From Actinomycetota bacterium (GTDB lineage Bacteria; Actinomycetota; Acidimicrobiia; Actinomarinales; Actinomarinaceae), in NCBI GenBank assembly GCA_014239265.1, contig JAAZZH010000002.1, positions 1 to 49,553 of the forward strand: a stretch of 49,553 bases of DNA, written 5' to 3'. This document shows, in pieces, positions 1-49,553 of the stretch. Both the position numbers and the translations under genes were made by a program. The number at the start of each line of letters is the position of its first letter. The stretch's first letter is position 1. Under the pieces are notes generated by a model. The model was not told where the DNA came from. It saw only the letters and a list, made by a program, of their open reading frames with translations, and made no database searches.

Positions 1-1
1 A

Positions 2-91
2 AAAAAACCCGCAGCAAAAAAACCCGCAGCTAAAAAACCCGCAGCTAAAAAACCCGCAGCTAAAAAACCCGCAGCTAAAAAACCCGCAGCT
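2..91 (+). repeat. Six in-frame 15-nt tandem repeats encoding KKPAA
   Basis: Six consecutive 15-nt units of the form AAAAAACCCGCAGCT, the first ending in A, encode Lys-Lys-Pro-Ala-Ala six times within gyrA. Copy-number change would keep the frame. The window begins inside the array, so the full copy number is unknown. Confidence 0.97.
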
Positions 92-2518
92 AAAAAGGAT
101 GTTGAAACAAAAGTATTTAATAATGAAACATCAATTCAAGTTGAGGACGAAATATCTAAATCATTTTTAGATTATGCAATGGCGGTGATTGTTTCGAGAG
201 CTTTACCAGATGTAAAAGATGGACTTAAGCCAGTGCAGAGGAGAATACTTTATTCAATGTATGAAACCGGAATAAGACCTACCGGTCCTTTTAGAAAATG
301 CTCAAAAGTAGTTGGTGACGTAATGGGTAACTATCACCCACATGGAAATGATGCAATTTATGGAACATTGGTTAGACTTGGACAACACTTCAGCACACGT
401 TACCCATTAATAGAACCACAAGGAAACTTTGGTACACCAGATGATCCACCTGCTGCGATGAGGTACACAGAATCAAGAATGTCTTTACTATCTTCACAAC
501 TTTTAGATGGAATTGATGAAGACACTGTTACTTTTGAACCAAACTACTCAGGAGAAAGTTTTGAGCCAAAGGTTTTACCAGGTAGATTCCCAAACCTTCT
601 TATTAATGGTGCAGAAGGTATCGCAGTTGCTATGGCAACAAACATGCCCCCGTATAATTTAAGAGAAATTACTGAGGCTGTTAAATTCACATTAAATACT
701 AAAAATCCAAAACCCTCAGATTATTTAAAAATAATAAAAGCTCCTGATTTTCCAACTGGTGGGCTTGTTGTTGATACCCCAACAATTAAAGATGCAATCC
801 TAAAAGGTAGAGGTTCTATTAAATTACGAGCCGTTGCTGATGTTGAAGAACTTGGAAAAGGTAAATCTGCAATCATTGTAAAAGAACTTCCATACCAAGC
901 ATCAATTGATAGAATAATGGAAAAAATTGCATCCTTAGTTCAAGACAAAAAACTAGCAGGAGTTTCTGATCTAAGAAATGAAAGCAGTGATAGAAACGGT
1001 ACAAGACTAGTTATTGAATTAAAAAGAGATGCGGTTCCACAAGTTGTTCTTAATCAGCTATTTAAACAAACACAACTACAGGATACTTTTGCAGTAAATT
1101 CAGTTGCCCTTGTTGACGGCGTACCAAAGGTGTTGTCTGTCCCACAATTAATTAACTATTACATAGAACACCAAATTGACGTTATACAAAGAAGAACTCA
1201 ATACAGATTAAAAAAAGCTGAAGACAGACTTCACATTGTTGAAGGTTTGATATTAGCTTTAGATAAAATTGACCAAATTATAAAGGTTATACGCGCATCA
1301 AAAGATGCGGAAACAGCAAGAACTTCTTTAATGAAAAAATTCAAACTTTCTGAAATCCAAGCATCACACATTCTTGATATGCCACTACGAAGATTAACCG
1401 CGCTAGAGCGAGAAAAACTGGAAGAGGAAAAAGTAGAACTTAAAAAAACAATCAAAGAATTAGCAACGATTCTTAAAAGTAGAAAAAAACAAGATGATAT
1501 TCTCGTTGAAGAACTTGAGGAAATAACTAAAAAATTTGGTGATGAAAGAAGATCACGCATCGTGCCAGATGTTGGTGAAGTCTCAATTGAAGATCTGATT
1601 GAAGATGAAGAAATTATTGTCTCAGTCTCTGCAAATGGTTATGTGAAATCTGTTCCCTCTACTGCTTATAAAAAACAAGGAAGGGGCGGTAAGGGCGTAA
1701 AAGCAGCTTCATCTGATGAGGATGTTATTGAACATTTGCTATCTACTTCTGTACATGCATATTTACTATTTTTTACAGATCAAGGAAAGGTTTACAGGGC
1801 AAAAGCTCACGAGCTACCTAAAACAACAAGAACAGCACAAGGTTCACTAATCCACAATGTACTTTCGATGTCCCAAGATGAGAAAGTTCAGGCCATTATT
1901 GATACAAGAGATTATGAGACAGAGAAGTTTCTTTTAATTATGACTGAAAAAGGAACAGTTAAAAAATCTGCATTTAAAGATTTTGATTCAAACTACAAAT
2001 CACTACAAGCAATAAAACTTAAAGAGGAAGATAAGGTTGTTTCAGTTAAAACTACCTCTGGAAAAGAAGATGTGATTCTAGTTTCCAGAAAAGGTCAGGC
2101 TATTAGATTTGATGAAAATAATCTCAAGCCACAAGGAAGAACAGCAATGGGTGTCAGGGGTATAAAACTCCGCGAAGGAGATAAAGTCGTCGGAGCAGCA
2201 ACATCTAGAGATGAAACCTTATTATTCGTAACAGCAAAAGGATATGGAAAGAGGACAAATCTTGATGAGTTCAGAAAAGCCGGTAGAGGTGGAATGGGCG
2301 TTAAGGCTTTGAAAGTAACAGAAACAAAAGGAGATTTAATTGGTGCACGTTCTGTAGATGAAGATACAGAGGTTATGCTTATGAGTACAGGTGGAACCGC
2401 AATAAGATGTGCAGTGAAACAAATAAAAAAAATGAGTAGAGCAGCTCAAGGGGTCAGAGTTATGAAACTTGCAAAAGAAGAGGAAATATCTGCTTTTATT
2501 CCAATAAAGAGCGATTAA
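2..2518 (+). CDS. gyrA: DNA gyrase subunit A, 5'-partial, with KKPAA-repeat N-terminal tail
   Basis: Type IIA topoisomerase A subunit, which cuts and rejoins DNA during supercoiling. The frame is open to the left edge, so the gene is partial. Residues normally found near the start of GyrA (EDEISKSFLDYAMAVIVSRA) lie upstream of the internal ATG at 179, so that ATG is not the true start. Before them are six KKPAA units (bases 2-91). The catalytic Tyr is in AAMRYTESR (Tyr96 from the 179 ATG). The C-terminal domain carries QGRGGKG, a GyrA box, which favours GyrA over ParC, although the DDPPAAMRYTE segment also resembles some actinobacterial ParC proteins. The quinolone-region segment reads HPHGNDAIYG. 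A DUF3566 gene follows 2 bp later, the usual actinobacterial gyrA neighbour. Confidence 0.93.
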   Translation, partial: KKPAAKKPAAKKPAAKKPAAKKPAAKKPAAKKDVETKVFNNETSIQVEDEISKSFLDYAMAVIVSRALPDVKDGLKPVQRRILYSMYETGIRPTGPFRKCSKVVGDVMGNYHPHGNDAIYGTLVRLGQHFSTRYPLIEPQGNFGTPDDPPAAMRYTESRMSLLSSQLLDGIDEDTVTFEPNYSGESFEPKVLPGRFPNLLINGAEGIAVAMATNMPPYNLREITEAVKFTLNTKNPKPSDYLKIIKAPDFPTGGLVVDTPTIKDAILKGRGSIKLRAVADVEELGKGKSAIIVKELPYQASIDRIMEKIASLVQDKKLAGVSDLRNESSDRNGTRLVIELKRDAVPQVVLNQLFKQTQLQDTFAVNSVALVDGVPKVLSVPQLINYYIEHQIDVIQRRTQYRLKKAEDRLHIVEGLILALDKIDQIIKVIRASKDAETARTSLMKKFKLSEIQASHILDMPLRRLTALEREKLEEEKVELKKTIKELATILKSRKKQDDILVEELEEITKKFGDERRSRIVPDVGEVSIEDLIEDEEIIVSVSANGYVKSVPSTAYKKQGRGGKGVKAASSDEDVIEHLLSTSVHAYLLFFTDQGKVYRAKAHELPKTTRTAQGSLIHNVLSMSQDEKVQAIIDTRDYETEKFLLIMTEKGTVKKSAFKDFDSNYKSLQAIKLKEEDKVVSVKTTSGKEDVILVSRKGQAIRFDENNLKPQGRTAMGVRGIKLREGDKVVGAATSRDETLLFVTAKGYGKRTNLDEFRKAGRGGMGVKALKVTETKGDLIGARSVDEDTEVMLMSTGGTAIRCAVKQIKKMSRAAQGVRVMKLAKEEEISAFIPIKSD

Positions 2519-2520
2519 AA

Positions 2521-3012
2521 ATGGTCAAAGTAAACAGAGTAAGAAGAATAATTAGAAAGATAGACCCATGGACGGTCTTAAAGGTAACATTTGTTCTAAA
2601 TTTTATTGTCGCACTAACCATAGTTTTGGGTTTCTCCATACTCTGGGTACTTCTCGTCAATGCTGGGGTTCCCCAAGGCCTAGAAGATATAGCTAGAAGG
2701 CTAGCTTTACTTGATGCGGATGCATCACTAGTTGGGAATATTGAACCACTTTTTTCATCAGTTGTATTTCTTGCGACTGTTTACCTTTTAACACAAACAG
2801 CTTTAGCAACAATTGGAGCTTTTTTCTACAATCTAGTCTCAGATCTGGTTGGAGGTATTGAAGTAGTCGTTCTTGAAGAATCTTATAGTGAAGCACAAGA
2901 AACTACTCCAGTAGCTTCACAAGACGAAAACCAAGACAGTAAAGAAACTATGATGATGACTTTTTCAAAAACATTAAAAAATCTTAAAAACGAAGAAGAA
3001 GACACAGAATAA
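2521..3012 (+). CDS. DUF3566 transmembrane protein downstream of gyrA
   Basis: A 163-residue membrane protein of the DUF3566 family, which in Actinobacteria is usually encoded right after gyrA. Visible marks are the basic N-terminus, the DPWTVLKVTFVLNF motif near residues 16-29, two hydrophobic segments (about 24-48 and 75-105) and the VGGIEVVVLEE segment. The last 40 residues are acidic and low in complexity. It starts 2 bp after the gyrA stop, so it is probably co-transcribed. The molecular role is unknown to me; the assignment rests on motif and position. Confidence 0.88.
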   Translation: MVKVNRVRRIIRKIDPWTVLKVTFVLNFIVALTIVLGFSILWVLLVNAGVPQGLEDIARRLALLDADASLVGNIEPLFSSVVFLATVYLLTQTALATIGAFFYNLVSDLVGGIEVVVLEESYSEAQETTPVASQDENQDSKETMMMTFSKTLKNLKNEEEDTE

Positions 3013-3017
3013 TTTGC

Positions 3018-3023
3018 TACAAT
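3018..3023 (+). promoter_or_regulatory. Extended -10 promoter for the B12 riboswitch transcript
   Basis: TTTGCTACAAT contains TGn followed by TACAAT, an extended -10 element. It would start transcription about 15-20 nt before the riboswitch. No clear -35 is visible, as is common with extended -10 promoters. Confidence 0.55.
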
Positions 3024-3041
3024 CTTTTAAACAAAGAAATT

Positions 3042-3114
3042 AAAAAGCGAAGTTAGTGAAACTCTAACACTGTCCCGCAACTGTAATTCGAAAGATAAGT
3101 CAGGTCGCCTTTTT
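3042..3114 (+). ncRNA. Cobalamin riboswitch (compact)
   Basis: The conserved cobalamin core is present: GTGAAACTC, then ACTGTCCCGCAACTGTAA, then AAGTCAGG. The first stem pairs AAAAAGCGA (3042-3050) with TCGC plus TTTTT (3105-3108 and 3110-3114) around a bulged C. The T-run after this stem could double as a terminator. The element is only about 73 nt, shorter than the common adenosylcobalamin class and closer to the compact types found in marine metagenomes. It lies just upstream of a B12-type binding protein gene. Confidence 0.85.
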
Positions 3115-3137
3115 ATTTTTACTAAAACAACAATCCT

Positions 3138-3170
3138 CGAGAGAAGGAATGGAGTATCAATCTTTTCTCG
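3138..3170 (+). promoter_or_regulatory. Hairpin between riboswitch and start codon
   Basis: CGAGAGAA (3138-3145) pairs with TTTTCTCG (3163-3170), 8 bp with one G-U, around a 17-nt loop. The loop encloses the ATG at 3149, an argument against that codon as the start. It may be part of the riboswitch expression platform. Confidence 0.4.
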
Positions 3171-3187
3171 TGGTAAGAAAGGAAATT

Positions 3188-4150
3188 ATGAAATATAAGA
3201 TACTAATTCTTGCCGCGTTGATAACGATGTGTACAGGCTCTGAAGAGTCAAGCATAGAACAAAGAGTTGTTTCGTTATCTACTACACACACAGAAGTCAT
3301 CCAAGTTCTAGGAGGTGAAAGTCTTTTAGTCGGCGTTGATTCATTCTCGGAAACAGAACTACCTATTAAAAAAATTGATGCATTTACTGTTACTGCTGAA
3401 GAATTACTGGAGTTAAATCCTGATCTTGTAGTGGTAGCATTTGATTTTAATGGAATCATTGAAGGGTTAGAAAGCTTAGAAATAAACTATGCTTTACTTC
3501 CTCCCGCAAGAGATTTCGATGATGTATATACACAAATTGAAGAAATTGGAAATCTAATAAACAAATCTGACGAATCATTAGAACTCGTTTCAGCAATGCA
3601 AAGTGATGTTGAAGAGATTATTCAAAACTTTTCATCAGAAAATACAACCGTTTTTCATGAAATTGGATTTACTTATGGAATATACACTATAAATGAGAAT
3701 TCTTTTATAGGTGAAATCTATAATCTTTTGGGAATAAACAATGTTGCCAACCTAAAAGAAGATCCATTTGGCAGTGGATATCCTGAATTTTCAGAAGAAG
3801 AAGTATTGGCCTCCAATCCAAATCTAATTGTTGTAGGTCACTCAGACTATTTGAATAAAGATCTATCAACAAGAGTTGGATGGGGAGAGATTACCGCAGT
3901 ACAAAGTGGAAATGTTTTCTTTTTAGATGAAAATTTAGCTAACAACTGGGGAGCCAGCACAGTTGACTTGTTAAATACTTTATCTGCAATAGGACAATCT
4001 CAAGAAGATCCGGGAATCGTTTATTCAAACCTATATTCTGAGGAGATACAAAATTCCTCAGTCTTCGAAAATAATATACTCTATCTAGTACTGTTTATCT
4101 TGATAGGTTTAGTTGCATATTCACGAACTAGCCAAAAAGAAACAGTTTAA
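3188..4150 (+). CDS. Periplasmic binding protein, cobalamin (BtuF-like) type, membrane-anchored
   Basis: Cluster A-II substrate-binding protein of about 320 residues. It has the RVVSLSTTHTEVIQVLGG opening, the ELLELNPDLVVV motif and a second lobe with EEEVLASNPNLIVVG, as in BtuF and FhuD-like proteins. The B12 riboswitch upstream points to cobalamin or a corrinoid as ligand. I chose ATG 3188 because AAAGGA lies 5 nt before it; the ATG at 3149 sits in a hairpin loop with poor ribosome-site spacing. The N-terminus is a signal peptide with a Cys in a weak lipobox (LITMC). Unusually, there is also a C-terminal hydrophobic segment (about 298-314) followed by RTSQKE. No permease or ATPase gene is adjacent. 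Confidence 0.78.
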   Translation: MKYKILILAALITMCTGSEESSIEQRVVSLSTTHTEVIQVLGGESLLVGVDSFSETELPIKKIDAFTVTAEELLELNPDLVVVAFDFNGIIEGLESLEINYALLPPARDFDDVYTQIEEIGNLINKSDESLELVSAMQSDVEEIIQNFSSENTTVFHEIGFTYGIYTINENSFIGEIYNLLGINNVANLKEDPFGSGYPEFSEEEVLASNPNLIVVGHSDYLNKDLSTRVGWGEITAVQSGNVFFLDENLANNWGASTVDLLNTLSAIGQSQEDPGIVYSNLYSEEIQNSSVFENNILYLVLFILIGLVAYSRTSQKETV

Positions 4151-4158
4151 GGAGAAAA

Positions 4159-5067
4159 ATGAAGGGTTATTCACAAGATTTATACATATTAGCTTTTGAT
4201 CACAGGGGAACTATAACTAAAGGTCTTTTGGGAGTAGAGGGTAGAGAACCTACCGCAGAAGAGTCAGAAAAAGTCACTGAATTGAAAAACATCATCTTTG
4301 ACGGCTTTTTAAAAGCTAAAGAATCTGGAATAACTGGTGGGGATCCCGCAATACTCGTTGATGAAACTTTTGGTCTAGATGTTCAACAAAAAGCAAAAGA
4401 AATGGGGATTAAGTTTGCTGCCCCAGTTGAAAAATCTGGCCAAAAAGTTTTCGATTTTGAATATGGCGATCAATTCGGTGAAAAAATTAATGAAATCGGT
4501 GCAGATTTTGTAAAAATCTTAGTTCGATGGAACCCAGATGATGATGAAGAAACTAGAGCAACGCAGGGAAGCAGGATTAAAGAATTATCAGATTGGCTTA
4601 CAGAAAATGATAAAAAATTTCTTTTAGAGTTTCTTGTACCCGCAACAGAAGAACAATTAGCATCTGTTGAAAATGACCAAGCTCGTTATGATTCTGAGAT
4701 CAGACCCATGCTAGCCGTCAAAGTTGTAGAGGAAATGCGTGAAAGAGGAGCTGACCCAGATATCTGGAAGATAGAGGGACTTGACACAGCTGAAGACTGT
4801 GAGAAAGTAGCTGCTGCTATTAAAGCTGGAGACAGAGAAAATGTTATTGCTGTAGTTTTAGGTAGAGGGGCAACTGATGAAAAAGTTAACGAATGGCTCC
4901 GTGCAGGATCTTCTGTAGAAGGGTATAAAGGTTTCGCCATAGGCAGATCTATCTTTTGGAATGCACTAAAAAGTTTTCATGAAGGAGAAAAATCCAGAGA
5001 AGAAGCAGTTAGTGAAATTGCTGAATCATACCTTGGATTCCTCTCTGTTTATCAAAACGGGAGTTAA
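4159..5067 (+). CDS. DUF2090 / LacD-like class I aldolase family protein
   Basis: A 302-residue TIM-barrel protein of the DUF2090 family, which otherwise occurs as the C-terminal half of some IolC proteins (2-deoxy-5-keto-gluconate 6-phosphate metabolism) and is related to LacD tagatose-bisphosphate aldolases. Visible motifs are LYILAFDHRG near the start, ADFVKILVRWNPD, KKFLLEFLVPA, DIWKIEGLDTAEDC and GFAIGRSIFW at the barrel end. Lys in VKIL or WKIEG is a candidate Schiff-base residue (inference). It has a good AAGGAG site and sits between the B12-type binding protein and a phosphofructokinase gene, so a sugar-bisphosphate aldolase role in glycolysis is plausible but unproven. Confidence 0.7.
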   Translation: MKGYSQDLYILAFDHRGTITKGLLGVEGREPTAEESEKVTELKNIIFDGFLKAKESGITGGDPAILVDETFGLDVQQKAKEMGIKFAAPVEKSGQKVFDFEYGDQFGEKINEIGADFVKILVRWNPDDDEETRATQGSRIKELSDWLTENDKKFLLEFLVPATEEQLASVENDQARYDSEIRPMLAVKVVEEMRERGADPDIWKIEGLDTAEDCEKVAAAIKAGDRENVIAVVLGRGATDEKVNEWLRAGSSVEGYKGFAIGRSIFWNALKSFHEGEKSREEAVSEIAESYLGFLSVYQNGS

Positions 5068-5071
5068 ATAA

Positions 5072-6274
5072 GTGTCAGCAGGAAAAGCTGTTATTGGACA
5101 ATCTGGCGGACCAACCGCAGTCATCAACAGGTCCCTTGTTGGCTTTATTAAAGAAGCAGTAAATCATGATTTTGATGAAATATTAGGTGCAAAACACGGA
5201 TTAGCTGGGATGCTAGGGGAAGACTTTGTTGATCTATCAAATTTATCTGAATCCCAACTATACGGGATTGGAAAAACTCCTGCCGCTGCTTTAGGTTCAG
5301 TTAGACAAAAACCAACAGATTCTGATATTGAAAAATTAATTTCTATATTTGAAAAGCAAAATATAAGAAATTTTTTCTATATCGGAGGAAACGATTCTGC
5401 AGAAACTGCAAATTTAGTATCTGAGGGGGCAAAAAATATCGGATATGAAATGAAGGCATTCCACATACCAAAAACAATTGATAATGATCTTCGTGAAACT
5501 GATCACTGTCCTGGATATGGTTCTGCTGCTAGGTTTGTAGCTCATGCATTCCAAGGTGATGATGCTGACAACAGAAGTCTTGGTGGGATAAAAATTAATG
5601 TACTAATGGGAAGGCATGCGGGTTGGTTAACAGCTGCTAGTACACTAGGAAAATCTGCAGAGGAAGATGGTCCTCACCTAGTTTATGTCCCAGAGAAAAC
5701 TTTTAACATTGACACATTCTTAAAAGAAGTAAAAGAGGTCTACGATGCTCTTGGGAGATGTGTTATTGCTATTTCCGAAGGAGTTCACAACGAAGATGGC
5801 GAATACTTTCTACAAACATATGCTAACCAAACCGGTTCAGGACTTGCCGGTAAAACTGATAGTCATGGAAATATTCAACTATCTGGTTCCGGAGCCCTTG
5901 GAGATACTTTAACCAACATAGTTTCTGAATATATAGAAGGAGCAAGAGTTAGAGCAGACACATTTGGATACTTACAGAGATCATTTATAGCTGATATCTC
6001 TCAAGTTGACGCAGAAGAAGCAGAGAGAGTTGGACAACACGCAGTTATTGCATCAAAAGAACTTGATAGTGGGTCTGTAATACTTAAAAGGCAATTTTCA
6101 GAAAAATATCATTGCGATGTAGAGGTTGTTGACCTTCATAAAGTCGCAAAACACACAAAAGATATGCCTGAAGAGTTCTTAGACAATACAAAACCCTATG
6201 TCACAAATGACTTTTTTGAATATGCAATGCCGCTTACGGGTGGGATAGAGCCCAAAACTCAAATTTTTGTATAG
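5072..6274 (+). CDS. pfp: 6-phosphofructokinase, pyrophosphate-dependent type
   Basis: A 400-residue phosphofructokinase, phosphorylating fructose 6-phosphate. The N-terminus has the GQSGGPTAVINRS nucleotide or PPi loop. GGND at 105-108 and PKTIDND at 133-139 are the residues that distinguish PPi-dependent enzymes (Asp in place of Gly104, Lys in place of Gly124 of the E. coli ATP enzyme). MGRHAGWL and the effector or substrate segment near YLQRS are also present. It starts with GTG, 4 nt after the aldolase-like gene and preceded by GGGAG. PPi dependence is read from residues only. Confidence 0.88.
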   Translation: MSAGKAVIGQSGGPTAVINRSLVGFIKEAVNHDFDEILGAKHGLAGMLGEDFVDLSNLSESQLYGIGKTPAAALGSVRQKPTDSDIEKLISIFEKQNIRNFFYIGGNDSAETANLVSEGAKNIGYEMKAFHIPKTIDNDLRETDHCPGYGSAARFVAHAFQGDDADNRSLGGIKINVLMGRHAGWLTAASTLGKSAEEDGPHLVYVPEKTFNIDTFLKEVKEVYDALGRCVIAISEGVHNEDGEYFLQTYANQTGSGLAGKTDSHGNIQLSGSGALGDTLTNIVSEYIEGARVRADTFGYLQRSFIADISQVDAEEAERVGQHAVIASKELDSGSVILKRQFSEKYHCDVEVVDLHKVAKHTKDMPEEFLDNTKPYVTNDFFEYAMPLTGGIEPKTQIFV

Positions 6275-6718
6275 ATGTCCAAAATAATCCTATCAAGAGG
6301 GGATTTTCAAGCTTTTTGGGAAGCAACAGTAAGATACTATGAACTTGATCCTCAGGGTGTAATGCACAATGCGAACCATGTTGCATTTTTCGATCAAGCA
6401 ATAACTGCGTATTTTAAATATGTTAATTATGACTACTTGAATGACATAGAGGAGACGAAAAAAGATTTTCATACTGTCCAGGTCAAAGTTCAATACAATA
6501 AACCTCTTTATTTTGATCAAGAAGTTGAGATAGGTACAAAAATTAAAGAAATAGGAAATACAAGCATGACTTGGATAATGGGAATGTTTTTGATAGAAAC
6601 AGGTGAGTTAGTAAGTTCCTGCGAGGCAGTTCACGTATATACAGATCAAATAACAATGAAACCAACACCAATAACAGAAGACCTTAAAGAAAAACTCAAA
6701 TTTAAATCTAAGATATAG
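6275..6718 (+). CDS. Acyl-CoA thioesterase, 4-hydroxybenzoyl-CoA thioesterase (hot-dog) family
   Basis: A 147-residue single hot-dog domain. The RYYELDPQGVMHNANHVAFF segment matches the 4HBT signature, with the Asp that acts in catalysis in this family. The start codon follows the phosphofructokinase stop codon directly, so the two are probably translationally coupled. The substrate cannot be told from sequence; YbgC- or FcbC-like enzymes act on short or aromatic acyl-CoA. Confidence 0.8.
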   Translation: MSKIILSRGDFQAFWEATVRYYELDPQGVMHNANHVAFFDQAITAYFKYVNYDYLNDIEETKKDFHTVQVKVQYNKPLYFDQEVEIGTKIKEIGNTSMTWIMGMFLIETGELVSSCEAVHVYTDQITMKPTPITEDLKEKLKFKSKI

Positions 6719-6721
6719 AAC

Positions 6722-7222
6722 GTGATAAAAAATCGGTTTGTAACAGCATTAGTAGTTCTATTCTTTGCTACCGCATGCTCAACCGGAACAGATTCAAGTG
6801 TTGTTTCTTTGTCAGCCGAATCAACAACTACTTCGACTATAGCTGAAGAAGACTATCCAATTGTTTTAACTAAGTGCTTAAACGAAGAAAAGGGTTATGA
6901 CATAGTAACTCCCTTTGATATACAAGATTTAAAAACAACAATTAGTCAGTTAAGCACAAGCAAAGATGAAGAATTACAGCTAGGAGAGGATGTTAATTAC
7001 TGTATTAACAAATATAATCTTTGGTCAGATTCATCTTCACAAAACCCAGAAGAGCTTGCAAAATTATATGATGAAAATCTTGAATTAGCTAAATGTTTAA
7101 GAGAAAAGGGGATAAACGTGCAAGACCCAACCCAACAAGAGCCTAAGCTTGATTTAAGTGGATTAAAAAGTTCAAAAGATAGTATTACCCCATTGTTACA
7201 AGAGTGTGGTTGGGAGAAATAA
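6722..7222 (+). CDS. Lipoprotein with two Cys-Cys units (paralogue 1)
   Basis: A 166-residue predicted lipoprotein (GTG start; signal peptide ending in FFATAC, lipid Cys19), then a Ser/Thr-rich linker and two similar units. Unit 1 has Cys52 and Cys94; unit 2 has Cys125 and Cys162 with KCLREKGINVQDP. It is clearly paralogous to the proteins at 9844, 10451 and 14556, and closest to the one at 10451: both have YNLW after the second Cys and an NPxE segment before unit 2. It is placed at the end of the pfp run and convergent with the histidine kinase gene. Function unknown. The paired Cys suggest disulfide-stabilised extracytoplasmic domains. Confidence 0.75.
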   Translation: MIKNRFVTALVVLFFATACSTGTDSSVVSLSAESTTTSTIAEEDYPIVLTKCLNEEKGYDIVTPFDIQDLKTTISQLSTSKDEELQLGEDVNYCINKYNLWSDSSSQNPEELAKLYDENLELAKCLREKGINVQDPTQQEPKLDLSGLKSSKDSITPLLQECGWEK

Positions 7223-7226
7223 GTAT

Positions 7227-8495
7227 TTAAAAACTAACTATAAACTTAGCTCCACCAAGGTCAGACTTACCCACGGTAATCTTCCAACCATATTTTGAAA
7301 CAATATTTTTTACAATACTCAAACCAAGACCTTTACCACCAATATTTCTTGTTCTTGATTCATCTTCTTGCCAAAAGGGAGTAAATATTAAATCATAATT
7401 TTCTGGATGAATTCCAACACCATCATCCTCAATGATTATTGAGGGAGCTTCATCCACTATGTCGGCACTAATTATTACTTTGTTCGACTTAAATTTTTCT
7501 GCATTCCCAATTAAATTATTAAGCATCAATTTAAGAATTTCTTGGTTTGAATCAACCATTATTTCTACATTATTTTTGAAATCAACATCGGTACCTTTAA
7601 TAGTTTTCTTAATTAAATCATTCAGGAGAATTTTCCCATCAGTACCACCACTTTTAGTAGAGGTCTCAAGGATTAATAAAGCTTCTATTATTGACTGGAT
7701 TTCAATCACATCTTCTTCTATCCCAATGAGAGTTTCCTCGTCTGTATTATTTTGTTTTTTCAACTTCTCGATTTGTAATTTTAAACTTGTTAAAGGTGTT
7801 TTTAGTTCATGTGAGGCATTTGAAATAAATTGTTTCTGACTTATTGAACTTATGTGAACCTTCTCAAGAAGAGAGTTAAATGTCGAAATCAACTTTCCAA
7901 TTTCATCATTGCTTTTTACATCGTCGAGTTTTTCCATTTTGTTTAACGGTTCAAATTTAGATATTTTTTTGATAGATCGACTTATAGGTCTTAACGCTAT
8001 TTCTGTAGAAATTAAAATTCCTAAAACGACAAATACTGAAGCCAAAAGATAACTCAGCACAAAAAATCTTTCTAGGCCCTCAACTGCATTCCTAGAAGTT
8101 GACTCACTAAAGCCGATAACAATACTTACTTTTTTGTCTACACTTTCGGTTTTTATAAAATTTAAATTATTTTCATTTATTGCAAATTGATTTTTTGCTA
8201 AATTGTAATCATCAATGAGACGTGGGGGAAAAAAGCTATATTCCCTTATGAGTTTTCCACTTTGTTTATCATATACAAATACAAAATAATCTCCAAAACG
8301 TGGAGTATTTCTAAGGTTTAACTTTTTATAATCTTTTTCTAATCGTTCTGCTAAATTAGCTCTACCATCTTCTAGTGTTGTTCTGTATCTAACTTCAGCT
8401 ACTTCTTTTAAAATTTCTGGAGCAACAAAAAATCCACCACCAAGGATTAAAAGAGTTAACAATATAATTTTTGACCTTATTCCCACTCTCTTCAT
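7227..8495 (-). CDS. Sensor histidine kinase
   Basis: A 422-residue membrane kinase with TM1 at about 8-28, an extracytoplasmic sensor of about 110 residues, TM2 at about 143-167, HAMP at about 168-218, HisKA with phospho-acceptor His229 in SNASHELKTPL, and HATPase_c with an N box (LIGNAEKF), DDGVGI and GKGLGLSI. Its ATG directly follows the response-regulator stop codon, so the pair forms one unit read leftwards. It is divergent from the secreted protein at 9301 and the exporter operon, which are likely targets. The signal is unknown. Confidence 0.93.
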   Translation of the reverse strand: MKRVGIRSKIILLTLLILGGGFFVAPEILKEVAEVRYRTTLEDGRANLAERLEKDYKKLNLRNTPRFGDYFVFVYDKQSGKLIREYSFFPPRLIDDYNLAKNQFAINENNLNFIKTESVDKKVSIVIGFSESTSRNAVEGLERFFVLSYLLASVFVVLGILISTEIALRPISRSIKKISKFEPLNKMEKLDDVKSNDEIGKLISTFNSLLEKVHISSISQKQFISNASHELKTPLTSLKLQIEKLKKQNNTDEETLIGIEEDVIEIQSIIEALLILETSTKSGGTDGKILLNDLIKKTIKGTDVDFKNNVEIMVDSNQEILKLMLNNLIGNAEKFKSNKVIISADIVDEAPSIIIEDDGVGIHPENYDLIFTPFWQEDESRTRNIGGKGLGLSIVKNIVSKYGWKITVGKSDLGGAKFIVSF

Positions 8496-9170
8496 TTAAT
8501 TCCACCTATACCCATAACCACGAACAGTTTTAATGCGGCCATTTAAGTTAAAAGGTTTAAGTTTTTTTCTCAGATATCCTATGTAAACTTCAACTTTATT
8601 AATATCTTCTTCAACTGGGTATAAAATTTCCCAGATTTCCTCCAATAGTTCATTTTTTGTGACAATATTTCCATTATTCATTACTAAGAAAGCAAGTAGG
8701 TCTAGTTCTTGCTTGGTTAGTTCAATTTCAAGATCCTTACTTGTAACTTTTCTTGCATTTAAATCAATCTTTAAATCTTGAAACTCCAACAAGGCTTTTT
8801 CGTGTCCATCTGTTTTTAAAAGTCTGCGAATTCTTGCCAGCAGTTCAACTGTAGAGAAAGGCTTTTTCAAGTAATCATTTGCACCAGTATCCAGCCCTTC
8901 TTCGACATCGTATTCACCACTCTTTGCTGTCAACATTATTATCGGAGTTGTCACCCCAATCTCTCTAACCTTTGCACAGACTTTATAACCATTCATTTTT
9001 GGCATCATGATATCTAAAATAACAAGATCGGGTTGGTCTTCAATGATTTTGTAATATCCAGATTCCCCATCAAAAGATTGATCAACAAAGTACCCCTCAT
9101 TGACTAAGGACTGTTTTACTAATTCTGATATTTTCTTATCATCTTCAACTAAAAGTATTTTTTTAACCAC
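8496..9170 (-). CDS. OmpR/PhoB-family response regulator
   Basis: A 224-residue regulator with a receiver domain (acidic pocket VEDD near 9-11, phospho-acceptor Asp53 in ILDIMMPK, Lys103 in LKKPF) and a C-terminal winged helix ending in RIKTVRGYGYRW, which is typical of the OmpR/PhoB class. It uses a GTG start. It is co-transcribed with the kinase and divergent from 9301. The intergenic region holds repeats suited to this regulator class. Confidence 0.94.
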   Translation of the reverse strand: MVKKILLVEDDKKISELVKQSLVNEGYFVDQSFDGESGYYKIIEDQPDLVILDIMMPKMNGYKVCAKVREIGVTTPIIMLTAKSGEYDVEEGLDTGANDYLKKPFSTVELLARIRRLLKTDGHEKALLEFQDLKIDLNARKVTSKDLEIELTKQELDLLAFLVMNNGNIVTKNELLEEIWEILYPVEEDINKVEVYIGYLRKKLKPFNLNGRIKTVRGYGYRWN

Positions 9171-9222
9171 AACTTAATAATGACAATATAAATTTATTTA
9201 TCAAGCGATTGGATTTATTAAC

Positions 9223-9242
9223 CTCAGGAACCTCACAGGTTT
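9223..9242 (+). promoter_or_regulatory. Candidate response-regulator operator, copy 1
   Basis: CTCAGGAACCTCACAGGTTT matches 17 of 20 positions of the element at 11071-11090 upstream of the exporter operon. It contains AACCTCA twice, 9 bp apart. It lies between the divergent regulator gene and the secreted protein gene. Confidence 0.55.
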
Positions 9243-9243
9243 T

Positions 9244-9259
9244 TAAGGATACCCTAAGG
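9244..9259 (+). promoter_or_regulatory. TAAGG direct repeat with 11-bp period
   Basis: TAAGG at 9244-9248 and 9255-9259 repeats at one helical turn, as OmpR/PhoB-class sites often do. It ends about 10 bp before TGCTACAAA (candidate extended -10 at 9270-9275). CTAAGGT also follows the copy-2 element, at 11097-11103. Confidence 0.4.
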
Positions 9260-9300
9260 TTCCAACTGCTACAAAAGAGTATGAAAAAGAAAGGACGAAT

Positions 9301-9780
9301 ATGAAAAAATTATTATTAGGAATAGGCGTTTTTGGACTTGCTTTCGGTGTAGGTATCGTTGGTATCTCTTATGCTGCAGAAATTCCTATGGATGAAAAGG
9401 TATTTATTCAAGATGAGGTTTCTACGGATAAAGACAACAAACCCAATCTGCTAGAAGAGATTCTACTAGGGCTAGTTGAGGAAGGTACCTTATCAGAAGA
9501 TCAGGCTGACACCATATTGAACACAATGGAAGAAAAAAAAATTGAGATAAAAGCAGAAAGAGATGAAATCAAAAATCTAATTAGAGAAATGCTTGAAGAT
9601 GAAGAAATTACTTTGTCAGAACTGGATTCAGTAGATAGTGTTAATCAAGAGAAAATAGATCGATTTAAACAACACTATTCCCAAGAGCTTCAAGACGGGG
9701 TTATAACTCAAGAAGAGTTTAAAGAAAACATGATAGGACGTCACAAAAAAGGACATCATAAGTTGAAAGGCAATAGGTAA
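9301..9780 (+). CDS. Secreted acidic helical protein, possible envelope sensor or chaperone
   Basis: A 159-residue protein with a signal peptide (about 1-26, cut near SYAAE), an acidic helical region containing LVEEGTLSEDQADTILNTME (a pattern common in small secreted helical proteins with short helix-turn-helix repeats), and a basic, His-rich tail (GRHKKGHHKLKGNR). The AAAGGA ribosome site lies 5 nt before ATG. It is divergent from the two-component genes and carries the shared upstream element, so it is probably a member of that regulon. A role like that of CpxP or Spy is only an analogy. I do not recognise a named family with confidence. Confidence 0.7.
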   Translation: MKKLLLGIGVFGLAFGVGIVGISYAAEIPMDEKVFIQDEVSTDKDNKPNLLEEILLGLVEEGTLSEDQADTILNTMEEKKIEIKAERDEIKNLIREMLEDEEITLSELDSVDSVNQEKIDRFKQHYSQELQDGVITQEEFKENMIGRHKKGHHKLKGNR

Positions 9781-9831
9781 CTAGTTAAGTATTTGTGTGT
9801 TGGTTTTCTCCCTAGCCCAATACACATTTAC

Positions 9832-9837
9832 TAAAAT
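9832..9837 (+). promoter_or_regulatory. -10 box for leaderless start at 9844
   Basis: TAAAAT followed by 6 nt and then ATG 9844. This places the expected transcription start at the start codon. Confidence 0.5.
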
Positions 9838-9843
9838 GTAACT

Positions 9844-10419
9844 ATGAAAAAAACAAAAGTAATATTCCTAGTTTTTGTATTAGTCTCTTCTTGTTCCTCA
9901 TCAGATGACTCTCAAGGCGTTATTTCTAAAAATGATTTATCGAATGATACAACAGTGACAACGATTAAAGAAGAGGTCGTTCAAGAGATAATTTCACCCG
10001 AAGATGCTCAATTTTTACTAGCTAGATGCTTAAGAGACAAGGGATACGACATTAATGATCCAAAAAATGGTGAAAGTTTACGAAGTGTTTTACAGCCAGT
10101 GTTTTTAGCTACTGATCAAAAAGGTAGGGATGAACTTTTTGAGACAATTCAGATATGTGCTGAAGAAAATGATATTCCACTTGGCAATAATGCAGACTTT
10201 GAAAATCCAGAAGATGTAGCGGATAGACTAGACACAGAGCTTGAGTTTGCACAATGCTTAAGGGAAAAAGGCATAGAGGTTGAAGACCCTAGCACTGAAA
10301 GACCCCTTAGGCCTATACTTGTTGGCCTCGTACAGTCTGGACAATACCTAGAAGACCAAATTAGAGAAGCTGCAGGAGAATGTTTTGATGATCTAGAACT
10401 TGAACCACCACAAGGTTGA
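9844..10419 (+). CDS. Lipoprotein with two Cys-Cys units (paralogue 2)
   Basis: A 191-residue lipoprotein: signal peptide to VSSC (lipid Cys17), linker, unit 1 with ARCLRDKGYDINDP (Cys62) and Cys105, and unit 2 with AQCLREKGIEVEDP (Cys138) and Cys180. The Cys-Cys spacing is 43 and 42 residues. The two units look like an internal duplication. It has its own apparent leaderless promoter. It resembles uncharacterised actinobacterial proteins with a CMREHG..PDP motif. The function is unknown, but its position between the secreted protein and the exporter operon links it to that system. Confidence 0.78.
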   Translation: MKKTKVIFLVFVLVSSCSSSDDSQGVISKNDLSNDTTVTTIKEEVVQEIISPEDAQFLLARCLRDKGYDINDPKNGESLRSVLQPVFLATDQKGRDELFETIQICAEENDIPLGNNADFENPEDVADRLDTELEFAQCLREKGIEVEDPSTERPLRPILVGLVQSGQYLEDQIREAAGECFDDLELEPPQG

Positions 10420-10439
10420 GGTTAAAGCTACATATAATT

Positions 10440-10445
10440 TATAAT
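10440..10445 (+). promoter_or_regulatory. -10 box before the 10451 lipoprotein
   Basis: TATAAT with 5 nt to ATG 10451, near-leaderless. A second TATAAT at 10433-10438 would give a short leader. Confidence 0.45.
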
Positions 10446-10450
10446 TTTAT

Positions 10451-11050
10451 ATGTATAAAAAAGCTTCATTAATTTTGGTATTATTTACAGCTTGTTCATT
10501 ATTCCAACAAGAAGAACAATCTGTTGTTTCTGTTGCAGATACCGATAAAGGAAAAGAAGCAATTGCTCTTGGAGTTGAGCTTACAGACGAACAAGAAGAA
10601 ATTTCAGATGAAGATGCCCCACTAGTCCTTGTTCAGTGTGTAAATGAATCTGGTTATAAATTTAAAGAGCCAAGAAATTTTTTAGATTTATATACAACTA
10701 TCGCTTCCTATTTTGAAACTTTAACTACTGAAGAACAAGAGGAACTATGGAGTAAAATAGAAGACTGTGCTTTGGAGTATAATTTATGGGGAGTTGCAGA
10801 CGAGAATCAATTTGAGAACCCAGCTGAAACCGGGAAAGAGTTAGATAGAGCACTTCATATAGCAACTTGCTTTAGAGAGAATGGATACCCGAAGGTCCCT
10901 GATCCTAATTACTTTAATAGAGATGTGAACCTTGACGCATATACAACCGAAGAATGGGATTTTAGTGAAGATGACCCAATTGTTCAGACATGGCAAGCCT
11001 GTGAGGAAACATTGCCAGAAGAGTTGAAAGGTGAGGAGTGGGATGATTAA
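10451..11050 (+). CDS. Lipoprotein with two Cys-Cys units (paralogue 3)
   Basis: A 199-residue, strongly acidic lipoprotein: signal peptide to LFTAC (lipid Cys15), unit 1 with VQCVNESGYKFKEP (Cys63) and Cys106, unit 2 with ATCFRENGYPKVPDP (Cys140) and Cys184. It shares YNLW and FENPxE segments with the paralogues at 6722 and 9844. It lies just upstream of the exporter adaptor gene. A ligand-binding or regulatory role at the outer face of the membrane is inference only. Confidence 0.77.
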   Translation: MYKKASLILVLFTACSLFQQEEQSVVSVADTDKGKEAIALGVELTDEQEEISDEDAPLVLVQCVNESGYKFKEPRNFLDLYTTIASYFETLTTEEQEELWSKIEDCALEYNLWGVADENQFENPAETGKELDRALHIATCFRENGYPKVPDPNYFNRDVNLDAYTTEEWDFSEDDPIVQTWQACEETLPEELKGEEWDD

Positions 11051-11070
11051 GAAACTTACAAAAATAATTT

Positions 11071-11090
11071 CTCAGAAAACTTACAGGTTT
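11071..11090 (+). promoter_or_regulatory. Candidate response-regulator operator, copy 2, exporter promoter
   Basis: CTCAGAAAACTTACAGGTTT, 17 of 20 identical to 9223-9242. TAAACT at 11093-11098 is a plausible -10 just after it, so a regulator bound here would occupy the -35 region of the exporter promoter. Confidence 0.55.
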
Positions 11091-11113
11091 AATAAACTAA
11101 GGTAACTAGAACA

Positions 11114-12700
11114 ATGATAAAAAATATATTTAAATTAAAAAACCTGTATGTGTTAATTACTATAACTGCTCTTGCTTATGGAGGGTATTATTTTGGTACT
11201 CAAAACACTGATGCTACGACAAGTAATAAAACCCTAGAATTAACAACCGTAAGTATTCAACAAGGAGATTTATCAAAAAAAGAAGAATACAATGGGACAC
11301 TAAGGCAAACCGACAGCAAAATTCTTAAAACTCCTATCGCTGGAGTGGTCACTTATCTTCCAGAAGAAGGAACAGTAGTAAATTATGGAGAAATCCTTTT
11401 TGCTGTCGACAACAAGCCTGTAATTTTAGTTGAGGGATCGATACCTTTTTACAGGACACTAGATTTAAATTCAAAGCCTGGACCAGATGTTTTACAACTC
11501 GAAAAAGCACTACAGTTTTTGGGTTATTCTTCTGAAGATTTTATTCCAGATGAGACATTTGATGAGATAACTTCGACCATGTTAAATTCTCTTTATCTTG
11601 ACTATAAAATTGATACTAAATCAGAAATAACTCCGACAGAACAAGTTGCAATCAACTTAAAAGAGTCAGCCGTTGAAGCTATTGAGCAGACAATTGAAAA
11701 TGGAGGAACAACCTTAACACAAGTCAACGATAAAAAGAAAAAGCTAGATGATGCCAAAGAAACAGCAATTGAGGAAAGCACTGCATGGAAAGCAGCAGAT
11801 ACTGCTATCAAGAATGCAGAACAAAGCTTGACATTATATAGAGACGCATCAAATCCAAAGACAAAAGAAAAGACTGCTGATGGAACTTTAGATGGTGCCA
11901 TTGAGGACTTAGAGCAGTCAATTGAAGAGCAAAAAAGAATCAAAAATTTAGAAAAAGGAAAAGAGTCAGGAATTGATGCCACAGAGGCATTAGCAATTGA
12001 AACAGCTCAAAAGGCTTATGACGACACATTAAAAGCATATAATGATGGTGTCGATCAGGTGGCAGAATTAGCCAAAGAGAAAGAAGAGCTTGAGGAAATC
12101 ATACTTTCGTCTAAATCTGAAACTTTCTCACCTACTAATGCTTATGCATCTAACTCCCCACTTATTGTTGGATCATATATAAACAATCTTGGTTCTGCGG
12201 TTGGACTTAATTCTCAACTTTACAATATATCTTCTATCGGAATCGAAGTTGTATTTCAGGTAGATGCAACAGATCAGGAGACTGTTTCCTTAGGTGATAG
12301 TGTAGAAATTGAACTACCAACGGATGAAAGGGTCCCAACAATAATTACCTTCATAGACCAAGTTGTCACACAAACGCAAGCTGGTGATTTCATAGAAGTG
12401 ACACTAGATGTTCTTAATCCAGAATCTATCGAAGTTTACGACCAAGCTCCAGTAAAAGTATTTGTTACAACTGAAGTATCTGAGAATGTTTTATATGTAC
12501 CCGTTAATGCCTTAATAGCACTAGCTGAAGGTGGGTATGCAGTAGAAATATTCAGTGGAGATGTAGAGGGTGAAGTATTTGATGGAGATTCTGGAACTGA
12601 CACCACTTATGTTGCAGTTGAAATAGGTGTGTTTACTGATGGATTTGTAGAAATTATTGGAAATTTTCAAAAAGGACAATTGGTAGTTGTACCTAGATGA
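11114..12700 (+). CDS. HlyD/MacA-like efflux adaptor with peptidoglycan-binding domain
   Basis: A 528-residue membrane-fusion protein. The N-terminal TM is at about 10-26, followed by a split lipoyl-like segment with GVVTYLPEEGTVVNYGEILF, a peptidoglycan_binding_1-like domain (PGPDVLQLEKALQFLGY) and a long coiled coil (about 175-335, rich in Lys/Glu/Ala). The C-terminal beta-barrel region resembles MacA-type adaptors (ENVLYVPVNALIAL). The gene overlaps the ATPase gene by 4 nt. Monoderm Actinobacteria use such adaptors with MacB-type ABC exporters. The peptidoglycan-binding domain suggests anchoring to the cell wall. The substrate is unknown. Confidence 0.82.
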   Translation: MIKNIFKLKNLYVLITITALAYGGYYFGTQNTDATTSNKTLELTTVSIQQGDLSKKEEYNGTLRQTDSKILKTPIAGVVTYLPEEGTVVNYGEILFAVDNKPVILVEGSIPFYRTLDLNSKPGPDVLQLEKALQFLGYSSEDFIPDETFDEITSTMLNSLYLDYKIDTKSEITPTEQVAINLKESAVEAIEQTIENGGTTLTQVNDKKKKLDDAKETAIEESTAWKAADTAIKNAEQSLTLYRDASNPKTKEKTADGTLDGAIEDLEQSIEEQKRIKNLEKGKESGIDATEALAIETAQKAYDDTLKAYNDGVDQVAELAKEKEELEEIILSSKSETFSPTNAYASNSPLIVGSYINNLGSAVGLNSQLYNISSIGIEVVFQVDATDQETVSLGDSVEIELPTDERVPTIITFIDQVVTQTQAGDFIEVTLDVLNPESIEVYDQAPVKVFVTTEVSENVLYVPVNALIALAEGGYAVEIFSGDVEGEVFDGDSGTDTTYVAVEIGVFTDGFVEIIGNFQKGQLVVVPR

Positions 12701-13377
12701 AATCAAAACAAAAAACTGTAATTGCTCTAAAAAATATATCTAAAATCTATGAAGGGCCACCACAAGTTAAGGCTATAGACGAACTTTCTTTAGAAATTCA
12801 GGAAGGTGACCTTGTTTCAATAGTTGGTCAATCCGGTAGCGGCAAGTCAACACTACTCAATATGATCGGGCTATTAGATACAGTAACAGAAGGTACTGTT
12901 GAGATAGAGGGTCAAGATATTTCAAGTCTTTCGGATAATGAGTTATCAAAATTTAGGGGCGAAAAAATTGGGTTTATATTTCAAAGTTTTTTTCTACTCC
13001 CCGGTCTCACTGCTCAGGAAAATGTCGCAGAAGGCTTGCTCTATCAAGGCATTAAAAGAGAAGAAAGATTAAAAAAAGCAGCAGATGTACTTGAAGATGT
13101 TGGTTTAGGAGACAGAATAACACATCAACCAAAAGAACTTTCTGGAGGACAGCAACAAAGGGTTGCTATTGCAAGAGCACTAGTTCAAGATCCGGCATTT
13201 ATACTTGCGGACGAGCCAACTGGAAACTTAGACAAAGAATCTGGAATGAATATTCTCAATATTCTTAAAGAATTAAACAAACAGGGAAAAACTGTAGTCA
13301 TGATTACTCACAATCAAGAGCATGCAAAGAAATTTAAAAAAGTTATAACTCTAACTGACGGAAAGATCGTTGCCTAA
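12697..13377 (+). CDS. MacB/LolD-type ABC exporter ATPase
   Basis: A 226-residue ABC ATPase: Walker A GQSGSGKST, Q-loop FQSFFLLPGLTA, signature LSGGQQQRVAIARAL, Walker B FILADEPTGNLD and H-loop ITHNQ. The LLPGLTAQENV and ADEPTGNLD text is typical of the MacB/LolD/FtsE-like class. It overlaps the adaptor gene (ATGA) and is followed directly by the permease gene. It drives the mechanotransmission-type export predicted for this operon. Confidence 0.94.
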   Translation: MKSKQKTVIALKNISKIYEGPPQVKAIDELSLEIQEGDLVSIVGQSGSGKSTLLNMIGLLDTVTEGTVEIEGQDISSLSDNELSKFRGEKIGFIFQSFFLLPGLTAQENVAEGLLYQGIKREERLKKAADVLEDVGLGDRITHQPKELSGGQQQRVAIARALVQDPAFILADEPTGNLDKESGMNILNILKELNKQGKTVVMITHNQEHAKKFKKVITLTDGKIVA

Positions 13378-14559
13378 ATGAAACAGAGATTAAAAATTAA
13401 AGACCTTTTTTTTGTTGCATTATATGGAGTAAGAGCAAGAAGAGGTAGAGCAGCTCTTACCTCAATCGGCATAGGTATCGGGATTGCAGCAATAGTAGCA
13501 GTAACAGGTATTTCAGCATCTGGTCGTGCTGACCTATTAGCAACTCTTGAATCTCTTGGTACAAACCTAATAAAAGCTTCTCCACAAGCAGGCTTTTTTG
13601 GAACTCAAGAAAAACTACCTGATGGTGTTGTGGGTATGGTTGAAAGGATAGGTCCAGTAGAAGAAGTTACTTCTACAACTCAAACAGATTTAATCGTAAG
13701 ACGCAGTGATTTTATTTCTGAGTTCGAAGGCGGTGGAATATCGACTATAGTCACAAGTCCAGAACTCCTTCAGGTTGTTGGGGGAAACTTAATTGAAGGA
13801 AGATTTATACAGGATGGTTTATCAAATATTCCAGTTACTGTTTTAGGTAGTGTTACAGCTTCTAGGTTAGGAATAAATACCTTAGAAACTCCTACAAAAA
13901 TTTTAATTGGTAATGAATGGTTTGGAGTTGTAGGGATTTTAGATGAGCTAAAAATTCATCCAGACTTAGACAGATCTGTATTTATTGGATATGGGGTTGC
14001 TAAAACTCTTTTCGACATAGACAAAGAACCAACAACAATTTATGTTAGAGCAAATCCTACGTACATTGAAGATGTTGTTGAAGTAATAGCACCCTCAATG
14101 AATCCAGAAAATCCAGATCAAGTTCAAGTTTCTAGACCCTCTGATGCGCTAGAGGCACAAGAGGCTGCTGATGCAGCGTTTACAAATTTACTTCTTGGCC
14201 TTGGTTCTGTTGCGTTACTCGTCGGAGGGGTAGCTATTGCAAATGTCATGGTTATGTCAGTTCTTGAACGAAGGATGGAGATTGGTGTTAGGAGGTCTAT
14301 TGGAGCAACTCGTAGAGAGATAAGATATCAATTTTTATTAGAGAGCATTGTTTTATCTGGAATAGGAGGGCTTGTAGGAGTAGTGTTGGGAACCGGTGTA
14401 ACCTTGGGTTATACAAATTATACAGATATAGTCTTTTCGATACCTGTTAGCCAAGTTTTAGGTGCAATCCTATTGGCCTTATTAATTGGGGCAATTTCAG
14501 GAGTTTATCCAGCTATTAAGGCTTCGAAAATACAACCAGCAGAAGCAGTTAGAAAATGA
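13378..14559 (+). CDS. MacB-like ABC permease
   Basis: A 393-residue permease: an N-terminal TM after RARRGRAALTSIGIGIGIAA, a periplasmic core (about 45-265) and three C-terminal TM helices in an FtsX domain with ERRMEIGVRRSIGATRREI and a GVYPAIKASKIQPAEAVR end. This is the classic MacB architecture. It starts right after the ATPase stop and overlaps the next lipoprotein gene by 4 nt, so the operon is adaptor-ATPase-permease-lipoprotein. Confidence 0.92.
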   Translation: MKQRLKIKDLFFVALYGVRARRGRAALTSIGIGIGIAAIVAVTGISASGRADLLATLESLGTNLIKASPQAGFFGTQEKLPDGVVGMVERIGPVEEVTSTTQTDLIVRRSDFISEFEGGGISTIVTSPELLQVVGGNLIEGRFIQDGLSNIPVTVLGSVTASRLGINTLETPTKILIGNEWFGVVGILDELKIHPDLDRSVFIGYGVAKTLFDIDKEPTTIYVRANPTYIEDVVEVIAPSMNPENPDQVQVSRPSDALEAQEAADAAFTNLLLGLGSVALLVGGVAIANVMVMSVLERRMEIGVRRSIGATRREIRYQFLLESIVLSGIGGLVGVVLGTGVTLGYTNYTDIVFSIPVSQVLGAILLALLIGAISGVYPAIKASKIQPAEAVRK

Positions 14560-15089
14560 GAAATATAATATTAACTTTTACATTGGTTTTCATCACAGCT
14601 TGCACAATTGGGGGTGAGGAAGCTTCGAAAGGTGTAGCAACTATAGAAAGTACAACACGAATCGAAGTTGTTGAAGTTGAAAAAACTTTTGAAGAGGGCG
14701 TTTTAGATTTTGCACAATGTATGAGAGAAGAAGGTATAAACTTTCCTGACCCGAGCTTCGATATTGATGGAAACCCTGAGTTTGATGATTTAAATATAGA
14801 AAATGAAGAGGAATTCGAAGAAGCTTTTGTTAATTGTGAAGATATTTTAAGAGAAGCCCTTCCAGAACAATTTGATCTCGATCCGGAGGTTGAAGCAGCC
14901 TTAGTTGATTCTTCTCTAGAATTTTCGCAATGCATGAGAGATGAAGGAATTGATTTTCCAGACCCCAAACCTGGTGAATTCGGATTTTTTGCCTTCAGAG
15001 ACGCAGATATTGATTTTGAATCAGAAGATGTTCAAAAAGCATTTGAAATATGTCAACCTGAAAATCCTCTTGAAAATCTTGATGACTAA
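14556..15089 (+). CDS. Lipoprotein with two Cys-Cys units (paralogue 4), exporter operon
   Basis: A 177-residue, very acidic lipoprotein: signal peptide to FITAC (lipid Cys16), unit 1 with AQCMREEGINFPDP (Cys55) and Cys94, unit 2 with SQCMRDEGIDFPDP (Cys126) and Cys166. It has the cleanest version of the CMRExGxxFPDP motif in the window and is translationally coupled to the MacB-like permease (ATGA overlap). Uncharacterised actinobacterial proteins with this motif often accompany adaptor and MacB-type exporter genes, which supports a shared function with the exporter. Confidence 0.8.
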   Translation: MRNIILTFTLVFITACTIGGEEASKGVATIESTTRIEVVEVEKTFEEGVLDFAQCMREEGINFPDPSFDIDGNPEFDDLNIENEEEFEEAFVNCEDILREALPEQFDLDPEVEAALVDSSLEFSQCMRDEGIDFPDPKPGEFGFFAFRDADIDFESEDVQKAFEICQPENPLENLDD

Positions 15090-15094
15090 GTAAA

Positions 15095-15133
15095 TATTAG
15101 AAACTCAAAGTAAAAGCTTTATTATCTCTAATA
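15095..15133. terminator. Possible bidirectional terminator hairpin
   Basis: TATTAGA (15095-15101) pairs with TCTAATA (15127-15133), with AAAG/CTTT inside the loop. It lies between convergent genes. The arms are AT-rich and weak. Confidence 0.3.
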
Positions 15134-15145
15134 ACTTACAAACAC

Positions 15146-16282
15146 CTACATTTGTGGATTAACTAAGAATTTATTACCAGTTTTTTGTTGGGCGTATGCT
15201 TGTATTATTTCAGGTTGTAGCATTTCTTCAAATGAAATTTCTTGTCCATATCCACTAGCAAAAGTCGTTTTGATTTCTTTAGCAACCCTTACTCTCATCT
15301 CTTGTAATTTTTCCATTCCAATTTTTTTAAGCATGGGCATTAAAAGCCAGCCACCTAAACCCCAAGACATACCATAAGATCTCTTAAGAATCGTTGGTGA
15401 CGGGTCTAGCCCACCATAAATATAGACCTGTTTGTATGTTTCAGAACCATATCTTGAATACTCACCAGAGGCTGAATTTGAAGCAATTTCCATAGCAGCT
15501 AAGATTTGTCCGGGTAATTCTCCATTATTACCTCCTCCAGTAGCATCAAAACCAAGTGTTGCTCCAGTTTCAATCAGAGCTGTAACTAAAGTTTCTTTAA
15601 AGTTTTCTTCACTTGTATTACAAACATACTTTGCACCTATGTTTTTCAAAAGGTCTACTTGCTCTTGTGTCCTTACAATGTTTACAAGTGGGATGCCATC
15701 ATCATTACAGATTTTTACAAGCATTTGCCCCAAGTTAGAGGCTGCTGCAGTATTAACAATTCCAGAGTGATTTTCCATTTTCATCGTTTCGACAAAAGAC
15801 AGAGCAGTCATAGGGTTTACAAAAGATGAAGCAGCTTCAGCTGGAGTGGTTTCATCATCCATAACTAGACAATTTACTGCAGGAACACAGATATATTGAG
15901 AGTACATTGCACCACCAGCTAGGCCAACAGTTTTACCAGTAAGGTGTTTTACATTACTCCCTGCATCAATAACTATGCCAGCTCCTTCATTTCCAGCCGG
16001 CATTGCTTGATCTAGTCGAGATTTCATTGACTTCATCATTGCCGGATGTACCTTCATTGAAGCTACAGTATTTTCTTCAGATCCAGAAATATTTATATTT
16101 GAGAGATCTCCTCCAAAAGTAATTAGCAGGGCTAAATCAGAGGGGCTAATCGGAGCAGCGTGTACCTCAACCAATACTTCATCATCAGTGGGCGTAGGTA
16201 CTGGAATTTTAGTGATAGATAATTCGACATTTCCCTCACTTGTAACTGTTGATCTTATTTCTTTTGAATACTTATCTGTCAT
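15146..16282 (-). CDS. Zinc-type alcohol dehydrogenase-like / quinone oxidoreductase family protein
   Basis: A 378-residue medium-chain dehydrogenase/reductase. The GroES-like N-terminal part has DDEVLVEVHAAPISPSDL and AGNEGAGIVIDAG. The Rossmann part has a divergent nucleotide motif (AAASNLGQMLVKI). No catalytic or structural zinc Cys cluster is visible, as in quinone reductase-like members. I start it at ATG 16282, where AGAGGAG lies 5 nt upstream, rather than 14 codons earlier. It is a single gene, convergent with the exporter operon. The substrate is unknown. Confidence 0.8.
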   Translation of the reverse strand: MTDKYSKEIRSTVTSEGNVELSITKIPVPTPTDDEVLVEVHAAPISPSDLALLITFGGDLSNINISGSEENTVASMKVHPAMMKSMKSRLDQAMPAGNEGAGIVIDAGSNVKHLTGKTVGLAGGAMYSQYICVPAVNCLVMDDETTPAEAASSFVNPMTALSFVETMKMENHSGIVNTAAASNLGQMLVKICNDDGIPLVNIVRTQEQVDLLKNIGAKYVCNTSEENFKETLVTALIETGATLGFDATGGGNNGELPGQILAAMEIASNSASGEYSRYGSETYKQVYIYGGLDPSPTILKRSYGMSWGLGGWLLMPMLKKIGMEKLQEMRVRVAKEIKTTFASGYGQEISFEEMLQPEIIQAYAQQKTGNKFLVNPQM

Positions 16283-16473
16283 GACTACTCCTCTTTGGTT
16301 TTCTACAATAATCAAAATATACAACTCTAATTAAAAGAAATATCAATACTGAGATAATCATCCCAACAACAATTTCAATTCCGAAGTTGTTTAGTATGTT
16401 TCCACTAGATTACTTTACTGGATTGTTACCCATTAGGTGTTTGTATACAAATAAAGAATAAATAATTTACTGT

Positions 16474-16947
16474 TTAAACGCCAGATTCAAAATAGGAAGG
16501 GGCAGTTACGGCTATTGTTAACCAGCAATCATTTATTGGGTTCTCAGGACATTTGTCTAATTGAAACACCCAGGTCACTTCAAAATAGGAATTATTACTG
16601 GCTAATATTTTGATCTCATAATGTTCATTATCTTCAGTTTCAACAGTTTTGGTAAAGCTATATTCTTTTAGATCAAGTATTGAATTGTATGGTTCTGATA
16701 GGAGCATATTCCTAAAATTCTCTTTTGGACCTGTTATTTCTTTATTATCAGGATGTGCGTAGTTCCAAATAGTATCTAGTGAATTTTGTGGAGAATTAGA
16801 AAAGTTTTGGTAACTTTCAAGAATTTCTGTGAGGATGGTATTAGATTCAACAATAGACGCTTCAGCAACAGTATCAATATTTTTTTCAGATACACTAGTT
16901 GAACAGCTAAGAAATATTAGAAGTATTAAGTATTTCTTAACTTGCAA
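16474..16947 (-). CDS. DUF4864-like lipoprotein
   Basis: A 157-residue predicted lipoprotein with TTG start, signal peptide and LIFLSC lipobox. The segment DTIWNYAHPDNKEITGP followed by FRNMLLSEPYNSIL matches the DUF4864 pattern, and the WVFQLDK..CWLTIAV end also fits. The TTG overlaps the stop of a 31-codon small ORF upstream, which suggests translational coupling. Function unknown. Confidence 0.7.
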   Translation of the reverse strand: MQVKKYLILLIFLSCSTSVSEKNIDTVAEASIVESNTILTEILESYQNFSNSPQNSLDTIWNYAHPDNKEITGPKENFRNMLLSEPYNSILDLKEYSFTKTVETEDNEHYEIKILASNNSYFEVTWVFQLDKCPENPINDCWLTIAVTAPSYFESGV

Positions 16948-17032
16948 CTATAGAAGACACTACAAGATACATATGAAGACAAAAGGCTATGCCCATAAAT
17001 CCCCAAAAGATTCTTTTTTCAAATTTGCTCAC
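16937..17032 (-). CDS. Small membrane protein, 31 aa
   Basis: A GTG-started ORF encoding MSKFEKRIFWGFMGIAFCLH followed by MYLVVSSIVAS: a basic start and one hydrophobic helix. A TATTGT -10 box (17039-17044) lies 6 nt before the GTG, the leaderless pattern seen at many genes here, and the ORF overlaps the start of the DUF4864 lipoprotein gene. It may be a true small protein or a leader ORF. Confidence 0.4.
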   Translation of the reverse strand: MSKFEKRIFWGFMGIAFCLHMYLVVSSIVAS

Positions 17033-17038
17033 TAGCTT

Positions 17039-17044
17039 ACAATA
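17039..17044 (-). promoter_or_regulatory. -10 box for the small ORF and lipoprotein
   Basis: TATTGT on the minus strand, 6 nt before GTG 17032. The CRP-like palindrome lies 7 bp upstream of it. Confidence 0.4.
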
Positions 17045-17051
17045 GCTACTT

Positions 17052-17067
17052 TGTGAAATTATTCACA
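17052..17067. promoter_or_regulatory. CRP/GlxR-like palindrome
   Basis: TGTGAAATTATTCACA fits TGTGA-N6-TCACA exactly, the site recognised by CRP/FNR-family regulators including actinobacterial GlxR and Crp. It lies beside the -10 box at 17039-17044, a repressing position for the leftward transcript. It can also form a TTGTGAA/TTCACAA hairpin (17051-17068). Confidence 0.45.
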
Positions 17068-17085
17068 ATGTAATCAAAGATTTAT

Positions 17086-17244
17086 TTATTCTTTGTTAGC
17101 GTTTTCGTATGCTTGGCTATAAAGAATTAGAGTAGGCGCCCATAGTCCAATATAAATAGCTAATTGAGGGTCATCTAACACTGCGTAAATGATAACTGAA
17201 GCTATCACAGAAACAATGCTTGCGTATAATCCGAGTTTTATCAT
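17086..17244 (-). CDS. Small membrane protein, 52 aa
   Basis: This ORF encodes MIKLGLYASIVSVIASVIIY and continues through AVLDDPQLAIYIGLWAPTLI to a short polar tail (NANKE). There are two hydrophobic segments separated by DDPQ. AAAGGA lies 5 nt before ATG, a good ribosome site. No family recognised. Confidence 0.6.
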   Translation of the reverse strand: MIKLGLYASIVSVIASVIIYAVLDDPQLAIYIGLWAPTLILYSQAYENANKE

Positions 17245-17295
17245 AAGTATCCTTTCTCGAGTTATTATACCTGCTAGTTTTGTTAATATTAAATT

Positions 17296-17430
17296 ATGAT
17301 TGAAACATTAACTTCAAATCCATTCTTAGTAATATTGATATTTCCAGTAGTAACGCTTACTATTTTTGTCATTGGAATCATCAAGATTGATGTTCAAAAT
17401 TATAATAAAAGAGATTCTGAAGACGAATAA
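17296..17430 (+). CDS. Small membrane protein, 44 aa
   Basis: This ORF encodes MIETLTSNPFLVILIFPVVT, continuing LTIFVIGIIKIDVQNYNKRDSEDE: one TM helix with a charged tail, the usual make-up of real bacterial small membrane proteins. No clear ribosome site. It faces the 52-aa ORF divergently. Confidence 0.45.
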   Translation: MIETLTSNPFLVILIFPVVTLTIFVIGIIKIDVQNYNKRDSEDE

Positions 17431-17461
17431 AATGTCTTACATTCCTGCTTAAATTTATTAT

Positions 17462-17962
17462 ATGGATCAGGAAAAACTAGAAAAATTATCCGAACAAGAA
17501 TTATTTGATATACAAAATAGTATTTCCGACATCATCAAAAAAAGAAACCTTGATAATGGTGACATAGAAGCAATAACAGACAAATCTTTCGAGACGGGCT
17601 TTCCAAAATTTGATGGAGTAGGACTAAACCCTTGGGTTGAGGGGAGTCTAATAGTATGTCCTGGTGCCAGAATTGATAAAACGCAAACCAAGCATATATG
17701 TAAATTTGTCGTTGCCGATGATGAGTGGTCATGGGAGTCACAACACATGGTTAGTGACGTAATTAGAAGAGATCAATCCTCAAAACATTTCAAGCAACAC
17801 TCTATAACCTTAATCTCTCCATTTGAAGGTTTAGTTCTTCAAGTAATTTCTCAAAAGTCTCAGCAAGGTAAACATCTTGTAGACGGTATTGAGTCGTTTA
17901 TCTTTGAGAATGGAAAACTTTCTAAGACTATGACTAAGACTTCAAGATCTAGAGATCATTAA
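17462..17962 (+). CDS. Conserved hypothetical protein
   Basis: A 166-residue soluble protein. The N-terminal 35 residues are helical (LSEQELFDIQNSISDIIKKR). The remainder is a mixed domain with NPWVEGSLIVCPGARID, HICKFVVADDEWSWESQHMV and a C-terminal segment ending in basic residues (TSRSRDH). No signal peptide or TM. TTAAAT lies 7 nt before ATG. It ends 4 nt inside the convergent mgtE gene. I do not recognise the family. Confidence 0.65.
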   Translation: MDQEKLEKLSEQELFDIQNSISDIIKKRNLDNGDIEAITDKSFETGFPKFDGVGLNPWVEGSLIVCPGARIDKTQTKHICKFVVADDEWSWESQHMVSDVIRRDQSSKHFKQHSITLISPFEGLVLQVISQKSQQGKHLVDGIESFIFENGKLSKTMTKTSRSRDH

Positions 17963-19329
17963 ATTAAAAGAAGAGCAATTCCCAGAAAACCTGCGAATCC
18001 AACAATATCAGTAATAAGTGTAAGAAAAATATTAGAGGCTAGCGCAGGATCGAATCCTAGTTTTCGTAGAATTAAAGGAATTGAAGATCCAAATAAATTA
18101 CCAATAAAAATATTTCCAAAAACAGCAATACTCAAAGACAGTGCGTAGCTGTTTAAACCAACAAGGCTTAATAAAATAAATGAAAAAATAGCCATAAAGA
18201 TGCCATTAATAACACCAATTAGCGACTGTTTTCCTATAACCTCTACAACTCTTGCCTCAGAGATATCATTTCTTGCAAGTGCTCTTATTACAATAGCTAA
18301 AGACTGTGCTCCAGAGTTGCCACCCACAAGTGCAACGACAGGCATTAACGCCGCAAGTAGAGCATCACTTGCTATTGATTCATCAAATTGAGAAATTAGC
18401 CAAGAGACTATAAAAGCAAGTCCCATATTCACAGCAATCCATGGCAGCCTAAGTTTTACCGACTTTTGAAAGGGTGTAAAAATCGTTTCTTCTGCACCAG
18501 CTCCAAATGATTGAGAAAAGTCTTCAGCAATCTCTGTCTGTATAACATCTAAGGCTGTACTTATAGTTGCTTGTCCAATAAGTTTATTTTTTTTATCAAC
18601 AACAGGTAATGCAAGCAGCTCATATTGTTTAATTAATCTTGCGGCTTCTTCTTGGTCAGCTGTCGGGTTAATATAAATTGGATTTGTAAGCATCACATCT
18701 TCAATAAGCTGGTCTTGGTCAGCAAAAACAATTTCTCTAAACGAAAGAACTCCAGATAGAGAGTTATTTTTATCAACAGAATATACGTATACAATATCCT
18801 CAACATCTGTGTGCAAGGTTTTAAGCTCCCCTAGAGCTTCTTTAACAGTTAAGCCTGTAGAAATTTTTGCTACTTCTTCTGACATCAGTCTCCCCACTGA
18901 ATCTTTTGGATAGGCTAATCTTTTATTAATATCTAATTTTGTGGATTTATTTATAATCTCCAACAAATCTTCAGCTTCATCAACAGTGCTTCTTTCAAAC
19001 ACATCAACAACATCTTCTATATCCATCTGACTGAAAATTTCTTCAACAACTTTACTACTTAAGTTTTGTACAATTTCTATAATCGCTCTTGGTCGGAAAG
19101 ATTCAAAAATCTTAATTGATACATCCACAGGAATATTTAAAATAAGCTCTCCTGCCTGCTCAGGTTCTAATTCTTCTAATGTATCTGCTGAGTCAAAAGG
19201 ATCATTTAAAGCTATCTCATTCCAGAGGTCGTTATTTTGTGAGAGAAAATTATATGCTAATTCAGGATTTCTTCGTGATAGCTCTCTTAATTCTTCACCA
19301 TTTACTGGTTTTGATGTCTCATTTTCCAT
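17959..19329 (-). CDS. mgtE: Magnesium transporter MgtE
   Basis: A 456-residue MgtE-family Mg2+ channel. The N domain has helical repeats (VDVSIKIFESF, LEPEQAG), then a CBS pair (about 130-255, with DIVYVYSVDKNN and LPVVDKKNKLIG), then five TM helices with PVVALVGGNSGAQSLAI and ending in ITDIVGFAGFLGIALLL. Length and domain order are standard. GAGGAAG precedes the ATG. The 47-bp upstream gap leaves no room for a Mg2+ riboswitch. Confidence 0.95.
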   Translation of the reverse strand: MENETSKPVNGEELRELSRRNPELAYNFLSQNNDLWNEIALNDPFDSADTLEELEPEQAGELILNIPVDVSIKIFESFRPRAIIEIVQNLSSKVVEEIFSQMDIEDVVDVFERSTVDEAEDLLEIINKSTKLDINKRLAYPKDSVGRLMSEEVAKISTGLTVKEALGELKTLHTDVEDIVYVYSVDKNNSLSGVLSFREIVFADQDQLIEDVMLTNPIYINPTADQEEAARLIKQYELLALPVVDKKNKLIGQATISTALDVIQTEIAEDFSQSFGAGAEETIFTPFQKSVKLRLPWIAVNMGLAFIVSWLISQFDESIASDALLAALMPVVALVGGNSGAQSLAIVIRALARNDISEARVVEVIGKQSLIGVINGIFMAIFSFILLSLVGLNSYALSLSIAVFGNIFIGNLFGSSIPLILRKLGFDPALASNIFLTLITDIVGFAGFLGIALLLI

Positions 19330-19376
19330 GGCTTCCTCGTTACCACCTTAACTACTATTTATAGACTTAAAAAGAG

Positions 19377-21233
19377 TTAAGATAAATGTTTTTTATGCCA
19401 ATCAATAATAAAGTCGAATCTTTGTTTTCTATGCACAGGTTTACCCGATCGACTGAGTTCGTGACCTTCATTTGGAAAACGAATCATTGCTGATTCTACT
19501 TTATTTCGCTTTAATGCTGAAAATAACTGTTCCCCCTGTTCGATAGGACATCGATAATCATTTTCTGAATGAAGTATCAATGTTGGAATTTTTATATTCT
19601 TGGCATAGGAGATAGGACTCTTTTTTCTATAGAGATTTATATTATTATCCATTTCATCAAGAAGATACATTTCAGGAAACCCTATTCCTATATCTGAGGT
19701 ACCAACCATAGTTTCCCAGTTAATCAAGGCTCTTTCAACTATGGCGGATTTAAACATCTTTGGATAGTTTCCAATAACCCAAGAAGTCATAAAACCTCCG
19801 TAAGATCCACCCATTATTCCATAATCCTTACTTGTTATTTTTAATTCACGCACCATCTGTTTAAATACTGATAAAACATCATGAACATCATTTACACCCC
19901 ATTTGTTACCGCAAACATCTCTAAGGTACTTATGACCTCTTCCAGTAGACCCTCTTGGATTACAAGCTATAACATTGAATCCAGCTTTGGCATAAACTTG
20001 GAATTCATCAAAAAAGGTAAAGCCATACTGACTGGCAGGCCCACCATGGATATTTAATAATGTTGGCCTGTCTTTTCCAACAAAGATTCCCCATGTATCA
20101 ACTTTAGATTTTCCAGTATCGAACCTTTTATATGTATAATCGTACGTTGAAACTTTTTTATGAAAAGAATCATTTGTTTTAGATATTTTTTCTATTTTAG
20201 ATTCTGTATATTTAAAGACTTCATCACTTCTTGTAAAGCTATTTGCGATAAAGAATAGATCCTCATCTTGTATTGCGAAGTCGGTAATTGTAATTTCTTC
20301 AGAAAATAAATTTTCTATACGATCTTTTATCATCTTTCCAAGTAATTGCTTTCCAGAATCTTCATAAAGAACATACATTGACTCTTCTGATGTTTTAACG
20401 TCAACAATGGTTCTGTCAAAATTTTCATCTATTTTTTTCGTATTTCCAAATTCATTTATTTCATAGATGGATGTAGTAGTTGGCCAGTCAAATCTATTTT
20501 TTAACCCTACTCCGTGAAGTTTTCCATTAAAGGAAAATAATTTACCCCACATACCTTTTGAATGGATAGCCTCCAATCCTTTCGATGTTTTCTTGATAAT
20601 CCTTTCTTCAAGCATTGTCCCCATGTTGTTATATACGTTTGCTGTGAAATATAAATGATTAGCATGTTCGACAAGTGAACCAATAGAAATGAGATTTTCT
20701 CTATCCCCATCAATTATTTTTAAGGATTTACCTGTTTCAATATTTACTCTATATATATGACTTCTTTTATTGAAAATAACCCCTCTTGTATCAAACTTAT
20801 GGGGCATGTTTTCTAGATAAAATGGTTCATCATTTTTATCTTCAATCTTTTTAAATTCTTTTTCCCAATCACTAACTGTAATAAAGATAAACTTATTTGA
20901 TTTACTCCATATATAGTTCTGAATACTTCCATCAGTCTCAAATATTCTGTTGAGGGTATTCCCTTTTTTAGTAACAATTTTTTGTTTAGTTTTCTCACCT
21001 TTTTCAACTTCTATAAAAGATAAATATTTTTTATCATCGGAATATTTAGGATTAAGGTAATTTTTGGAATCAGTTCCTTTAAACTTTTTCCATTGTTTAT
21101 TTGAATAGCTCCAGAGTTCTTGAATATAGGCATTTTTATCAAAACTCATTTTTGTTGCAGTGAGAATAAGATTAGAGTTGTTGATGTTAATACTACTCAA
21201 ACTTGTTAGCTTATCTAAATCCGAAGTTTTCAT
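19377..21233 (-). CDS. S9 family (prolyl oligopeptidase-like) serine peptidase
   Basis: A 618-residue cytoplasmic enzyme. The N-terminal two thirds is a beta-propeller-like region; the C-terminal alpha/beta hydrolase has GGPASQYG, the nucleophile Ser in GGSYGGFMTSWV, Asp in HSENDYRCP and His in NEGHELSR. It resembles acylaminoacyl-peptidase (S9C). GGAGG lies 4 nt before ATG. It sits 23 bp after the TPP-riboswitch-controlled transporter gene on the same strand, so it may share that regulation. No signal peptide. Confidence 0.88.
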   Translation of the reverse strand: MKTSDLDKLTSLSSININNSNLILTATKMSFDKNAYIQELWSYSNKQWKKFKGTDSKNYLNPKYSDDKKYLSFIEVEKGEKTKQKIVTKKGNTLNRIFETDGSIQNYIWSKSNKFIFITVSDWEKEFKKIEDKNDEPFYLENMPHKFDTRGVIFNKRSHIYRVNIETGKSLKIIDGDRENLISIGSLVEHANHLYFTANVYNNMGTMLEERIIKKTSKGLEAIHSKGMWGKLFSFNGKLHGVGLKNRFDWPTTTSIYEINEFGNTKKIDENFDRTIVDVKTSEESMYVLYEDSGKQLLGKMIKDRIENLFSEEITITDFAIQDEDLFFIANSFTRSDEVFKYTESKIEKISKTNDSFHKKVSTYDYTYKRFDTGKSKVDTWGIFVGKDRPTLLNIHGGPASQYGFTFFDEFQVYAKAGFNVIACNPRGSTGRGHKYLRDVCGNKWGVNDVHDVLSVFKQMVRELKITSKDYGIMGGSYGGFMTSWVIGNYPKMFKSAIVERALINWETMVGTSDIGIGFPEMYLLDEMDNNINLYRKKSPISYAKNIKIPTLILHSENDYRCPIEQGEQLFSALKRNKVESAMIRFPNEGHELSRSGKPVHRKQRFDFIIDWHKKHLS

Positions 21234-21256
21234 ACGTCCTCCAATTTTTTTGTAAT

Positions 21257-22621
21257 TTATTTAGTGATTTTATTATATGCAATAGTCACAAGTATTGAAG
21301 AGACAAGTCCTACTAAAAAGGTATTCAAATCAGCTAAACCGTATAAATCTGTAGGGATAAAAATTCCTCCCGGGTTGATACTCATATCTATAAAAAAGAA
21401 TCTATACGAGTAAGCAGAACTTATTGATATGAAAAAGGGTACCAATAAAAACGATCCTGTAGAATTATTTTTTAATTTGTAGAAGGTCGGAAATACTAAA
21501 CAAACCGCAAAGAGATCAGCAACTAAAAAAACACTAAAGATATTAGAAACATAAATAGAACAGAAAATAGAAAATATAACTAGACCGGCAGTTATAAGAC
21601 GAGCTTCACTAACACCTTTTTTGACGAGGTCTAAAGATATAGTAGAGGAGATAGCATTTTCCAAAGTATCAATACTTGAAGCAACTAAAAGAGTACAAAG
21701 CAACAAAAGTAGGAAAGACATTGGAAGACTTAGCTCAAGTTGCTGTATAAAGCTTAATGTGGGACTTTCAATTCCTTTTCCTGCTCCCACAGCTCCAGCT
21801 ACACCTAAAAGCAAAATTGTTATAAAACAACCTAAACCGGCAAAAATTGAAGCAGATTTTATACTTTTTGTATTTTCAGCTGAGAAGGTTCTCTGCCAAT
21901 AGCCTTGTGAAAAAACTTCAGCTGCAGTGACCGCAACAACTACTGCTAGTGCTGATTTGAAACTAAATGTTTCGAAAGAATTTATTCCTCCAAGTTTTGA
22001 GTACTCAACAAGGTCACTTATAGAGTTTTGACTGAACCAAACAGCAAACAGGACCCCAAGTAAAGCAATGATTCCTAATCCCTGAAACCTATCAGTTACA
22101 TAAGATGCCTTGAACCCTGATTTATTTAGGTATAAGAAAGTAAAAAATCCAATAAAGATACTTATTACAAGACCTGAGACTTCAACGATCTCTGGAAAAA
22201 TAAAATTGATTGACGCAAATTCAGCTATTAAAAATGCGGTCATGTATAAAACAGCAACAATTGAAACAACTTTTTGAGCACCAGAACCATATCTCTTTTC
22301 TATAAACTGTGGCAATGTAGCTCCCTCAGGAGTCAAAGAGGCTATCTTCGGGCCAAAAAAATAAATTAGAATAAAAGGTGTTGCTGCTGATAGGGCATAT
22401 CCGTAAATATCATAGCCCAAACCGTACCACGCAACTTCAGCGGGAGATGTTAAAATCCATAGACCCATTCCGCTTGCGTAGAAACTAAGAGATAGGCCAA
22501 AGACGCCTTCAGTTTTATTTAAAACAAAATATTCTTTATCCGAAGACTTAATTCGTGTTGTCCTTAAGTATAGAAAAAATAGAGTCATTAAAACTATTCC
22601 GTATGCAGCTAGATTATTCAC
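21257..22621 (-). CDS. Sodium:solute symporter (SSS), thiamine or precursor transporter, ThiV-like
   Basis: A 454-residue membrane protein with about 12-13 hydrophobic helices and SSS-family motifs: KEYFVLNKTEGVFGLSLSFY, WYGLGYDIYGYALSAATPF, ATLPQFIEKRYGSGAQ and QGYWQRTFSAEN. It uses a GTG start with AAGG upstream. The TPP riboswitch 34 bp upstream on the same strand indicates a thiamine-related substrate. SSS proteins under TPP control are known in marine bacteria (ThiV in SAR11, thought to carry the pyrimidine precursor HMP). Thiamine itself, HMP or a degradation product are all possible. Confidence 0.85.
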   Translation of the reverse strand: MNNLAAYGIVLMTLFFLYLRTTRIKSSDKEYFVLNKTEGVFGLSLSFYASGMGLWILTSPAEVAWYGLGYDIYGYALSAATPFILIYFFGPKIASLTPEGATLPQFIEKRYGSGAQKVVSIVAVLYMTAFLIAEFASINFIFPEIVEVSGLVISIFIGFFTFLYLNKSGFKASYVTDRFQGLGIIALLGVLFAVWFSQNSISDLVEYSKLGGINSFETFSFKSALAVVVAVTAAEVFSQGYWQRTFSAENTKSIKSASIFAGLGCFITILLLGVAGAVGAGKGIESPTLSFIQQLELSLPMSFLLLLLCTLLVASSIDTLENAISSTISLDLVKKGVSEARLITAGLVIFSIFCSIYVSNIFSVFLVADLFAVCLVFPTFYKLKNNSTGSFLLVPFFISISSAYSYRFFFIDMSINPGGIFIPTDLYGLADLNTFLVGLVSSILVTIAYNKITK

Positions 22622-22654
22622 TTTTACCTTACTTTTAATAAAGGGTTAAGAGTC

Positions 22655-22728
22655 CGAGTTTCCTTCGTTGGAATTACCCAACAGGTTCAAACGGTCGGTT
22701 TTTACACCCTCTCAGCATTTAGCTCCCG
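22655..22728 (-). ncRNA. TPP (thiamine pyrophosphate) riboswitch
   Basis: Read on the minus strand, it has the THI-element order: GGGAGC, ATGCTGAGAGGGTG, TTGAACCTGTTGGGTAATTC, then AACGAAGGAAACTC. CTGAGA and ACCTG..GGGTAATTCC are the core TPP-binding segments. It lies directly before the GTG start of the SSS transporter. Confidence 0.93.
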
Positions 22729-22780
22729 ATATATTTATCATAGCTAAAAACAAAAACAGATTTAACTTTTTTCTAATATT

Positions 22781-23701
22781 ATGATTTCAGCAGTGAACAA
22801 CCAAAATTTAAAAAATCAAACACCAGTTATAAAAATTATCGGAGGAATTCTTACGGCCGCTTTTATGTGGGGTTCAGGAAATGTAGTTTCCAGAAGTCTT
22901 TTAATCGAAGGAGTCGGTGAAATTTTTTTAATAACGACAAGAGTATCAATAATTGGAACACTCCTGCTCATACATTATTCAATTTTCAATAGAGATAAAT
23001 TTGATAAGAAGTTACTTAAAGAAGCATCTACAACTGCTTTAGCCTCCATTTTTTTTGTTGGATGGTTTTTCATATTTTCGCTGCAGTACATCTCCGCAGG
23101 GCTGGTTACATTATTGATAAGCTCTGCCCCTGTTTTTACTATTCTTTGGTTAAAGATACTTCTTAAAGATGAGAAAATATCTAAACAAAAATACATATCA
23201 ATATTTATTGGCTTACTTGGTGTTTCATATCTTTTCATTTCAAAAGAAACTGGTTTAGAAAATCAAGGAAATATTTTCTTAGGAGGAACACTTGCTTTTA
23301 TGGGGGTTCAGTGCATAGCTCTAGCTACTGTTCTGAATAGAAAGTATGCCCCCCAATATAAAGTAAGTAGCTGGTTAACTTACCAATATCCGATTGTTAT
23401 TTTCCTTTCATGGATAGTATTTTTAGTAACCCAAACCGAAATACAAACATTAAATAGCTCACAGATTTTAAGAGTTGGAATCTTGGTACTGTTTAATTTA
23501 GGCGCATTTACTTCTTTTACATGGTTAATACAAAGAGTGAGCGCATTACAAGTTGCTTCAGTTGATTACTTAGTCCCAGTTGTAGGAGTAACCGCTGGAG
23601 TAATCTTTCTGGATGAAAGCTTTAACCCAAATCTTCTTATTGCCGGTATTTTTATATTTATCTCTTTAATTATGAATACTAGAGAAGAATTTTCTTCTTA
23701 A
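22781..23701 (+). CDS. DMT-superfamily (EamA) transporter
   Basis: A 306-residue protein with about ten TM helices in two EamA repeats: AAFMWGSGNVVSRSLL at the start of repeat 1, ISAGLVTLLISSAPVFTIL in its second half, and RVSALQVASVDYLVPVVGV with IFLDESF in repeat 2. It is a metabolite or drug exporter of unknown substrate. It faces the TPP riboswitch divergently and overlaps the end of the convergent UDG gene by 4 nt. Confidence 0.87.
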   Translation: MISAVNNQNLKNQTPVIKIIGGILTAAFMWGSGNVVSRSLLIEGVGEIFLITTRVSIIGTLLLIHYSIFNRDKFDKKLLKEASTTALASIFFVGWFFIFSLQYISAGLVTLLISSAPVFTILWLKILLKDEKISKQKYISIFIGLLGVSYLFISKETGLENQGNIFLGGTLAFMGVQCIALATVLNRKYAPQYKVSSWLTYQYPIVIFLSWIVFLVTQTEIQTLNSSQILRVGILVLFNLGAFTSFTWLIQRVSALQVASVDYLVPVVGVTAGVIFLDESFNPNLLIAGIFIFISLIMNTREEFSS

Positions 23702-24276
23702 AGTAAATCTAACTCTTTTTTTACAATTTTTAAATCTTGCCAAGTCAGCCATTTGGGCTTACCTTTTTCTTTCGAGGGATTTCTTAATAAATAAGCTGGG
23801 TGAAATATTGGCATAAACTTTATTCCATCTCTTGTAATCCAAGAACCACGAATCTTTGTAATAGGATCCTTAATCCCAAGATATCCTTTAACCGCTGTTG
23901 ATCCAGTAAGGATAACTATAGATGGTTTCAAATGGTGAATTTGAGTCTCTAACCAAGATAGACAACTACTAACTTCATCATTCGTTGGTCTCCTGTTTTC
24001 TGGAGGTCTACATTTAACTATATTTGTAATATAGCAATCTTTTAGAGGATCAATATCTACAGATTCCAACACCGAATGCAGCATTTTCCCAGCCCTGCCA
24101 ACAAAAGGAAATCCTGTAATATCTTCTTTCTCACCTGGTGCTTCACCAATTATAAATATTTTTGCATCAGGATTGCCTTTAGCTACAACAACATTGCTTC
24201 TAGTTTTTGATAAATCACAAGATTTACACTTTCTACAGGCGGAATGAATTTGTTTAATATCTATAAATTGTTCCAT
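23698..24276 (-). CDS. Uracil-DNA glycosylase, family 4 (Fe-S type)
   Basis: A 192-residue base-excision repair enzyme. CRKCKSCDL near residues 14-20 supplies Fe-S cluster Cys; IIGEAPGEKEDITGFPFVGR is motif 1, and NIVKCRPPENRRP and the C-terminal FHPAYLLR motif are also present. These are family 4 (UDGa) features. It starts leaderless: TAAACT 6 nt before ATG. Confidence 0.93.
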   Translation of the reverse strand: MEQFIDIKQIHSACRKCKSCDLSKTRSNVVVAKGNPDAKIFIIGEAPGEKEDITGFPFVGRAGKMLHSVLESVDIDPLKDCYITNIVKCRPPENRRPTNDEVSSCLSWLETQIHHLKPSIVILTGSTAVKGYLGIKDPITKIRGSWITRDGIKFMPIFHPAYLLRNPSKEKGKPKWLTWQDLKIVKKELDLL

Positions 24277-24599
24277 ATATAGAGTTTAATCAGAGTTATT
24301 TTTGACACTCCTTAGAAGCTGGGACTTCAAGGAGGGAGTATACGTACTAACAAATGGGAGATCCATTGAGTAATACTAAATGTAACAATGATAAGTAAAC
24401 AATATGTAAAAGGAAGTTAACAACAAAGAAAACCTGAAATGAGAAAACCCTTGAATACTCCGCTTTGTCTGTTGCCAGACTTAACTTGCTTCAAGGGTTA
24501 TCTCTAACCCTTCTTGTAATGATCCTCTATAAAGATTTTCTTCACAAAAAGTTAACCTAAATATATTCAAAAAGATAGAAAAAATCAAAATAAAATTAG
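24277..24599. other. Intergenic region with nested inverted repeats, candidate structured RNA
   Basis: A 323-bp gap without a convincing gene. Hairpin A: CTCCTT..AAG (24308-24318) pairs with CTT.AAGGAG (24325-24334). Hairpin B: a perfect 10-bp pair AACCCTTGAA (24446-24455) / TTCAAGGGTT (24490-24499), enclosing GTCTG-TTGC-CAGAC (24467-24480). Alternative hairpin C: AAGGGTT (24493-24499) / AACCCTT (24506-24512), which excludes B. This is downstream of cbiM and upstream of UDG on the minus strand. It may be an attenuator or a small RNA; I cannot match it to a known RNA family. Confidence 0.45.
24283..24288 (-). promoter_or_regulatory. -10 box for the UDG gene
   Basis: TAAACT on the minus strand with 6 nt to ATG 24276. 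The predicted transcription start coincides with the start codon. Confidence 0.5.
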
Positions 24600-25529
24600 T
24601 TAATTTTTCCCACTTTTATTTCTAAAGAATAAAGTACCTAAGCCCGCTATTGCAAGAATCCCTAAAAGTGCGCTTAAGGTAGTAGAGACAAAGTTATTAT
24701 TTATGCTTGAAATACCGTAATCTTCTAAAAGCAAAACTACACCGTCAGTCTCTTCAAATCCAAAATCACTAGCTACCGATTCTAGACCATCTGGAGATGA
24801 CGAGGCGTATGGAGTTACTAAGGTAAGTGACAATATAAGTGCGATGAAAACTCCATAAGAAGTTGAGAGTGTATTTGATTTATTTTTTTTGCTATTTACA
24901 TATACTAAATCAGATCTCACCCTTAACAATAAAGATACAATAAGTGCTGTGATAATACCTTCTCCTAAACCAATTAATAAGTGGGTAGAGATCATAGCGA
25001 TGAGTACGTTTCCTAGAGGAACGGACACAGTACCTCCAATTGCATACTCTAGAACAAATGCTATCGATGAAAAAACCACTGATAGTAAACCAGCAATCAC
25101 AGACCCAGAAATTAAAGTAAATTGAGATTCACCAAATAACTTTTTCCAAAAGGTAATGGTGAACCATCCTGTAAGAGAAGTAATTATTGCCATATTTAGT
25201 ACATTTACACCCAAAGCACTTAACCCTCCGTCAGCAAAGAGAAGAGATTGAATTACAACGACAATAGATATACAGATTACACCAAGACTTGGTCCGAGAA
25301 CAATTACAGCTAGTGCTCCACCTAAAAGATGGCCACTAGTTCCAGCTGCAATGGGAAAATTTATCATCTGTAGTACAAAAATAAGAGCAGACATCATTCC
25401 CGTGAGAGCAATTAATTTATCTGCAACTAAATTTTTAGCATTTCTTATATAGGCCCACAGGGTTCCAAGACTAATTATTCCTGTAGCAGCCGAAACTTGA
25501 GCGTTAATAAATCCATCAGGTACATGCAT
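24600..25529 (-). CDS. cbiM: Cobalt/nickel ECF transporter S component, CbiM-CbiN fusion
   Basis: A 309-residue membrane protein. The start at 25529 gives MHVPDGF, placing the His at position 2 that binds the metal in CbiM. TATAAT lies 6 nt before it (leaderless). The CbiM part (about 1-205) has QMINFPIAAGTSGHLLGGAL. The C-terminal part has SSPDGLESVASDFGF, a CbiN-like extracytoplasmic segment, and a final TM. No CbiQ or CbiO gene lies nearby. A Nur-like operator upstream argues for nickel. Confidence 0.9.
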   Translation of the reverse strand: MHVPDGFINAQVSAATGIISLGTLWAYIRNAKNLVADKLIALTGMMSALIFVLQMINFPIAAGTSGHLLGGALAVIVLGPSLGVICISIVVVIQSLLFADGGLSALGVNVLNMAIITSLTGWFTITFWKKLFGESQFTLISGSVIAGLLSVVFSSIAFVLEYAIGGTVSVPLGNVLIAMISTHLLIGLGEGIITALIVSLLLRVRSDLVYVNSKKNKSNTLSTSYGVFIALILSLTLVTPYASSSPDGLESVASDFGFEETDGVVLLLEDYGISSINNNFVSTTLSALLGILAIAGLGTLFFRNKSGKN

Positions 25530-25535
25530 ATTAAA

Positions 25536-25541
25536 ATTATA
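25536..25541 (-). promoter_or_regulatory. -10 box for leaderless cbiM
   Basis: TATAAT on the minus strand, 6 nt before the ATG at 25529. It decides the start codon in favour of MHVPDGF. Confidence 0.6.
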
Positions 25542-25557
25542 AACGAAAAACTTCTTA

Positions 25558-25574
25558 CTGCAAACTATTTGCAA
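25558..25574 (-). promoter_or_regulatory. Nur-like (nickel-responsive Fur family) operator
   Basis: TTGCAAATAGTTTGCAG on the minus strand fits the Nur-box form TTGCAA-N5-TTGCAA known from Streptomyces at 11 of 12 defined positions. It spans about -29 to -45 from the predicted cbiM transcription start, a repressing position. An overlapping perfect palindrome ACTATT-TGC-AATAGT covers 25564-25578. Confidence 0.55.
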
Positions 25575-25590
25575 TAGTGTTTATTATTAT

Positions 25591-26331
25591 TTATACAAGT
25601 TTATTTTTTTGAAGCCAACTGAAAATTTCACTAAGAACAAATGGTCGTGTATCTTGATTTAATATTTCATGCTTAGAGTTCTCAACTTCTATAAAAGTTA
25701 CATTTTTAAGTTTTGAAATCTCATTACATCCAGAAATAGGAACTATTTTGTCTTGCTTTCCATGTAGGACAATTGTTGGAAGTTCTAACTTACTGATATT
25801 TTCATTTACATATTTTTGGGCTTCAGTTATTAGATATCCGAATCTAAAAGATAGGCTTCGAAACACTAATGGATCAGAGAAGTAATCTTTAACAACATCC
25901 ATATCTGTTGATATATTTCTTTTATTTACTGGGGATGGTGCTCTCAATTTTGGCGCAATTGAAGCCATAGGTTTTGACAAGCTCCTAATAGCCTTGGGAT
26001 AGTTGTCTTTAAACAACGGTGCTGAGAGAATGAGAAAATCTGGATATATAATTTCTTTTAAAATTGAATAGGTTGCTAACAACCCACCATACGAGTGACC
26101 AATTAAAATTTTATTATCATAATTGTTAAGACTTTCGAAGCCTTTGATTACAGCGTGATCATTTAATTCCCATGATTCAATATCTCCTCTGTTTAAATCA
26201 TCTTTTCCGTGTCCTGGTAAATCAATTAGGTTTGTATCAATTTTTAAATTATTAAACCAATCAGCGTTAATCTGATGTCGACCTTTGTGTTCAAATAGTC
26301 CGTGTAGTAATAATGCTCCTGTATTTCCCAA
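25591..26331 (-). CDS. Alpha/beta hydrolase, monoacylglycerol lipase-like
   Basis: A 246-residue lipase/esterase. The oxyanion segment is ALLLHGLFEHKGRH, followed by DLPGHGKDD, nucleophile Ser in IGHSYGG, Asp in LHGKQDKIVP and His in ENSKHEIL. The arrangement matches lysophospholipase / monoacylglycerol lipase proteins. It starts with TTG, backed by AAAGGA 5 nt upstream. It ends 61 bp before cbiM. The substrate is inferred from family only. Confidence 0.85.
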   Translation of the reverse strand: MGNTGALLLHGLFEHKGRHQINADWFNNLKIDTNLIDLPGHGKDDLNRGDIESWELNDHAVIKGFESLNNYDNKILIGHSYGGLLATYSILKEIIYPDFLILSAPLFKDNYPKAIRSLSKPMASIAPKLRAPSPVNKRNISTDMDVVKDYFSDPLVFRSLSFRFGYLITEAQKYVNENISKLELPTIVLHGKQDKIVPISGCNEISKLKNVTFIEVENSKHEILNQDTRPFVLSEIFSWLQKNKLV

Positions 26332-26361
26332 GGTGGTCCTTTCTCTATAAAATTAATAATA

Positions 26362-27081
26362 ATGAATTTAGATTTTGTTAAGACACCATTTACAAATAAC
26401 CCATCAATGGTGAGATACCAGGGTAACCCTTACAACAAAAATCCAAATCAATACTACATAAAACAAAAAAAGAAGGAATTGAAGCATAACAAAGAAAAAT
26501 TAATTGGTGAGTCCAAACTATCCATGGATATTGAATTAAGAAAATTAGTTACAACCTATATAAAAGGCGAAAAAAGTTTGACCTTAGAAGAGTTAACACT
26601 AGCAGTTGAAGAAGACTTTGCTGTTATGCATAAAGGTAAAATGGAACTAGCCTCTGTTTGTTTTCCAAGTGGATGGATACCATCAAATAAGTTAGGTAAA
26701 CACCTATCAAACATACACAAACCAGTAGCTGACAATGATCAATTGATTAAATCCAGCAAGAAGCTCAGCGAATATATGTGTAAACAGAGCATTAGAAGAT
26801 GGGTTTGGACAATAACAACTTATCCTGAATTAAGTAATTTTCCTGGATTTGAAAAACCAAAAGTCAGTAAATTAGAAAATTTGTATTTTAGAGTTGAGAC
26901 GCAGACCTCAGTACCACTAAACGATGAGACCAGTTTGTTCTTTATAAAAGTCGAGGTAGTACCTCTTTTAAAAATATGGAATACCAAGATTCTTGAGAGT
27001 GTAAATTCTATGAGTGAAAATGTTTTAAATTATAAAGATTTACTACAAATTAAAAAATTACTAAATACAATAACCCAATGA
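26362..27081 (+). CDS. DUF3445 / heme-dependent oxidative N-demethylase family protein
   Basis: A 239-residue protein with the DUF3445 signature: EEDFAVMHKGKMELASVCFP, SGWIPSNKLGKHLSNIHKPV, RRWVWTITTYPEL and FRVETQTSVPL. Characterised relatives are heme-containing oxidative N-demethylases acting on methylated amines. This fits use of methylated amines in the sea, but the substrate is inference. The stop overlaps the next start codon by 4 nt (ATGA), so it is coupled to the deoxyribosyltransferase gene. Confidence 0.78.
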   Translation: MNLDFVKTPFTNNPSMVRYQGNPYNKNPNQYYIKQKKKELKHNKEKLIGESKLSMDIELRKLVTTYIKGEKSLTLEELTLAVEEDFAVMHKGKMELASVCFPSGWIPSNKLGKHLSNIHKPVADNDQLIKSSKKLSEYMCKQSIRRWVWTITTYPELSNFPGFEKPKVSKLENLYFRVETQTSVPLNDETSLFFIKVEVVPLLKIWNTKILESVNSMSENVLNYKDLLQIKKLLNTITQ

Positions 27082-27491
27082 AGAAAGTTTATATTGCTGG
27101 ACCTTTATTTGATGATCACGAGAGAAGTTATCTAGAAAAAATTGCAAACATTCTTGAAAAGAATGAATTTGAAACATTTTTACCCCATCGTGATGCTGGG
27201 CTTGTTGAAGGTGAGTTTACTTTTGAAAAAAAAAGCAAAATTTTTGATACAGACATGGATTTCTTGAAGTCTGCCGATATGGTAGTTGCTCTTCTAACAG
27301 GAAGAGATGTTGATTCTGGAACTTCAGCAGAGATTGGATACGCTTATGCTTTAAATAAACAACTCATCGGCATTAATGCAAATAATATAAAAGTTCTAAA
27401 TAATTTTATTTGGGGCCTTTTTGAATATGGTGAAAATATAATTGATAGTCTTGAAGGTTTTGAAAATTACTTAATCGAACATACTAATTAG
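27078..27491 (+). CDS. Nucleoside 2-deoxyribosyltransferase-like protein
   Basis: A 137-residue single domain: KVYIAGPLFDDHERSYL at the N-terminus, FLPHRDAG, DMDFLKSADMVVALLTGRDV and the catalytic-Glu region DSGTSAEIGYAYAL. It moves deoxyribose between bases, or hydrolyses nucleotides as in the DNPH1 branch. It is translationally coupled to the DUF3445 gene. Confidence 0.87.
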   Translation: MKKVYIAGPLFDDHERSYLEKIANILEKNEFETFLPHRDAGLVEGEFTFEKKSKIFDTDMDFLKSADMVVALLTGRDVDSGTSAEIGYAYALNKQLIGINANNIKVLNNFIWGLFEYGENIIDSLEGFENYLIEHTN

Positions 27492-27913
27492 TAGTTATTT
27501 AAAAATTCTGAGAGTTCTTTTTTAGCCTCTAATACTTTTTCATCACCAATCTCTTGGTCCCCAGCTATAGGACATTCTTTATTTGTCTTGTAAAGTCTGT
27601 TAATTTCTTCATAAACATATGTTCTTGTTTCAAGATAATTCTTATAGATATTTTGATGATCAAAATTCTTTCCCATATCTTCGAAAAACAGAACTCTATC
27701 ATCTTCAACAAGGGCATCAGATAAATTATTAATATAATCATTCAACTCAAAGCTTGTAACAAATAGTTCATTCGATAAAGAGATATATTCTTTTTCTACT
27801 TTTTCACAAAGGGTAAGTTCTACCAATGTAGTACTCGTAGTTGTTTCAGGTACTTGATTTCCCGAACTAGGGGAACAGGATACAAAAAGTAGAGCAAGTA
27901 ATAATTTTTTCAT
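27488..27913 (-). CDS. Predicted lipoprotein, unknown
   Basis: A 141-residue protein with signal peptide and lipobox LLFVSC, then a Thr-rich linker (TTTSTT) as seen in the other lipoproteins here, and a helical domain with two Cys (in TLCEKVEKEY and NKECPIAG). The two Cys may form a disulfide, but the CxRE..DP motif of the four paralogues is absent. No family recognised. Confidence 0.6.
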   Translation of the reverse strand: MKKLLLALLFVSCSPSSGNQVPETTTSTTLVELTLCEKVEKEYISLSNELFVTSFELNDYINNLSDALVEDDRVLFFEDMGKNFDHQNIYKNYLETRTYVYEEINRLYKTNKECPIAGDQEIGDEKVLEAKKELSEFLNNY

Positions 27914-27922
27914 TAGTAATTC

Positions 27923-28189
27923 TTAATTATATTTACTATTTCTTTCTGAAAAAATCAGATAAAGTATTATTCCTGTGAAAATTGTTGTTAACGAGTTTGT
28001 AATCATTAAGGGATAATCAGTTAAGTAGAACCCATAAATAAACCAAGACAGAGAACCTAAAAATAAAAATAAATAAGTAAGAAGAGACAAACCTGCAGTT
28101 TCTCTAGTTCTGACTGTTTTTACAGCCTGGGGTAGAAAAGAGACAGCTGTAAAAAACGCTGCAAAGTATCCGAAAAATAATAAATTCAT
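27923..28189 (-). CDS. SemiSWEET (PQ-loop) sugar transporter
   Basis: An 88-residue protein with three TM helices and a single MtN3/SWEET unit: FLPQAVKTVRTRETAGLSLL in TM1 (PQ motif), then SWFIYGFYLTDYPLMITN in TM2-3. Such proteins act as dimers in facilitated sugar passage. It starts leaderless, with TACAAT 6 nt before ATG. Confidence 0.85.
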   Translation of the reverse strand: MNLLFFGYFAAFFTAVSFLPQAVKTVRTRETAGLSLLTYLFLFLGSLSWFIYGFYLTDYPLMITNSLTTIFTGIILYLIFSERNSKYN

Positions 28190-28195
28190 TAAAGC

Positions 28196-28201
28196 ATTGT
28201 A
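28196..28201 (-). promoter_or_regulatory. -10 box for SemiSWEET
   Basis: TACAAT on the minus strand, 6 nt before ATG 28189. Confidence 0.5.
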
Positions 28202-28236
28202 GCTAAATGGAGTTTTTTAATTGATATTTTATATTG

Positions 28237-28311
28237 TGGGCCTAGCTAGATTTGAACTAGCGACCTCATCCTTATCAGGGATGCGCTCTAACCAGGCTGA
28301 GCTATAGGCCC
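28237..28311 (-). tRNA. tRNA-Ile (GAT)
   Basis: A complete cloverleaf on the minus strand: acceptor GGGCCTA paired with TAGGCCC, anticodon loop CTGATAA with anticodon GAT, T-loop GTTCAAATC. CCA is not encoded. Confidence 0.95.
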
Positions 28312-28400
28312 TTACGTCTTATTTACATTAGTAACAAATTGAAAATATTTATAAAATTTTTTCATTTACATTGAAATCCGAGGCATAATATTAAAAGCGA

Positions 28401-28473
28401 GGGGATGTAGCTCAGCTGGAAGAGCACCTGCTTTGCAAGCAGGGGGTCGTGGGTTCAAGTCCCATCATCTCCA
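28401..28473 (+). tRNA. tRNA-Ala (TGC)
   Basis: Acceptor GGGGATG paired with CATCTCC, D-arm GCTCAGCTGGAAGAGC, anticodon loop TTTGCAA with anticodon TGC, T-arm GTGGGTTCAAGTCCCAT. CCA is not encoded. Confidence 0.96.
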
Positions 28474-28482
28474 CAACATAGC

Positions 28483-28488
28483 TAAAAT
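28483..28488 (+). promoter_or_regulatory. -10 box for the 28495 gene
   Basis: TAAAAT, 6 nt before ATG 28495, just after tRNA-Ala. Confidence 0.5.
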
Positions 28489-28494
28489 CTAATT

Positions 28495-28725
28495 ATGGAA
28501 TATTTAATAGCTTTATTAATTGGATACTTAGTATTTAGGTTCTTAAGTAATTCAATTTCATCATTAGCTAGTACTCCTCCAGAAATTGATCCAGAAGATG
28601 TCCTTGAGACCTTACAAGATTTTCGATGTAACATCTGTGGAACAGAATTAACAATTAAACTCCAATCAGTTGTTGCTAACGATCCCCCCAAGCACTGTAA
28701 GGAAGAAATGCACGCCTTAGATTAA
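28495..28725 (+). CDS. Small membrane-anchored zinc-ribbon-like protein
   Basis: A 76-residue protein: one N-terminal TM helix (MEYLIALLIGYLVFRFL), an acidic linker and a possible metal site made of CNICGTEL and HCKEEM. The start is leaderless. The stop overlaps the glpD start (TAATG), so the two are coupled. Function unknown. Confidence 0.65.
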   Translation: MEYLIALLIGYLVFRFLSNSISSLASTPPEIDPEDVLETLQDFRCNICGTELTIKLQSVVANDPPKHCKEEMHALD

Positions 28726-30176
28726 TGAACTTTTCTAGACTTGATCAAATACACTCACTAGAAGAAAATAATAAATTTGAACTTTTAGTAATAGGAGGTG
28801 GAGTAGTTGGTTCAGCTATCTTGGAGTTAGCTGCAAGCCAGGGTATTAATTCTTTATTAATTGAAAAAAATGATTTTTCTTCGGGTGCTTCCAGTAGAAG
28901 TACAAAGCTTCTACACGGAGGAATTAGATATTTACCACAGATGCAGTTTGGGTTGGTTAGAGAGAGTTTAAAAGAACAGAAAATATTAGAACAAGTTTTA
29001 GGTAAGCTTTACAAACCTCTAAAGCTTTTAGCACCAGTTTTTAAAGACAACGGCTTCTCAGATTTACCAAGAATATTACAATCAAATTTTATTGCACCAA
29101 TAGCCTTTAAAATCGGACTAACTCTTTATGATTTCTTGGGCCAACGCAAAAAGGATCAAAGACATACTTTGATATCAAAAGAAGATACATTTCGTTTATT
29201 TCCTAAACTCAAAAAAAACAAATTAACAAAAAGTTTCATTTTCCAAGATGCGCAAACAGAAGATGCAAAATTAGTACTCACATTGCTAAGAAATGCTGTA
29301 GAAATAAATAATGCAACTGCACTAAATTATGTAAAAATAACCGACATTATTAGAACTGGTGACATGTATAAAGTTTCACTAATAGACGATATAAATAAAA
29401 AAAAATATACGGTTGAGTCCAAGAAGATAATTGCTGCTACAGGTGTTCATAATTTACCTGGAATGTACGAGAGTAAATCTTCCAAAATTAAACTAAGTGG
29501 AGGAGCACACTTAATTTTAGAGGGGGACCCCCTAGGGATTGGTAAAAATGGTGTTCTTTTACCTCAAACTGAAGACAATAGAGTTATGTTTGTTTTACCT
29601 TGGACAGGAAATACAATCGTTGGTACAACTGATACAGAAGAATTTTCAGGTTCATTAGATAGACCGTATGCAAACTCTAAAGACAAAGACTATTTAATAA
29701 GGCACATAAAAAAATACTTTAATATCGACGAGGTTAAATATATTTCTTCCTGGACTGGTTTGAGAGCATTAATAGACAGCTCTGGTACAAATTCTAAGAA
29801 TATTTCTAGAGGACATTTCTATAAAAATATAGATGAAAACTTTATACAAATTTCAGGAGGTAAGCTTACAGGTTTTAGAGTTATTGCAAAAGAAAGTCTT
29901 GAACAACTTTTTTCTCAAAATTTTGAGCTAAACAAACAAGAGTTTGTTGACAGTATCTTAAATCTTGAAAGTCAGTTTAACTATAAGGACTTACAGCTAT
30001 GCCTAAATCACTACTGTGTTGTTAAACCTACAGATTATTTACTCAGAAGAACTCGTATTAGCTGGTTTAACCAAAATGGAGGAAAATCTTTTTTAGATAA
30101 AGTAATGGTTCATTTTGACTCAACTTTGTATTTAGAACAGACAATTGAAGAGCTTAAAGATGAGGGTTTGCTTTAA
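28725..30176 (+). CDS. glpD: Glycerol-3-phosphate dehydrogenase (FAD-dependent)
   Basis: A 483-residue flavoprotein oxidising sn-glycerol 3-phosphate to dihydroxyacetone phosphate. The FAD motif is LLVIGGGVVGSAI near 20-32; SGASSRSTKLLHGGIRYL is the GlpD signature, with NRVMFVLPWTGNTIVGTTDT and SGGKLTGFRVIAKE later. It is somewhat short at the C-terminus but complete. It is coupled to the small zinc-ribbon-like gene. It feeds glycerol phosphate into glycolysis and the respiratory chain. Confidence 0.92.
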   Translation: MNFSRLDQIHSLEENNKFELLVIGGGVVGSAILELAASQGINSLLIEKNDFSSGASSRSTKLLHGGIRYLPQMQFGLVRESLKEQKILEQVLGKLYKPLKLLAPVFKDNGFSDLPRILQSNFIAPIAFKIGLTLYDFLGQRKKDQRHTLISKEDTFRLFPKLKKNKLTKSFIFQDAQTEDAKLVLTLLRNAVEINNATALNYVKITDIIRTGDMYKVSLIDDINKKKYTVESKKIIAATGVHNLPGMYESKSSKIKLSGGAHLILEGDPLGIGKNGVLLPQTEDNRVMFVLPWTGNTIVGTTDTEEFSGSLDRPYANSKDKDYLIRHIKKYFNIDEVKYISSWTGLRALIDSSGTNSKNISRGHFYKNIDENFIQISGGKLTGFRVIAKESLEQLFSQNFELNKQEFVDSILNLESQFNYKDLQLCLNHYCVVKPTDYLLRRTRISWFNQNGGKSFLDKVMVHFDSTLYLEQTIEELKDEGLL

Positions 30177-30215
30177 ATTTAGACCAATTCTCAATTTTTA
30201 TTAATAATAGTTTTT

Positions 30216-30470
30216 TTAACGATACTCTGTCGTCATTAAGAAACCAGCACCGATCATAGCAAGGCCTCCCCATAAATACCACCTAGATACAGAGCCAGGA
30301 AGAAGAGTTAGGTAGTTCAAGACTATTAAGAGAACACCTAAAACCATTAAAGAGGTCATAGTTACAACAAACCACCTTGGCGATGGTCCCTTATCTCCAC
30401 CAAGCTGTGTAGATATTTTTTTAGATTTAGTTGGTTGAGAGTTATTAATTCTTTTTTTTGAAACTGGCAT
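30216..30470 (-). CDS. crgA: Cell division protein CrgA
   Basis: An 84-residue actinobacterial septation protein: a basic N-terminus, SPRWFVVTMTSLMVLGVLLI (TM1), the NYLTLLPGS loop and TM2 ending in LMTTEYR. Length and two-TM form fit CrgA, which interacts with FtsZ-ring and wall-synthesis proteins. It has its own -10 box (TACAAT, 7 nt before ATG) although it follows mutY by only 15 bp. Confidence 0.88.
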   Translation of the reverse strand: MPVSKKRINNSQPTKSKKISTQLGGDKGPSPRWFVVTMTSLMVLGVLLIVLNYLTLLPGSVSRWYLWGGLAMIGAGFLMTTEYR

Positions 30471-30477
30471 ATTGAAA

Positions 30478-30483
30478 ATTGTA
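30478..30483 (-). promoter_or_regulatory. -10 box for crgA
   Basis: TACAAT on the minus strand, 7 nt before ATG 30470. It gives crgA a leaderless start separate from the upstream operon. Confidence 0.45.
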
Positions 30484-30485
30484 TC

Positions 30486-31319
30486 TTAATTATCGTTTAT
30501 TACAATAACTTTATTTCTAGAAATACTAATTAAACCATCCTTCATTAGTGATTCAATGACCTCTTCTGTAATTTTGCTAGTAATCTCTAATTCTTTACTA
30601 AGACGTTGCTTAGTCACACCTTTTTCTAATAGGAGAATTTTTAAAACCCGCCCTCTTTTTTGTCTCATAGATCCTTCAAATTTTTTTGATGTTTTATTTT
30701 CTTGTACAATATATTTTTGACACGAAAGTTCAAGTGGACAAATTTCACATTTAGGATTTCGAGACGTACAAAGCGTTGCTCCAAGATCCATTAAGCCTTG
30801 ATTAAAGTCTCTAGAATTAAAATTTTTTAAAAGTAAGTCAGTGTTTTTCTTCAGAAAAACATCAACATTGTCAATTCTGAAAAATCTTTTAATAATTCTT
30901 TTAATGTTGGTATCAACTGCAATAATCTTTTTCTTATATGCAAAGCTGAGAATTGCTGAGTTTGTGTATGGTCCTACACCAGGAAGAATTGTGAAGTCTG
31001 GATATAGTTCATCAAAACTATATTTTAATAGTATCTTTGAGGATTCATGAAGCCTAATAGCTCTATTGTTGTAACCCAATCCTGACCATAATTTTAAAAC
31101 CTCTTTTTTGCTGTCTTTAGCCATATCCTTAGGTGTTGGGTATTTTTTAATAAATTTTTTATAAAATTCATCTGCTCTATCTATTTGAGTTTGCTGAGAA
31201 AGCGTTTCAATAAGAAGTATTTTCCATGGATTATTCGAATCTCTCCATTCAAAAGATCTACGATTTTTTTTGTACCAATTTTTGAGTTCTTTTTTAAAAA
31301 AATTTATATTAGTTGTCAA
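30486..31319 (-). CDS. mutY: A/G-specific adenine DNA glycosylase
   Basis: A 277-residue MutY/HhH-GPD enzyme, removing A opposite 8-oxoG. ETLSQQTQ carries the catalytic Glu, LPGVGPYTNSAILSFAY the hairpin, AVDTNIKRI the conserved Asp, and CTSRNPKCEICPLELSC the Fe-S cluster. The usual C-terminal NUDIX-like 8-oxoG reader is absent; about 60 residues with a winged-helix look (VTKQRLSKELEITSKITEEV) stand in its place. It has a TTG start and overlaps the pknB end by 11 nt. Confidence 0.87.
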   Translation of the reverse strand: MTTNINFFKKELKNWYKKNRRSFEWRDSNNPWKILLIETLSQQTQIDRADEFYKKFIKKYPTPKDMAKDSKKEVLKLWSGLGYNNRAIRLHESSKILLKYSFDELYPDFTILPGVGPYTNSAILSFAYKKKIIAVDTNIKRIIKRFFRIDNVDVFLKKNTDLLLKNFNSRDFNQGLMDLGATLCTSRNPKCEICPLELSCQKYIVQENKTSKKFEGSMRQKRGRVLKILLLEKGVTKQRLSKELEITSKITEEVIESLMKDGLISISRNKVIVINDN

Positions 31320-33078
31320 AGCTTAATTCTACAAAACCTTCTGGATCTAAAAAGCTTCCCTCTTCTGGATTTTGACCTGAAACTCTACCTCCGGTATCAC
31401 CGCTTGCTGAAGGTAATAGTCCAATTTCTTGAAGAATATTAGATGCTTCTTGGTATGTATAACCAATTAAGTTTGGAACCTCTGCTTTTAAACCTAATGA
31501 AACAATTACTGTGATTATTTCCTCTGGAGTAACTATTTCACCCGCCCCTGGGATAGTGTGAGAAACTAATCCTTCGTTAACGTCTTCAGAATACTCTTCT
31601 AATATTTCATATTCAAAACCAAGTGTTTCTAAAATTTGAGTTGCATCCTCAGGAGACTTTCTTGAGAGATCACTTATTTCAATTAGGCTTGGCCCAGATG
31701 ATATTACTAAATCTACAGTTGATCCAGGACTCATTTTTTTCCCAGCAATAGGATTTTGAGAAATCACAAATCCTCTAGGAATGTTATCATCATTTACTTC
31801 AAGTTTCTGACCTACAACAAAATCACTTTCTTCAATTACGTACACAGCTCTATCCGTTTCCAGGTCTATTACATACGGGATAGGAAATGCTTCTTGTCCA
31901 ACAGAGACAATAATCGTTACCAATGTATCAGGATTCGTTACAGTATTTGCTAACGGTTGAGTTCTTATGACCGCGCCAGCTGGAACTGTAGGATGTGCTG
32001 AATTCTCAATCCCTACTGTGAATCCAAGTAATTGTAAATCATTCAAAGCTTGAGTCTGACTACTTCCCGTTAGATCAGGTATCTCTATTACTGTGGGAGT
32101 TCCACCATCTACAGGAAGTCCAGTAAATATTTGTGTGAGACCCCACACAGTTCCAAACACAAGCCCAATTGAAAGGACTAGAGCCGGTAAAGTAAATCTA
32201 AATTTTATTTTAGGATTTGTTAAATTAACAAGATTTTCTTGAGTCTCTTGCATCTGTAGATGTCTTCTTTGCTGTAGCAGGACTGCTCTAAGATCTTCTG
32301 CATTTTTATACCTATCTTTGGGGTATTTATGCAATAGCTTTAATACAGCATTCTCTAAACCCTTGGGTAAATCTTTTCTATAGACACTTAATTTCTTTGG
32401 TTTTTCAGTAAGGTGTTTGGTTGCAGTCGCAATTGGAGTTTCTCCCTCGAAGGGTGGTCTTCCAGCAATAAGTTCGTACATAACAGTACCAAGAGAATAT
32501 AAATCGGACTCCACAGAAACAGGTTTTCCTTGGGCCTGTTCGGGTGAAATGTAACTTGCTGTTCCTAAAATAGATCCAGTCTTTGTAATATCGCTATCCT
32601 CATTTTGAATAGACACAATTCCAAAATCAGTTACCTTTACTTTTCCGGAAGGGGTAATCATGATGTTACCCGGTTTAATATCTCTATGTACAAGACCTCT
32701 ATTATGGGCAGCTTGTAGTCCATCAGAGACTTGTGCACCAATAAACAAAATATCACCGATACTGATTGTCTTCTTTTTAGCGATTATTGAAGTTAGAGTG
32801 TTGCCTTCAATATATTCCATTACAAAAAATGGCTCGCCCTCAATTCCCCAATCAAATATTTGAACAATATTTGGGTGATTTAGGTTAGCAACTGTTTGAG
32901 CCTCTCTTTTAAACCTTTCTACGAATGTCTCCTGTTGAACATAGTTTGGTTTAAGAGTTTTAATTGCAACGATTCGTTTAAGTTGCCTATCTTCAGCTTT
33001 ATAAACAAATGCCATCCCTCCCTCACCGAGGAGTTCAAGAATTTTATATCGATCTTTTATTATTTGTCCAACATTCAT
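31309..33078 (-). CDS. pknB: Serine/threonine protein kinase with four PASTA domains
   Basis: A 589-residue membrane kinase: kinase domain at about 11-270 (GEGGMAFVYK, Lys40, HRDIKPGN, TDFGIVS), a juxtamembrane segment, one TM (ALVLSIGLVFGTVWGL) and four PASTA units, each ending in a form of VSxG. PASTA domains bind peptidoglycan or lipid II fragments, so it senses wall state. The start overlaps the pstP stop by 4 nt. The pstP-pknB pair and nearby crgA mirror the cell-division region of other Actinobacteria. Confidence 0.93.
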   Translation of the reverse strand: MNVGQIIKDRYKILELLGEGGMAFVYKAEDRQLKRIVAIKTLKPNYVQQETFVERFKREAQTVANLNHPNIVQIFDWGIEGEPFFVMEYIEGNTLTSIIAKKKTISIGDILFIGAQVSDGLQAAHNRGLVHRDIKPGNIMITPSGKVKVTDFGIVSIQNEDSDITKTGSILGTASYISPEQAQGKPVSVESDLYSLGTVMYELIAGRPPFEGETPIATATKHLTEKPKKLSVYRKDLPKGLENAVLKLLHKYPKDRYKNAEDLRAVLLQQRRHLQMQETQENLVNLTNPKIKFRFTLPALVLSIGLVFGTVWGLTQIFTGLPVDGGTPTVIEIPDLTGSSQTQALNDLQLLGFTVGIENSAHPTVPAGAVIRTQPLANTVTNPDTLVTIIVSVGQEAFPIPYVIDLETDRAVYVIEESDFVVGQKLEVNDDNIPRGFVISQNPIAGKKMSPGSTVDLVISSGPSLIEISDLSRKSPEDATQILETLGFEYEILEEYSEDVNEGLVSHTIPGAGEIVTPEEIITVIVSLGLKAEVPNLIGYTYQEASNILQEIGLLPSASGDTGGRVSGQNPEEGSFLDPEGFVELSFDN

Positions 33079-33734
33079 TTTGAAAATATATTTATTACTA
33101 CCGCAGAGACATTATCTTTTGGTTTCTGTATTAAAGCCTCACCAATCAATGTGTCCGCACTAATGCCTTCCTGTAATTTCTTCTTTAGATATTCATCGCT
33201 AAATTCATTGTAAAGCCCGTCACTACAAAGCAGAACAACATCCCCATTTTTTAATTGAAAATCCTGATATTCAATTTCAAGTTTTTCACTTGAGCCCAAT
33301 GCTTTTTCTAGAATATTTTGAAACCCCGGTACATTATGATCTTGTGTTAGTTGAATTAGTTTTCTGTCTGAAAGAACATAGCACCTAGTATCTCCAACAT
33401 GACCAATTCCCATGAGACCATTTAGATCTATAGTTACAGCAGTCATTGTTGTACCCATGCCAATAGATTCTTTATTATTTTCTTGATAATCTAAAATTTC
33501 TAAGTTTGCAGCAGCTATAGTTTCAACAAGATCACTTGATGAACCTTTCATATTAGAGACTGCAATTTTGCTTGCTACATCTCCTTTAACATGACCACCT
33601 AAACCATCACATACTGCAGCTTTAAACGGAGGATTCCCGCTACCTGACTTAACTGGAAAAACAGAGTCTTCATTCTTAACTCGATTTGGACCACATTCAG
33701 TCCTAATTGACCAAACTAATCTAATATTGTTCAT
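33075..33734 (-). CDS. pstP: PP2C-family serine/threonine phosphatase
   Basis: A 219-residue phosphatase that reverses PknB-type phosphorylation. PP2C motifs: RTECGPNRVKNEDS, AVCDGLGGHVKGDVAS, GMGTTMTAVTI, GHVGDTRCYV, TQDHNVPG, LLCSDGLYNEF and KDNVSAVVI. It lacks the C-terminal TM found in some PstP. First gene of pstP-pknB-mutY. Confidence 0.9.
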   Translation of the reverse strand: MNNIRLVWSIRTECGPNRVKNEDSVFPVKSGSGNPPFKAAVCDGLGGHVKGDVASKIAVSNMKGSSSDLVETIAAANLEILDYQENNKESIGMGTTMTAVTIDLNGLMGIGHVGDTRCYVLSDRKLIQLTQDHNVPGFQNILEKALGSSEKLEIEYQDFQLKNGDVVLLCSDGLYNEFSDEYLKKKLQEGISADTLIGEALIQKPKDNVSAVVINIFSK

Positions 33735-33797
33735 TCATTAATAATCTTAGTTGTGAAATATATTTGTTTTCTTAGACTGTATAAAGAAGAAAATAAA

Positions 33798-34787
33798 ATG
33801 AATAAAGTAAACAAAACACTGAGAGCCTTAATAATTGTAGGGTTAATAACTTTCCTTTCCTTTTTTGGCTTTAACTATTATGAAAATTTCAGGAATTCCG
33901 CGAATCTAAATAATTTTTTAGAAGAGGCTTCAGCTGTATCTCTGCTACATAGCGAATCTTCAAAAGAATTTGAAAAAGTGCTAAATTTTGATGAAATCAA
34001 TAGAGATGTTTTTGAGACAACATTGTCAGCTCTAGTTAGGGATTCACAAGAAGCATATAATTTAGTTCAAAATATAGGAGGGGACTTTGTTAGTTCTGAA
34101 AAAGAATTACTAAATATAGCAACTTCTTCTTGGCTTAAAGGTCTTGAGACCTTTCAGGTGTCAATAATTACATTGATAGACAATCCTCAATCATTAAAAA
34201 TTGAAGAAGCACTCGCACAAAGCATTGTTGACCTATCAATTGGAGATAAAGCTTATGAAGAGTTTGTCCAAAAAATTTCACAAAGGTCCAGGGAGGACAA
34301 TTTATTTTTACCTGTTTTTTATCCCGTTAAATACACTGGCTTAGAAGGCAGTGCTTTTAATTTTGCTGATGTAATTGTTAAAAAAGCTAGAGACTCATCG
34401 GAGGGGCTTTTCCTAAGAAAAGATGTAGCAATTACTGGAGTGCAGTTTCTACCAAGTCCGATTGCAGTAACAGAAGACAACTATCGAGTTTTTCTTAATG
34501 AGCCTATAGGTATACAAGTCGTAATTGCCAACGAAGGAAACGTAGAAGAATTCGATATTATTTTATTAGTATTAGTAACAGATGAGTTTGGTGATTCGGT
34601 TTACGAAAAAAGGACTAAGATAAGTTCCGTAGGAGCATTCGAAAGCAAAAGCTACTTTACTGATAATATTGAACTGGAACCAGGTATTTTATATGAGTGG
34701 TTTATTAAGATTGAAGAGATTGAAAATGAAGAAGAGCTTGAAGATAATTTATTCACAATATCCGGGTTTATCCCCCCTGAGGAATAG
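33798..34787 (+). CDS. Membrane-anchored extracytoplasmic protein with CARDB-like domain
   Basis: A 329-residue protein starting at ATG 33798 (MNKVNKTLR); the in-frame ATG 45 nt earlier gives a poor N-terminus. TM at about 9-26, a helical extracytoplasmic region (about 30-190), then a beta-rich segment (EPIGIQVVIANEGNVEEFDI and on) resembling CARDB adhesion-type folds. It is divergent from pstP and 3 bp before serS. Function unknown; the position beside the kinase operon suggests a wall-related role, without proof. Confidence 0.65.
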   Translation: MNKVNKTLRALIIVGLITFLSFFGFNYYENFRNSANLNNFLEEASAVSLLHSESSKEFEKVLNFDEINRDVFETTLSALVRDSQEAYNLVQNIGGDFVSSEKELLNIATSSWLKGLETFQVSIITLIDNPQSLKIEEALAQSIVDLSIGDKAYEEFVQKISQRSREDNLFLPVFYPVKYTGLEGSAFNFADVIVKKARDSSEGLFLRKDVAITGVQFLPSPIAVTEDNYRVFLNEPIGIQVVIANEGNVEEFDIILLVLVTDEFGDSVYEKRTKISSVGAFESKSYFTDNIELEPGILYEWFIKIEEIENEEELEDNLFTISGFIPPEE

Positions 34788-34790
34788 TTA

Positions 34791-36047
34791 ATGTTAGACC
34801 AACAAATTCTTAGAAATAATCTAGATGCTCTTAAAGATAATCTTGAAAGAAGAGGTCTTAATATTGATGTAGACTTTCTTGTTCAACAGGATGAAAAGAA
34901 AAGAGCTATAAAATTCGAAGCAGAAAAAGCACGATCTGAACAAAAAAATATAGGTAAAGAAATTTCTCAATCCGAAGGAACTAAAAAAGAAGAACTTTTA
35001 AAAAAAGCATCCCTCCTGAGTGAAAACGTAAAACTTTTAAATGAAAAATATGAAACTGAAGAGAAATTATTTCTAGAACAGTGGATTAAAATCCCAAACT
35101 TAGTTGATGAAACATCACCCACCGGTGCAACAGATCAGGACAATAAAGAGATAAAAAAAGTTGGAGAGATTAAAGAAATTGAAAATATTAAGAATCATCT
35201 AGAGATCGGAGAAAGTCTAAATCTCATTGATGTTGAAAAGGCTGCTGAAGTATCTGGATCTAGATTTTCATATATTTTTGGTGATCTTGTAAAGATTGAA
35301 CTTAATCTTGTTTCTTGGGTTTTAGAAAAATTATCAAGTAAAGAATTCACTCCTACAGTTCCACCAGTTTTAGTGAGGGAGGAAGCCCTCTTTGGAACTG
35401 GTTTCTTCCCAGATGATGCGGAACAAGTATATGAAATTCCAAAAGATGATTTATTTCTTGTAGGAACCTCAGAAGTACCACTTGCTGCCTTACATGCCAA
35501 TGAAATTTTGGATCTAGAAACTTTGCCAGTGAGATACGCAGGATTTTCAACATGTTTCAGAAGGGAAGCTGGTACTTATGGTAAAGACACAACAGGAATC
35601 TTTAGAGTGCACCAATTTGATAAAGTTGAAATGTTTTCTTTTTGTAATCCTGAGAAATCAAAAGACGAGCATGAATATCTTTTATCTATAGAAGAAGAAA
35701 TACTTCAAGAGTTGGAGATACCCTATAGGGTAGTCGATGTATGTACAGGAGATTTGGGAGCGTCAGCAGCAAAAAAATATGACATTGAAGCCTGGATACC
35801 TAGTCAACAAAGCTACAGGGAAGTTACATCTTGTTCAAATACAACCGATTTTCAGGCAAGAAGATTAAATATTCGTACAAAAATTGATGGAAATACTACA
35901 ACCATGCACACTTTGAATGGTACTGCTTTAGCTGTAGGAAGAATTTTAATTGCTTTGATCGAAAACAATCAGAAAACAGATGGCAGTGTAGAGTTTTCAG
36001 ATAGTTTGGCGAAAATACTTGGAGTCAAGAAACTAAGCCAGAAATAA
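34791..36047 (+). CDS. serS: Seryl-tRNA synthetase
   Basis: A 418-residue class II synthetase: N-terminal coiled-coil arm (about 1-110), class II core with GTSEVPLAAL, motif 2 FRREAGTYGKDTTGIFRVHQF, serine-site segment CTGDLGASAAKKYDIEAW, and motif 3 LNGTALAVGRILIALIEN. Standard length. Four tRNA-Ser genes lie within 1.5 kb downstream. Its 3' end overlaps a convergent LysE-type gene by 15 nt. Confidence 0.96.
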   Translation: MLDQQILRNNLDALKDNLERRGLNIDVDFLVQQDEKKRAIKFEAEKARSEQKNIGKEISQSEGTKKEELLKKASLLSENVKLLNEKYETEEKLFLEQWIKIPNLVDETSPTGATDQDNKEIKKVGEIKEIENIKNHLEIGESLNLIDVEKAAEVSGSRFSYIFGDLVKIELNLVSWVLEKLSSKEFTPTVPPVLVREEALFGTGFFPDDAEQVYEIPKDDLFLVGTSEVPLAALHANEILDLETLPVRYAGFSTCFRREAGTYGKDTTGIFRVHQFDKVEMFSFCNPEKSKDEHEYLLSIEEEILQELEIPYRVVDVCTGDLGASAAKKYDIEAWIPSQQSYREVTSCSNTTDFQARRLNIRTKIDGNTTTMHTLNGTALAVGRILIALIENNQKTDGSVEFSDSLAKILGVKKLSQK

Positions 36048-36584
36048 ACTAGCTACCATACTTAATGCGAGAATTACGTAAACGATTCTTTCAAGTTTTT
36101 TGTTACCGATTAAGAAATTTTGAAGTCTTTCTCCCAGGTAGAGCCAAGTTAGAACACAGGGACCACCTATAAGTAAATAGATCAGATTTGCTTGCAAGTG
36201 AGGTAACTGGAAAGCTGTAAGTCCAGAAACGGCCATCACAACTCCTTTTGGATTCACCCATTGAAAAAGCGCTGCCTGAATAAAAGTAAAAGGCTTATCC
36301 TCTTTATTACCTTTTTTGACTGTAGTTTTGGTCATTGCTACTTTGTAGGCTATATACAAAATAACTATGTATCCAGCATATTGAAGGTACTCAAAAACTA
36401 CATCAGGTACATATGAAAGTAAATTTCCACCAAGAAAAAATAAAAAATTAAAACCAAGCCAAATACCAAAAAAGTGAGGCAATGATTTTTTTCTTCCAAA
36501 TCTTATTCCTGAAGCCATTAGCATTGAATTATTAGGCCCAGGAGTAATAGAAGTTACAAATGCAAAAATACCAAATTCAATCAT
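36033..36584 (-). CDS. LysE-family amino-acid exporter
   Basis: A 183-residue protein with about six TM helices. FVTSITPGPNNSMLMASGIRFG is the LysE/RhtB signature, and WVNPKGVVMAVSG is the second conserved block. It exports amino acids or related small molecules; the substrate is unclear. Leaderless start: TAAACT 6 nt before ATG. Confidence 0.88.
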   Translation of the reverse strand: MIEFGIFAFVTSITPGPNNSMLMASGIRFGRKKSLPHFFGIWLGFNFLFFLGGNLLSYVPDVVFEYLQYAGYIVILYIAYKVAMTKTTVKKGNKEDKPFTFIQAALFQWVNPKGVVMAVSGLTAFQLPHLQANLIYLLIGGPCVLTWLYLGERLQNFLIGNKKLERIVYVILALSMVASLFLA

Positions 36585-36590
36585 TAAAGA

Positions 36591-36596
36591 AGTTTA
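36591..36596 (-). promoter_or_regulatory. -10 box for the LysE-type gene
   Basis: TAAACT on the minus strand, 6 nt before ATG 36584. Confidence 0.5.
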
Positions 36597-36629
36597 GAGT
36601 CATCAATGTTTTATAAATATAAAATAAAG

Positions 36630-36718
36630 CGGAGGGAGTGGGATTCGAACCCACGGAGCCTAAATAGACTCACGACATTTCGAGTGTCGCGCACTAGGCC
36701 AGACTATGCGATCCCTCC
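36630..36718 (-). tRNA. tRNA-Ser (CGA)
   Basis: A long-variable-arm tRNA on the minus strand: acceptor GGAGGGA/TCCCTCC, anticodon stem CGACA/TGTCG with loop CTCGAAA (anticodon CGA), discriminator G. Its first 30 nt equal those of tRNA-Ser(GGA) at 37223. Confidence 0.94.
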
Positions 36719-36736
36719 TACAATTAGTTTAGGTCT

Positions 36737-37195
36737 ATGAAGTACAAATCAGATATAGATAAAATGCGGGTAGCTCTTGATGAGGCTAAAAAAGCACTCA
36801 ATTTAGATGAAGTACCTATTGGAGCAGCAGTCTTTGATAAAGATGATAATTTAATCGCATCAGCTCACAATATGAGAGAAGTTGACCAGAATCCAGTGTC
36901 ACATGCTGAAATTATAGTGATTCAAGAAGCGTCAAAAGTTTTAGAAACTTGGAGACTAGAAGATACAACAATTGCTGTTACCGTTGAACCAGATGCCATG
37001 TGTGCTGGGGCTATTGTAAATGCAAGAATAAAAACACTCTTATACGGCGTTCCCAACTTGAAAGCTGGTGCCGCATATTCTCTATATAACATTCCTCAAG
37101 ATCCAAGATTAAATCACTTTGTTGAGATTAGAGAAAATATATTACCACATGAATCTGAAGTTATATTATCCTCTTTCTTTGAAAGTAAGAGATAA
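36737..37195 (+). CDS. tadA: tRNA adenosine(34) deaminase with Asp at a zinc-ligand position
   Basis: A 152-residue deaminase making inosine at position 34 of tRNA-Arg(ACG). HAE (His56, Glu58) and the deaminase fold are clear, and the C-terminal half follows E. coli TadA closely (GAAYSLYNI, LNHFVEI). The zinc motif normally PCxxC reads PDAMC: the first Cys is Asp86, leaving His56 and Cys89. The codon is GAT, two changes from a Cys codon. The substrate gene tRNA-Arg(ACG) lies 325 bp downstream. Confidence 0.88.
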   Translation: MKYKSDIDKMRVALDEAKKALNLDEVPIGAAVFDKDDNLIASAHNMREVDQNPVSHAEIIVIQEASKVLETWRLEDTTIAVTVEPDAMCAGAIVNARIKTLLYGVPNLKAGAAYSLYNIPQDPRLNHFVEIRENILPHESEVILSSFFESKR

Positions 37196-37222
37196 GTAAA
37201 CTAAGAACTTAGGTCTTAAACT

Positions 37223-37311
37223 GGAGGGATCGCATAGTCTGGCCTAGTGCGCACGCTTGGAAAGCGTGTAAGGGTTTATCCCCTTCGAGGGTTCGAATCC
37301 CTCTCCCTCCG
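37223..37311 (+). tRNA. tRNA-Ser (GGA)
   Basis: Acceptor GGAGGGA/TCCCTCC, anticodon stem CACGC/GCGTG with loop TTGGAAA (anticodon GGA), long variable arm, T-arm GAGGGTTCGAATCCCTC, discriminator G. Confidence 0.95.
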
Positions 37312-37334
37312 CGTAGAAGAACTATACCTTTTTT

Positions 37335-37420
37335 GGAGGGATGGCCGAGCGGACGAAGGCGATAGTCTTGAAAACTATTGTATGTATTCCATACCGTGGG
37401 TTCGAATCCCACTCCCTCCG
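37335..37420 (+). tRNA. tRNA-Ser (TGA)
   Basis: Acceptor GGAGGGA/TCCCTCC, anticodon stem ATAGT/ACTAT with loop CTTGAAA (anticodon TGA), long variable arm, T-loop GTTCGAATC, discriminator G. Confidence 0.95.
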
Positions 37421-37427
37421 CAAGCCT

Positions 37428-37594
<167 letters not shown>

Positions 37595-37607
37595 CTTCGT
37601 TTTGAAT

Positions 37608-38270
37608 CTAGTAGTTAAAAAGCGGTTCTTCTAGATTCCAACCTGGTTTATTGCCCCAAGTATTTAAAAAGGTGACATCCTCTAAGGGATCCCTTTTAGC
37701 AACTCCCCACTTTCCCAGTGGGTAGCCAGCAGTAACAACTGCATTAATTCTCCACCCTTTGTCAGTAGGGATATTCAAAGCATCGAAAGTTTTTTCCTGG
37801 TTAAACATACCAAGCACAGTAGTCAGACAAGTACCGATACCATGTGCTCTTCCAGCTAACATAAGATTCCAAATAGCTGGGTAAATTGATGAGCCTGATG
37901 GATCATTTCTTGATAAAACTACAAACTGTGCCGGCACTTTGTGAAAATTTTCAGATAACCAAGTAGCAGACTTACTAATTCTCACTACTTGATCAGCTTT
38001 AGTTTCATCTAACACTTTTGACGCACCCATATCTGGATTATTTTCATAATACTCTTTGATATAAAAGTCCCAAGCTTCTCTATAAAGGTCTCCAAGTAGA
38101 TTTTTTATATTTGATTCTGTGACTACAATAAATTTCCAACCCTGATTATTAGCTCCACTTGGAGCACGAACAGCTGCATCAACCATTTGCTTTAAAATTT
38201 CATCAGGTATAGGTTCTTCAGTAACACGCCTCATAGCTCGAGTTGTATACAGTGCTTCAAATACATCCAT
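37608..38270 (-). CDS. Nitroreductase-family flavoprotein
   Basis: A 220-residue FMN oxidoreductase: N-terminal YTTRAMRRVTEEPIPDEIL, FMN-phosphate site RAPSGANNQGWKFIVV, dimer segment and GIGTCLTTVLGMF, then the VTAGYPLGKWG end. The substrate is not known. It has a leaderless start on a palindromic -10 shared with the divergent enoyl-CoA hydratase gene. Confidence 0.88.
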   Translation of the reverse strand: MDVFEALYTTRAMRRVTEEPIPDEILKQMVDAAVRAPSGANNQGWKFIVVTESNIKNLLGDLYREAWDFYIKEYYENNPDMGASKVLDETKADQVVRISKSATWLSENFHKVPAQFVVLSRNDPSGSSIYPAIWNLMLAGRAHGIGTCLTTVLGMFNQEKTFDALNIPTDKGWRINAVVTAGYPLGKWGVAKRDPLEDVTFLNTWGNKPGWNLEEPLFNY

Positions 38271-38276
38271 AAAAAT

Positions 38277-38289
38277 ATCTTACTAAGAT
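38277..38289. promoter_or_regulatory. Palindromic bidirectional promoter
   Basis: ATCTTACTAAGAT is a perfect 13-bp palindrome made of two facing TAAGAT -10 boxes around one C. Leftward: 6 nt to ATG 38270. Rightward: 7 nt to ATG 38297. Both start codons fall where transcription should begin. Confidence 0.65.
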
Positions 38290-38296
38290 TACTTAT

Positions 38297-39106
38297 ATGG
38301 AACAGAAATTAATAAAAGAAATTACTAATGAAGTTGCTTATATATGGATTAATAGACCAGAAAAAAAGAATGCGATGGATTTTGATGTTTGGTTTGGGAT
38401 TCCAGACCTAGTAAAAGAAATAAATGAAAAAGAGGAAGCTAAGTGCATTCTTTTACTAGGAAAAGGAGATTCTTTTTCAGCAGGAATTGACATTGCAACA
38501 TTCATGGGTGACATGAATTTAAATGAAAATCTCTCATCCACTGCTGACGACAGAAGAAAGACTATGAAATTAATAGATGACATGCAAGGTTCTTTTACAA
38601 CAATTGCAAATTCTAAAGTTCCAGTAATTGCCCTTGCACATGGTTTCTGCATAGGAGGGGCAACTAGCATGATATCTGCATGTGACATTCGTTTATCGAC
38701 AAAAGATACAAAATTTTCAATCGGAGAAACAAAACTAGGATTAGTTGCCGATGTAGGAGCTTTACAGAGAATGCCTAACATTATTTCAAAAGGAGACTTA
38801 AGAGAACTTGCATTTACAGGTCGACATTTTGACGGTCAGCACGCAGACAAAATACGTTTTGTCAATGCTATTTTTGATAGCGTTGAAGAACTTCACGAAG
38901 CAGGTATTAAGTTAGCTGAGGAAATTGCATCAAATTCAAGACACATTGTTGGAGGCACGAAAAATGTGCTTGATAAAGGAGAAGACCTAACTACGGATCA
39001 AGCACTTGATTATGTTAGGTTGTGGAACACTTCTTATCTAATATCTGATGACTTAAAAGAAGGAGTAACCGCATTTTTTGAGAAAAGAGATCCAGACTTT
39101 AAGTAA
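38297..39106 (+). CDS. Enoyl-CoA hydratase/isomerase family protein
   Basis: A 269-residue crotonase-fold protein: VAYIWINRPEKKNAMDFDVW, oxyanion residues in DSFSAGIDIATF and AHGFCIGGATSMISACDIR, and EE-type catalytic positions replaced by an LGLVADVGALQRMP segment as in dienoyl-CoA isomerase-like members. It acts in fatty-acid oxidation or a related pathway. Its end overlaps the convergent dGTPase-like gene by 8 nt. Confidence 0.87.
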   Translation: MEQKLIKEITNEVAYIWINRPEKKNAMDFDVWFGIPDLVKEINEKEEAKCILLLGKGDSFSAGIDIATFMGDMNLNENLSSTADDRRKTMKLIDDMQGSFTTIANSKVPVIALAHGFCIGGATSMISACDIRLSTKDTKFSIGETKLGLVADVGALQRMPNIISKGDLRELAFTGRHFDGQHADKIRFVNAIFDSVEELHEAGIKLAEEIASNSRHIVGGTKNVLDKGEDLTTDQALDYVRLWNTSYLISDDLKEGVTAFFEKRDPDFK

Positions 39107-40079
39107 TTTTTTCGTAAGCAGACAAAGCAAACCTGTCTGTCATTCCGGCAACATAGTCTATAGCATTTTCAATATCTGATTGATCCTGTCTATAAGATTC
39201 TGGTAGTTCATTTAAATTTTCTACAAAATATTCAACTAGCTTGATAACAATATTTTTACACTCAGCTCTTTGTACTTCAGTACCTTTTCTTAGGTAGACT
39301 TTTTCAAACATAAAATTTCTAAGATCTTGCATAGTTTGTGCCACCTCTGGATCCATTTCAACCTTGCCACTAGATGAAGCTTTAAAAACTCCAGAGATTA
39401 AGCTATTAATCCAATTTTTTCCTGGAGGACCCAGGTCTTTAATGAAAGAGGTAGGAATATCTTTTTGGTTCAAAACACCCGCCCTAATTGCATCTTCTAC
39501 GTCATGGGTTAGATACGCTATTCGGTCAGCAAATCTGCAGATCATACCCTCTTGGGTGCTTGGTGCATCAGCATACTTCCATGGATGTATACGAATACCA
39601 TCGAGAGTTTCAAACGAAAGATTGAGATTTTCTATACGATCTAGAACCTTTACAGAGTTTTCTGAATGACTCCAACCACTTGGATGAAGTTCATCTAAAG
39701 CATCCTCGCCAGTATGACCAAAAGGAGAATGGCCAACATCATGACCCATACAAATTGCTTCAGTAAGATCTGGATTTAGCCCCATCGTCTTTGCAATAGA
39801 TCTTCCAACTTGTGTGACCTGTAAAGTGTGAGTCATCCTTGTAATGAAGTGATCACCATCCGGGTTAATAAATACTTGGGTTTTATGTTTTAACCTTCTA
39901 AAGGCTTTTGAATGGATAATGCGATCACGATCTCTTTCATAAACAGTACGAAACATGTCTTGATCTTCTGGGTTAGTTCTACCTTTAGATTTTTCTGATA
40001 GGGCTGCATAGCTCGACAAGGTAATTCTTTCATTCGCCTCTCTCCACAAGCGATCTCTCAGAATAAATGAATCATTCAT
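39099..40079 (-). CDS. dgt: dGTP triphosphohydrolase-like HD protein
   Basis: A 326-residue HD-domain protein of the Dgt type (deoxyguanosinetriphosphate triphosphohydrolase-like). SKAFRRLKHKTQVF, TRMTHTLQVTQVGRSIA (first His), CMGHDVGHSPFGHTGEDAL (HD motif) and ADRIAYLTHDVEDAI complete the metal site. It controls dNTP pools. Leaderless: TAATCT 6 nt before ATG. Confidence 0.92.
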   Translation of the reverse strand: MNDSFILRDRLWREANERITLSSYAALSEKSKGRTNPEDQDMFRTVYERDRDRIIHSKAFRRLKHKTQVFINPDGDHFITRMTHTLQVTQVGRSIAKTMGLNPDLTEAICMGHDVGHSPFGHTGEDALDELHPSGWSHSENSVKVLDRIENLNLSFETLDGIRIHPWKYADAPSTQEGMICRFADRIAYLTHDVEDAIRAGVLNQKDIPTSFIKDLGPPGKNWINSLISGVFKASSSGKVEMDPEVAQTMQDLRNFMFEKVYLRKGTEVQRAECKNIVIKLVEYFVENLNELPESYRQDQSDIENAIDYVAGMTDRFALSAYEKIT

Positions 40080-40085
40080 ATTTTT

Positions 40086-40091
40086 AGATTA
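40086..40091 (-). promoter_or_regulatory. -10 box for dgt
   Basis: TAATCT on the minus strand, 6 nt before ATG 40079. Confidence 0.5.
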
Positions 40092-40095
40092 AACA

Positions 40096-40641
40096 CTAAA
40101 AAGAGTTTAATAAAGGAATTAAATCAGACCATTCTTTAATGCTGTAAGTGCCTTCAGAATGAGAATTATATGGCCTCTCAAATCTTATAATTTTCTTCTC
40201 TGGCACTTTTTTAAGAAAATTTTCTAATTGATATGGAGCATCATCAAGATATGCTTCACAATCTATTGTCCATTTGTCTTCAATAAAATGAACTTCCTTT
40301 GTTGGAATTTTATTCTCACCAAGCCAAATGAGCGTGTCGTGAATAGACCACCATGGTTTAGATGAAATGATGACTATTTCGTGACCCATCTTTGAGAGCT
40401 CTACTAGGGTCTCCTGTGAATTTTCATATAATTCTAAATGCCTAAATATCGATGAGCCATTTATATCCATAGCCCAATTCCAAAAATCTAAATCTTTTTC
40501 AAAGTGAGTAAGAGGTTTAGAGAGACCCCAATCAGTTATTTCTTCCTCTGAAATCTCTTTTCCAAAGTCTAAAGCATATTGAGTAGTCCAGCCTTTTGTA
40601 AAATCTGCGACTACGCCATCCAAATCTACACCAATTCTCAT
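40096..40641 (-). CDS. 5'(3')-deoxyribonucleotidase-like HAD protein
   Basis: A 181-residue HAD hydrolase with nucleophile motif MRIGVDLDGVVADF at the very N-terminus, VIISSKPWWSIHDT (motif II region), Lys in HFIEDKWTIDCEAYLDDAP (motif III/IV). It resembles NT5C-type nucleotidases. I start it at 40641 because TAAACT lies 7 nt upstream and the catalytic Asp then sits near the N-terminus, as is usual. Together with dgt it suggests nucleotide-pool control. Confidence 0.82.
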   Translation of the reverse strand: MRIGVDLDGVVADFTKGWTTQYALDFGKEISEEEITDWGLSKPLTHFEKDLDFWNWAMDINGSSIFRHLELYENSQETLVELSKMGHEIVIISSKPWWSIHDTLIWLGENKIPTKEVHFIEDKWTIDCEAYLDDAPYQLENFLKKVPEKKIIRFERPYNSHSEGTYSIKEWSDLIPLLNSF

Positions 40642-40648
40642 TTGACTA

Positions 40649-40654
40649 AGTTTA
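40649..40654 (-). promoter_or_regulatory. -10 box for the nucleotidase gene
   Basis: TAAACT on the minus strand, 7 nt before ATG 40641. It supports this start over the ATG 51 nt upstream. Confidence 0.45.
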
Positions 40655-40700
40655 ATTCTTTGGTGCATTATAGAAGAGAAATCTATTACCATTTAATAAT

Positions 40701-42236
40701 ATGCAACAAGCACTGTACAGAAAATATAGACCAGAGAAACTTAGCCAACTAGTAGGTCAAGAAGAAGCTGTCTCTTTAATAACTCAACAAATTAAAAAAG
40801 ATAATTTAGGACATGCCTATTTGTTTTCAGGTCCCCGCGGTGTTGGTAAGACATCTTTAGCAAGGATTATTGCAACTCAACTTGGATGCGATCCAATTTT
40901 TGACATTACTGAAATTGATGCAGCTTCAAACAATAAAGTTGATGATATAAGAGATATGAATGAGAGTGTGAACTTTATTGCTAGTAGTCCTGGACAAAAA
41001 AGAGTGTATATTTTAGATGAAGTGCATATGCTTTCAAATGCAGCATCCAACGCTTTTCTCAAAACACTAGAAGAGCCCCCAGAACACATTATCTTTATTC
41101 TGGCTACAACAGAACCTGAAAGGGTACTTGAAACCGTGAAGAGCAGAACAACACATATTGTATTTAAGAAAATATCGGAAGAAGATATTGTTAAAACGAT
41201 TCAGGAGATCGGGAAAAAAGAAAAGATGATACTTGAGTTAGATGTGTTAAAAATCATCGCTACATTTTCTGATGGATCATTAAGAGATGGAATAAATCTT
41301 TTCGAGCAAACTTATAACACTTTTGGAAAAAAAACAACTGTTGATGATTTATATGGAATACTTGGAAAACTCAGCACAAAAGAATTCGAAACAATCATTA
41401 ACTCAATTGAAACTCAAGATACAGCCGCAGTTCTTAGAGTGATAAGGGATGCTTATAAAAAAGGACTTCAGCCAAGTGACGTAATGGAGTCCATTTCAGA
41501 ATTCTTCAGAAATATGTTTTATCTAAAATATCTTCCCAATGATGAAAAATTAGATAACCTAACTCCAAATATAAAAACTTTATTGGAAACTGCTGATAAG
41601 AAAGTAAATGCAAAACAATTAATCAGAATTCTTGACTTAATTGACGACCTAAATCAAAATCTTTCTAACAGCACATCACAACATCTCAAACTTGAGTTAT
41701 TTTTAATGAAAGTTATTAAACCTGAACTAGGATCAGATGTAAAAACTATCGGCTACAGAATAGACCTTCTCGAAGGAAAGCTATCAAACAATGAAGTTAT
41801 GCCAAAAAAAATGAATTCTCCCCAAGTAGAAAAAAAAGATACTCCATCTGAAATTAGTATTCCAAAAAATATCAGTAAAAAAAATTCAACACCTAAAAAA
41901 GAATCACTTGGGAATTTTGATGTTTTCTGGCCAAAAATTCTTGAAGAAATGAAACACGTGTTAACTCCAAGAAAATATTCCTACTTAACAGCAGTTAGAG
42001 CAGAAGTTGAAGAAGGGGATGTTATTAATTTAATTGTTGATAAAGAAAATGAATTTTTGTTTGAAGAATTAAAGAAATCTGAAGAAATTATTGATTTACT
42101 TAAATCTATAACTGCCAAAATGATGGGTTTAGAGATTATAGTTAAAGTTACTCTCAGCTTGGACACAAAGAAAAACAATCATGAAAAAGGTTTAAGCGTT
42201 GCACAGGAAATTTTTGACGTAGAGGATCTAACTTAA
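40701..42236 (+). CDS. dnaX: DNA polymerase III gamma/tau subunit, zinc module deleted
   Basis: A 511-residue clamp-loader ATPase: YRKYRPEKLSQLVGQ, Walker A GPRGVGKTS, EIDAASNNKVDDIR, Walker B VYILDEVHML, sensor LATTEPERVLETVKSRT, collar domain and a tau-type C-terminal domain (about 405-500). The zinc-binding loop between the helix after Walker A and EIDAAS, where E. coli has four Cys, is shortened by about 20 residues; only one Cys (Cys63) remains. It is translated just upstream of a convergent small gene. Confidence 0.93.
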   Translation: MQQALYRKYRPEKLSQLVGQEEAVSLITQQIKKDNLGHAYLFSGPRGVGKTSLARIIATQLGCDPIFDITEIDAASNNKVDDIRDMNESVNFIASSPGQKRVYILDEVHMLSNAASNAFLKTLEEPPEHIIFILATTEPERVLETVKSRTTHIVFKKISEEDIVKTIQEIGKKEKMILELDVLKIIATFSDGSLRDGINLFEQTYNTFGKKTTVDDLYGILGKLSTKEFETIINSIETQDTAAVLRVIRDAYKKGLQPSDVMESISEFFRNMFYLKYLPNDEKLDNLTPNIKTLLETADKKVNAKQLIRILDLIDDLNQNLSNSTSQHLKLELFLMKVIKPELGSDVKTIGYRIDLLEGKLSNNEVMPKKMNSPQVEKKDTPSEISIPKNISKKNSTPKKESLGNFDVFWPKILEEMKHVLTPRKYSYLTAVRAEVEEGDVINLIVDKENEFLFEELKKSEEIIDLLKSITAKMMGLEIIVKVTLSLDTKKNNHEKGLSVAQEIFDVEDLT

Positions 42237-42574
42237 GTTTCTTTAAGATTCAATTCACTAAGTGCCACTGTAATTCTTCTTGAGCCCTGGTTTTGAGCAC
42301 TTTTACACAATTCTATAAAACTTCTTAATTCACCGGTTCTAAATTTTTTAAGATCATCACCCGTTGCAATTGAACCACTTCTTTCTCTTTCAAGAAGTTT
42401 TATCTCTATTTCTTTAGCTCTTGCTAAGTACGTACTACTTACTTCAAATAATGTGTCTATACCATCTGAAATCGGTGGATTGATATGGCCCATTAGCACA
42501 TCAATATATTCGTTAATTTCTTCGTGTAGAGAATCAACACTTGATAAACCTTTTTTCAGTGGAAATTTTTGCAT
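42233..42574 (-). CDS. Small helical protein of unknown function
   Basis: A 113-residue soluble protein, all-helical by appearance (SSVDSLHEEINEYIDVL, LKKFRTGELRSFIELCKSA). Its start overlaps the murJ stop by 1 nt (TAATG), so it is translated with murJ; its end overlaps dnaX by 4 nt. No family recognised. Confidence 0.6.
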   Translation of the reverse strand: MQKFPLKKGLSSVDSLHEEINEYIDVLMGHINPPISDGIDTLFEVSSTYLARAKEIEIKLLERERSGSIATGDDLKKFRTGELRSFIELCKSAQNQGSRRITVALSELNLKET

Positions 42575-44070
42575 TAACGAGTCCTTTTCAGATTAATATA
42601 TTTCATTTTAACGACAAGGAGAGACATCAATATAAGTAAAAAGATAAAAAATGTATCAAATATAAGCTCAAAAAATGGACCACCAGAGTAAAACCCAAAA
42701 TTGATAATTAAAAAATATCCCATTAAGCCCACTAAAAATATTTTTAAGAAGTCTAATAATAGATTTCTATCAATAAGTCGATCATTTTTAATTTTAAGGA
42801 AAAAAGACAAGATTAAAGTATTTACCCAAAGTGATGAAATAATGATTACTGCATAACTTTCCCCTGATGGATTGCTAAGTATTTTTAAAATAAGAATTGT
42901 AACAAGGGTAATTATTGTTCCAACCCAAACAGGGAACCAGTAATTTTTTTGCACGTAGTAAGCTCTAGTGATAATTTGATTTAGAGACCATGGGATTAGT
43001 CCAAAGGCAACAACCATAAAAATTGATGATACTCTATTTGTATCTTCAGCAGAAAATAATCCGCGCTGATAAATAATCTCGATAATGTTTTCTGAGTTCG
43101 TTAAAAAAATGATTAAAACACCGGTATTAATTAGAGCTAAAGCTGATAACTGTTTCTTTATTAGCAACTTGAACTCATCTAATTTATTGTCTACAAATAA
43201 TTTTGATAAAGTAGGATAGCTAGCTACTCCAACAGCCTGTGCAATTACTCCTACAGGAATTAATGCCACTCTTCTTGCATATCTAAAAGATGCTATTGAT
43301 CCCGTTGACAAGAGTGATCCAAAATATCTGAATAACTGTTCATCTACTACTGCAATGGACTGCCCAACGATTAATGGAAAAGAAATTTTTATGTACTGTG
43401 TAACATGCTCAATCTTTGGCCTTAAGGCCTTGAGGATAAGACCATTATTTTTTGCGCCCAATATTTGAAGAAAAAGATGTCCAATGACTGAACCAACTAG
43501 GCCTCCAATAGCAAATCCATAAACTGTTGATTCAGGGGAGGTCGAGTAAAACCAACCAAACAAAATGATTGAAAGGTTGTAAATAACTGGAGCTAGTGCT
43601 GCATACTTAAAATCATTTTTAAAATATTGGAATGACATTAAAATTGCACCGATAAAGAAAAAAGCCTGGCTAAAAACTATAGGTGTAAATAGTTTTATAA
43701 ATAAATCTGGATTCTCAACATTCAACAAGCTTACAATTTGATATCTAAATAAGAAGAAAAGAAAAGAAATCGCAATAAATATCAATGATAATCCATAAAG
43801 AAGTGAGACAAAGTAATCGTTAAGCTCAGATTCTTTATTTTTTGAGAGGTCACTGAGAATAGGTATTAAGGTAATGGCAAGATACCCACCTGCTGATAAA
43901 TAAAATAAGAAATCAGGAATTATAAAAGCTAAATCTAAAGTATCTGAAGCACTGGTAACACCCGTCCACTGAGCAAGAAGAATTTCTCTAAAGAAACCTA
44001 GAATACGACTCATTAAATAAGAAACTGTTATTAACGAAATTGAACCAAGGAGTTTTTTAGAGTTGTCCAT
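42574..44070 (-). CDS. murJ: Lipid II flippase MurJ
   Basis: A 498-residue MviN/MurJ protein with 13-14 TM helices: SRILGFFREILLAQWTG at the N-terminus, PILSDLSKN, FRYARRVALIPVGVIAQAVGVASYPTLS and IIYQRGLFSAEDT. It flips lipid II for peptidoglycan synthesis. No C-terminal pseudokinase domain of the mycobacterial kind is present. It overlaps the upstream PHP gene by 14 nt. Confidence 0.92.
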   Translation of the reverse strand: MDNSKKLLGSISLITVSYLMSRILGFFREILLAQWTGVTSASDTLDLAFIIPDFLFYLSAGGYLAITLIPILSDLSKNKESELNDYFVSLLYGLSLIFIAISFLFFLFRYQIVSLLNVENPDLFIKLFTPIVFSQAFFFIGAILMSFQYFKNDFKYAALAPVIYNLSIILFGWFYSTSPESTVYGFAIGGLVGSVIGHLFLQILGAKNNGLILKALRPKIEHVTQYIKISFPLIVGQSIAVVDEQLFRYFGSLLSTGSIASFRYARRVALIPVGVIAQAVGVASYPTLSKLFVDNKLDEFKLLIKKQLSALALINTGVLIIFLTNSENIIEIIYQRGLFSAEDTNRVSSIFMVVAFGLIPWSLNQIITRAYYVQKNYWFPVWVGTIITLVTILILKILSNPSGESYAVIIISSLWVNTLILSFFLKIKNDRLIDRNLLLDFLKIFLVGLMGYFLIINFGFYSGGPFFELIFDTFFIFLLILMSLLVVKMKYINLKRTR

Positions 44071-44935
44071 GTTTTTCCTTCATGTCATTTAAAAATTTAT
44101 AAGGGACTTTAATTGGAGTGTTTTCATATCCATATCCCAAATTAATATTTGGTTTTATATCACCATGATAATCTGAGCCACCACATTCAAGTAGATTTAG
44201 TTTTTTTGCAACTTCAGAAATTTGATTAGTAACATTTTTGCTATAACTCGAGTAAGTCGCTTCTAAACCATTAATTCCAAACTCAGACAACTCTTTAACA
44301 AGTTCAAAAAAAGAGTCATTTATCCAGTTTTCTTTTTTTGAATACTTATCATTGCTCATCAATGTATGTGGATGAGCTAAAAATACTAAACATTTTGATT
44401 CCTGAGCAAGGTTAATTATTTTTTCAATATTAGGTTGATGAGTTCGTGAATCTCCAATTTTTCCATTACCTAGATATTTTATAAAGGCCTCATTTATTGA
44501 ACTAACATACCCTTTATCTTTTAGAATACTCGCGATATGAGGTCGTCCCGGAACTTGTGTTTTGAAGTTACTCAATTCAGATTTATTAATATTAAGACCT
44601 TCATTTTGTAAGTTCTCAATAATTTCATAGTTTCTAATATTTTTTAATATTCTTATTTCTTCCAAAAAACTATTTATAGGAGTTTTCTCTTCAACAAAAT
44701 ATAAGAGTAAGTGTATTCCAGCATAGGGATTAGATTTTTCTAATTTTTCCCAAGAAACGCTGACTTCGACTCCTTTAATGATTTCTATATTTTCACTTGT
44801 AGGCACATTAGTAAGGTATTCATGATCTGTTATGGAGATAGCCTCAAGCTGTATCTCAATAGCTTTTTCGATGATACTTTCAGGACTATCCGTCCCATCA
44901 GAGTTCTCTGAATGTAAATGTAAGTCAATACTCAT
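44057..44935 (-). CDS. PHP-domain phosphoesterase
   Basis: A 292-residue PHP metal-dependent hydrolase: DLHLHSENSDGTDSPESII at the N-terminus (two His), ISITDHEYL, GVEVSV, RPHIASIL, LAHPHTL and the late GSDYHGD. It resembles RNase AM / 3',5'-nucleotide phosphatase proteins. First gene of a leftward unit with murJ; divergent from lysC. Confidence 0.87.
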   Translation of the reverse strand: MSIDLHLHSENSDGTDSPESIIEKAIEIQLEAISITDHEYLTNVPTSENIEIIKGVEVSVSWEKLEKSNPYAGIHLLLYFVEEKTPINSFLEEIRILKNIRNYEIIENLQNEGLNINKSELSNFKTQVPGRPHIASILKDKGYVSSINEAFIKYLGNGKIGDSRTHQPNIEKIINLAQESKCLVFLAHPHTLMSNDKYSKKENWINDSFFELVKELSEFGINGLEATYSSYSKNVTNQISEVAKKLNLLECGGSDYHGDIKPNINLGYGYENTPIKVPYKFLNDMKEKHGQL

Positions 44936-44979
44936 TACAAACTAGAGTACTAGGTCTGTTATATCTTCAAATAGTTCAT

Positions 44980-44985
44980 TAGAAT
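44980..44985 (+). promoter_or_regulatory. -10 box for lysC
   Basis: TAGAAT, 7 nt before ATG 44993. It selects 44993 over the ATG at 44984, which lies partly inside the box. Confidence 0.5.
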
Positions 44986-44992
44986 GTTTCCA

Positions 44993-46201
44993 ATGAGTTT
45001 AATAGTTCAAAAGTATGGTGGAACAAGTGTAGCGAATCCCGATTCGCTTAAAATAGTTGCAGAAAAAATAATTAGTGCGAAAAAAGAGGGTAAACAAGTT
45101 GTAGTAGTAGTTTCTGCAATGGGTTCTAGTACAGATGAATTAATAGCCCTAGCTAATGAACTTTCTGAGACCCCTTCACCTCGTGAGATGGATATGCTAC
45201 TTTCTGCTGGGGAAAGAATAACCATGTCACTTCTTGCAATGCATTTAAACAGTCTTGGTTATGATTCCTACTCTCTAACGGGTTCTCAAGCTGGAATTAT
45301 TACAACTTCACGACACGGAAGAGCTGAAATAGAAAAAATTTCAGGTGAAAGAGTAAAAGAAGGTTTAGAAAAAGGAAGTATCGTTATCGTTGCTGGATTT
45401 CAGGGATTTAATCCAGACACTAGAGAGATAACAACCTTAGGTAGAGGGGGTTCTGATGCAACCGCAGTTGCTTTAGCAGCTTCCCTAGGGGCTGAAAAAT
45501 GTGAGATATATACAGACGTTGAGGGAGTATTTTCTGCGGACCCAAGAATTACTGATAAAGCAAAGCTATTAAAAGAAATAACTTATGATGAAATGCTTGA
45601 GATGGCTTCAACTGGTGCAAGAGTCTTAATGGCAAGGTCAGTTGAATTCGGCAGAAGGTATAATGTACCTATAATCGTGAGACCAACTTTTAGCGATGGT
45701 ATGGGAACAACAGTTAAGGAACAAGTAATGGAACAGGCAATTGTTAGTGGAGTAACCCACAACGACAAGGAAATAAAATTTACACTATTTGGTGTTCCCG
45801 ATCAACCAGGTATTGCAGGAAGTGTTTTTGGTCACCTTTCCGATAAAGGTGTAAATGTCGACATGATTGTTCAAAATGTTTCTAAAGATTCAAAAACTGA
45901 TATCAGCTTTACTGCCCCAGAGGAACAAAAAGACGAGGTTATGGAAATACTTCTACACCTTACTCAAGACCTAAAGGCTGAAGGTTCTGATAAAGATGAA
46001 AATATAGCAAGAGTTTCAATTATTGGTGCTGGTATGAAATCCGAATCTGGTGTGGCATCAAAAATGTTTAAGACACTAGGATCTAATGAAATAAATATAG
46101 GAATGATTTCGACTTCTCCAATAAGAATATCATGTGTAATTTCAAAAAATGATATGCAAAAAGCTATTGAAGTTCTGCATGATGAATTTATCATTGATTA
46201 A
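44993..46201 (+). CDS. lysC: Aspartate kinase
   Basis: A 402-residue aspartokinase, first step from aspartate to lysine, threonine, methionine and diaminopimelate. N-terminus MSLIVQKYGGTSV, FQGFNPDTREITTLGRGGSD, EIYTDVEGVFSADPR; two ACT domains at the C-terminus (from about 265 and 345) for feedback control. The start at 44993 fits the usual MxLVVQKYGGTSV form. The next gene asd begins immediately after the stop. Confidence 0.94.
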   Translation: MSLIVQKYGGTSVANPDSLKIVAEKIISAKKEGKQVVVVVSAMGSSTDELIALANELSETPSPREMDMLLSAGERITMSLLAMHLNSLGYDSYSLTGSQAGIITTSRHGRAEIEKISGERVKEGLEKGSIVIVAGFQGFNPDTREITTLGRGGSDATAVALAASLGAEKCEIYTDVEGVFSADPRITDKAKLLKEITYDEMLEMASTGARVLMARSVEFGRRYNVPIIVRPTFSDGMGTTVKEQVMEQAIVSGVTHNDKEIKFTLFGVPDQPGIAGSVFGHLSDKGVNVDMIVQNVSKDSKTDISFTAPEEQKDEVMEILLHLTQDLKAEGSDKDENIARVSIIGAGMKSESGVASKMFKTLGSNEINIGMISTSPIRISCVISKNDMQKAIEVLHDEFIID

Positions 46202-47188
46202 ATGAAAATAGCAATTGTAGGTGCAACTGGATTAGTTGGTAGAAATATTATTAAACAGTGTGAAAGACTTCTCCCTCAAGATGCAGAGTTCCACTTATTT
46301 GCTTCAAGTAAATCTGCAGGAGGAAAACTTACAGTTAACAATGAAGATTTAGTAATCAAAGAATTAAATTCTGAGAATATTGAAAAATATGACATCGCTT
46401 TATTTTCTGCTGGTGGAGAAAGATCTAAAACTTTTGCTGAAAATTTTACGTCCCAAGGAAGTTATGTAATCGATAATTCTTCTGCATTTCGCCTACACGA
46501 AGAAGTACCACTTGTAGTTTATGGAATAAACCAAAATGAAATTACTTCAACTACCAAATTAATTGCTAACCCAAACTGCACAACAATGGGACTAGTGATG
46601 GCTTTAAAACCCCTTCATGATAAGTTTAATTTGGTCAGCATGACGCCCGTTGCCTATCAAGCTGTATCTGGTTCAGGTTCTGAAGCCGTAAGTTCTTTAA
46701 AAAAAGAAGAATCTTTAGATGCTAAATCTTTAGCAGAATATAAAGATGGGTACTATACAAGGCCAATAGCAAGAAACGTTATTCCTCTGGCTGGGAACCT
46801 ATTAGACAACGGATATTCTGATGAAGAGATGAAATTTGTTCATGAGTCAAAAAAAATATTAGGCATACCGGAACTAGTTGTTGAGCCATCAAATGCACGA
46901 GTAGGTGTTCTAACTGGTCACGGAGTTTTTTGTTCAGCAGTCTTTGAAAATGAAATTAATACAGATGAAGCAATACAAGAATTGAATAACTTTGAAGGAG
47001 TACAGTATTGGTCGGAAACACTCGCAACACCTTTAGATGCTGAAAACAAGTATGATGTTCTAGTGTCAAGATTAAGAATGGGATTGTCTAGTTCAAAGAT
47101 TATAAATTTTTGGTGTGTTTCAGATAATTTATTAAAAGGGGCAGCACTAAATGCTGTTCAAATAGCTAAGCATCTGGTTCAAAAATGA
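46202..47188 (+). CDS. asd: Aspartate-semialdehyde dehydrogenase
   Basis: A 328-residue enzyme, second step of the aspartate pathway. NADP motif GATGLVGRNI (7-16), SAGGERSK, catalytic Cys126 in ANPNCTTMG, AYQAVSGSGSEAV, and His in RVGVLTGHGVF. It directly follows lysC, so the two form an operon; the acyltransferase gene overlaps its end by 4 nt. Confidence 0.94.
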   Translation: MKIAIVGATGLVGRNIIKQCERLLPQDAEFHLFASSKSAGGKLTVNNEDLVIKELNSENIEKYDIALFSAGGERSKTFAENFTSQGSYVIDNSSAFRLHEEVPLVVYGINQNEITSTTKLIANPNCTTMGLVMALKPLHDKFNLVSMTPVAYQAVSGSGSEAVSSLKKEESLDAKSLAEYKDGYYTRPIARNVIPLAGNLLDNGYSDEEMKFVHESKKILGIPELVVEPSNARVGVLTGHGVFCSAVFENEINTDEAIQELNNFEGVQYWSETLATPLDAENKYDVLVSRLRMGLSSSKIINFWCVSDNLLKGAALNAVQIAKHLVQK

Positions 47189-47847
47189 ATCCACTTCCTA
47201 GTAATGTAATTGAAAAAAAGAGAAGAATCCTGGGCCCAACAGGAAGATATATACTTAAAATCTCAAATTGGGATGTAAATGGTGAAATACCTAATTACAA
47301 AAAGATGGTTTTAGTTGGCGTACCCCACACAGCGATGAGAGATGCCTGGTATGGGCTGCTTACAGTTCTAGCGTTAGATTTAAAAGTTAACTTTTTTGGT
47401 GCAAAGTGGGTCTTCACACGATTACCAAGTCCAATTACTTTTTCAAAAAACCTTGATCGTCTAGGAATACCATGGCCATTAGGTTGGCTTCAGAAAAGAA
47501 TGTTGGTTAGGTTAGGAGGAATACCAGTTTATAGAACCGAAGCCAAAGGCCATATTACGAGTGCTATAGAAGAATTTTCTAAATTAGAAAATTTTGTTTT
47601 AGTTTTGACTCCTGAGGGAGGCACCTATGCGGTTTCTCAATTTAGGAGCGGTTTTTACTATATTGCAAAAGATATGAATATTCCATATGTTCCTATCGAA
47701 ATCGATTTTAAAAACAGATCATTCAACATTCAAGAGCCACATTTTGTTGTAGGAACATTTGAAGAGGAATCTTTAAAACTAGAAAAACTCTTTGAAGGAG
47801 TTGAGGGGGCTACAAGAACTTTTACAATGCTAAAAGAAAAGGAATAA
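47185..47847 (+). CDS. PlsC-like acyltransferase family protein
   Basis: A 220-residue protein with acyltransferase motifs: H(x4)D as PHTAMRD, GIPWPLGWLQKRMLVRLGGI, an EGT-like block as LTPEGGTYAVSQFRSG and PYVPIEIDF. It resembles small 1-acylglycerol-3-phosphate acyltransferase-like proteins. No signal peptide. Coupled to asd by a 4-nt overlap. The substrate is uncertain. Confidence 0.8.
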   Translation: MNPLPSNVIEKKRRILGPTGRYILKISNWDVNGEIPNYKKMVLVGVPHTAMRDAWYGLLTVLALDLKVNFFGAKWVFTRLPSPITFSKNLDRLGIPWPLGWLQKRMLVRLGGIPVYRTEAKGHITSAIEEFSKLENFVLVLTPEGGTYAVSQFRSGFYYIAKDMNIPYVPIEIDFKNRSFNIQEPHFVVGTFEEESLKLEKLFEGVEGATRTFTMLKEKE

Positions 47848-48538
47848 ACAAACTAAGCATGTAGTTCCCCACAGGAATTTTTTTTAAGCCTAACAAATTG
47901 ATTCCAACTCCAATTAAAAGAATTCCTCCTATACCTGCAATTGAGTCTGAGATGATTTGATCAATATTTGAATTTACAATGAAGGCACAAAGAGTGAAGA
48001 ATCCTTGATAAATCAATATTGAAATCCCGGAATAGACTGCACCCTTACCCCCACTAGAAGTTATAAAAATAATTAAAAAACAATCTAAAACAGTCTTAAT
48101 TAAAAGTAGTTCCAAATTAGATTCAACTACATCGAAGAAAGGGCCAATTATTGCTAGGGGACCAGTGATCACTATCAGAGTTGTGGATATGTAGCTGTCA
48201 ATGAATTTACTTTGATCTAATTGAGAATCTTCAAACTTGTTATAGAGATAGTCGCCAAATTTTTTAATTTGATTTTCAATTTGCAGATAGTTTCCTATTA
48301 ATGCCCCAATAATTACAGCAAAAATGGTAAATATAAAACCAGATACCTCAAAATTTAGTAATCGAACATAATCAGGACTTTTAAGTGATTCCCTTAAACC
48401 TAAAGCTAAAACTAACAATCCAAGGGGAAGTAAGTTTTCTTCAAAATTTTTAATGCTCTTTTTAAAAAATAACCTTGATAAAAGACCAATGACAAGTACA
48501 CCGACACCGTTTATTAATGTACCAATTCCTGGAAACAT
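47822..48538 (-). CDS. DUF554 membrane protein
   Basis: A 238-residue protein with about seven TM helices: GTLINGVGVLVIGLLS, LPLGLLVLALGLRESL, IIGALIGNYLQIE, TSSGGKGAVYSGISILIYQG and GVGINLLGLKKIPVGNYM, the order seen in YqgA/YdfK (DUF554). Transport or channel role unknown. The start overlaps the dcd stop by 1 nt, so it is coupled to dcd. Confidence 0.88.
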   Translation of the reverse strand: MFPGIGTLINGVGVLVIGLLSRLFFKKSIKNFEENLLPLGLLVLALGLRESLKSPDYVRLLNFEVSGFIFTIFAVIIGALIGNYLQIENQIKKFGDYLYNKFEDSQLDQSKFIDSYISTTLIVITGPLAIIGPFFDVVESNLELLLIKTVLDCFLIIFITSSGGKGAVYSGISILIYQGFFTLCAFIVNSNIDQIISDSIAGIGGILLIGVGINLLGLKKIPVGNYMLSLFIPFLLAL

Positions 48539-49101
48539 TATTCTTTAAAGTCGGTATGACTTCTACTTGGAGTTGGACCTTCTTGCCCCTGATACTTACT
48601 TCCATATGCTTCAGACCCGTATGTTGCCTCTGATGGTGAATTTAGGTAATAGAAAGAGATTTGTCCAATTTTCATTTCTGGGTAGATCATTATCGGTAAA
48701 TTGGCTACATTAGACAGCTCTAATGTTAAATAACCCGAGAATCCAGGATCTACAAAACCTGCCGTAGAATGGATAAGTAACCCTATCCTACCAAGTGAAG
48801 ATTTCCCCTCTAATCTTGCTACAACCTTGTTAGACAAAGAGACTTTCTCAAAAGTCGTACCTAGAACGAATTCACCAGGGTGTAATATAAATGGCTCAGC
48901 TTCTGAAGCAGTTACTAAGCTAGTAAGATCTTGCTGTTCGGCTTTAGGATCAATATGACTATATTTGTGGTTTTCAAAAACTCTAAAATCAGCACCAACT
49001 TTTAAATCTATACTAGATGGCTGTATATAGCTTTCTTCTAACGGATCAATTTGTATAAGTTTTTCTTCTAAAGCTTTTTTTATATCTACATCTGAAAGCA
49101 T
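48538..49101 (-). CDS. dcd: dCTP deaminase (possibly bifunctional dCTP deaminase/dUTPase)
   Basis: A 187-residue enzyme: [50 protein letters not shown] (catalytic Glu region follows in LTLELSN) and the C-terminal [13 protein letters not shown]. The text is close to the actinobacterial dcd:dut form, which turns dCTP directly into dUMP. The bifunctional reading is inferred from similarity. AGAGGAAG precedes the ATG. Confidence 0.92.
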
Positions 49102-49145
49102 ACTTCCTCTTTTCCTTGAATATACTAACTTACTTTTCGATTTTA

Positions 49146-49346
49146 TTAATTATTTACAATAGATGCAACAGTCCATAAAGTTATAAATAGTCCGATGATT
49201 CCAAGAAAAAGTGTGCGAGGTGCGTAGAACTCTTCCTTTCTGGAATTTCTACTAAAGTATGCAAATAGACTTCCTGCGAACATTGCTCCACCAAAACCAA
49301 GCAGAAGTAGATTTATTGTTAAATCAAGTGCAAAAGGGTCATTCAT
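49146..49346 (-). CDS. Small membrane protein, 66 aa
   Basis: Two hydrophobic segments ([20 protein letters not shown] and [19 protein letters not shown]) around a charged loop [12 protein letters not shown]. It is divergent from the next gene with only 16 bp between start codons. No family recognised. Confidence 0.6.
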
Positions 49347-49350
49347 ATCT

Positions 49351-49357
49351 TATATTA
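49351..49357. promoter_or_regulatory. Overlapping divergent -10 boxes
   Basis: Rightward TATATT (49351-49356) with 6 nt to ATG 49363. Leftward TAATAT (49352-49357) with 5 nt to ATG 49346. The two boxes overlap almost fully. Confidence 0.4.
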
Positions 49358-49362
49358 TGATA

Positions 49363-49553
49363 ATGAATATGTTGGAAAGTAGTAAAGTTGTTGATATTTT
49401 TCTTAAATATGATGTGTCTAAAACAAGAGATTCAAGCAAATATAAATTAACAGAGTTGGACGGCATTACCAATACCAGTTTAATAGTAGAAGTTGATAGT
49501 AAAAAATTTGTACTAAGAATACCCGGTGAAAACCCAGATGTAATTGATAGAGA
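49363..49553 (+). CDS. Choline/ethanolamine kinase-like protein, 3'-partial
   Basis: The first 63 codons of an ORF that runs off the right edge. ELDGITNTSLIVEVDSKKFV followed by LRIPGENPDVIDR matches the nucleotide-loop region of LicA/choline kinase-type aminoglycoside-phosphotransferase folds. In-frame ATGs lie at 49357, 49363 and 49369; I prefer 49363 because TATATT lies 6 nt before it. Confidence 0.65.
   Translation, partial: MNMLESSKVVDIFLKYDVSKTRDSSKYKLTELDGITNTSLIVEVDSKKFVLRIPGENPDVIDR

Follow-up and report, generated by a model that had tools for sequence, protein, structure and literature searches.

A family of two-unit lipoproteins as probable fourth component of a MacAB-type surface transporter in Actinomycetota

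Gene organization of the locus

The locus described here lies in a stretch of 49,553 nucleotides (the window) with a G+C content of 34%, which lies on contig 22 of an assembly of 1.05 Mb (96 contigs, 84% complete). The gene order is common to the window and to permease-matched records of uncultured Candidatus Actinomarina, a marine actinobacterial group to which the organism is accordingly assigned. The first-pass annotation had placed four lipoprotein reading frames, starting at positions 6722, 9844, 10451 and 14556, around a histidine kinase, a response regulator, a secreted acidic protein and an adaptor-ATPase-permease set, and all of these genes were found to be present (Table 1). The proposed coupling of one lipoprotein gene to the permease is also seen, with the start of LP4 (14556) overlapping the stop of the permease gene (14559). 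Scans for sigma-70 promoters and terminators gave nothing above shuffled sequences. For the secreted acidic protein, close homologues were found in two genus-mates and weak ones in two other genomes of the class; it was therefore rejected as a constant part of the locus and is treated as accessory.

Table 1. Genes and sequence features of the lipoprotein-transporter locus (positions in the window).
Feature	Position	Strand	Remarks
LP1	6722..7222	+	two-unit lipoprotein, 166 aa, derived Actinomarina clade
LP1 linker motif	6800-6811		VVSL
Sensor histidine kinase	7227..8495	-	HAMP, HisKA, HATPase_c
Response regulator	8496..9170	-	OmpR/PhoB-type, divergent from operon
Candidate regulator operator	9223..9263	.	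AGG at 9226, 9237, 9246, 9257; TAAGG twice, 11 bp apart
Secreted acidic protein	9301..9780	+	helical
LP2	9844..10419	+	two-unit lipoprotein, 191 aa
LP2 linker motif	9919-9930		VISK
LP3	10451..11050	+	two-unit lipoprotein, 199 aa, directly upstream of adaptor
LP3 linker motif	10523-10534		VVSV
Adaptor	11114..12700	+	MacA/HlyD type, degenerate PG_binding_1 region and long insertion
ABC ATPase	12697..13377	+	MacB/LolD type
Permease	13378..14559	+	MacB/FtsX type (MacB_PCD and FtsX)
LP4	14556..15089	+	canonical two-unit lipoprotein, 177 aa
LP4 linker motif	14634-14645		VATI

The permease contains two domains scoring over the cut-off, PF12704 (MacB_PCD, E 2e-17) and PF02687 (FtsX, E 1e-20), and is homologous to the solved MacB and to the Streptococcus pneumoniae permease 5xu1 (E 1e-21). 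No other close homologue of its class is present in the genome. In the adaptor, the HlyD_3 domain remains below threshold (19.7 vs 22.2 bits); it matches nine of 17 aligned adaptor homologues, with a best E value of 6e-8. The peptidoglycan-binding domain that had been assigned to the adaptor holds for the family, as PG_binding_1 is found in 15 of the 17 aligned adaptors, but the window copy itself (14.7 bits) does not reach the Pfam cut-off of 23 bits. Judged from its sequence only, the long insertion of the window adaptor resembles a coiled coil. By domain content the set can be assigned to the MacAB type, in which a MacB_PCD and FtsX permease is combined with a MacA/HlyD-family adaptor.

A family of two-unit lipoproteins

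LP1 to LP4 belong to one homologous family (pairwise BLASTP E values from 4e-20 to 1e-5) and follow the common plan that had been noticed earlier: a lipobox cysteine, a linker and two units, with four further cysteines per protein. The cysteines within the units are 42/37, 43/42, 43/44 and 39/40 residues apart in LP1 to LP4, respectively, in agreement with the claimed range of 37-44. The first unit of LP1 (CLNEEKGYDIVTP) departs from the C-[LMVF]-x-[ED]-x-G-x-DP motif (or close variants of it) ascribed to the units. Unit 1 and unit 2 are homologous to each other (hhalign probability 99.5%, E 3e-22). Among 211 family sequences no substitution of the four structural cysteines was observed, the only losses being end gaps, and an arginine two residues past the third structural cysteine is invariant in an alignment of 69 sequences. 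Co-loss of cysteines was unusable for assigning the disulfide pairing, since there are no substitutions among the 211 sequences.

An AlphaFold2 model of LP4 shows a mainly helical core (mean pLDDT 83, with blocks above 90), and the model of a second family member has the same order of helices at lower confidence. With one helix per cysteine in the models, the units are interpreted as helical hairpins, each helix carrying one invariant cysteine and each hairpin probably being locked by a disulfide. Foldseek searches of the PDB (E <= 0.001) returned no match for either the LP4 model or the second, weaker one, and a profile search of the PDB sequences gave only weak matches to lipoprotein signal peptides and chance matches. 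Searches of Pfam with the window proteins and with two larger sets (69 and 64 members) gave no match above chance. In NCBIfam there was no curated match above cut-off and at most weak single matches to scattered members, and PADLOC gave no match to the lipoproteins. A cold-shock domain match in LP1 (E 0.002) was rejected, being below cut-off and not common to the other copies. Public annotation names the lipoprotein "hypothetical protein", and no description of the family or the operon was found in the open-licence literature searched.

Linkage of the lipoprotein to the transporter operon

A search of 396 Actinomycetota genomes seeded with the lipoprotein detected the family in at least 31 of them, and outside the genus Actinomarina the adaptor-ATPase-permease set adjoins the lipoprotein in 33 of 42 loci. 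Stronger evidence comes from the reverse approach, in which 80 loci were collected by permease similarity alone, which avoids direct selection for the lipoprotein; 76 remained after exclusion of four Actinomarina loci. The lipoprotein is present in 68 of these 76 loci, a result that covers this permease class and not every MacB homologue, as lipoprotein-linked loci had served to build the profile of the permease. It lies directly upstream of the adaptor in 65 and occurs in exactly one copy in 66 of the 76. Of the eight loci lacking it, six have a contig edge at their start (L098, L103, L107, L130, L135, L151), and the remaining two (L140, L159) are either genuine or divergent exceptions. The gene order is also found on annotated plasmids of Streptomyces and Actinomyces, where kinase and regulator are divergent and are followed by a "hypothetical protein", a "peptidoglycan-binding protein", an ABC ATPase and an ABC permease. 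In a group of 151 genomes around a MAG labelled Chloroflexi, the family was found in four.

The co-occurrence with MacB-like operons in other genomes, on which the first-pass annotation had staked its interpretation, is thus strong, and the pairing of the lipoproteins with the exporter is supported by the patterns of linkage and loss. An apparent fusion of lipoprotein and adaptor in L036 and L041 was rejected, as the two proteins are encoded in different frames and the lipoprotein stops at the start of the adaptor. Lipoprotein homologues away from any such transporter were found in L044, L045, L081, L084, L085 and L087; therefore, the fold can work without the transporter.

Duplication in Actinomarina

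The lipoprotein family is present in 31 of 35 Actinomarina genomes, usually in four copies and in the order LP1-LP2-LP3-adaptor-ATPase-permease-LP4. Some genomes (G008, G020) have two upstream copies and LP4, and G014 is similar by coordinates. Having four copies is special to Actinomarina. The earlier suggestion that four paralogues indicate an actively used system stands only in the sense that they are retained across the genus. In a phylogenetic tree, LP1-LP3 form a single derived clade on a long branch, where long-branch effects are possible, and the slow-evolving LP4 groups with the canonical single-copy proteins. After this strong divergence, the function of LP1-LP3 may differ from that of LP4.

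The two-component system and a candidate operator

The kinase (HisKA and HATPase) and the regulator (REC and Trans_reg_C) are intact by domain and of the OmpR/PhoB type. According to the published description of the order, two-component systems are absent, and the window locus is a counter-example; the whole genome encodes two HisKA kinases. The system is present in the window as had been claimed, but within the genus the locus does not regularly include it, with a kinase orthologue in only three of the 35 Actinomarina genomes. In L090 the regulator and the acidic protein are found as well.

Among the 76 permease loci, 49 have a two-component system within 7 kb, mostly divergent from the operon. 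The intergenic regions between regulator and operon (n=33) contain 53 five-base direct repeats at a distance of 11 bp, compared with a mean of 6.9 and a maximum of 23 in shuffled sequences (z = 13.3). In the window, the AGG elements follow each other in steps of 11, 9 and 11 bp, and L090 and L008 show good conservation of this region. Direct repeats at 11 bp have the spacing expected of OmpR/PhoB-type regulators, and the region may be regarded as a candidate operator.

The frequent neighbourhood of a two-component system raises the alternative that the lipoprotein assists the histidine kinase in sensing, in the way CseA serves CseC. It would bind the signal or use its cysteines to report on the state of the envelope or on the redox state, and the transporter would be only the output. 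Both CseA and AfsQ3 are lipoproteins that belong to two-component systems of Streptomyces (PMC9739842), and L081 has the lipoprotein, a regulator and a kinase without the transporter. However, 27 of the 76 loci are without a nearby two-component system, the lipoprotein gene belongs to the transporter operon as the immediate upstream neighbour of the adaptor gene, and of the 35 Actinomarina genomes, 32 lack the kinase while 31 have kept the lipoproteins. We therefore regard a sensor role as unlikely. As the lipoproteins survive the loss of the kinase and are seldom found apart from the transporter, we take the transporter, not the kinase, as their most likely partner.

A conserved motif in the linker

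The linker between the lipid cysteine and the first unit is rich in Ser, Gly and Thr and is modelled with low confidence. It contains a V-A-S-L-like motif, mostly 8-10 residues past the lipid cysteine. The strict form is found in 54 of 113 members outside Actinomarina, as compared to a mean of 0.5 and a maximum of 3 after shuffling, and in 50 of 82 Actinomarina members (shuffle mean 2.3, maximum 8). All four window lipoproteins have looser forms (Table 1). The motif and the 11-bp direct repeats are features absent from the first-pass annotation. None of the eight members without a transporter nearby (two each in L085 and L087, one each in L044, L045, L081 and L084) has the strict motif. This is only suggestive of a tie between motif and transporter linkage, the transporter-less members also being the most divergent ones.

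Discussion

The finding presented here is real and general, and it is undescribed in the libraries and the literature searched. The lipoprotein probably makes up a so far unrecognised fourth component of a cell-surface pump with a wide distribution. As the main reading, to which we assign a probability of about 0.5, we propose a four-component MacAB-type surface system of actinobacteria, in which the lipoprotein serves as an outer-leaflet accessory subunit in the clearing or export of envelope-active compounds. The permease, the ATPase and the adaptor, which has a peptidoglycan-binding domain in most relatives, would work with a dedicated lipoprotein tethered to the outer leaflet by its lipid cysteine. 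The V-A-S-L-like motif in the disordered Ser/Gly/Thr-rich linker could serve as docking site for the transporter, and the two helical-hairpin units would form the working head. Capture of envelope-active compounds at the outer leaflet appears to be the most economical role for the lipoprotein: amphipathic or peptide compounds attacking the envelope would be bound at the membrane surface and passed on to MacA/MacB. Neither biosynthetic clusters nor known resistance genes point to a particular substrate. Alternatively, the lipoprotein might act as a gate of the pump, comparable to YknW in its relation to YknXYZ. Where a two-component system is present, the regulator would bind the 11-bp repeats in the shared promoter region and switch on the operon. 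In Actinomarina, the duplication into LP4 and LP1-LP3 would presumably provide a wider range of ligands or mixed assemblies.

That the lipoproteins bind a peptide or wall-active compound, or give immunity to it, is plausible from the analogy with YknWXYZ, AS-48EFGH and SpMacAB; YknXYZ, AS-48EFGH and SpMacAB are precedents for peptide resistance (PMC5985334, PMC5768738). A narrower form of the four-component envelope-protection reading is an immunity module, in which the lipoprotein neutralises a bacteriocin-like peptide in the manner of LanI and the ABC part expels the peptide. The combination of lipoprotein, ABC transporter and two-component system resembles known peptide immunity modules, and MacB-type transporters protect against SDP and AS-48 (PMC5985334). 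On the other hand, the annotated loci examined had no recognisable genes for peptide biosynthesis, and a streamlined genus has kept the system throughout. This narrower form seems quite improbable.

Less probable still is that the lipoprotein is itself the cargo, which the MacB-like complex would pull from the membrane in the manner of LolCDE and release to the wall or medium, with V-A-S-L as the extraction signal. MacB and LolCDE have a common architecture (PMC5985334), the conserved motif is located close to the membrane within the linker and varies little in its spacing from the lipid cysteine, and one lipoprotein per operon is the rule. However, the hosts are considered to be monoderm and have no membrane known to serve as destination, the operons showed no LolA-like carrier, and a docking motif would look identical. 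An equally improbable variant is that the complex acts on its own lipoprotein by extraction, mechanical flexing or transfer, together with bound ligand, towards the wall-anchored adaptor, with V-A-S-L beside the lipid anchor as recognition signal. If true, MacB acting on its own lipoprotein would be a Lol-like use in bacteria regarded as single-membraned.

A so far undescribed lipoprotein family is a near-constant companion of one MacAB-type class across Actinomycetota. Its hosts include Streptomyces, Amycolatopsis and Nonomuraea. The partner protein, the short motif and the operator can now be tested in cultivable strains. The results further suggest an investment in envelope protection by a minimal ocean actinobacterium, with some strains keeping the two-component system.

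Comparison with known systems

The closest counterpart is YknWXYZ of Bacillus, which like the window combines an adaptor, a separate ATPase, a MacB-type permease and a fourth dedicated membrane-associated protein without TolC (PMC4887032). YknW, the fourth subunit, modulates the assembly of YknXYZ (PMC4887032), and the complex protects against the SDP toxin (PMC4887032, PMC5985334). However, YknW is an integral membrane protein of the Yip1 family, whereas the fourth part in the window is an unrelated two-unit lipoprotein without a Pfam match, and unlike YknWXYZ the present loci often adjoin a two-component system. Spr0693-0694-0695 (SpMacAB) of S. pneumoniae is likewise a Gram-positive system with separate ATPase and permease; in the part of the source available it is a three-gene operon and a lipoprotein is unmentioned (PMC5768738), whereas the window adds one. 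MacAB-TolC of E. coli shares the permease and adaptor families and is under two-component control by PhoPQ (PMC5985334). The window differs from it in the absence of TolC, in the ATPase as a separate gene and in the added lipoprotein.

BceAB-BceRS and VraFG-GraRS resemble the present loci in pairing an ABC transporter with a two-component system, and they act against envelope-active peptides. The BceB-type permease has more transmembrane helices and is not known to come with an adaptor or a lipoprotein, whereas the window has a MacB-type permease with an adaptor. LolCDE shares the MacB-type architecture and, possibly, the action on a lipoprotein; it differs in having two different permeases and an outer-membrane destination, and lipoprotein extraction in the window is hypothetical. 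CseA-CseBC of Streptomyces also links a lipoprotein to a two-component system, which in the case of CseA serves the envelope stress response (PMC9739842), but unlike the window the CseA module has no transporter. For TolC-less MacAB systems in general, the roles of the adaptor and of extra subunits have been named as an open question (PMC5985334). Thus, while MacAB-type systems of TolC-less bacteria are known, the lipoprotein family as their distinctive part is new.

Features of the locus and its neighbourhood

In the linkers between the lipid Cys and the first unit of the LP lipoproteins (window and similarity-fetched loci L036-L167), a V-A-S-L-like motif is found mostly 8-10 residues past the lipid Cys, at a frequency far exceeding that in shuffled linkers. 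Lipoproteins of this family were also detected without any MacAB-like operon nearby (L044, L045, L081, L084, L085 and L087), and some of these contigs carry two family members.

Direct repeats with 11 bp spacing are a general feature of these regulator/operon loci; further, weaker spacing peaks occur at 15 and 21 bp. The fifth putative lipoprotein is retained beside LP4 in several genus-mates (L046, L047, L050 and L051). The acidic protein accompanies the locus in part only; its close homologues are limited to the genus-mates G002 and G022, and weak homologues are present in G040, near the kinase, and in G045.

Additional features in the window
Feature	Position	Strand	Remark
Direct repeats, 11 bp spacing	9223-9263		Between regulator and operon
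Secreted acidic helical protein	9301-9780		
Fifth small putative lipoprotein	16474-16947	-	Outside the LP1-LP4 family

Two-component system and second HisKA kinase in Candidatus Actinomarina

A second HisKA kinase of the genome lies at G000:C11:30358-30555, within an open frame of 231 aa. Positions 7227-9170 of the window encode an intact two-component system, which is also present in G002, G015 and L090. This contradicts the published statement that the order to which Candidatus Actinomarina belongs has no identifiable two-component system (PMC7771536).

Follow-up and report, generated by a model that had tools for sequence, protein, structure and literature searches.

The window analysed here, a stretch of 49,553 nucleotides from an Actinomarinaceae assembly of 1.05 Mb (96 contigs, 84% complete), carries a nitroreductase-family gene and a crotonase/enoyl-CoA hydratase family gene that diverge from an intergenic sequence of 26 bp at 38271–38296, AAAAATATCTTACTAAGATTACTTAT. 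The ATG of the nitroreductase ORF lies at 38270 on the minus strand and that of the hydratase ORF at 38297 on the plus strand. Between either start and its upstream in-frame stop the sequence holds no ATG, GTG or TTG, which rules out a longer form of either gene that begins at a usual start codon. The genes and the elements between them are as follows:

37608–38270, minus strand: nitroreductase-family gene, 220 aa (family search, PF00881, E 8.8e-21)
38271–38296, no strand: intergenic gap, with a length of 26 bp in 21 and 34 bp in 13 of the 34 genomes compared
38271–38276, minus strand: 6-nt nitroreductase spacer from box to ATG, transcription start predicted at 38270; N6 is the genus-wide peak
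38277–38282, minus strand: putative −10 box TAAGAT of the nitroreductase gene, 6 nt from the ATG, TAnnnT in 34 of 34 genomes
38283, no strand: lone base separating the −10 boxes, C in the window; C in 20 and G in 14 relatives (n = 34)
38284–38289, plus strand: putative −10 box TAAGAT of the hydratase gene, 7 nt from the ATG, TAnnnT in 34 of 34 genomes
38290–38296, plus strand: 7-nt hydratase spacer, start predicted at 38297 or at 38296 (1-nt leader); extended by 8 nt in 13 of the 34 genomes
38297–39106, plus strand: crotonase/enoyl-CoA hydratase family gene, 269 aa (family search, PF00378, E 4.6e-39)

The arms ATCTTA (38277–38282) and TAAGAT (38284–38289) form a perfect inverted repeat around C38283, and the original prediction had described the sequence accurately: mirror-image TAAGAT boxes in a 26-bp gap, 6 and 7 nt from the two starts. 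It had further proposed that the gap may hold two complete core promoters for a pair of leaderless genes on one perfect palindrome. An Rfam search over 37000–39500 returned tRNAs only. A 103-aa ORF at 37209–37520 on the minus strand runs antisense to the tRNA-Ser cluster (37223–37519) and carries the pattern 'EREGFEPSRG..', characteristic of spurious proteins that result from translating the antisense strand of tRNA genes.

Taken by itself, the palindrome is unsurprising. The window contains 20 exact 6-1-6 palindromes where shuffled sequence gives a mean of 21.3; the 13-mer occurs once in the window's genome, and near-matches to it within the window are about as frequent as expected by chance. 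The pair of −10 boxes, unlike the palindrome, is beyond chance. In stretches of the window's own genome and five relatives we collected 172 divergent gene pairs, 50 of them with gaps of 14–60 bp, and 15 of these 50 carry TAnnnT on both sides with a spacer of 6 or 7 nt to the start codon, whereas shuffled gaps show the same two-sided geometry in a mean of 0.81 cases and a maximum of 4 (2000 shuffles). The 15 include orthologues from different genomes and are therefore not all independent; at least three pairs are represented twice each, namely nitroreductase/hydratase, dtd (D-aminoacyl-tRNA deacylase) with its PNPOx-family neighbor, and one that includes a low-molecular-weight phosphatase. The exact arrangement is another matter. 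The pattern CAT-N6-AnnnTA-N-TAnnnT-N7-ATG has 40 matches in 42 genomes (control, 14), of which the nitroreductase/hydratase pair accounts for 21. The other 19 fall at two recurring sites (in 4 and 11 genomes) and as four single matches, and none of the five regions inspected, namely two genomes for each recurring site and one of the four single matches, is a two-gene gap.

The geometry of each half of the gap can be compared with that of the genus at large. Among 1116 genes from sampled stretches of six genomes, 170 have TAnnnT exactly 6 nt before the first ATG, a peak over a background of about 40 genes per position at spacers of 9–29, and an internal-ATG control has no peak at spacer 6. Four of the genomes (G000, G034, G021 and G030) show the N6 peak clearly; in G036 (10 of 146) and in G011, for which the sample is small (6 of 38), it is weak or uncertain. 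Spacers of 7 and 8 nt are found for 59 and 69 of the 1116 genes, respectively. The N7 spacing on the hydratase side is thus weakly enriched compared with the dominant N6, a result that we count against the two-promoter reading. The −35 consensus is absent from the 169 N6 genes profiled, 17 of which have an extended −10 TGn. Judged by its sequence signature, TAnnnT-N6-ATG lacking a −35 element is a genus-wide leaderless class, like that published for actinobacteria (PMC3160421 and PMC3898074, in excerpt).

Nor does the gap itself show a −35 consensus. A sigma-70 two-hexamer consensus scan of 38150–38420 found no site. We had considered −35 elements located inside the opposite gene, and rejected them since none is recognizable by consensus either in this interval or in the 169 N6 genes. 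Synonymous codon identity is nevertheless at its highest over the opening 12 codons of the hydratase gene (0.82, first of 23 blocks) and mildly raised at the nitroreductase start (0.66, second of 19 blocks, calculated without the frameshifted L016 and the truncated L025). These raised values may reflect weak upstream elements inside the opposite gene, but are too unspecific to claim a −35 element. RbpA (PF13397), sought as a helper of −35-less promoters, has no match in any of the 42 family genomes, although these are Actinomycetota; a CarD-like ORF of 184 aa is present in the window's genome (L135:419-973), which we count in favor of the two-promoter reading.

Conservation among relatives bears most directly on which features of the gap are under selection. 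All 42 family genomes have a hydratase when distant paralogues are included, and 35 of them have a close orthologue (E below 1e-90); a nitroreductase orthologue is found in 34. The one hydratase genome missing from the 34 is G009, where the match ends at residue 25, apparently at a contig end; its locus (L023) was left out of all gap counts. All of these 34 genomes, which belong to the Ca. Actinomarina group, have the two genes side by side and divergent. In two relatives outside the group (L042 and L043), uninformative for this comparison, the hydratase does not adjoin the nitroreductase. In seven of the 42 genomes neither gene is present as a close orthologue, and this we also count against the two-promoter reading. 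The 34-genome counts exclude L032–L041, whose gap sequences duplicate other loci (40 rows with duplicates). In G013 (L016 and L063) a frameshift interrupts the nitroreductase ORF some 15 codons in, indicating a pseudogene or an assembly error, and the L016 nitroreductase was omitted from the tree, which was otherwise built from both genes.

Both boxes are retained throughout the 34 genomes. The left box stands 6 nt from its start codon in every one (TAAGAT in 16, TAAAAT in 15 and TATGAT in 3), and the right box is always TAnnnT (TAAGAT in 26, TAATAT in 5, TAAAAT in 2 and TAAAGT in 1). T1, A2 and T6 of both boxes show zero parsimony changes each on the 34-genome tree, while the inner box positions show 0 to 4, the first three bases of the left spacer 6 to 9 and the seven bases of the right spacer 2 to 5. 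For comparison, third codon positions of the hydratase gene change a mean of 5.97 times and only 3.3% have no change. Chance, on which TAnnnT and short palindromes are to be expected everywhere in AT-rich DNA, could draw on the shuffle-like number of 6-1-6 palindromes and on the 19 pattern matches outside the gene pair. It is refuted for the −10 boxes by their conservation, with the excess of two-sided pairs pointing the same way, and still stands for the exact symmetry; as an account of the gap as a whole it is scarcely credible.

The symmetry fares quite differently from the boxes. It is exact in 13 of the 34 genomes and its state changes five times on the tree, and it is broken in various ways with both boxes still TAnnnT (for example, TATGAT/TAAAAT and TAAAAT/TAAGAT). 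A perfect 13-bp inverted repeat between two metabolic genes would suit an operator for a dimeric transcription factor, with the resemblance to −10 hexamers as a secondary overlap. Changes in one arm are not mirrored in the other, however, even though TAnnnT is kept on each, the 13-mer has no second copy in the window's genome, and neither flanking gene is a regulator by family search. We consider an operator very improbable and reject it because its symmetry is not conserved. Invariant T1, A2 and T6 positions in the absence of conserved symmetry argue for selection on two −10 hexamers rather than on a palindromic operator, and the perfect symmetry noted in the original prediction is not the feature that is maintained.

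A further question is whether both boxes are used. It could be that only the nitroreductase-side promoter is real, the hydratase being read from some other start and its TAnnnT being a by-product. The left N6 is fixed in all 34 genomes, the right spacer takes either of two lengths (7 or 15 nt), and the weak enrichment of N7 would also fit such an asymmetry. On the other hand, T1, A2 and T6 show no changes in the right box either, and the consensus scan of 38150–38420 offers no other sigma-70-type site. The upstream neighbor of the hydratase is oppositely oriented, so the hydratase needs a promoter of its own. Activity in one direction alone is therefore unlikely, although we rate it as somewhat more probable than an operator.

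In 13 of the 34 genomes (L024–L031, L062, L064, L065, L067 and L069), eight extra bases separate the hydratase from its box (N15), and the gap length changes only once on the tree. In these genomes the hydratase mRNA would probably have a short leader of about 8 nt, and the sequences suggest that a short insertion or deletion toggles it between leaderless and leadered forms. The N15 genomes count against leaderless transcription of the hydratase as a general property of the relatives. Of the leaderless pair originally proposed, the nitroreductase side thus holds up well, with N6 in every genome, and the hydratase side holds less firmly. Likewise, the proposal of two complete core promoters gains from the mirror-image boxes, the leaderless spacing, the missing −35 elements and the conservation of both boxes, and loses its appeal to symmetry.

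Other divergent pairs show that this gap belongs to a family in which it is not the most compact member. The dtd and PNPOx-family genes diverge from a gap of 17–23 bp in 31 of 31 rows among the matches listed (30 loci, from matches in 41 genomes, plus L079), with sizes of 22 bp in 6, 23 bp in 5, 19 bp in 11 and 17 bp in 9. In these same 31 rows the −10 boxes overlap or share a TA, at near-leaderless spacing. The gap in the window's own genome (G000:C11, L099:19071-19092) measures 22 bp; the rows themselves are L136–L165 and L079. The original description of the nitroreductase/hydratase gap as about as compact as a promoter can be does not survive this comparison, since the dtd/PNPOx gaps in the matches listed carry the same signals in less DNA. 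In the second pair, der (a GTPase gene) and ispH, all 29 rows that contain both genes (30 loci in all, rows L171–L200) have exactly 26 bp between the start codons, an N6 spacer on either side and a core of AATATA-GC-TA[TA][TC]CT; examples are L134:5523-5548 (G034) and, in the window's own genome, L189.

Based on these comparisons, the gap very probably consists of two complete, opposed, −35-less promoters of sigma-70 type placed back to back and one base apart. RNA polymerase holoenzyme, with no need of a −35 element, would recognize a single TAnnnT at a time and melt the DNA there, and RNA would begin at or within one base of the start-codon A. The leftward product would be a leaderless nitroreductase mRNA and the rightward product a hydratase mRNA that is leaderless or has a 1-nt leader. 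Because the −10 boxes abut, one polymerase would exclude the other and the pair would fire alternately. The start sites, activity in both directions and mutual exclusion are what we infer from the arrangement of boxes and genes; steric exclusion of two polymerases has been reported for bidirectional promoters (PMC12825309). The arrangement is most simply seen as a product of genome streamlining in a bacterium with leaderless genes, and not as a dedicated switch.

A broader interpretation is that selection maintains a recurrent module in Ca. Actinomarina, namely a divergent gap made up of two leaderless core promoters only, in which polymerase competition is the sole link between the expression of the two genes. 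The module would take two forms, back to back (26 bp, boxes 1–2 bp apart, as in nitroreductase/hydratase and der/ispH) or overlapping (17–23 bp, as in dtd/PNPOx). We regard this as possible but somewhat doubtful. If true, it would provide alternating or noise-coupled output of two genes without any regulator.

The founding paper on promoters with symmetric −10 elements appeared in Nature Microbiology in 2021, and its content is taken here from later papers that cite it. Such bidirectional promoters, studied by Warman, Grainger and colleagues, most often serve mRNA genes (PMC12825309 and PMC10268837, both in excerpt), and are defined by divergent starts 7–25 bp apart (PMC10268837, same excerpt), with 18 bp the most frequent distance. 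Like them, the nitroreductase/hydratase gap has opposed −10 elements at one spot and an expected competition between two polymerases. As described there, however, bidirectional promoters have shared or overlapping −10 elements, whereas the boxes here abut with one base between them and no overlap, and 27 bp separate the predicted starts at 38270 and 38297 (26 bp with a hydratase start at 38296). The gap thus falls outside the published class in both start distance and reciprocal overlap of key −10 positions, though just outside as regards spacing, and differs further in that both genes are leaderless by prediction. The dtd/PNPOx pair is closer to that class. Its predicted starts are 23 bp apart for the 22-bp gap and 18 bp apart for the 17-bp gap, distances described as frequent among bidirectional promoters (PMC12825309, in excerpt), and the pair in the window's own genome, with its 22-bp gap, would fall within the 7–25 bp range.

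A second comparison is with actinobacterial leaderless promoters. TANNNT without a −35 element and leaderless mRNAs are described for Mycobacterium tuberculosis (PMC3898074, in part), and the nitroreductase/hydratase gap likewise has TAnnnT about 6–7 nt upstream (N6 and N7) and no −35, a few bases before the start codon as in the accounts excerpted from PMC3160421 and PMC3898074. Those accounts, in the parts seen, treat mostly single promoters, whereas here there is a divergent pair. A figure legend in PMC3898074 nevertheless places both starts of M. tuberculosis prpD and its divergent regulator at their start codons, and calls closely juxtaposed divergent promoters common in that organism; divergent leaderless pairs as such are thus already known. 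In the Bradyrhizobium csoR-cueA divergon (PMC5057107, in part), partly overlapping −10 elements also serve divergent genes, and csoR is leaderless by start-site mapping. There, only one gene is leaderless (the cueA leader is 42 nt) and the promoters are overlapped by the CsoR operator, whereas both genes are predicted to be leaderless at nitroreductase/hydratase and no regulator gene or operator is evident. Within the portions of the literature on leaderless and divergent or bidirectional promoters that we consulted, we found no case in which abutting or overlapping −10 boxes serve a pair of genes that are both leaderless, and our search returned no Actinomarina paper that also contains the word 'leaderless'.

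Abutting −10 elements, starts about 27 bp apart, predicted leaderless transcription of both genes and conservation together make the gap, on the sequence features compared here, a compact variant of known promoter kinds. With no leader, −35 element or separate spacer, it would approach the lower bound on the DNA needed by two divergent genes, and conservation throughout the genus supports a function. Since each upstream region lies inside the other gene, pairs of this sort may serve as clean natural constructs for examining polymerase competition at abutting −10 elements. A still shorter interval occurs elsewhere in the window, where a dnaX-like gene (named from its sequence; start at 40701, plus strand) is separated by 8 bp (40693–40700) from a divergent gene, the longest ORF of which begins at 40692 on the minus strand. 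The dnaX TAnnnT, at N8, overlaps the start codon of this ORF, and the true start of the left gene is therefore probably further in.
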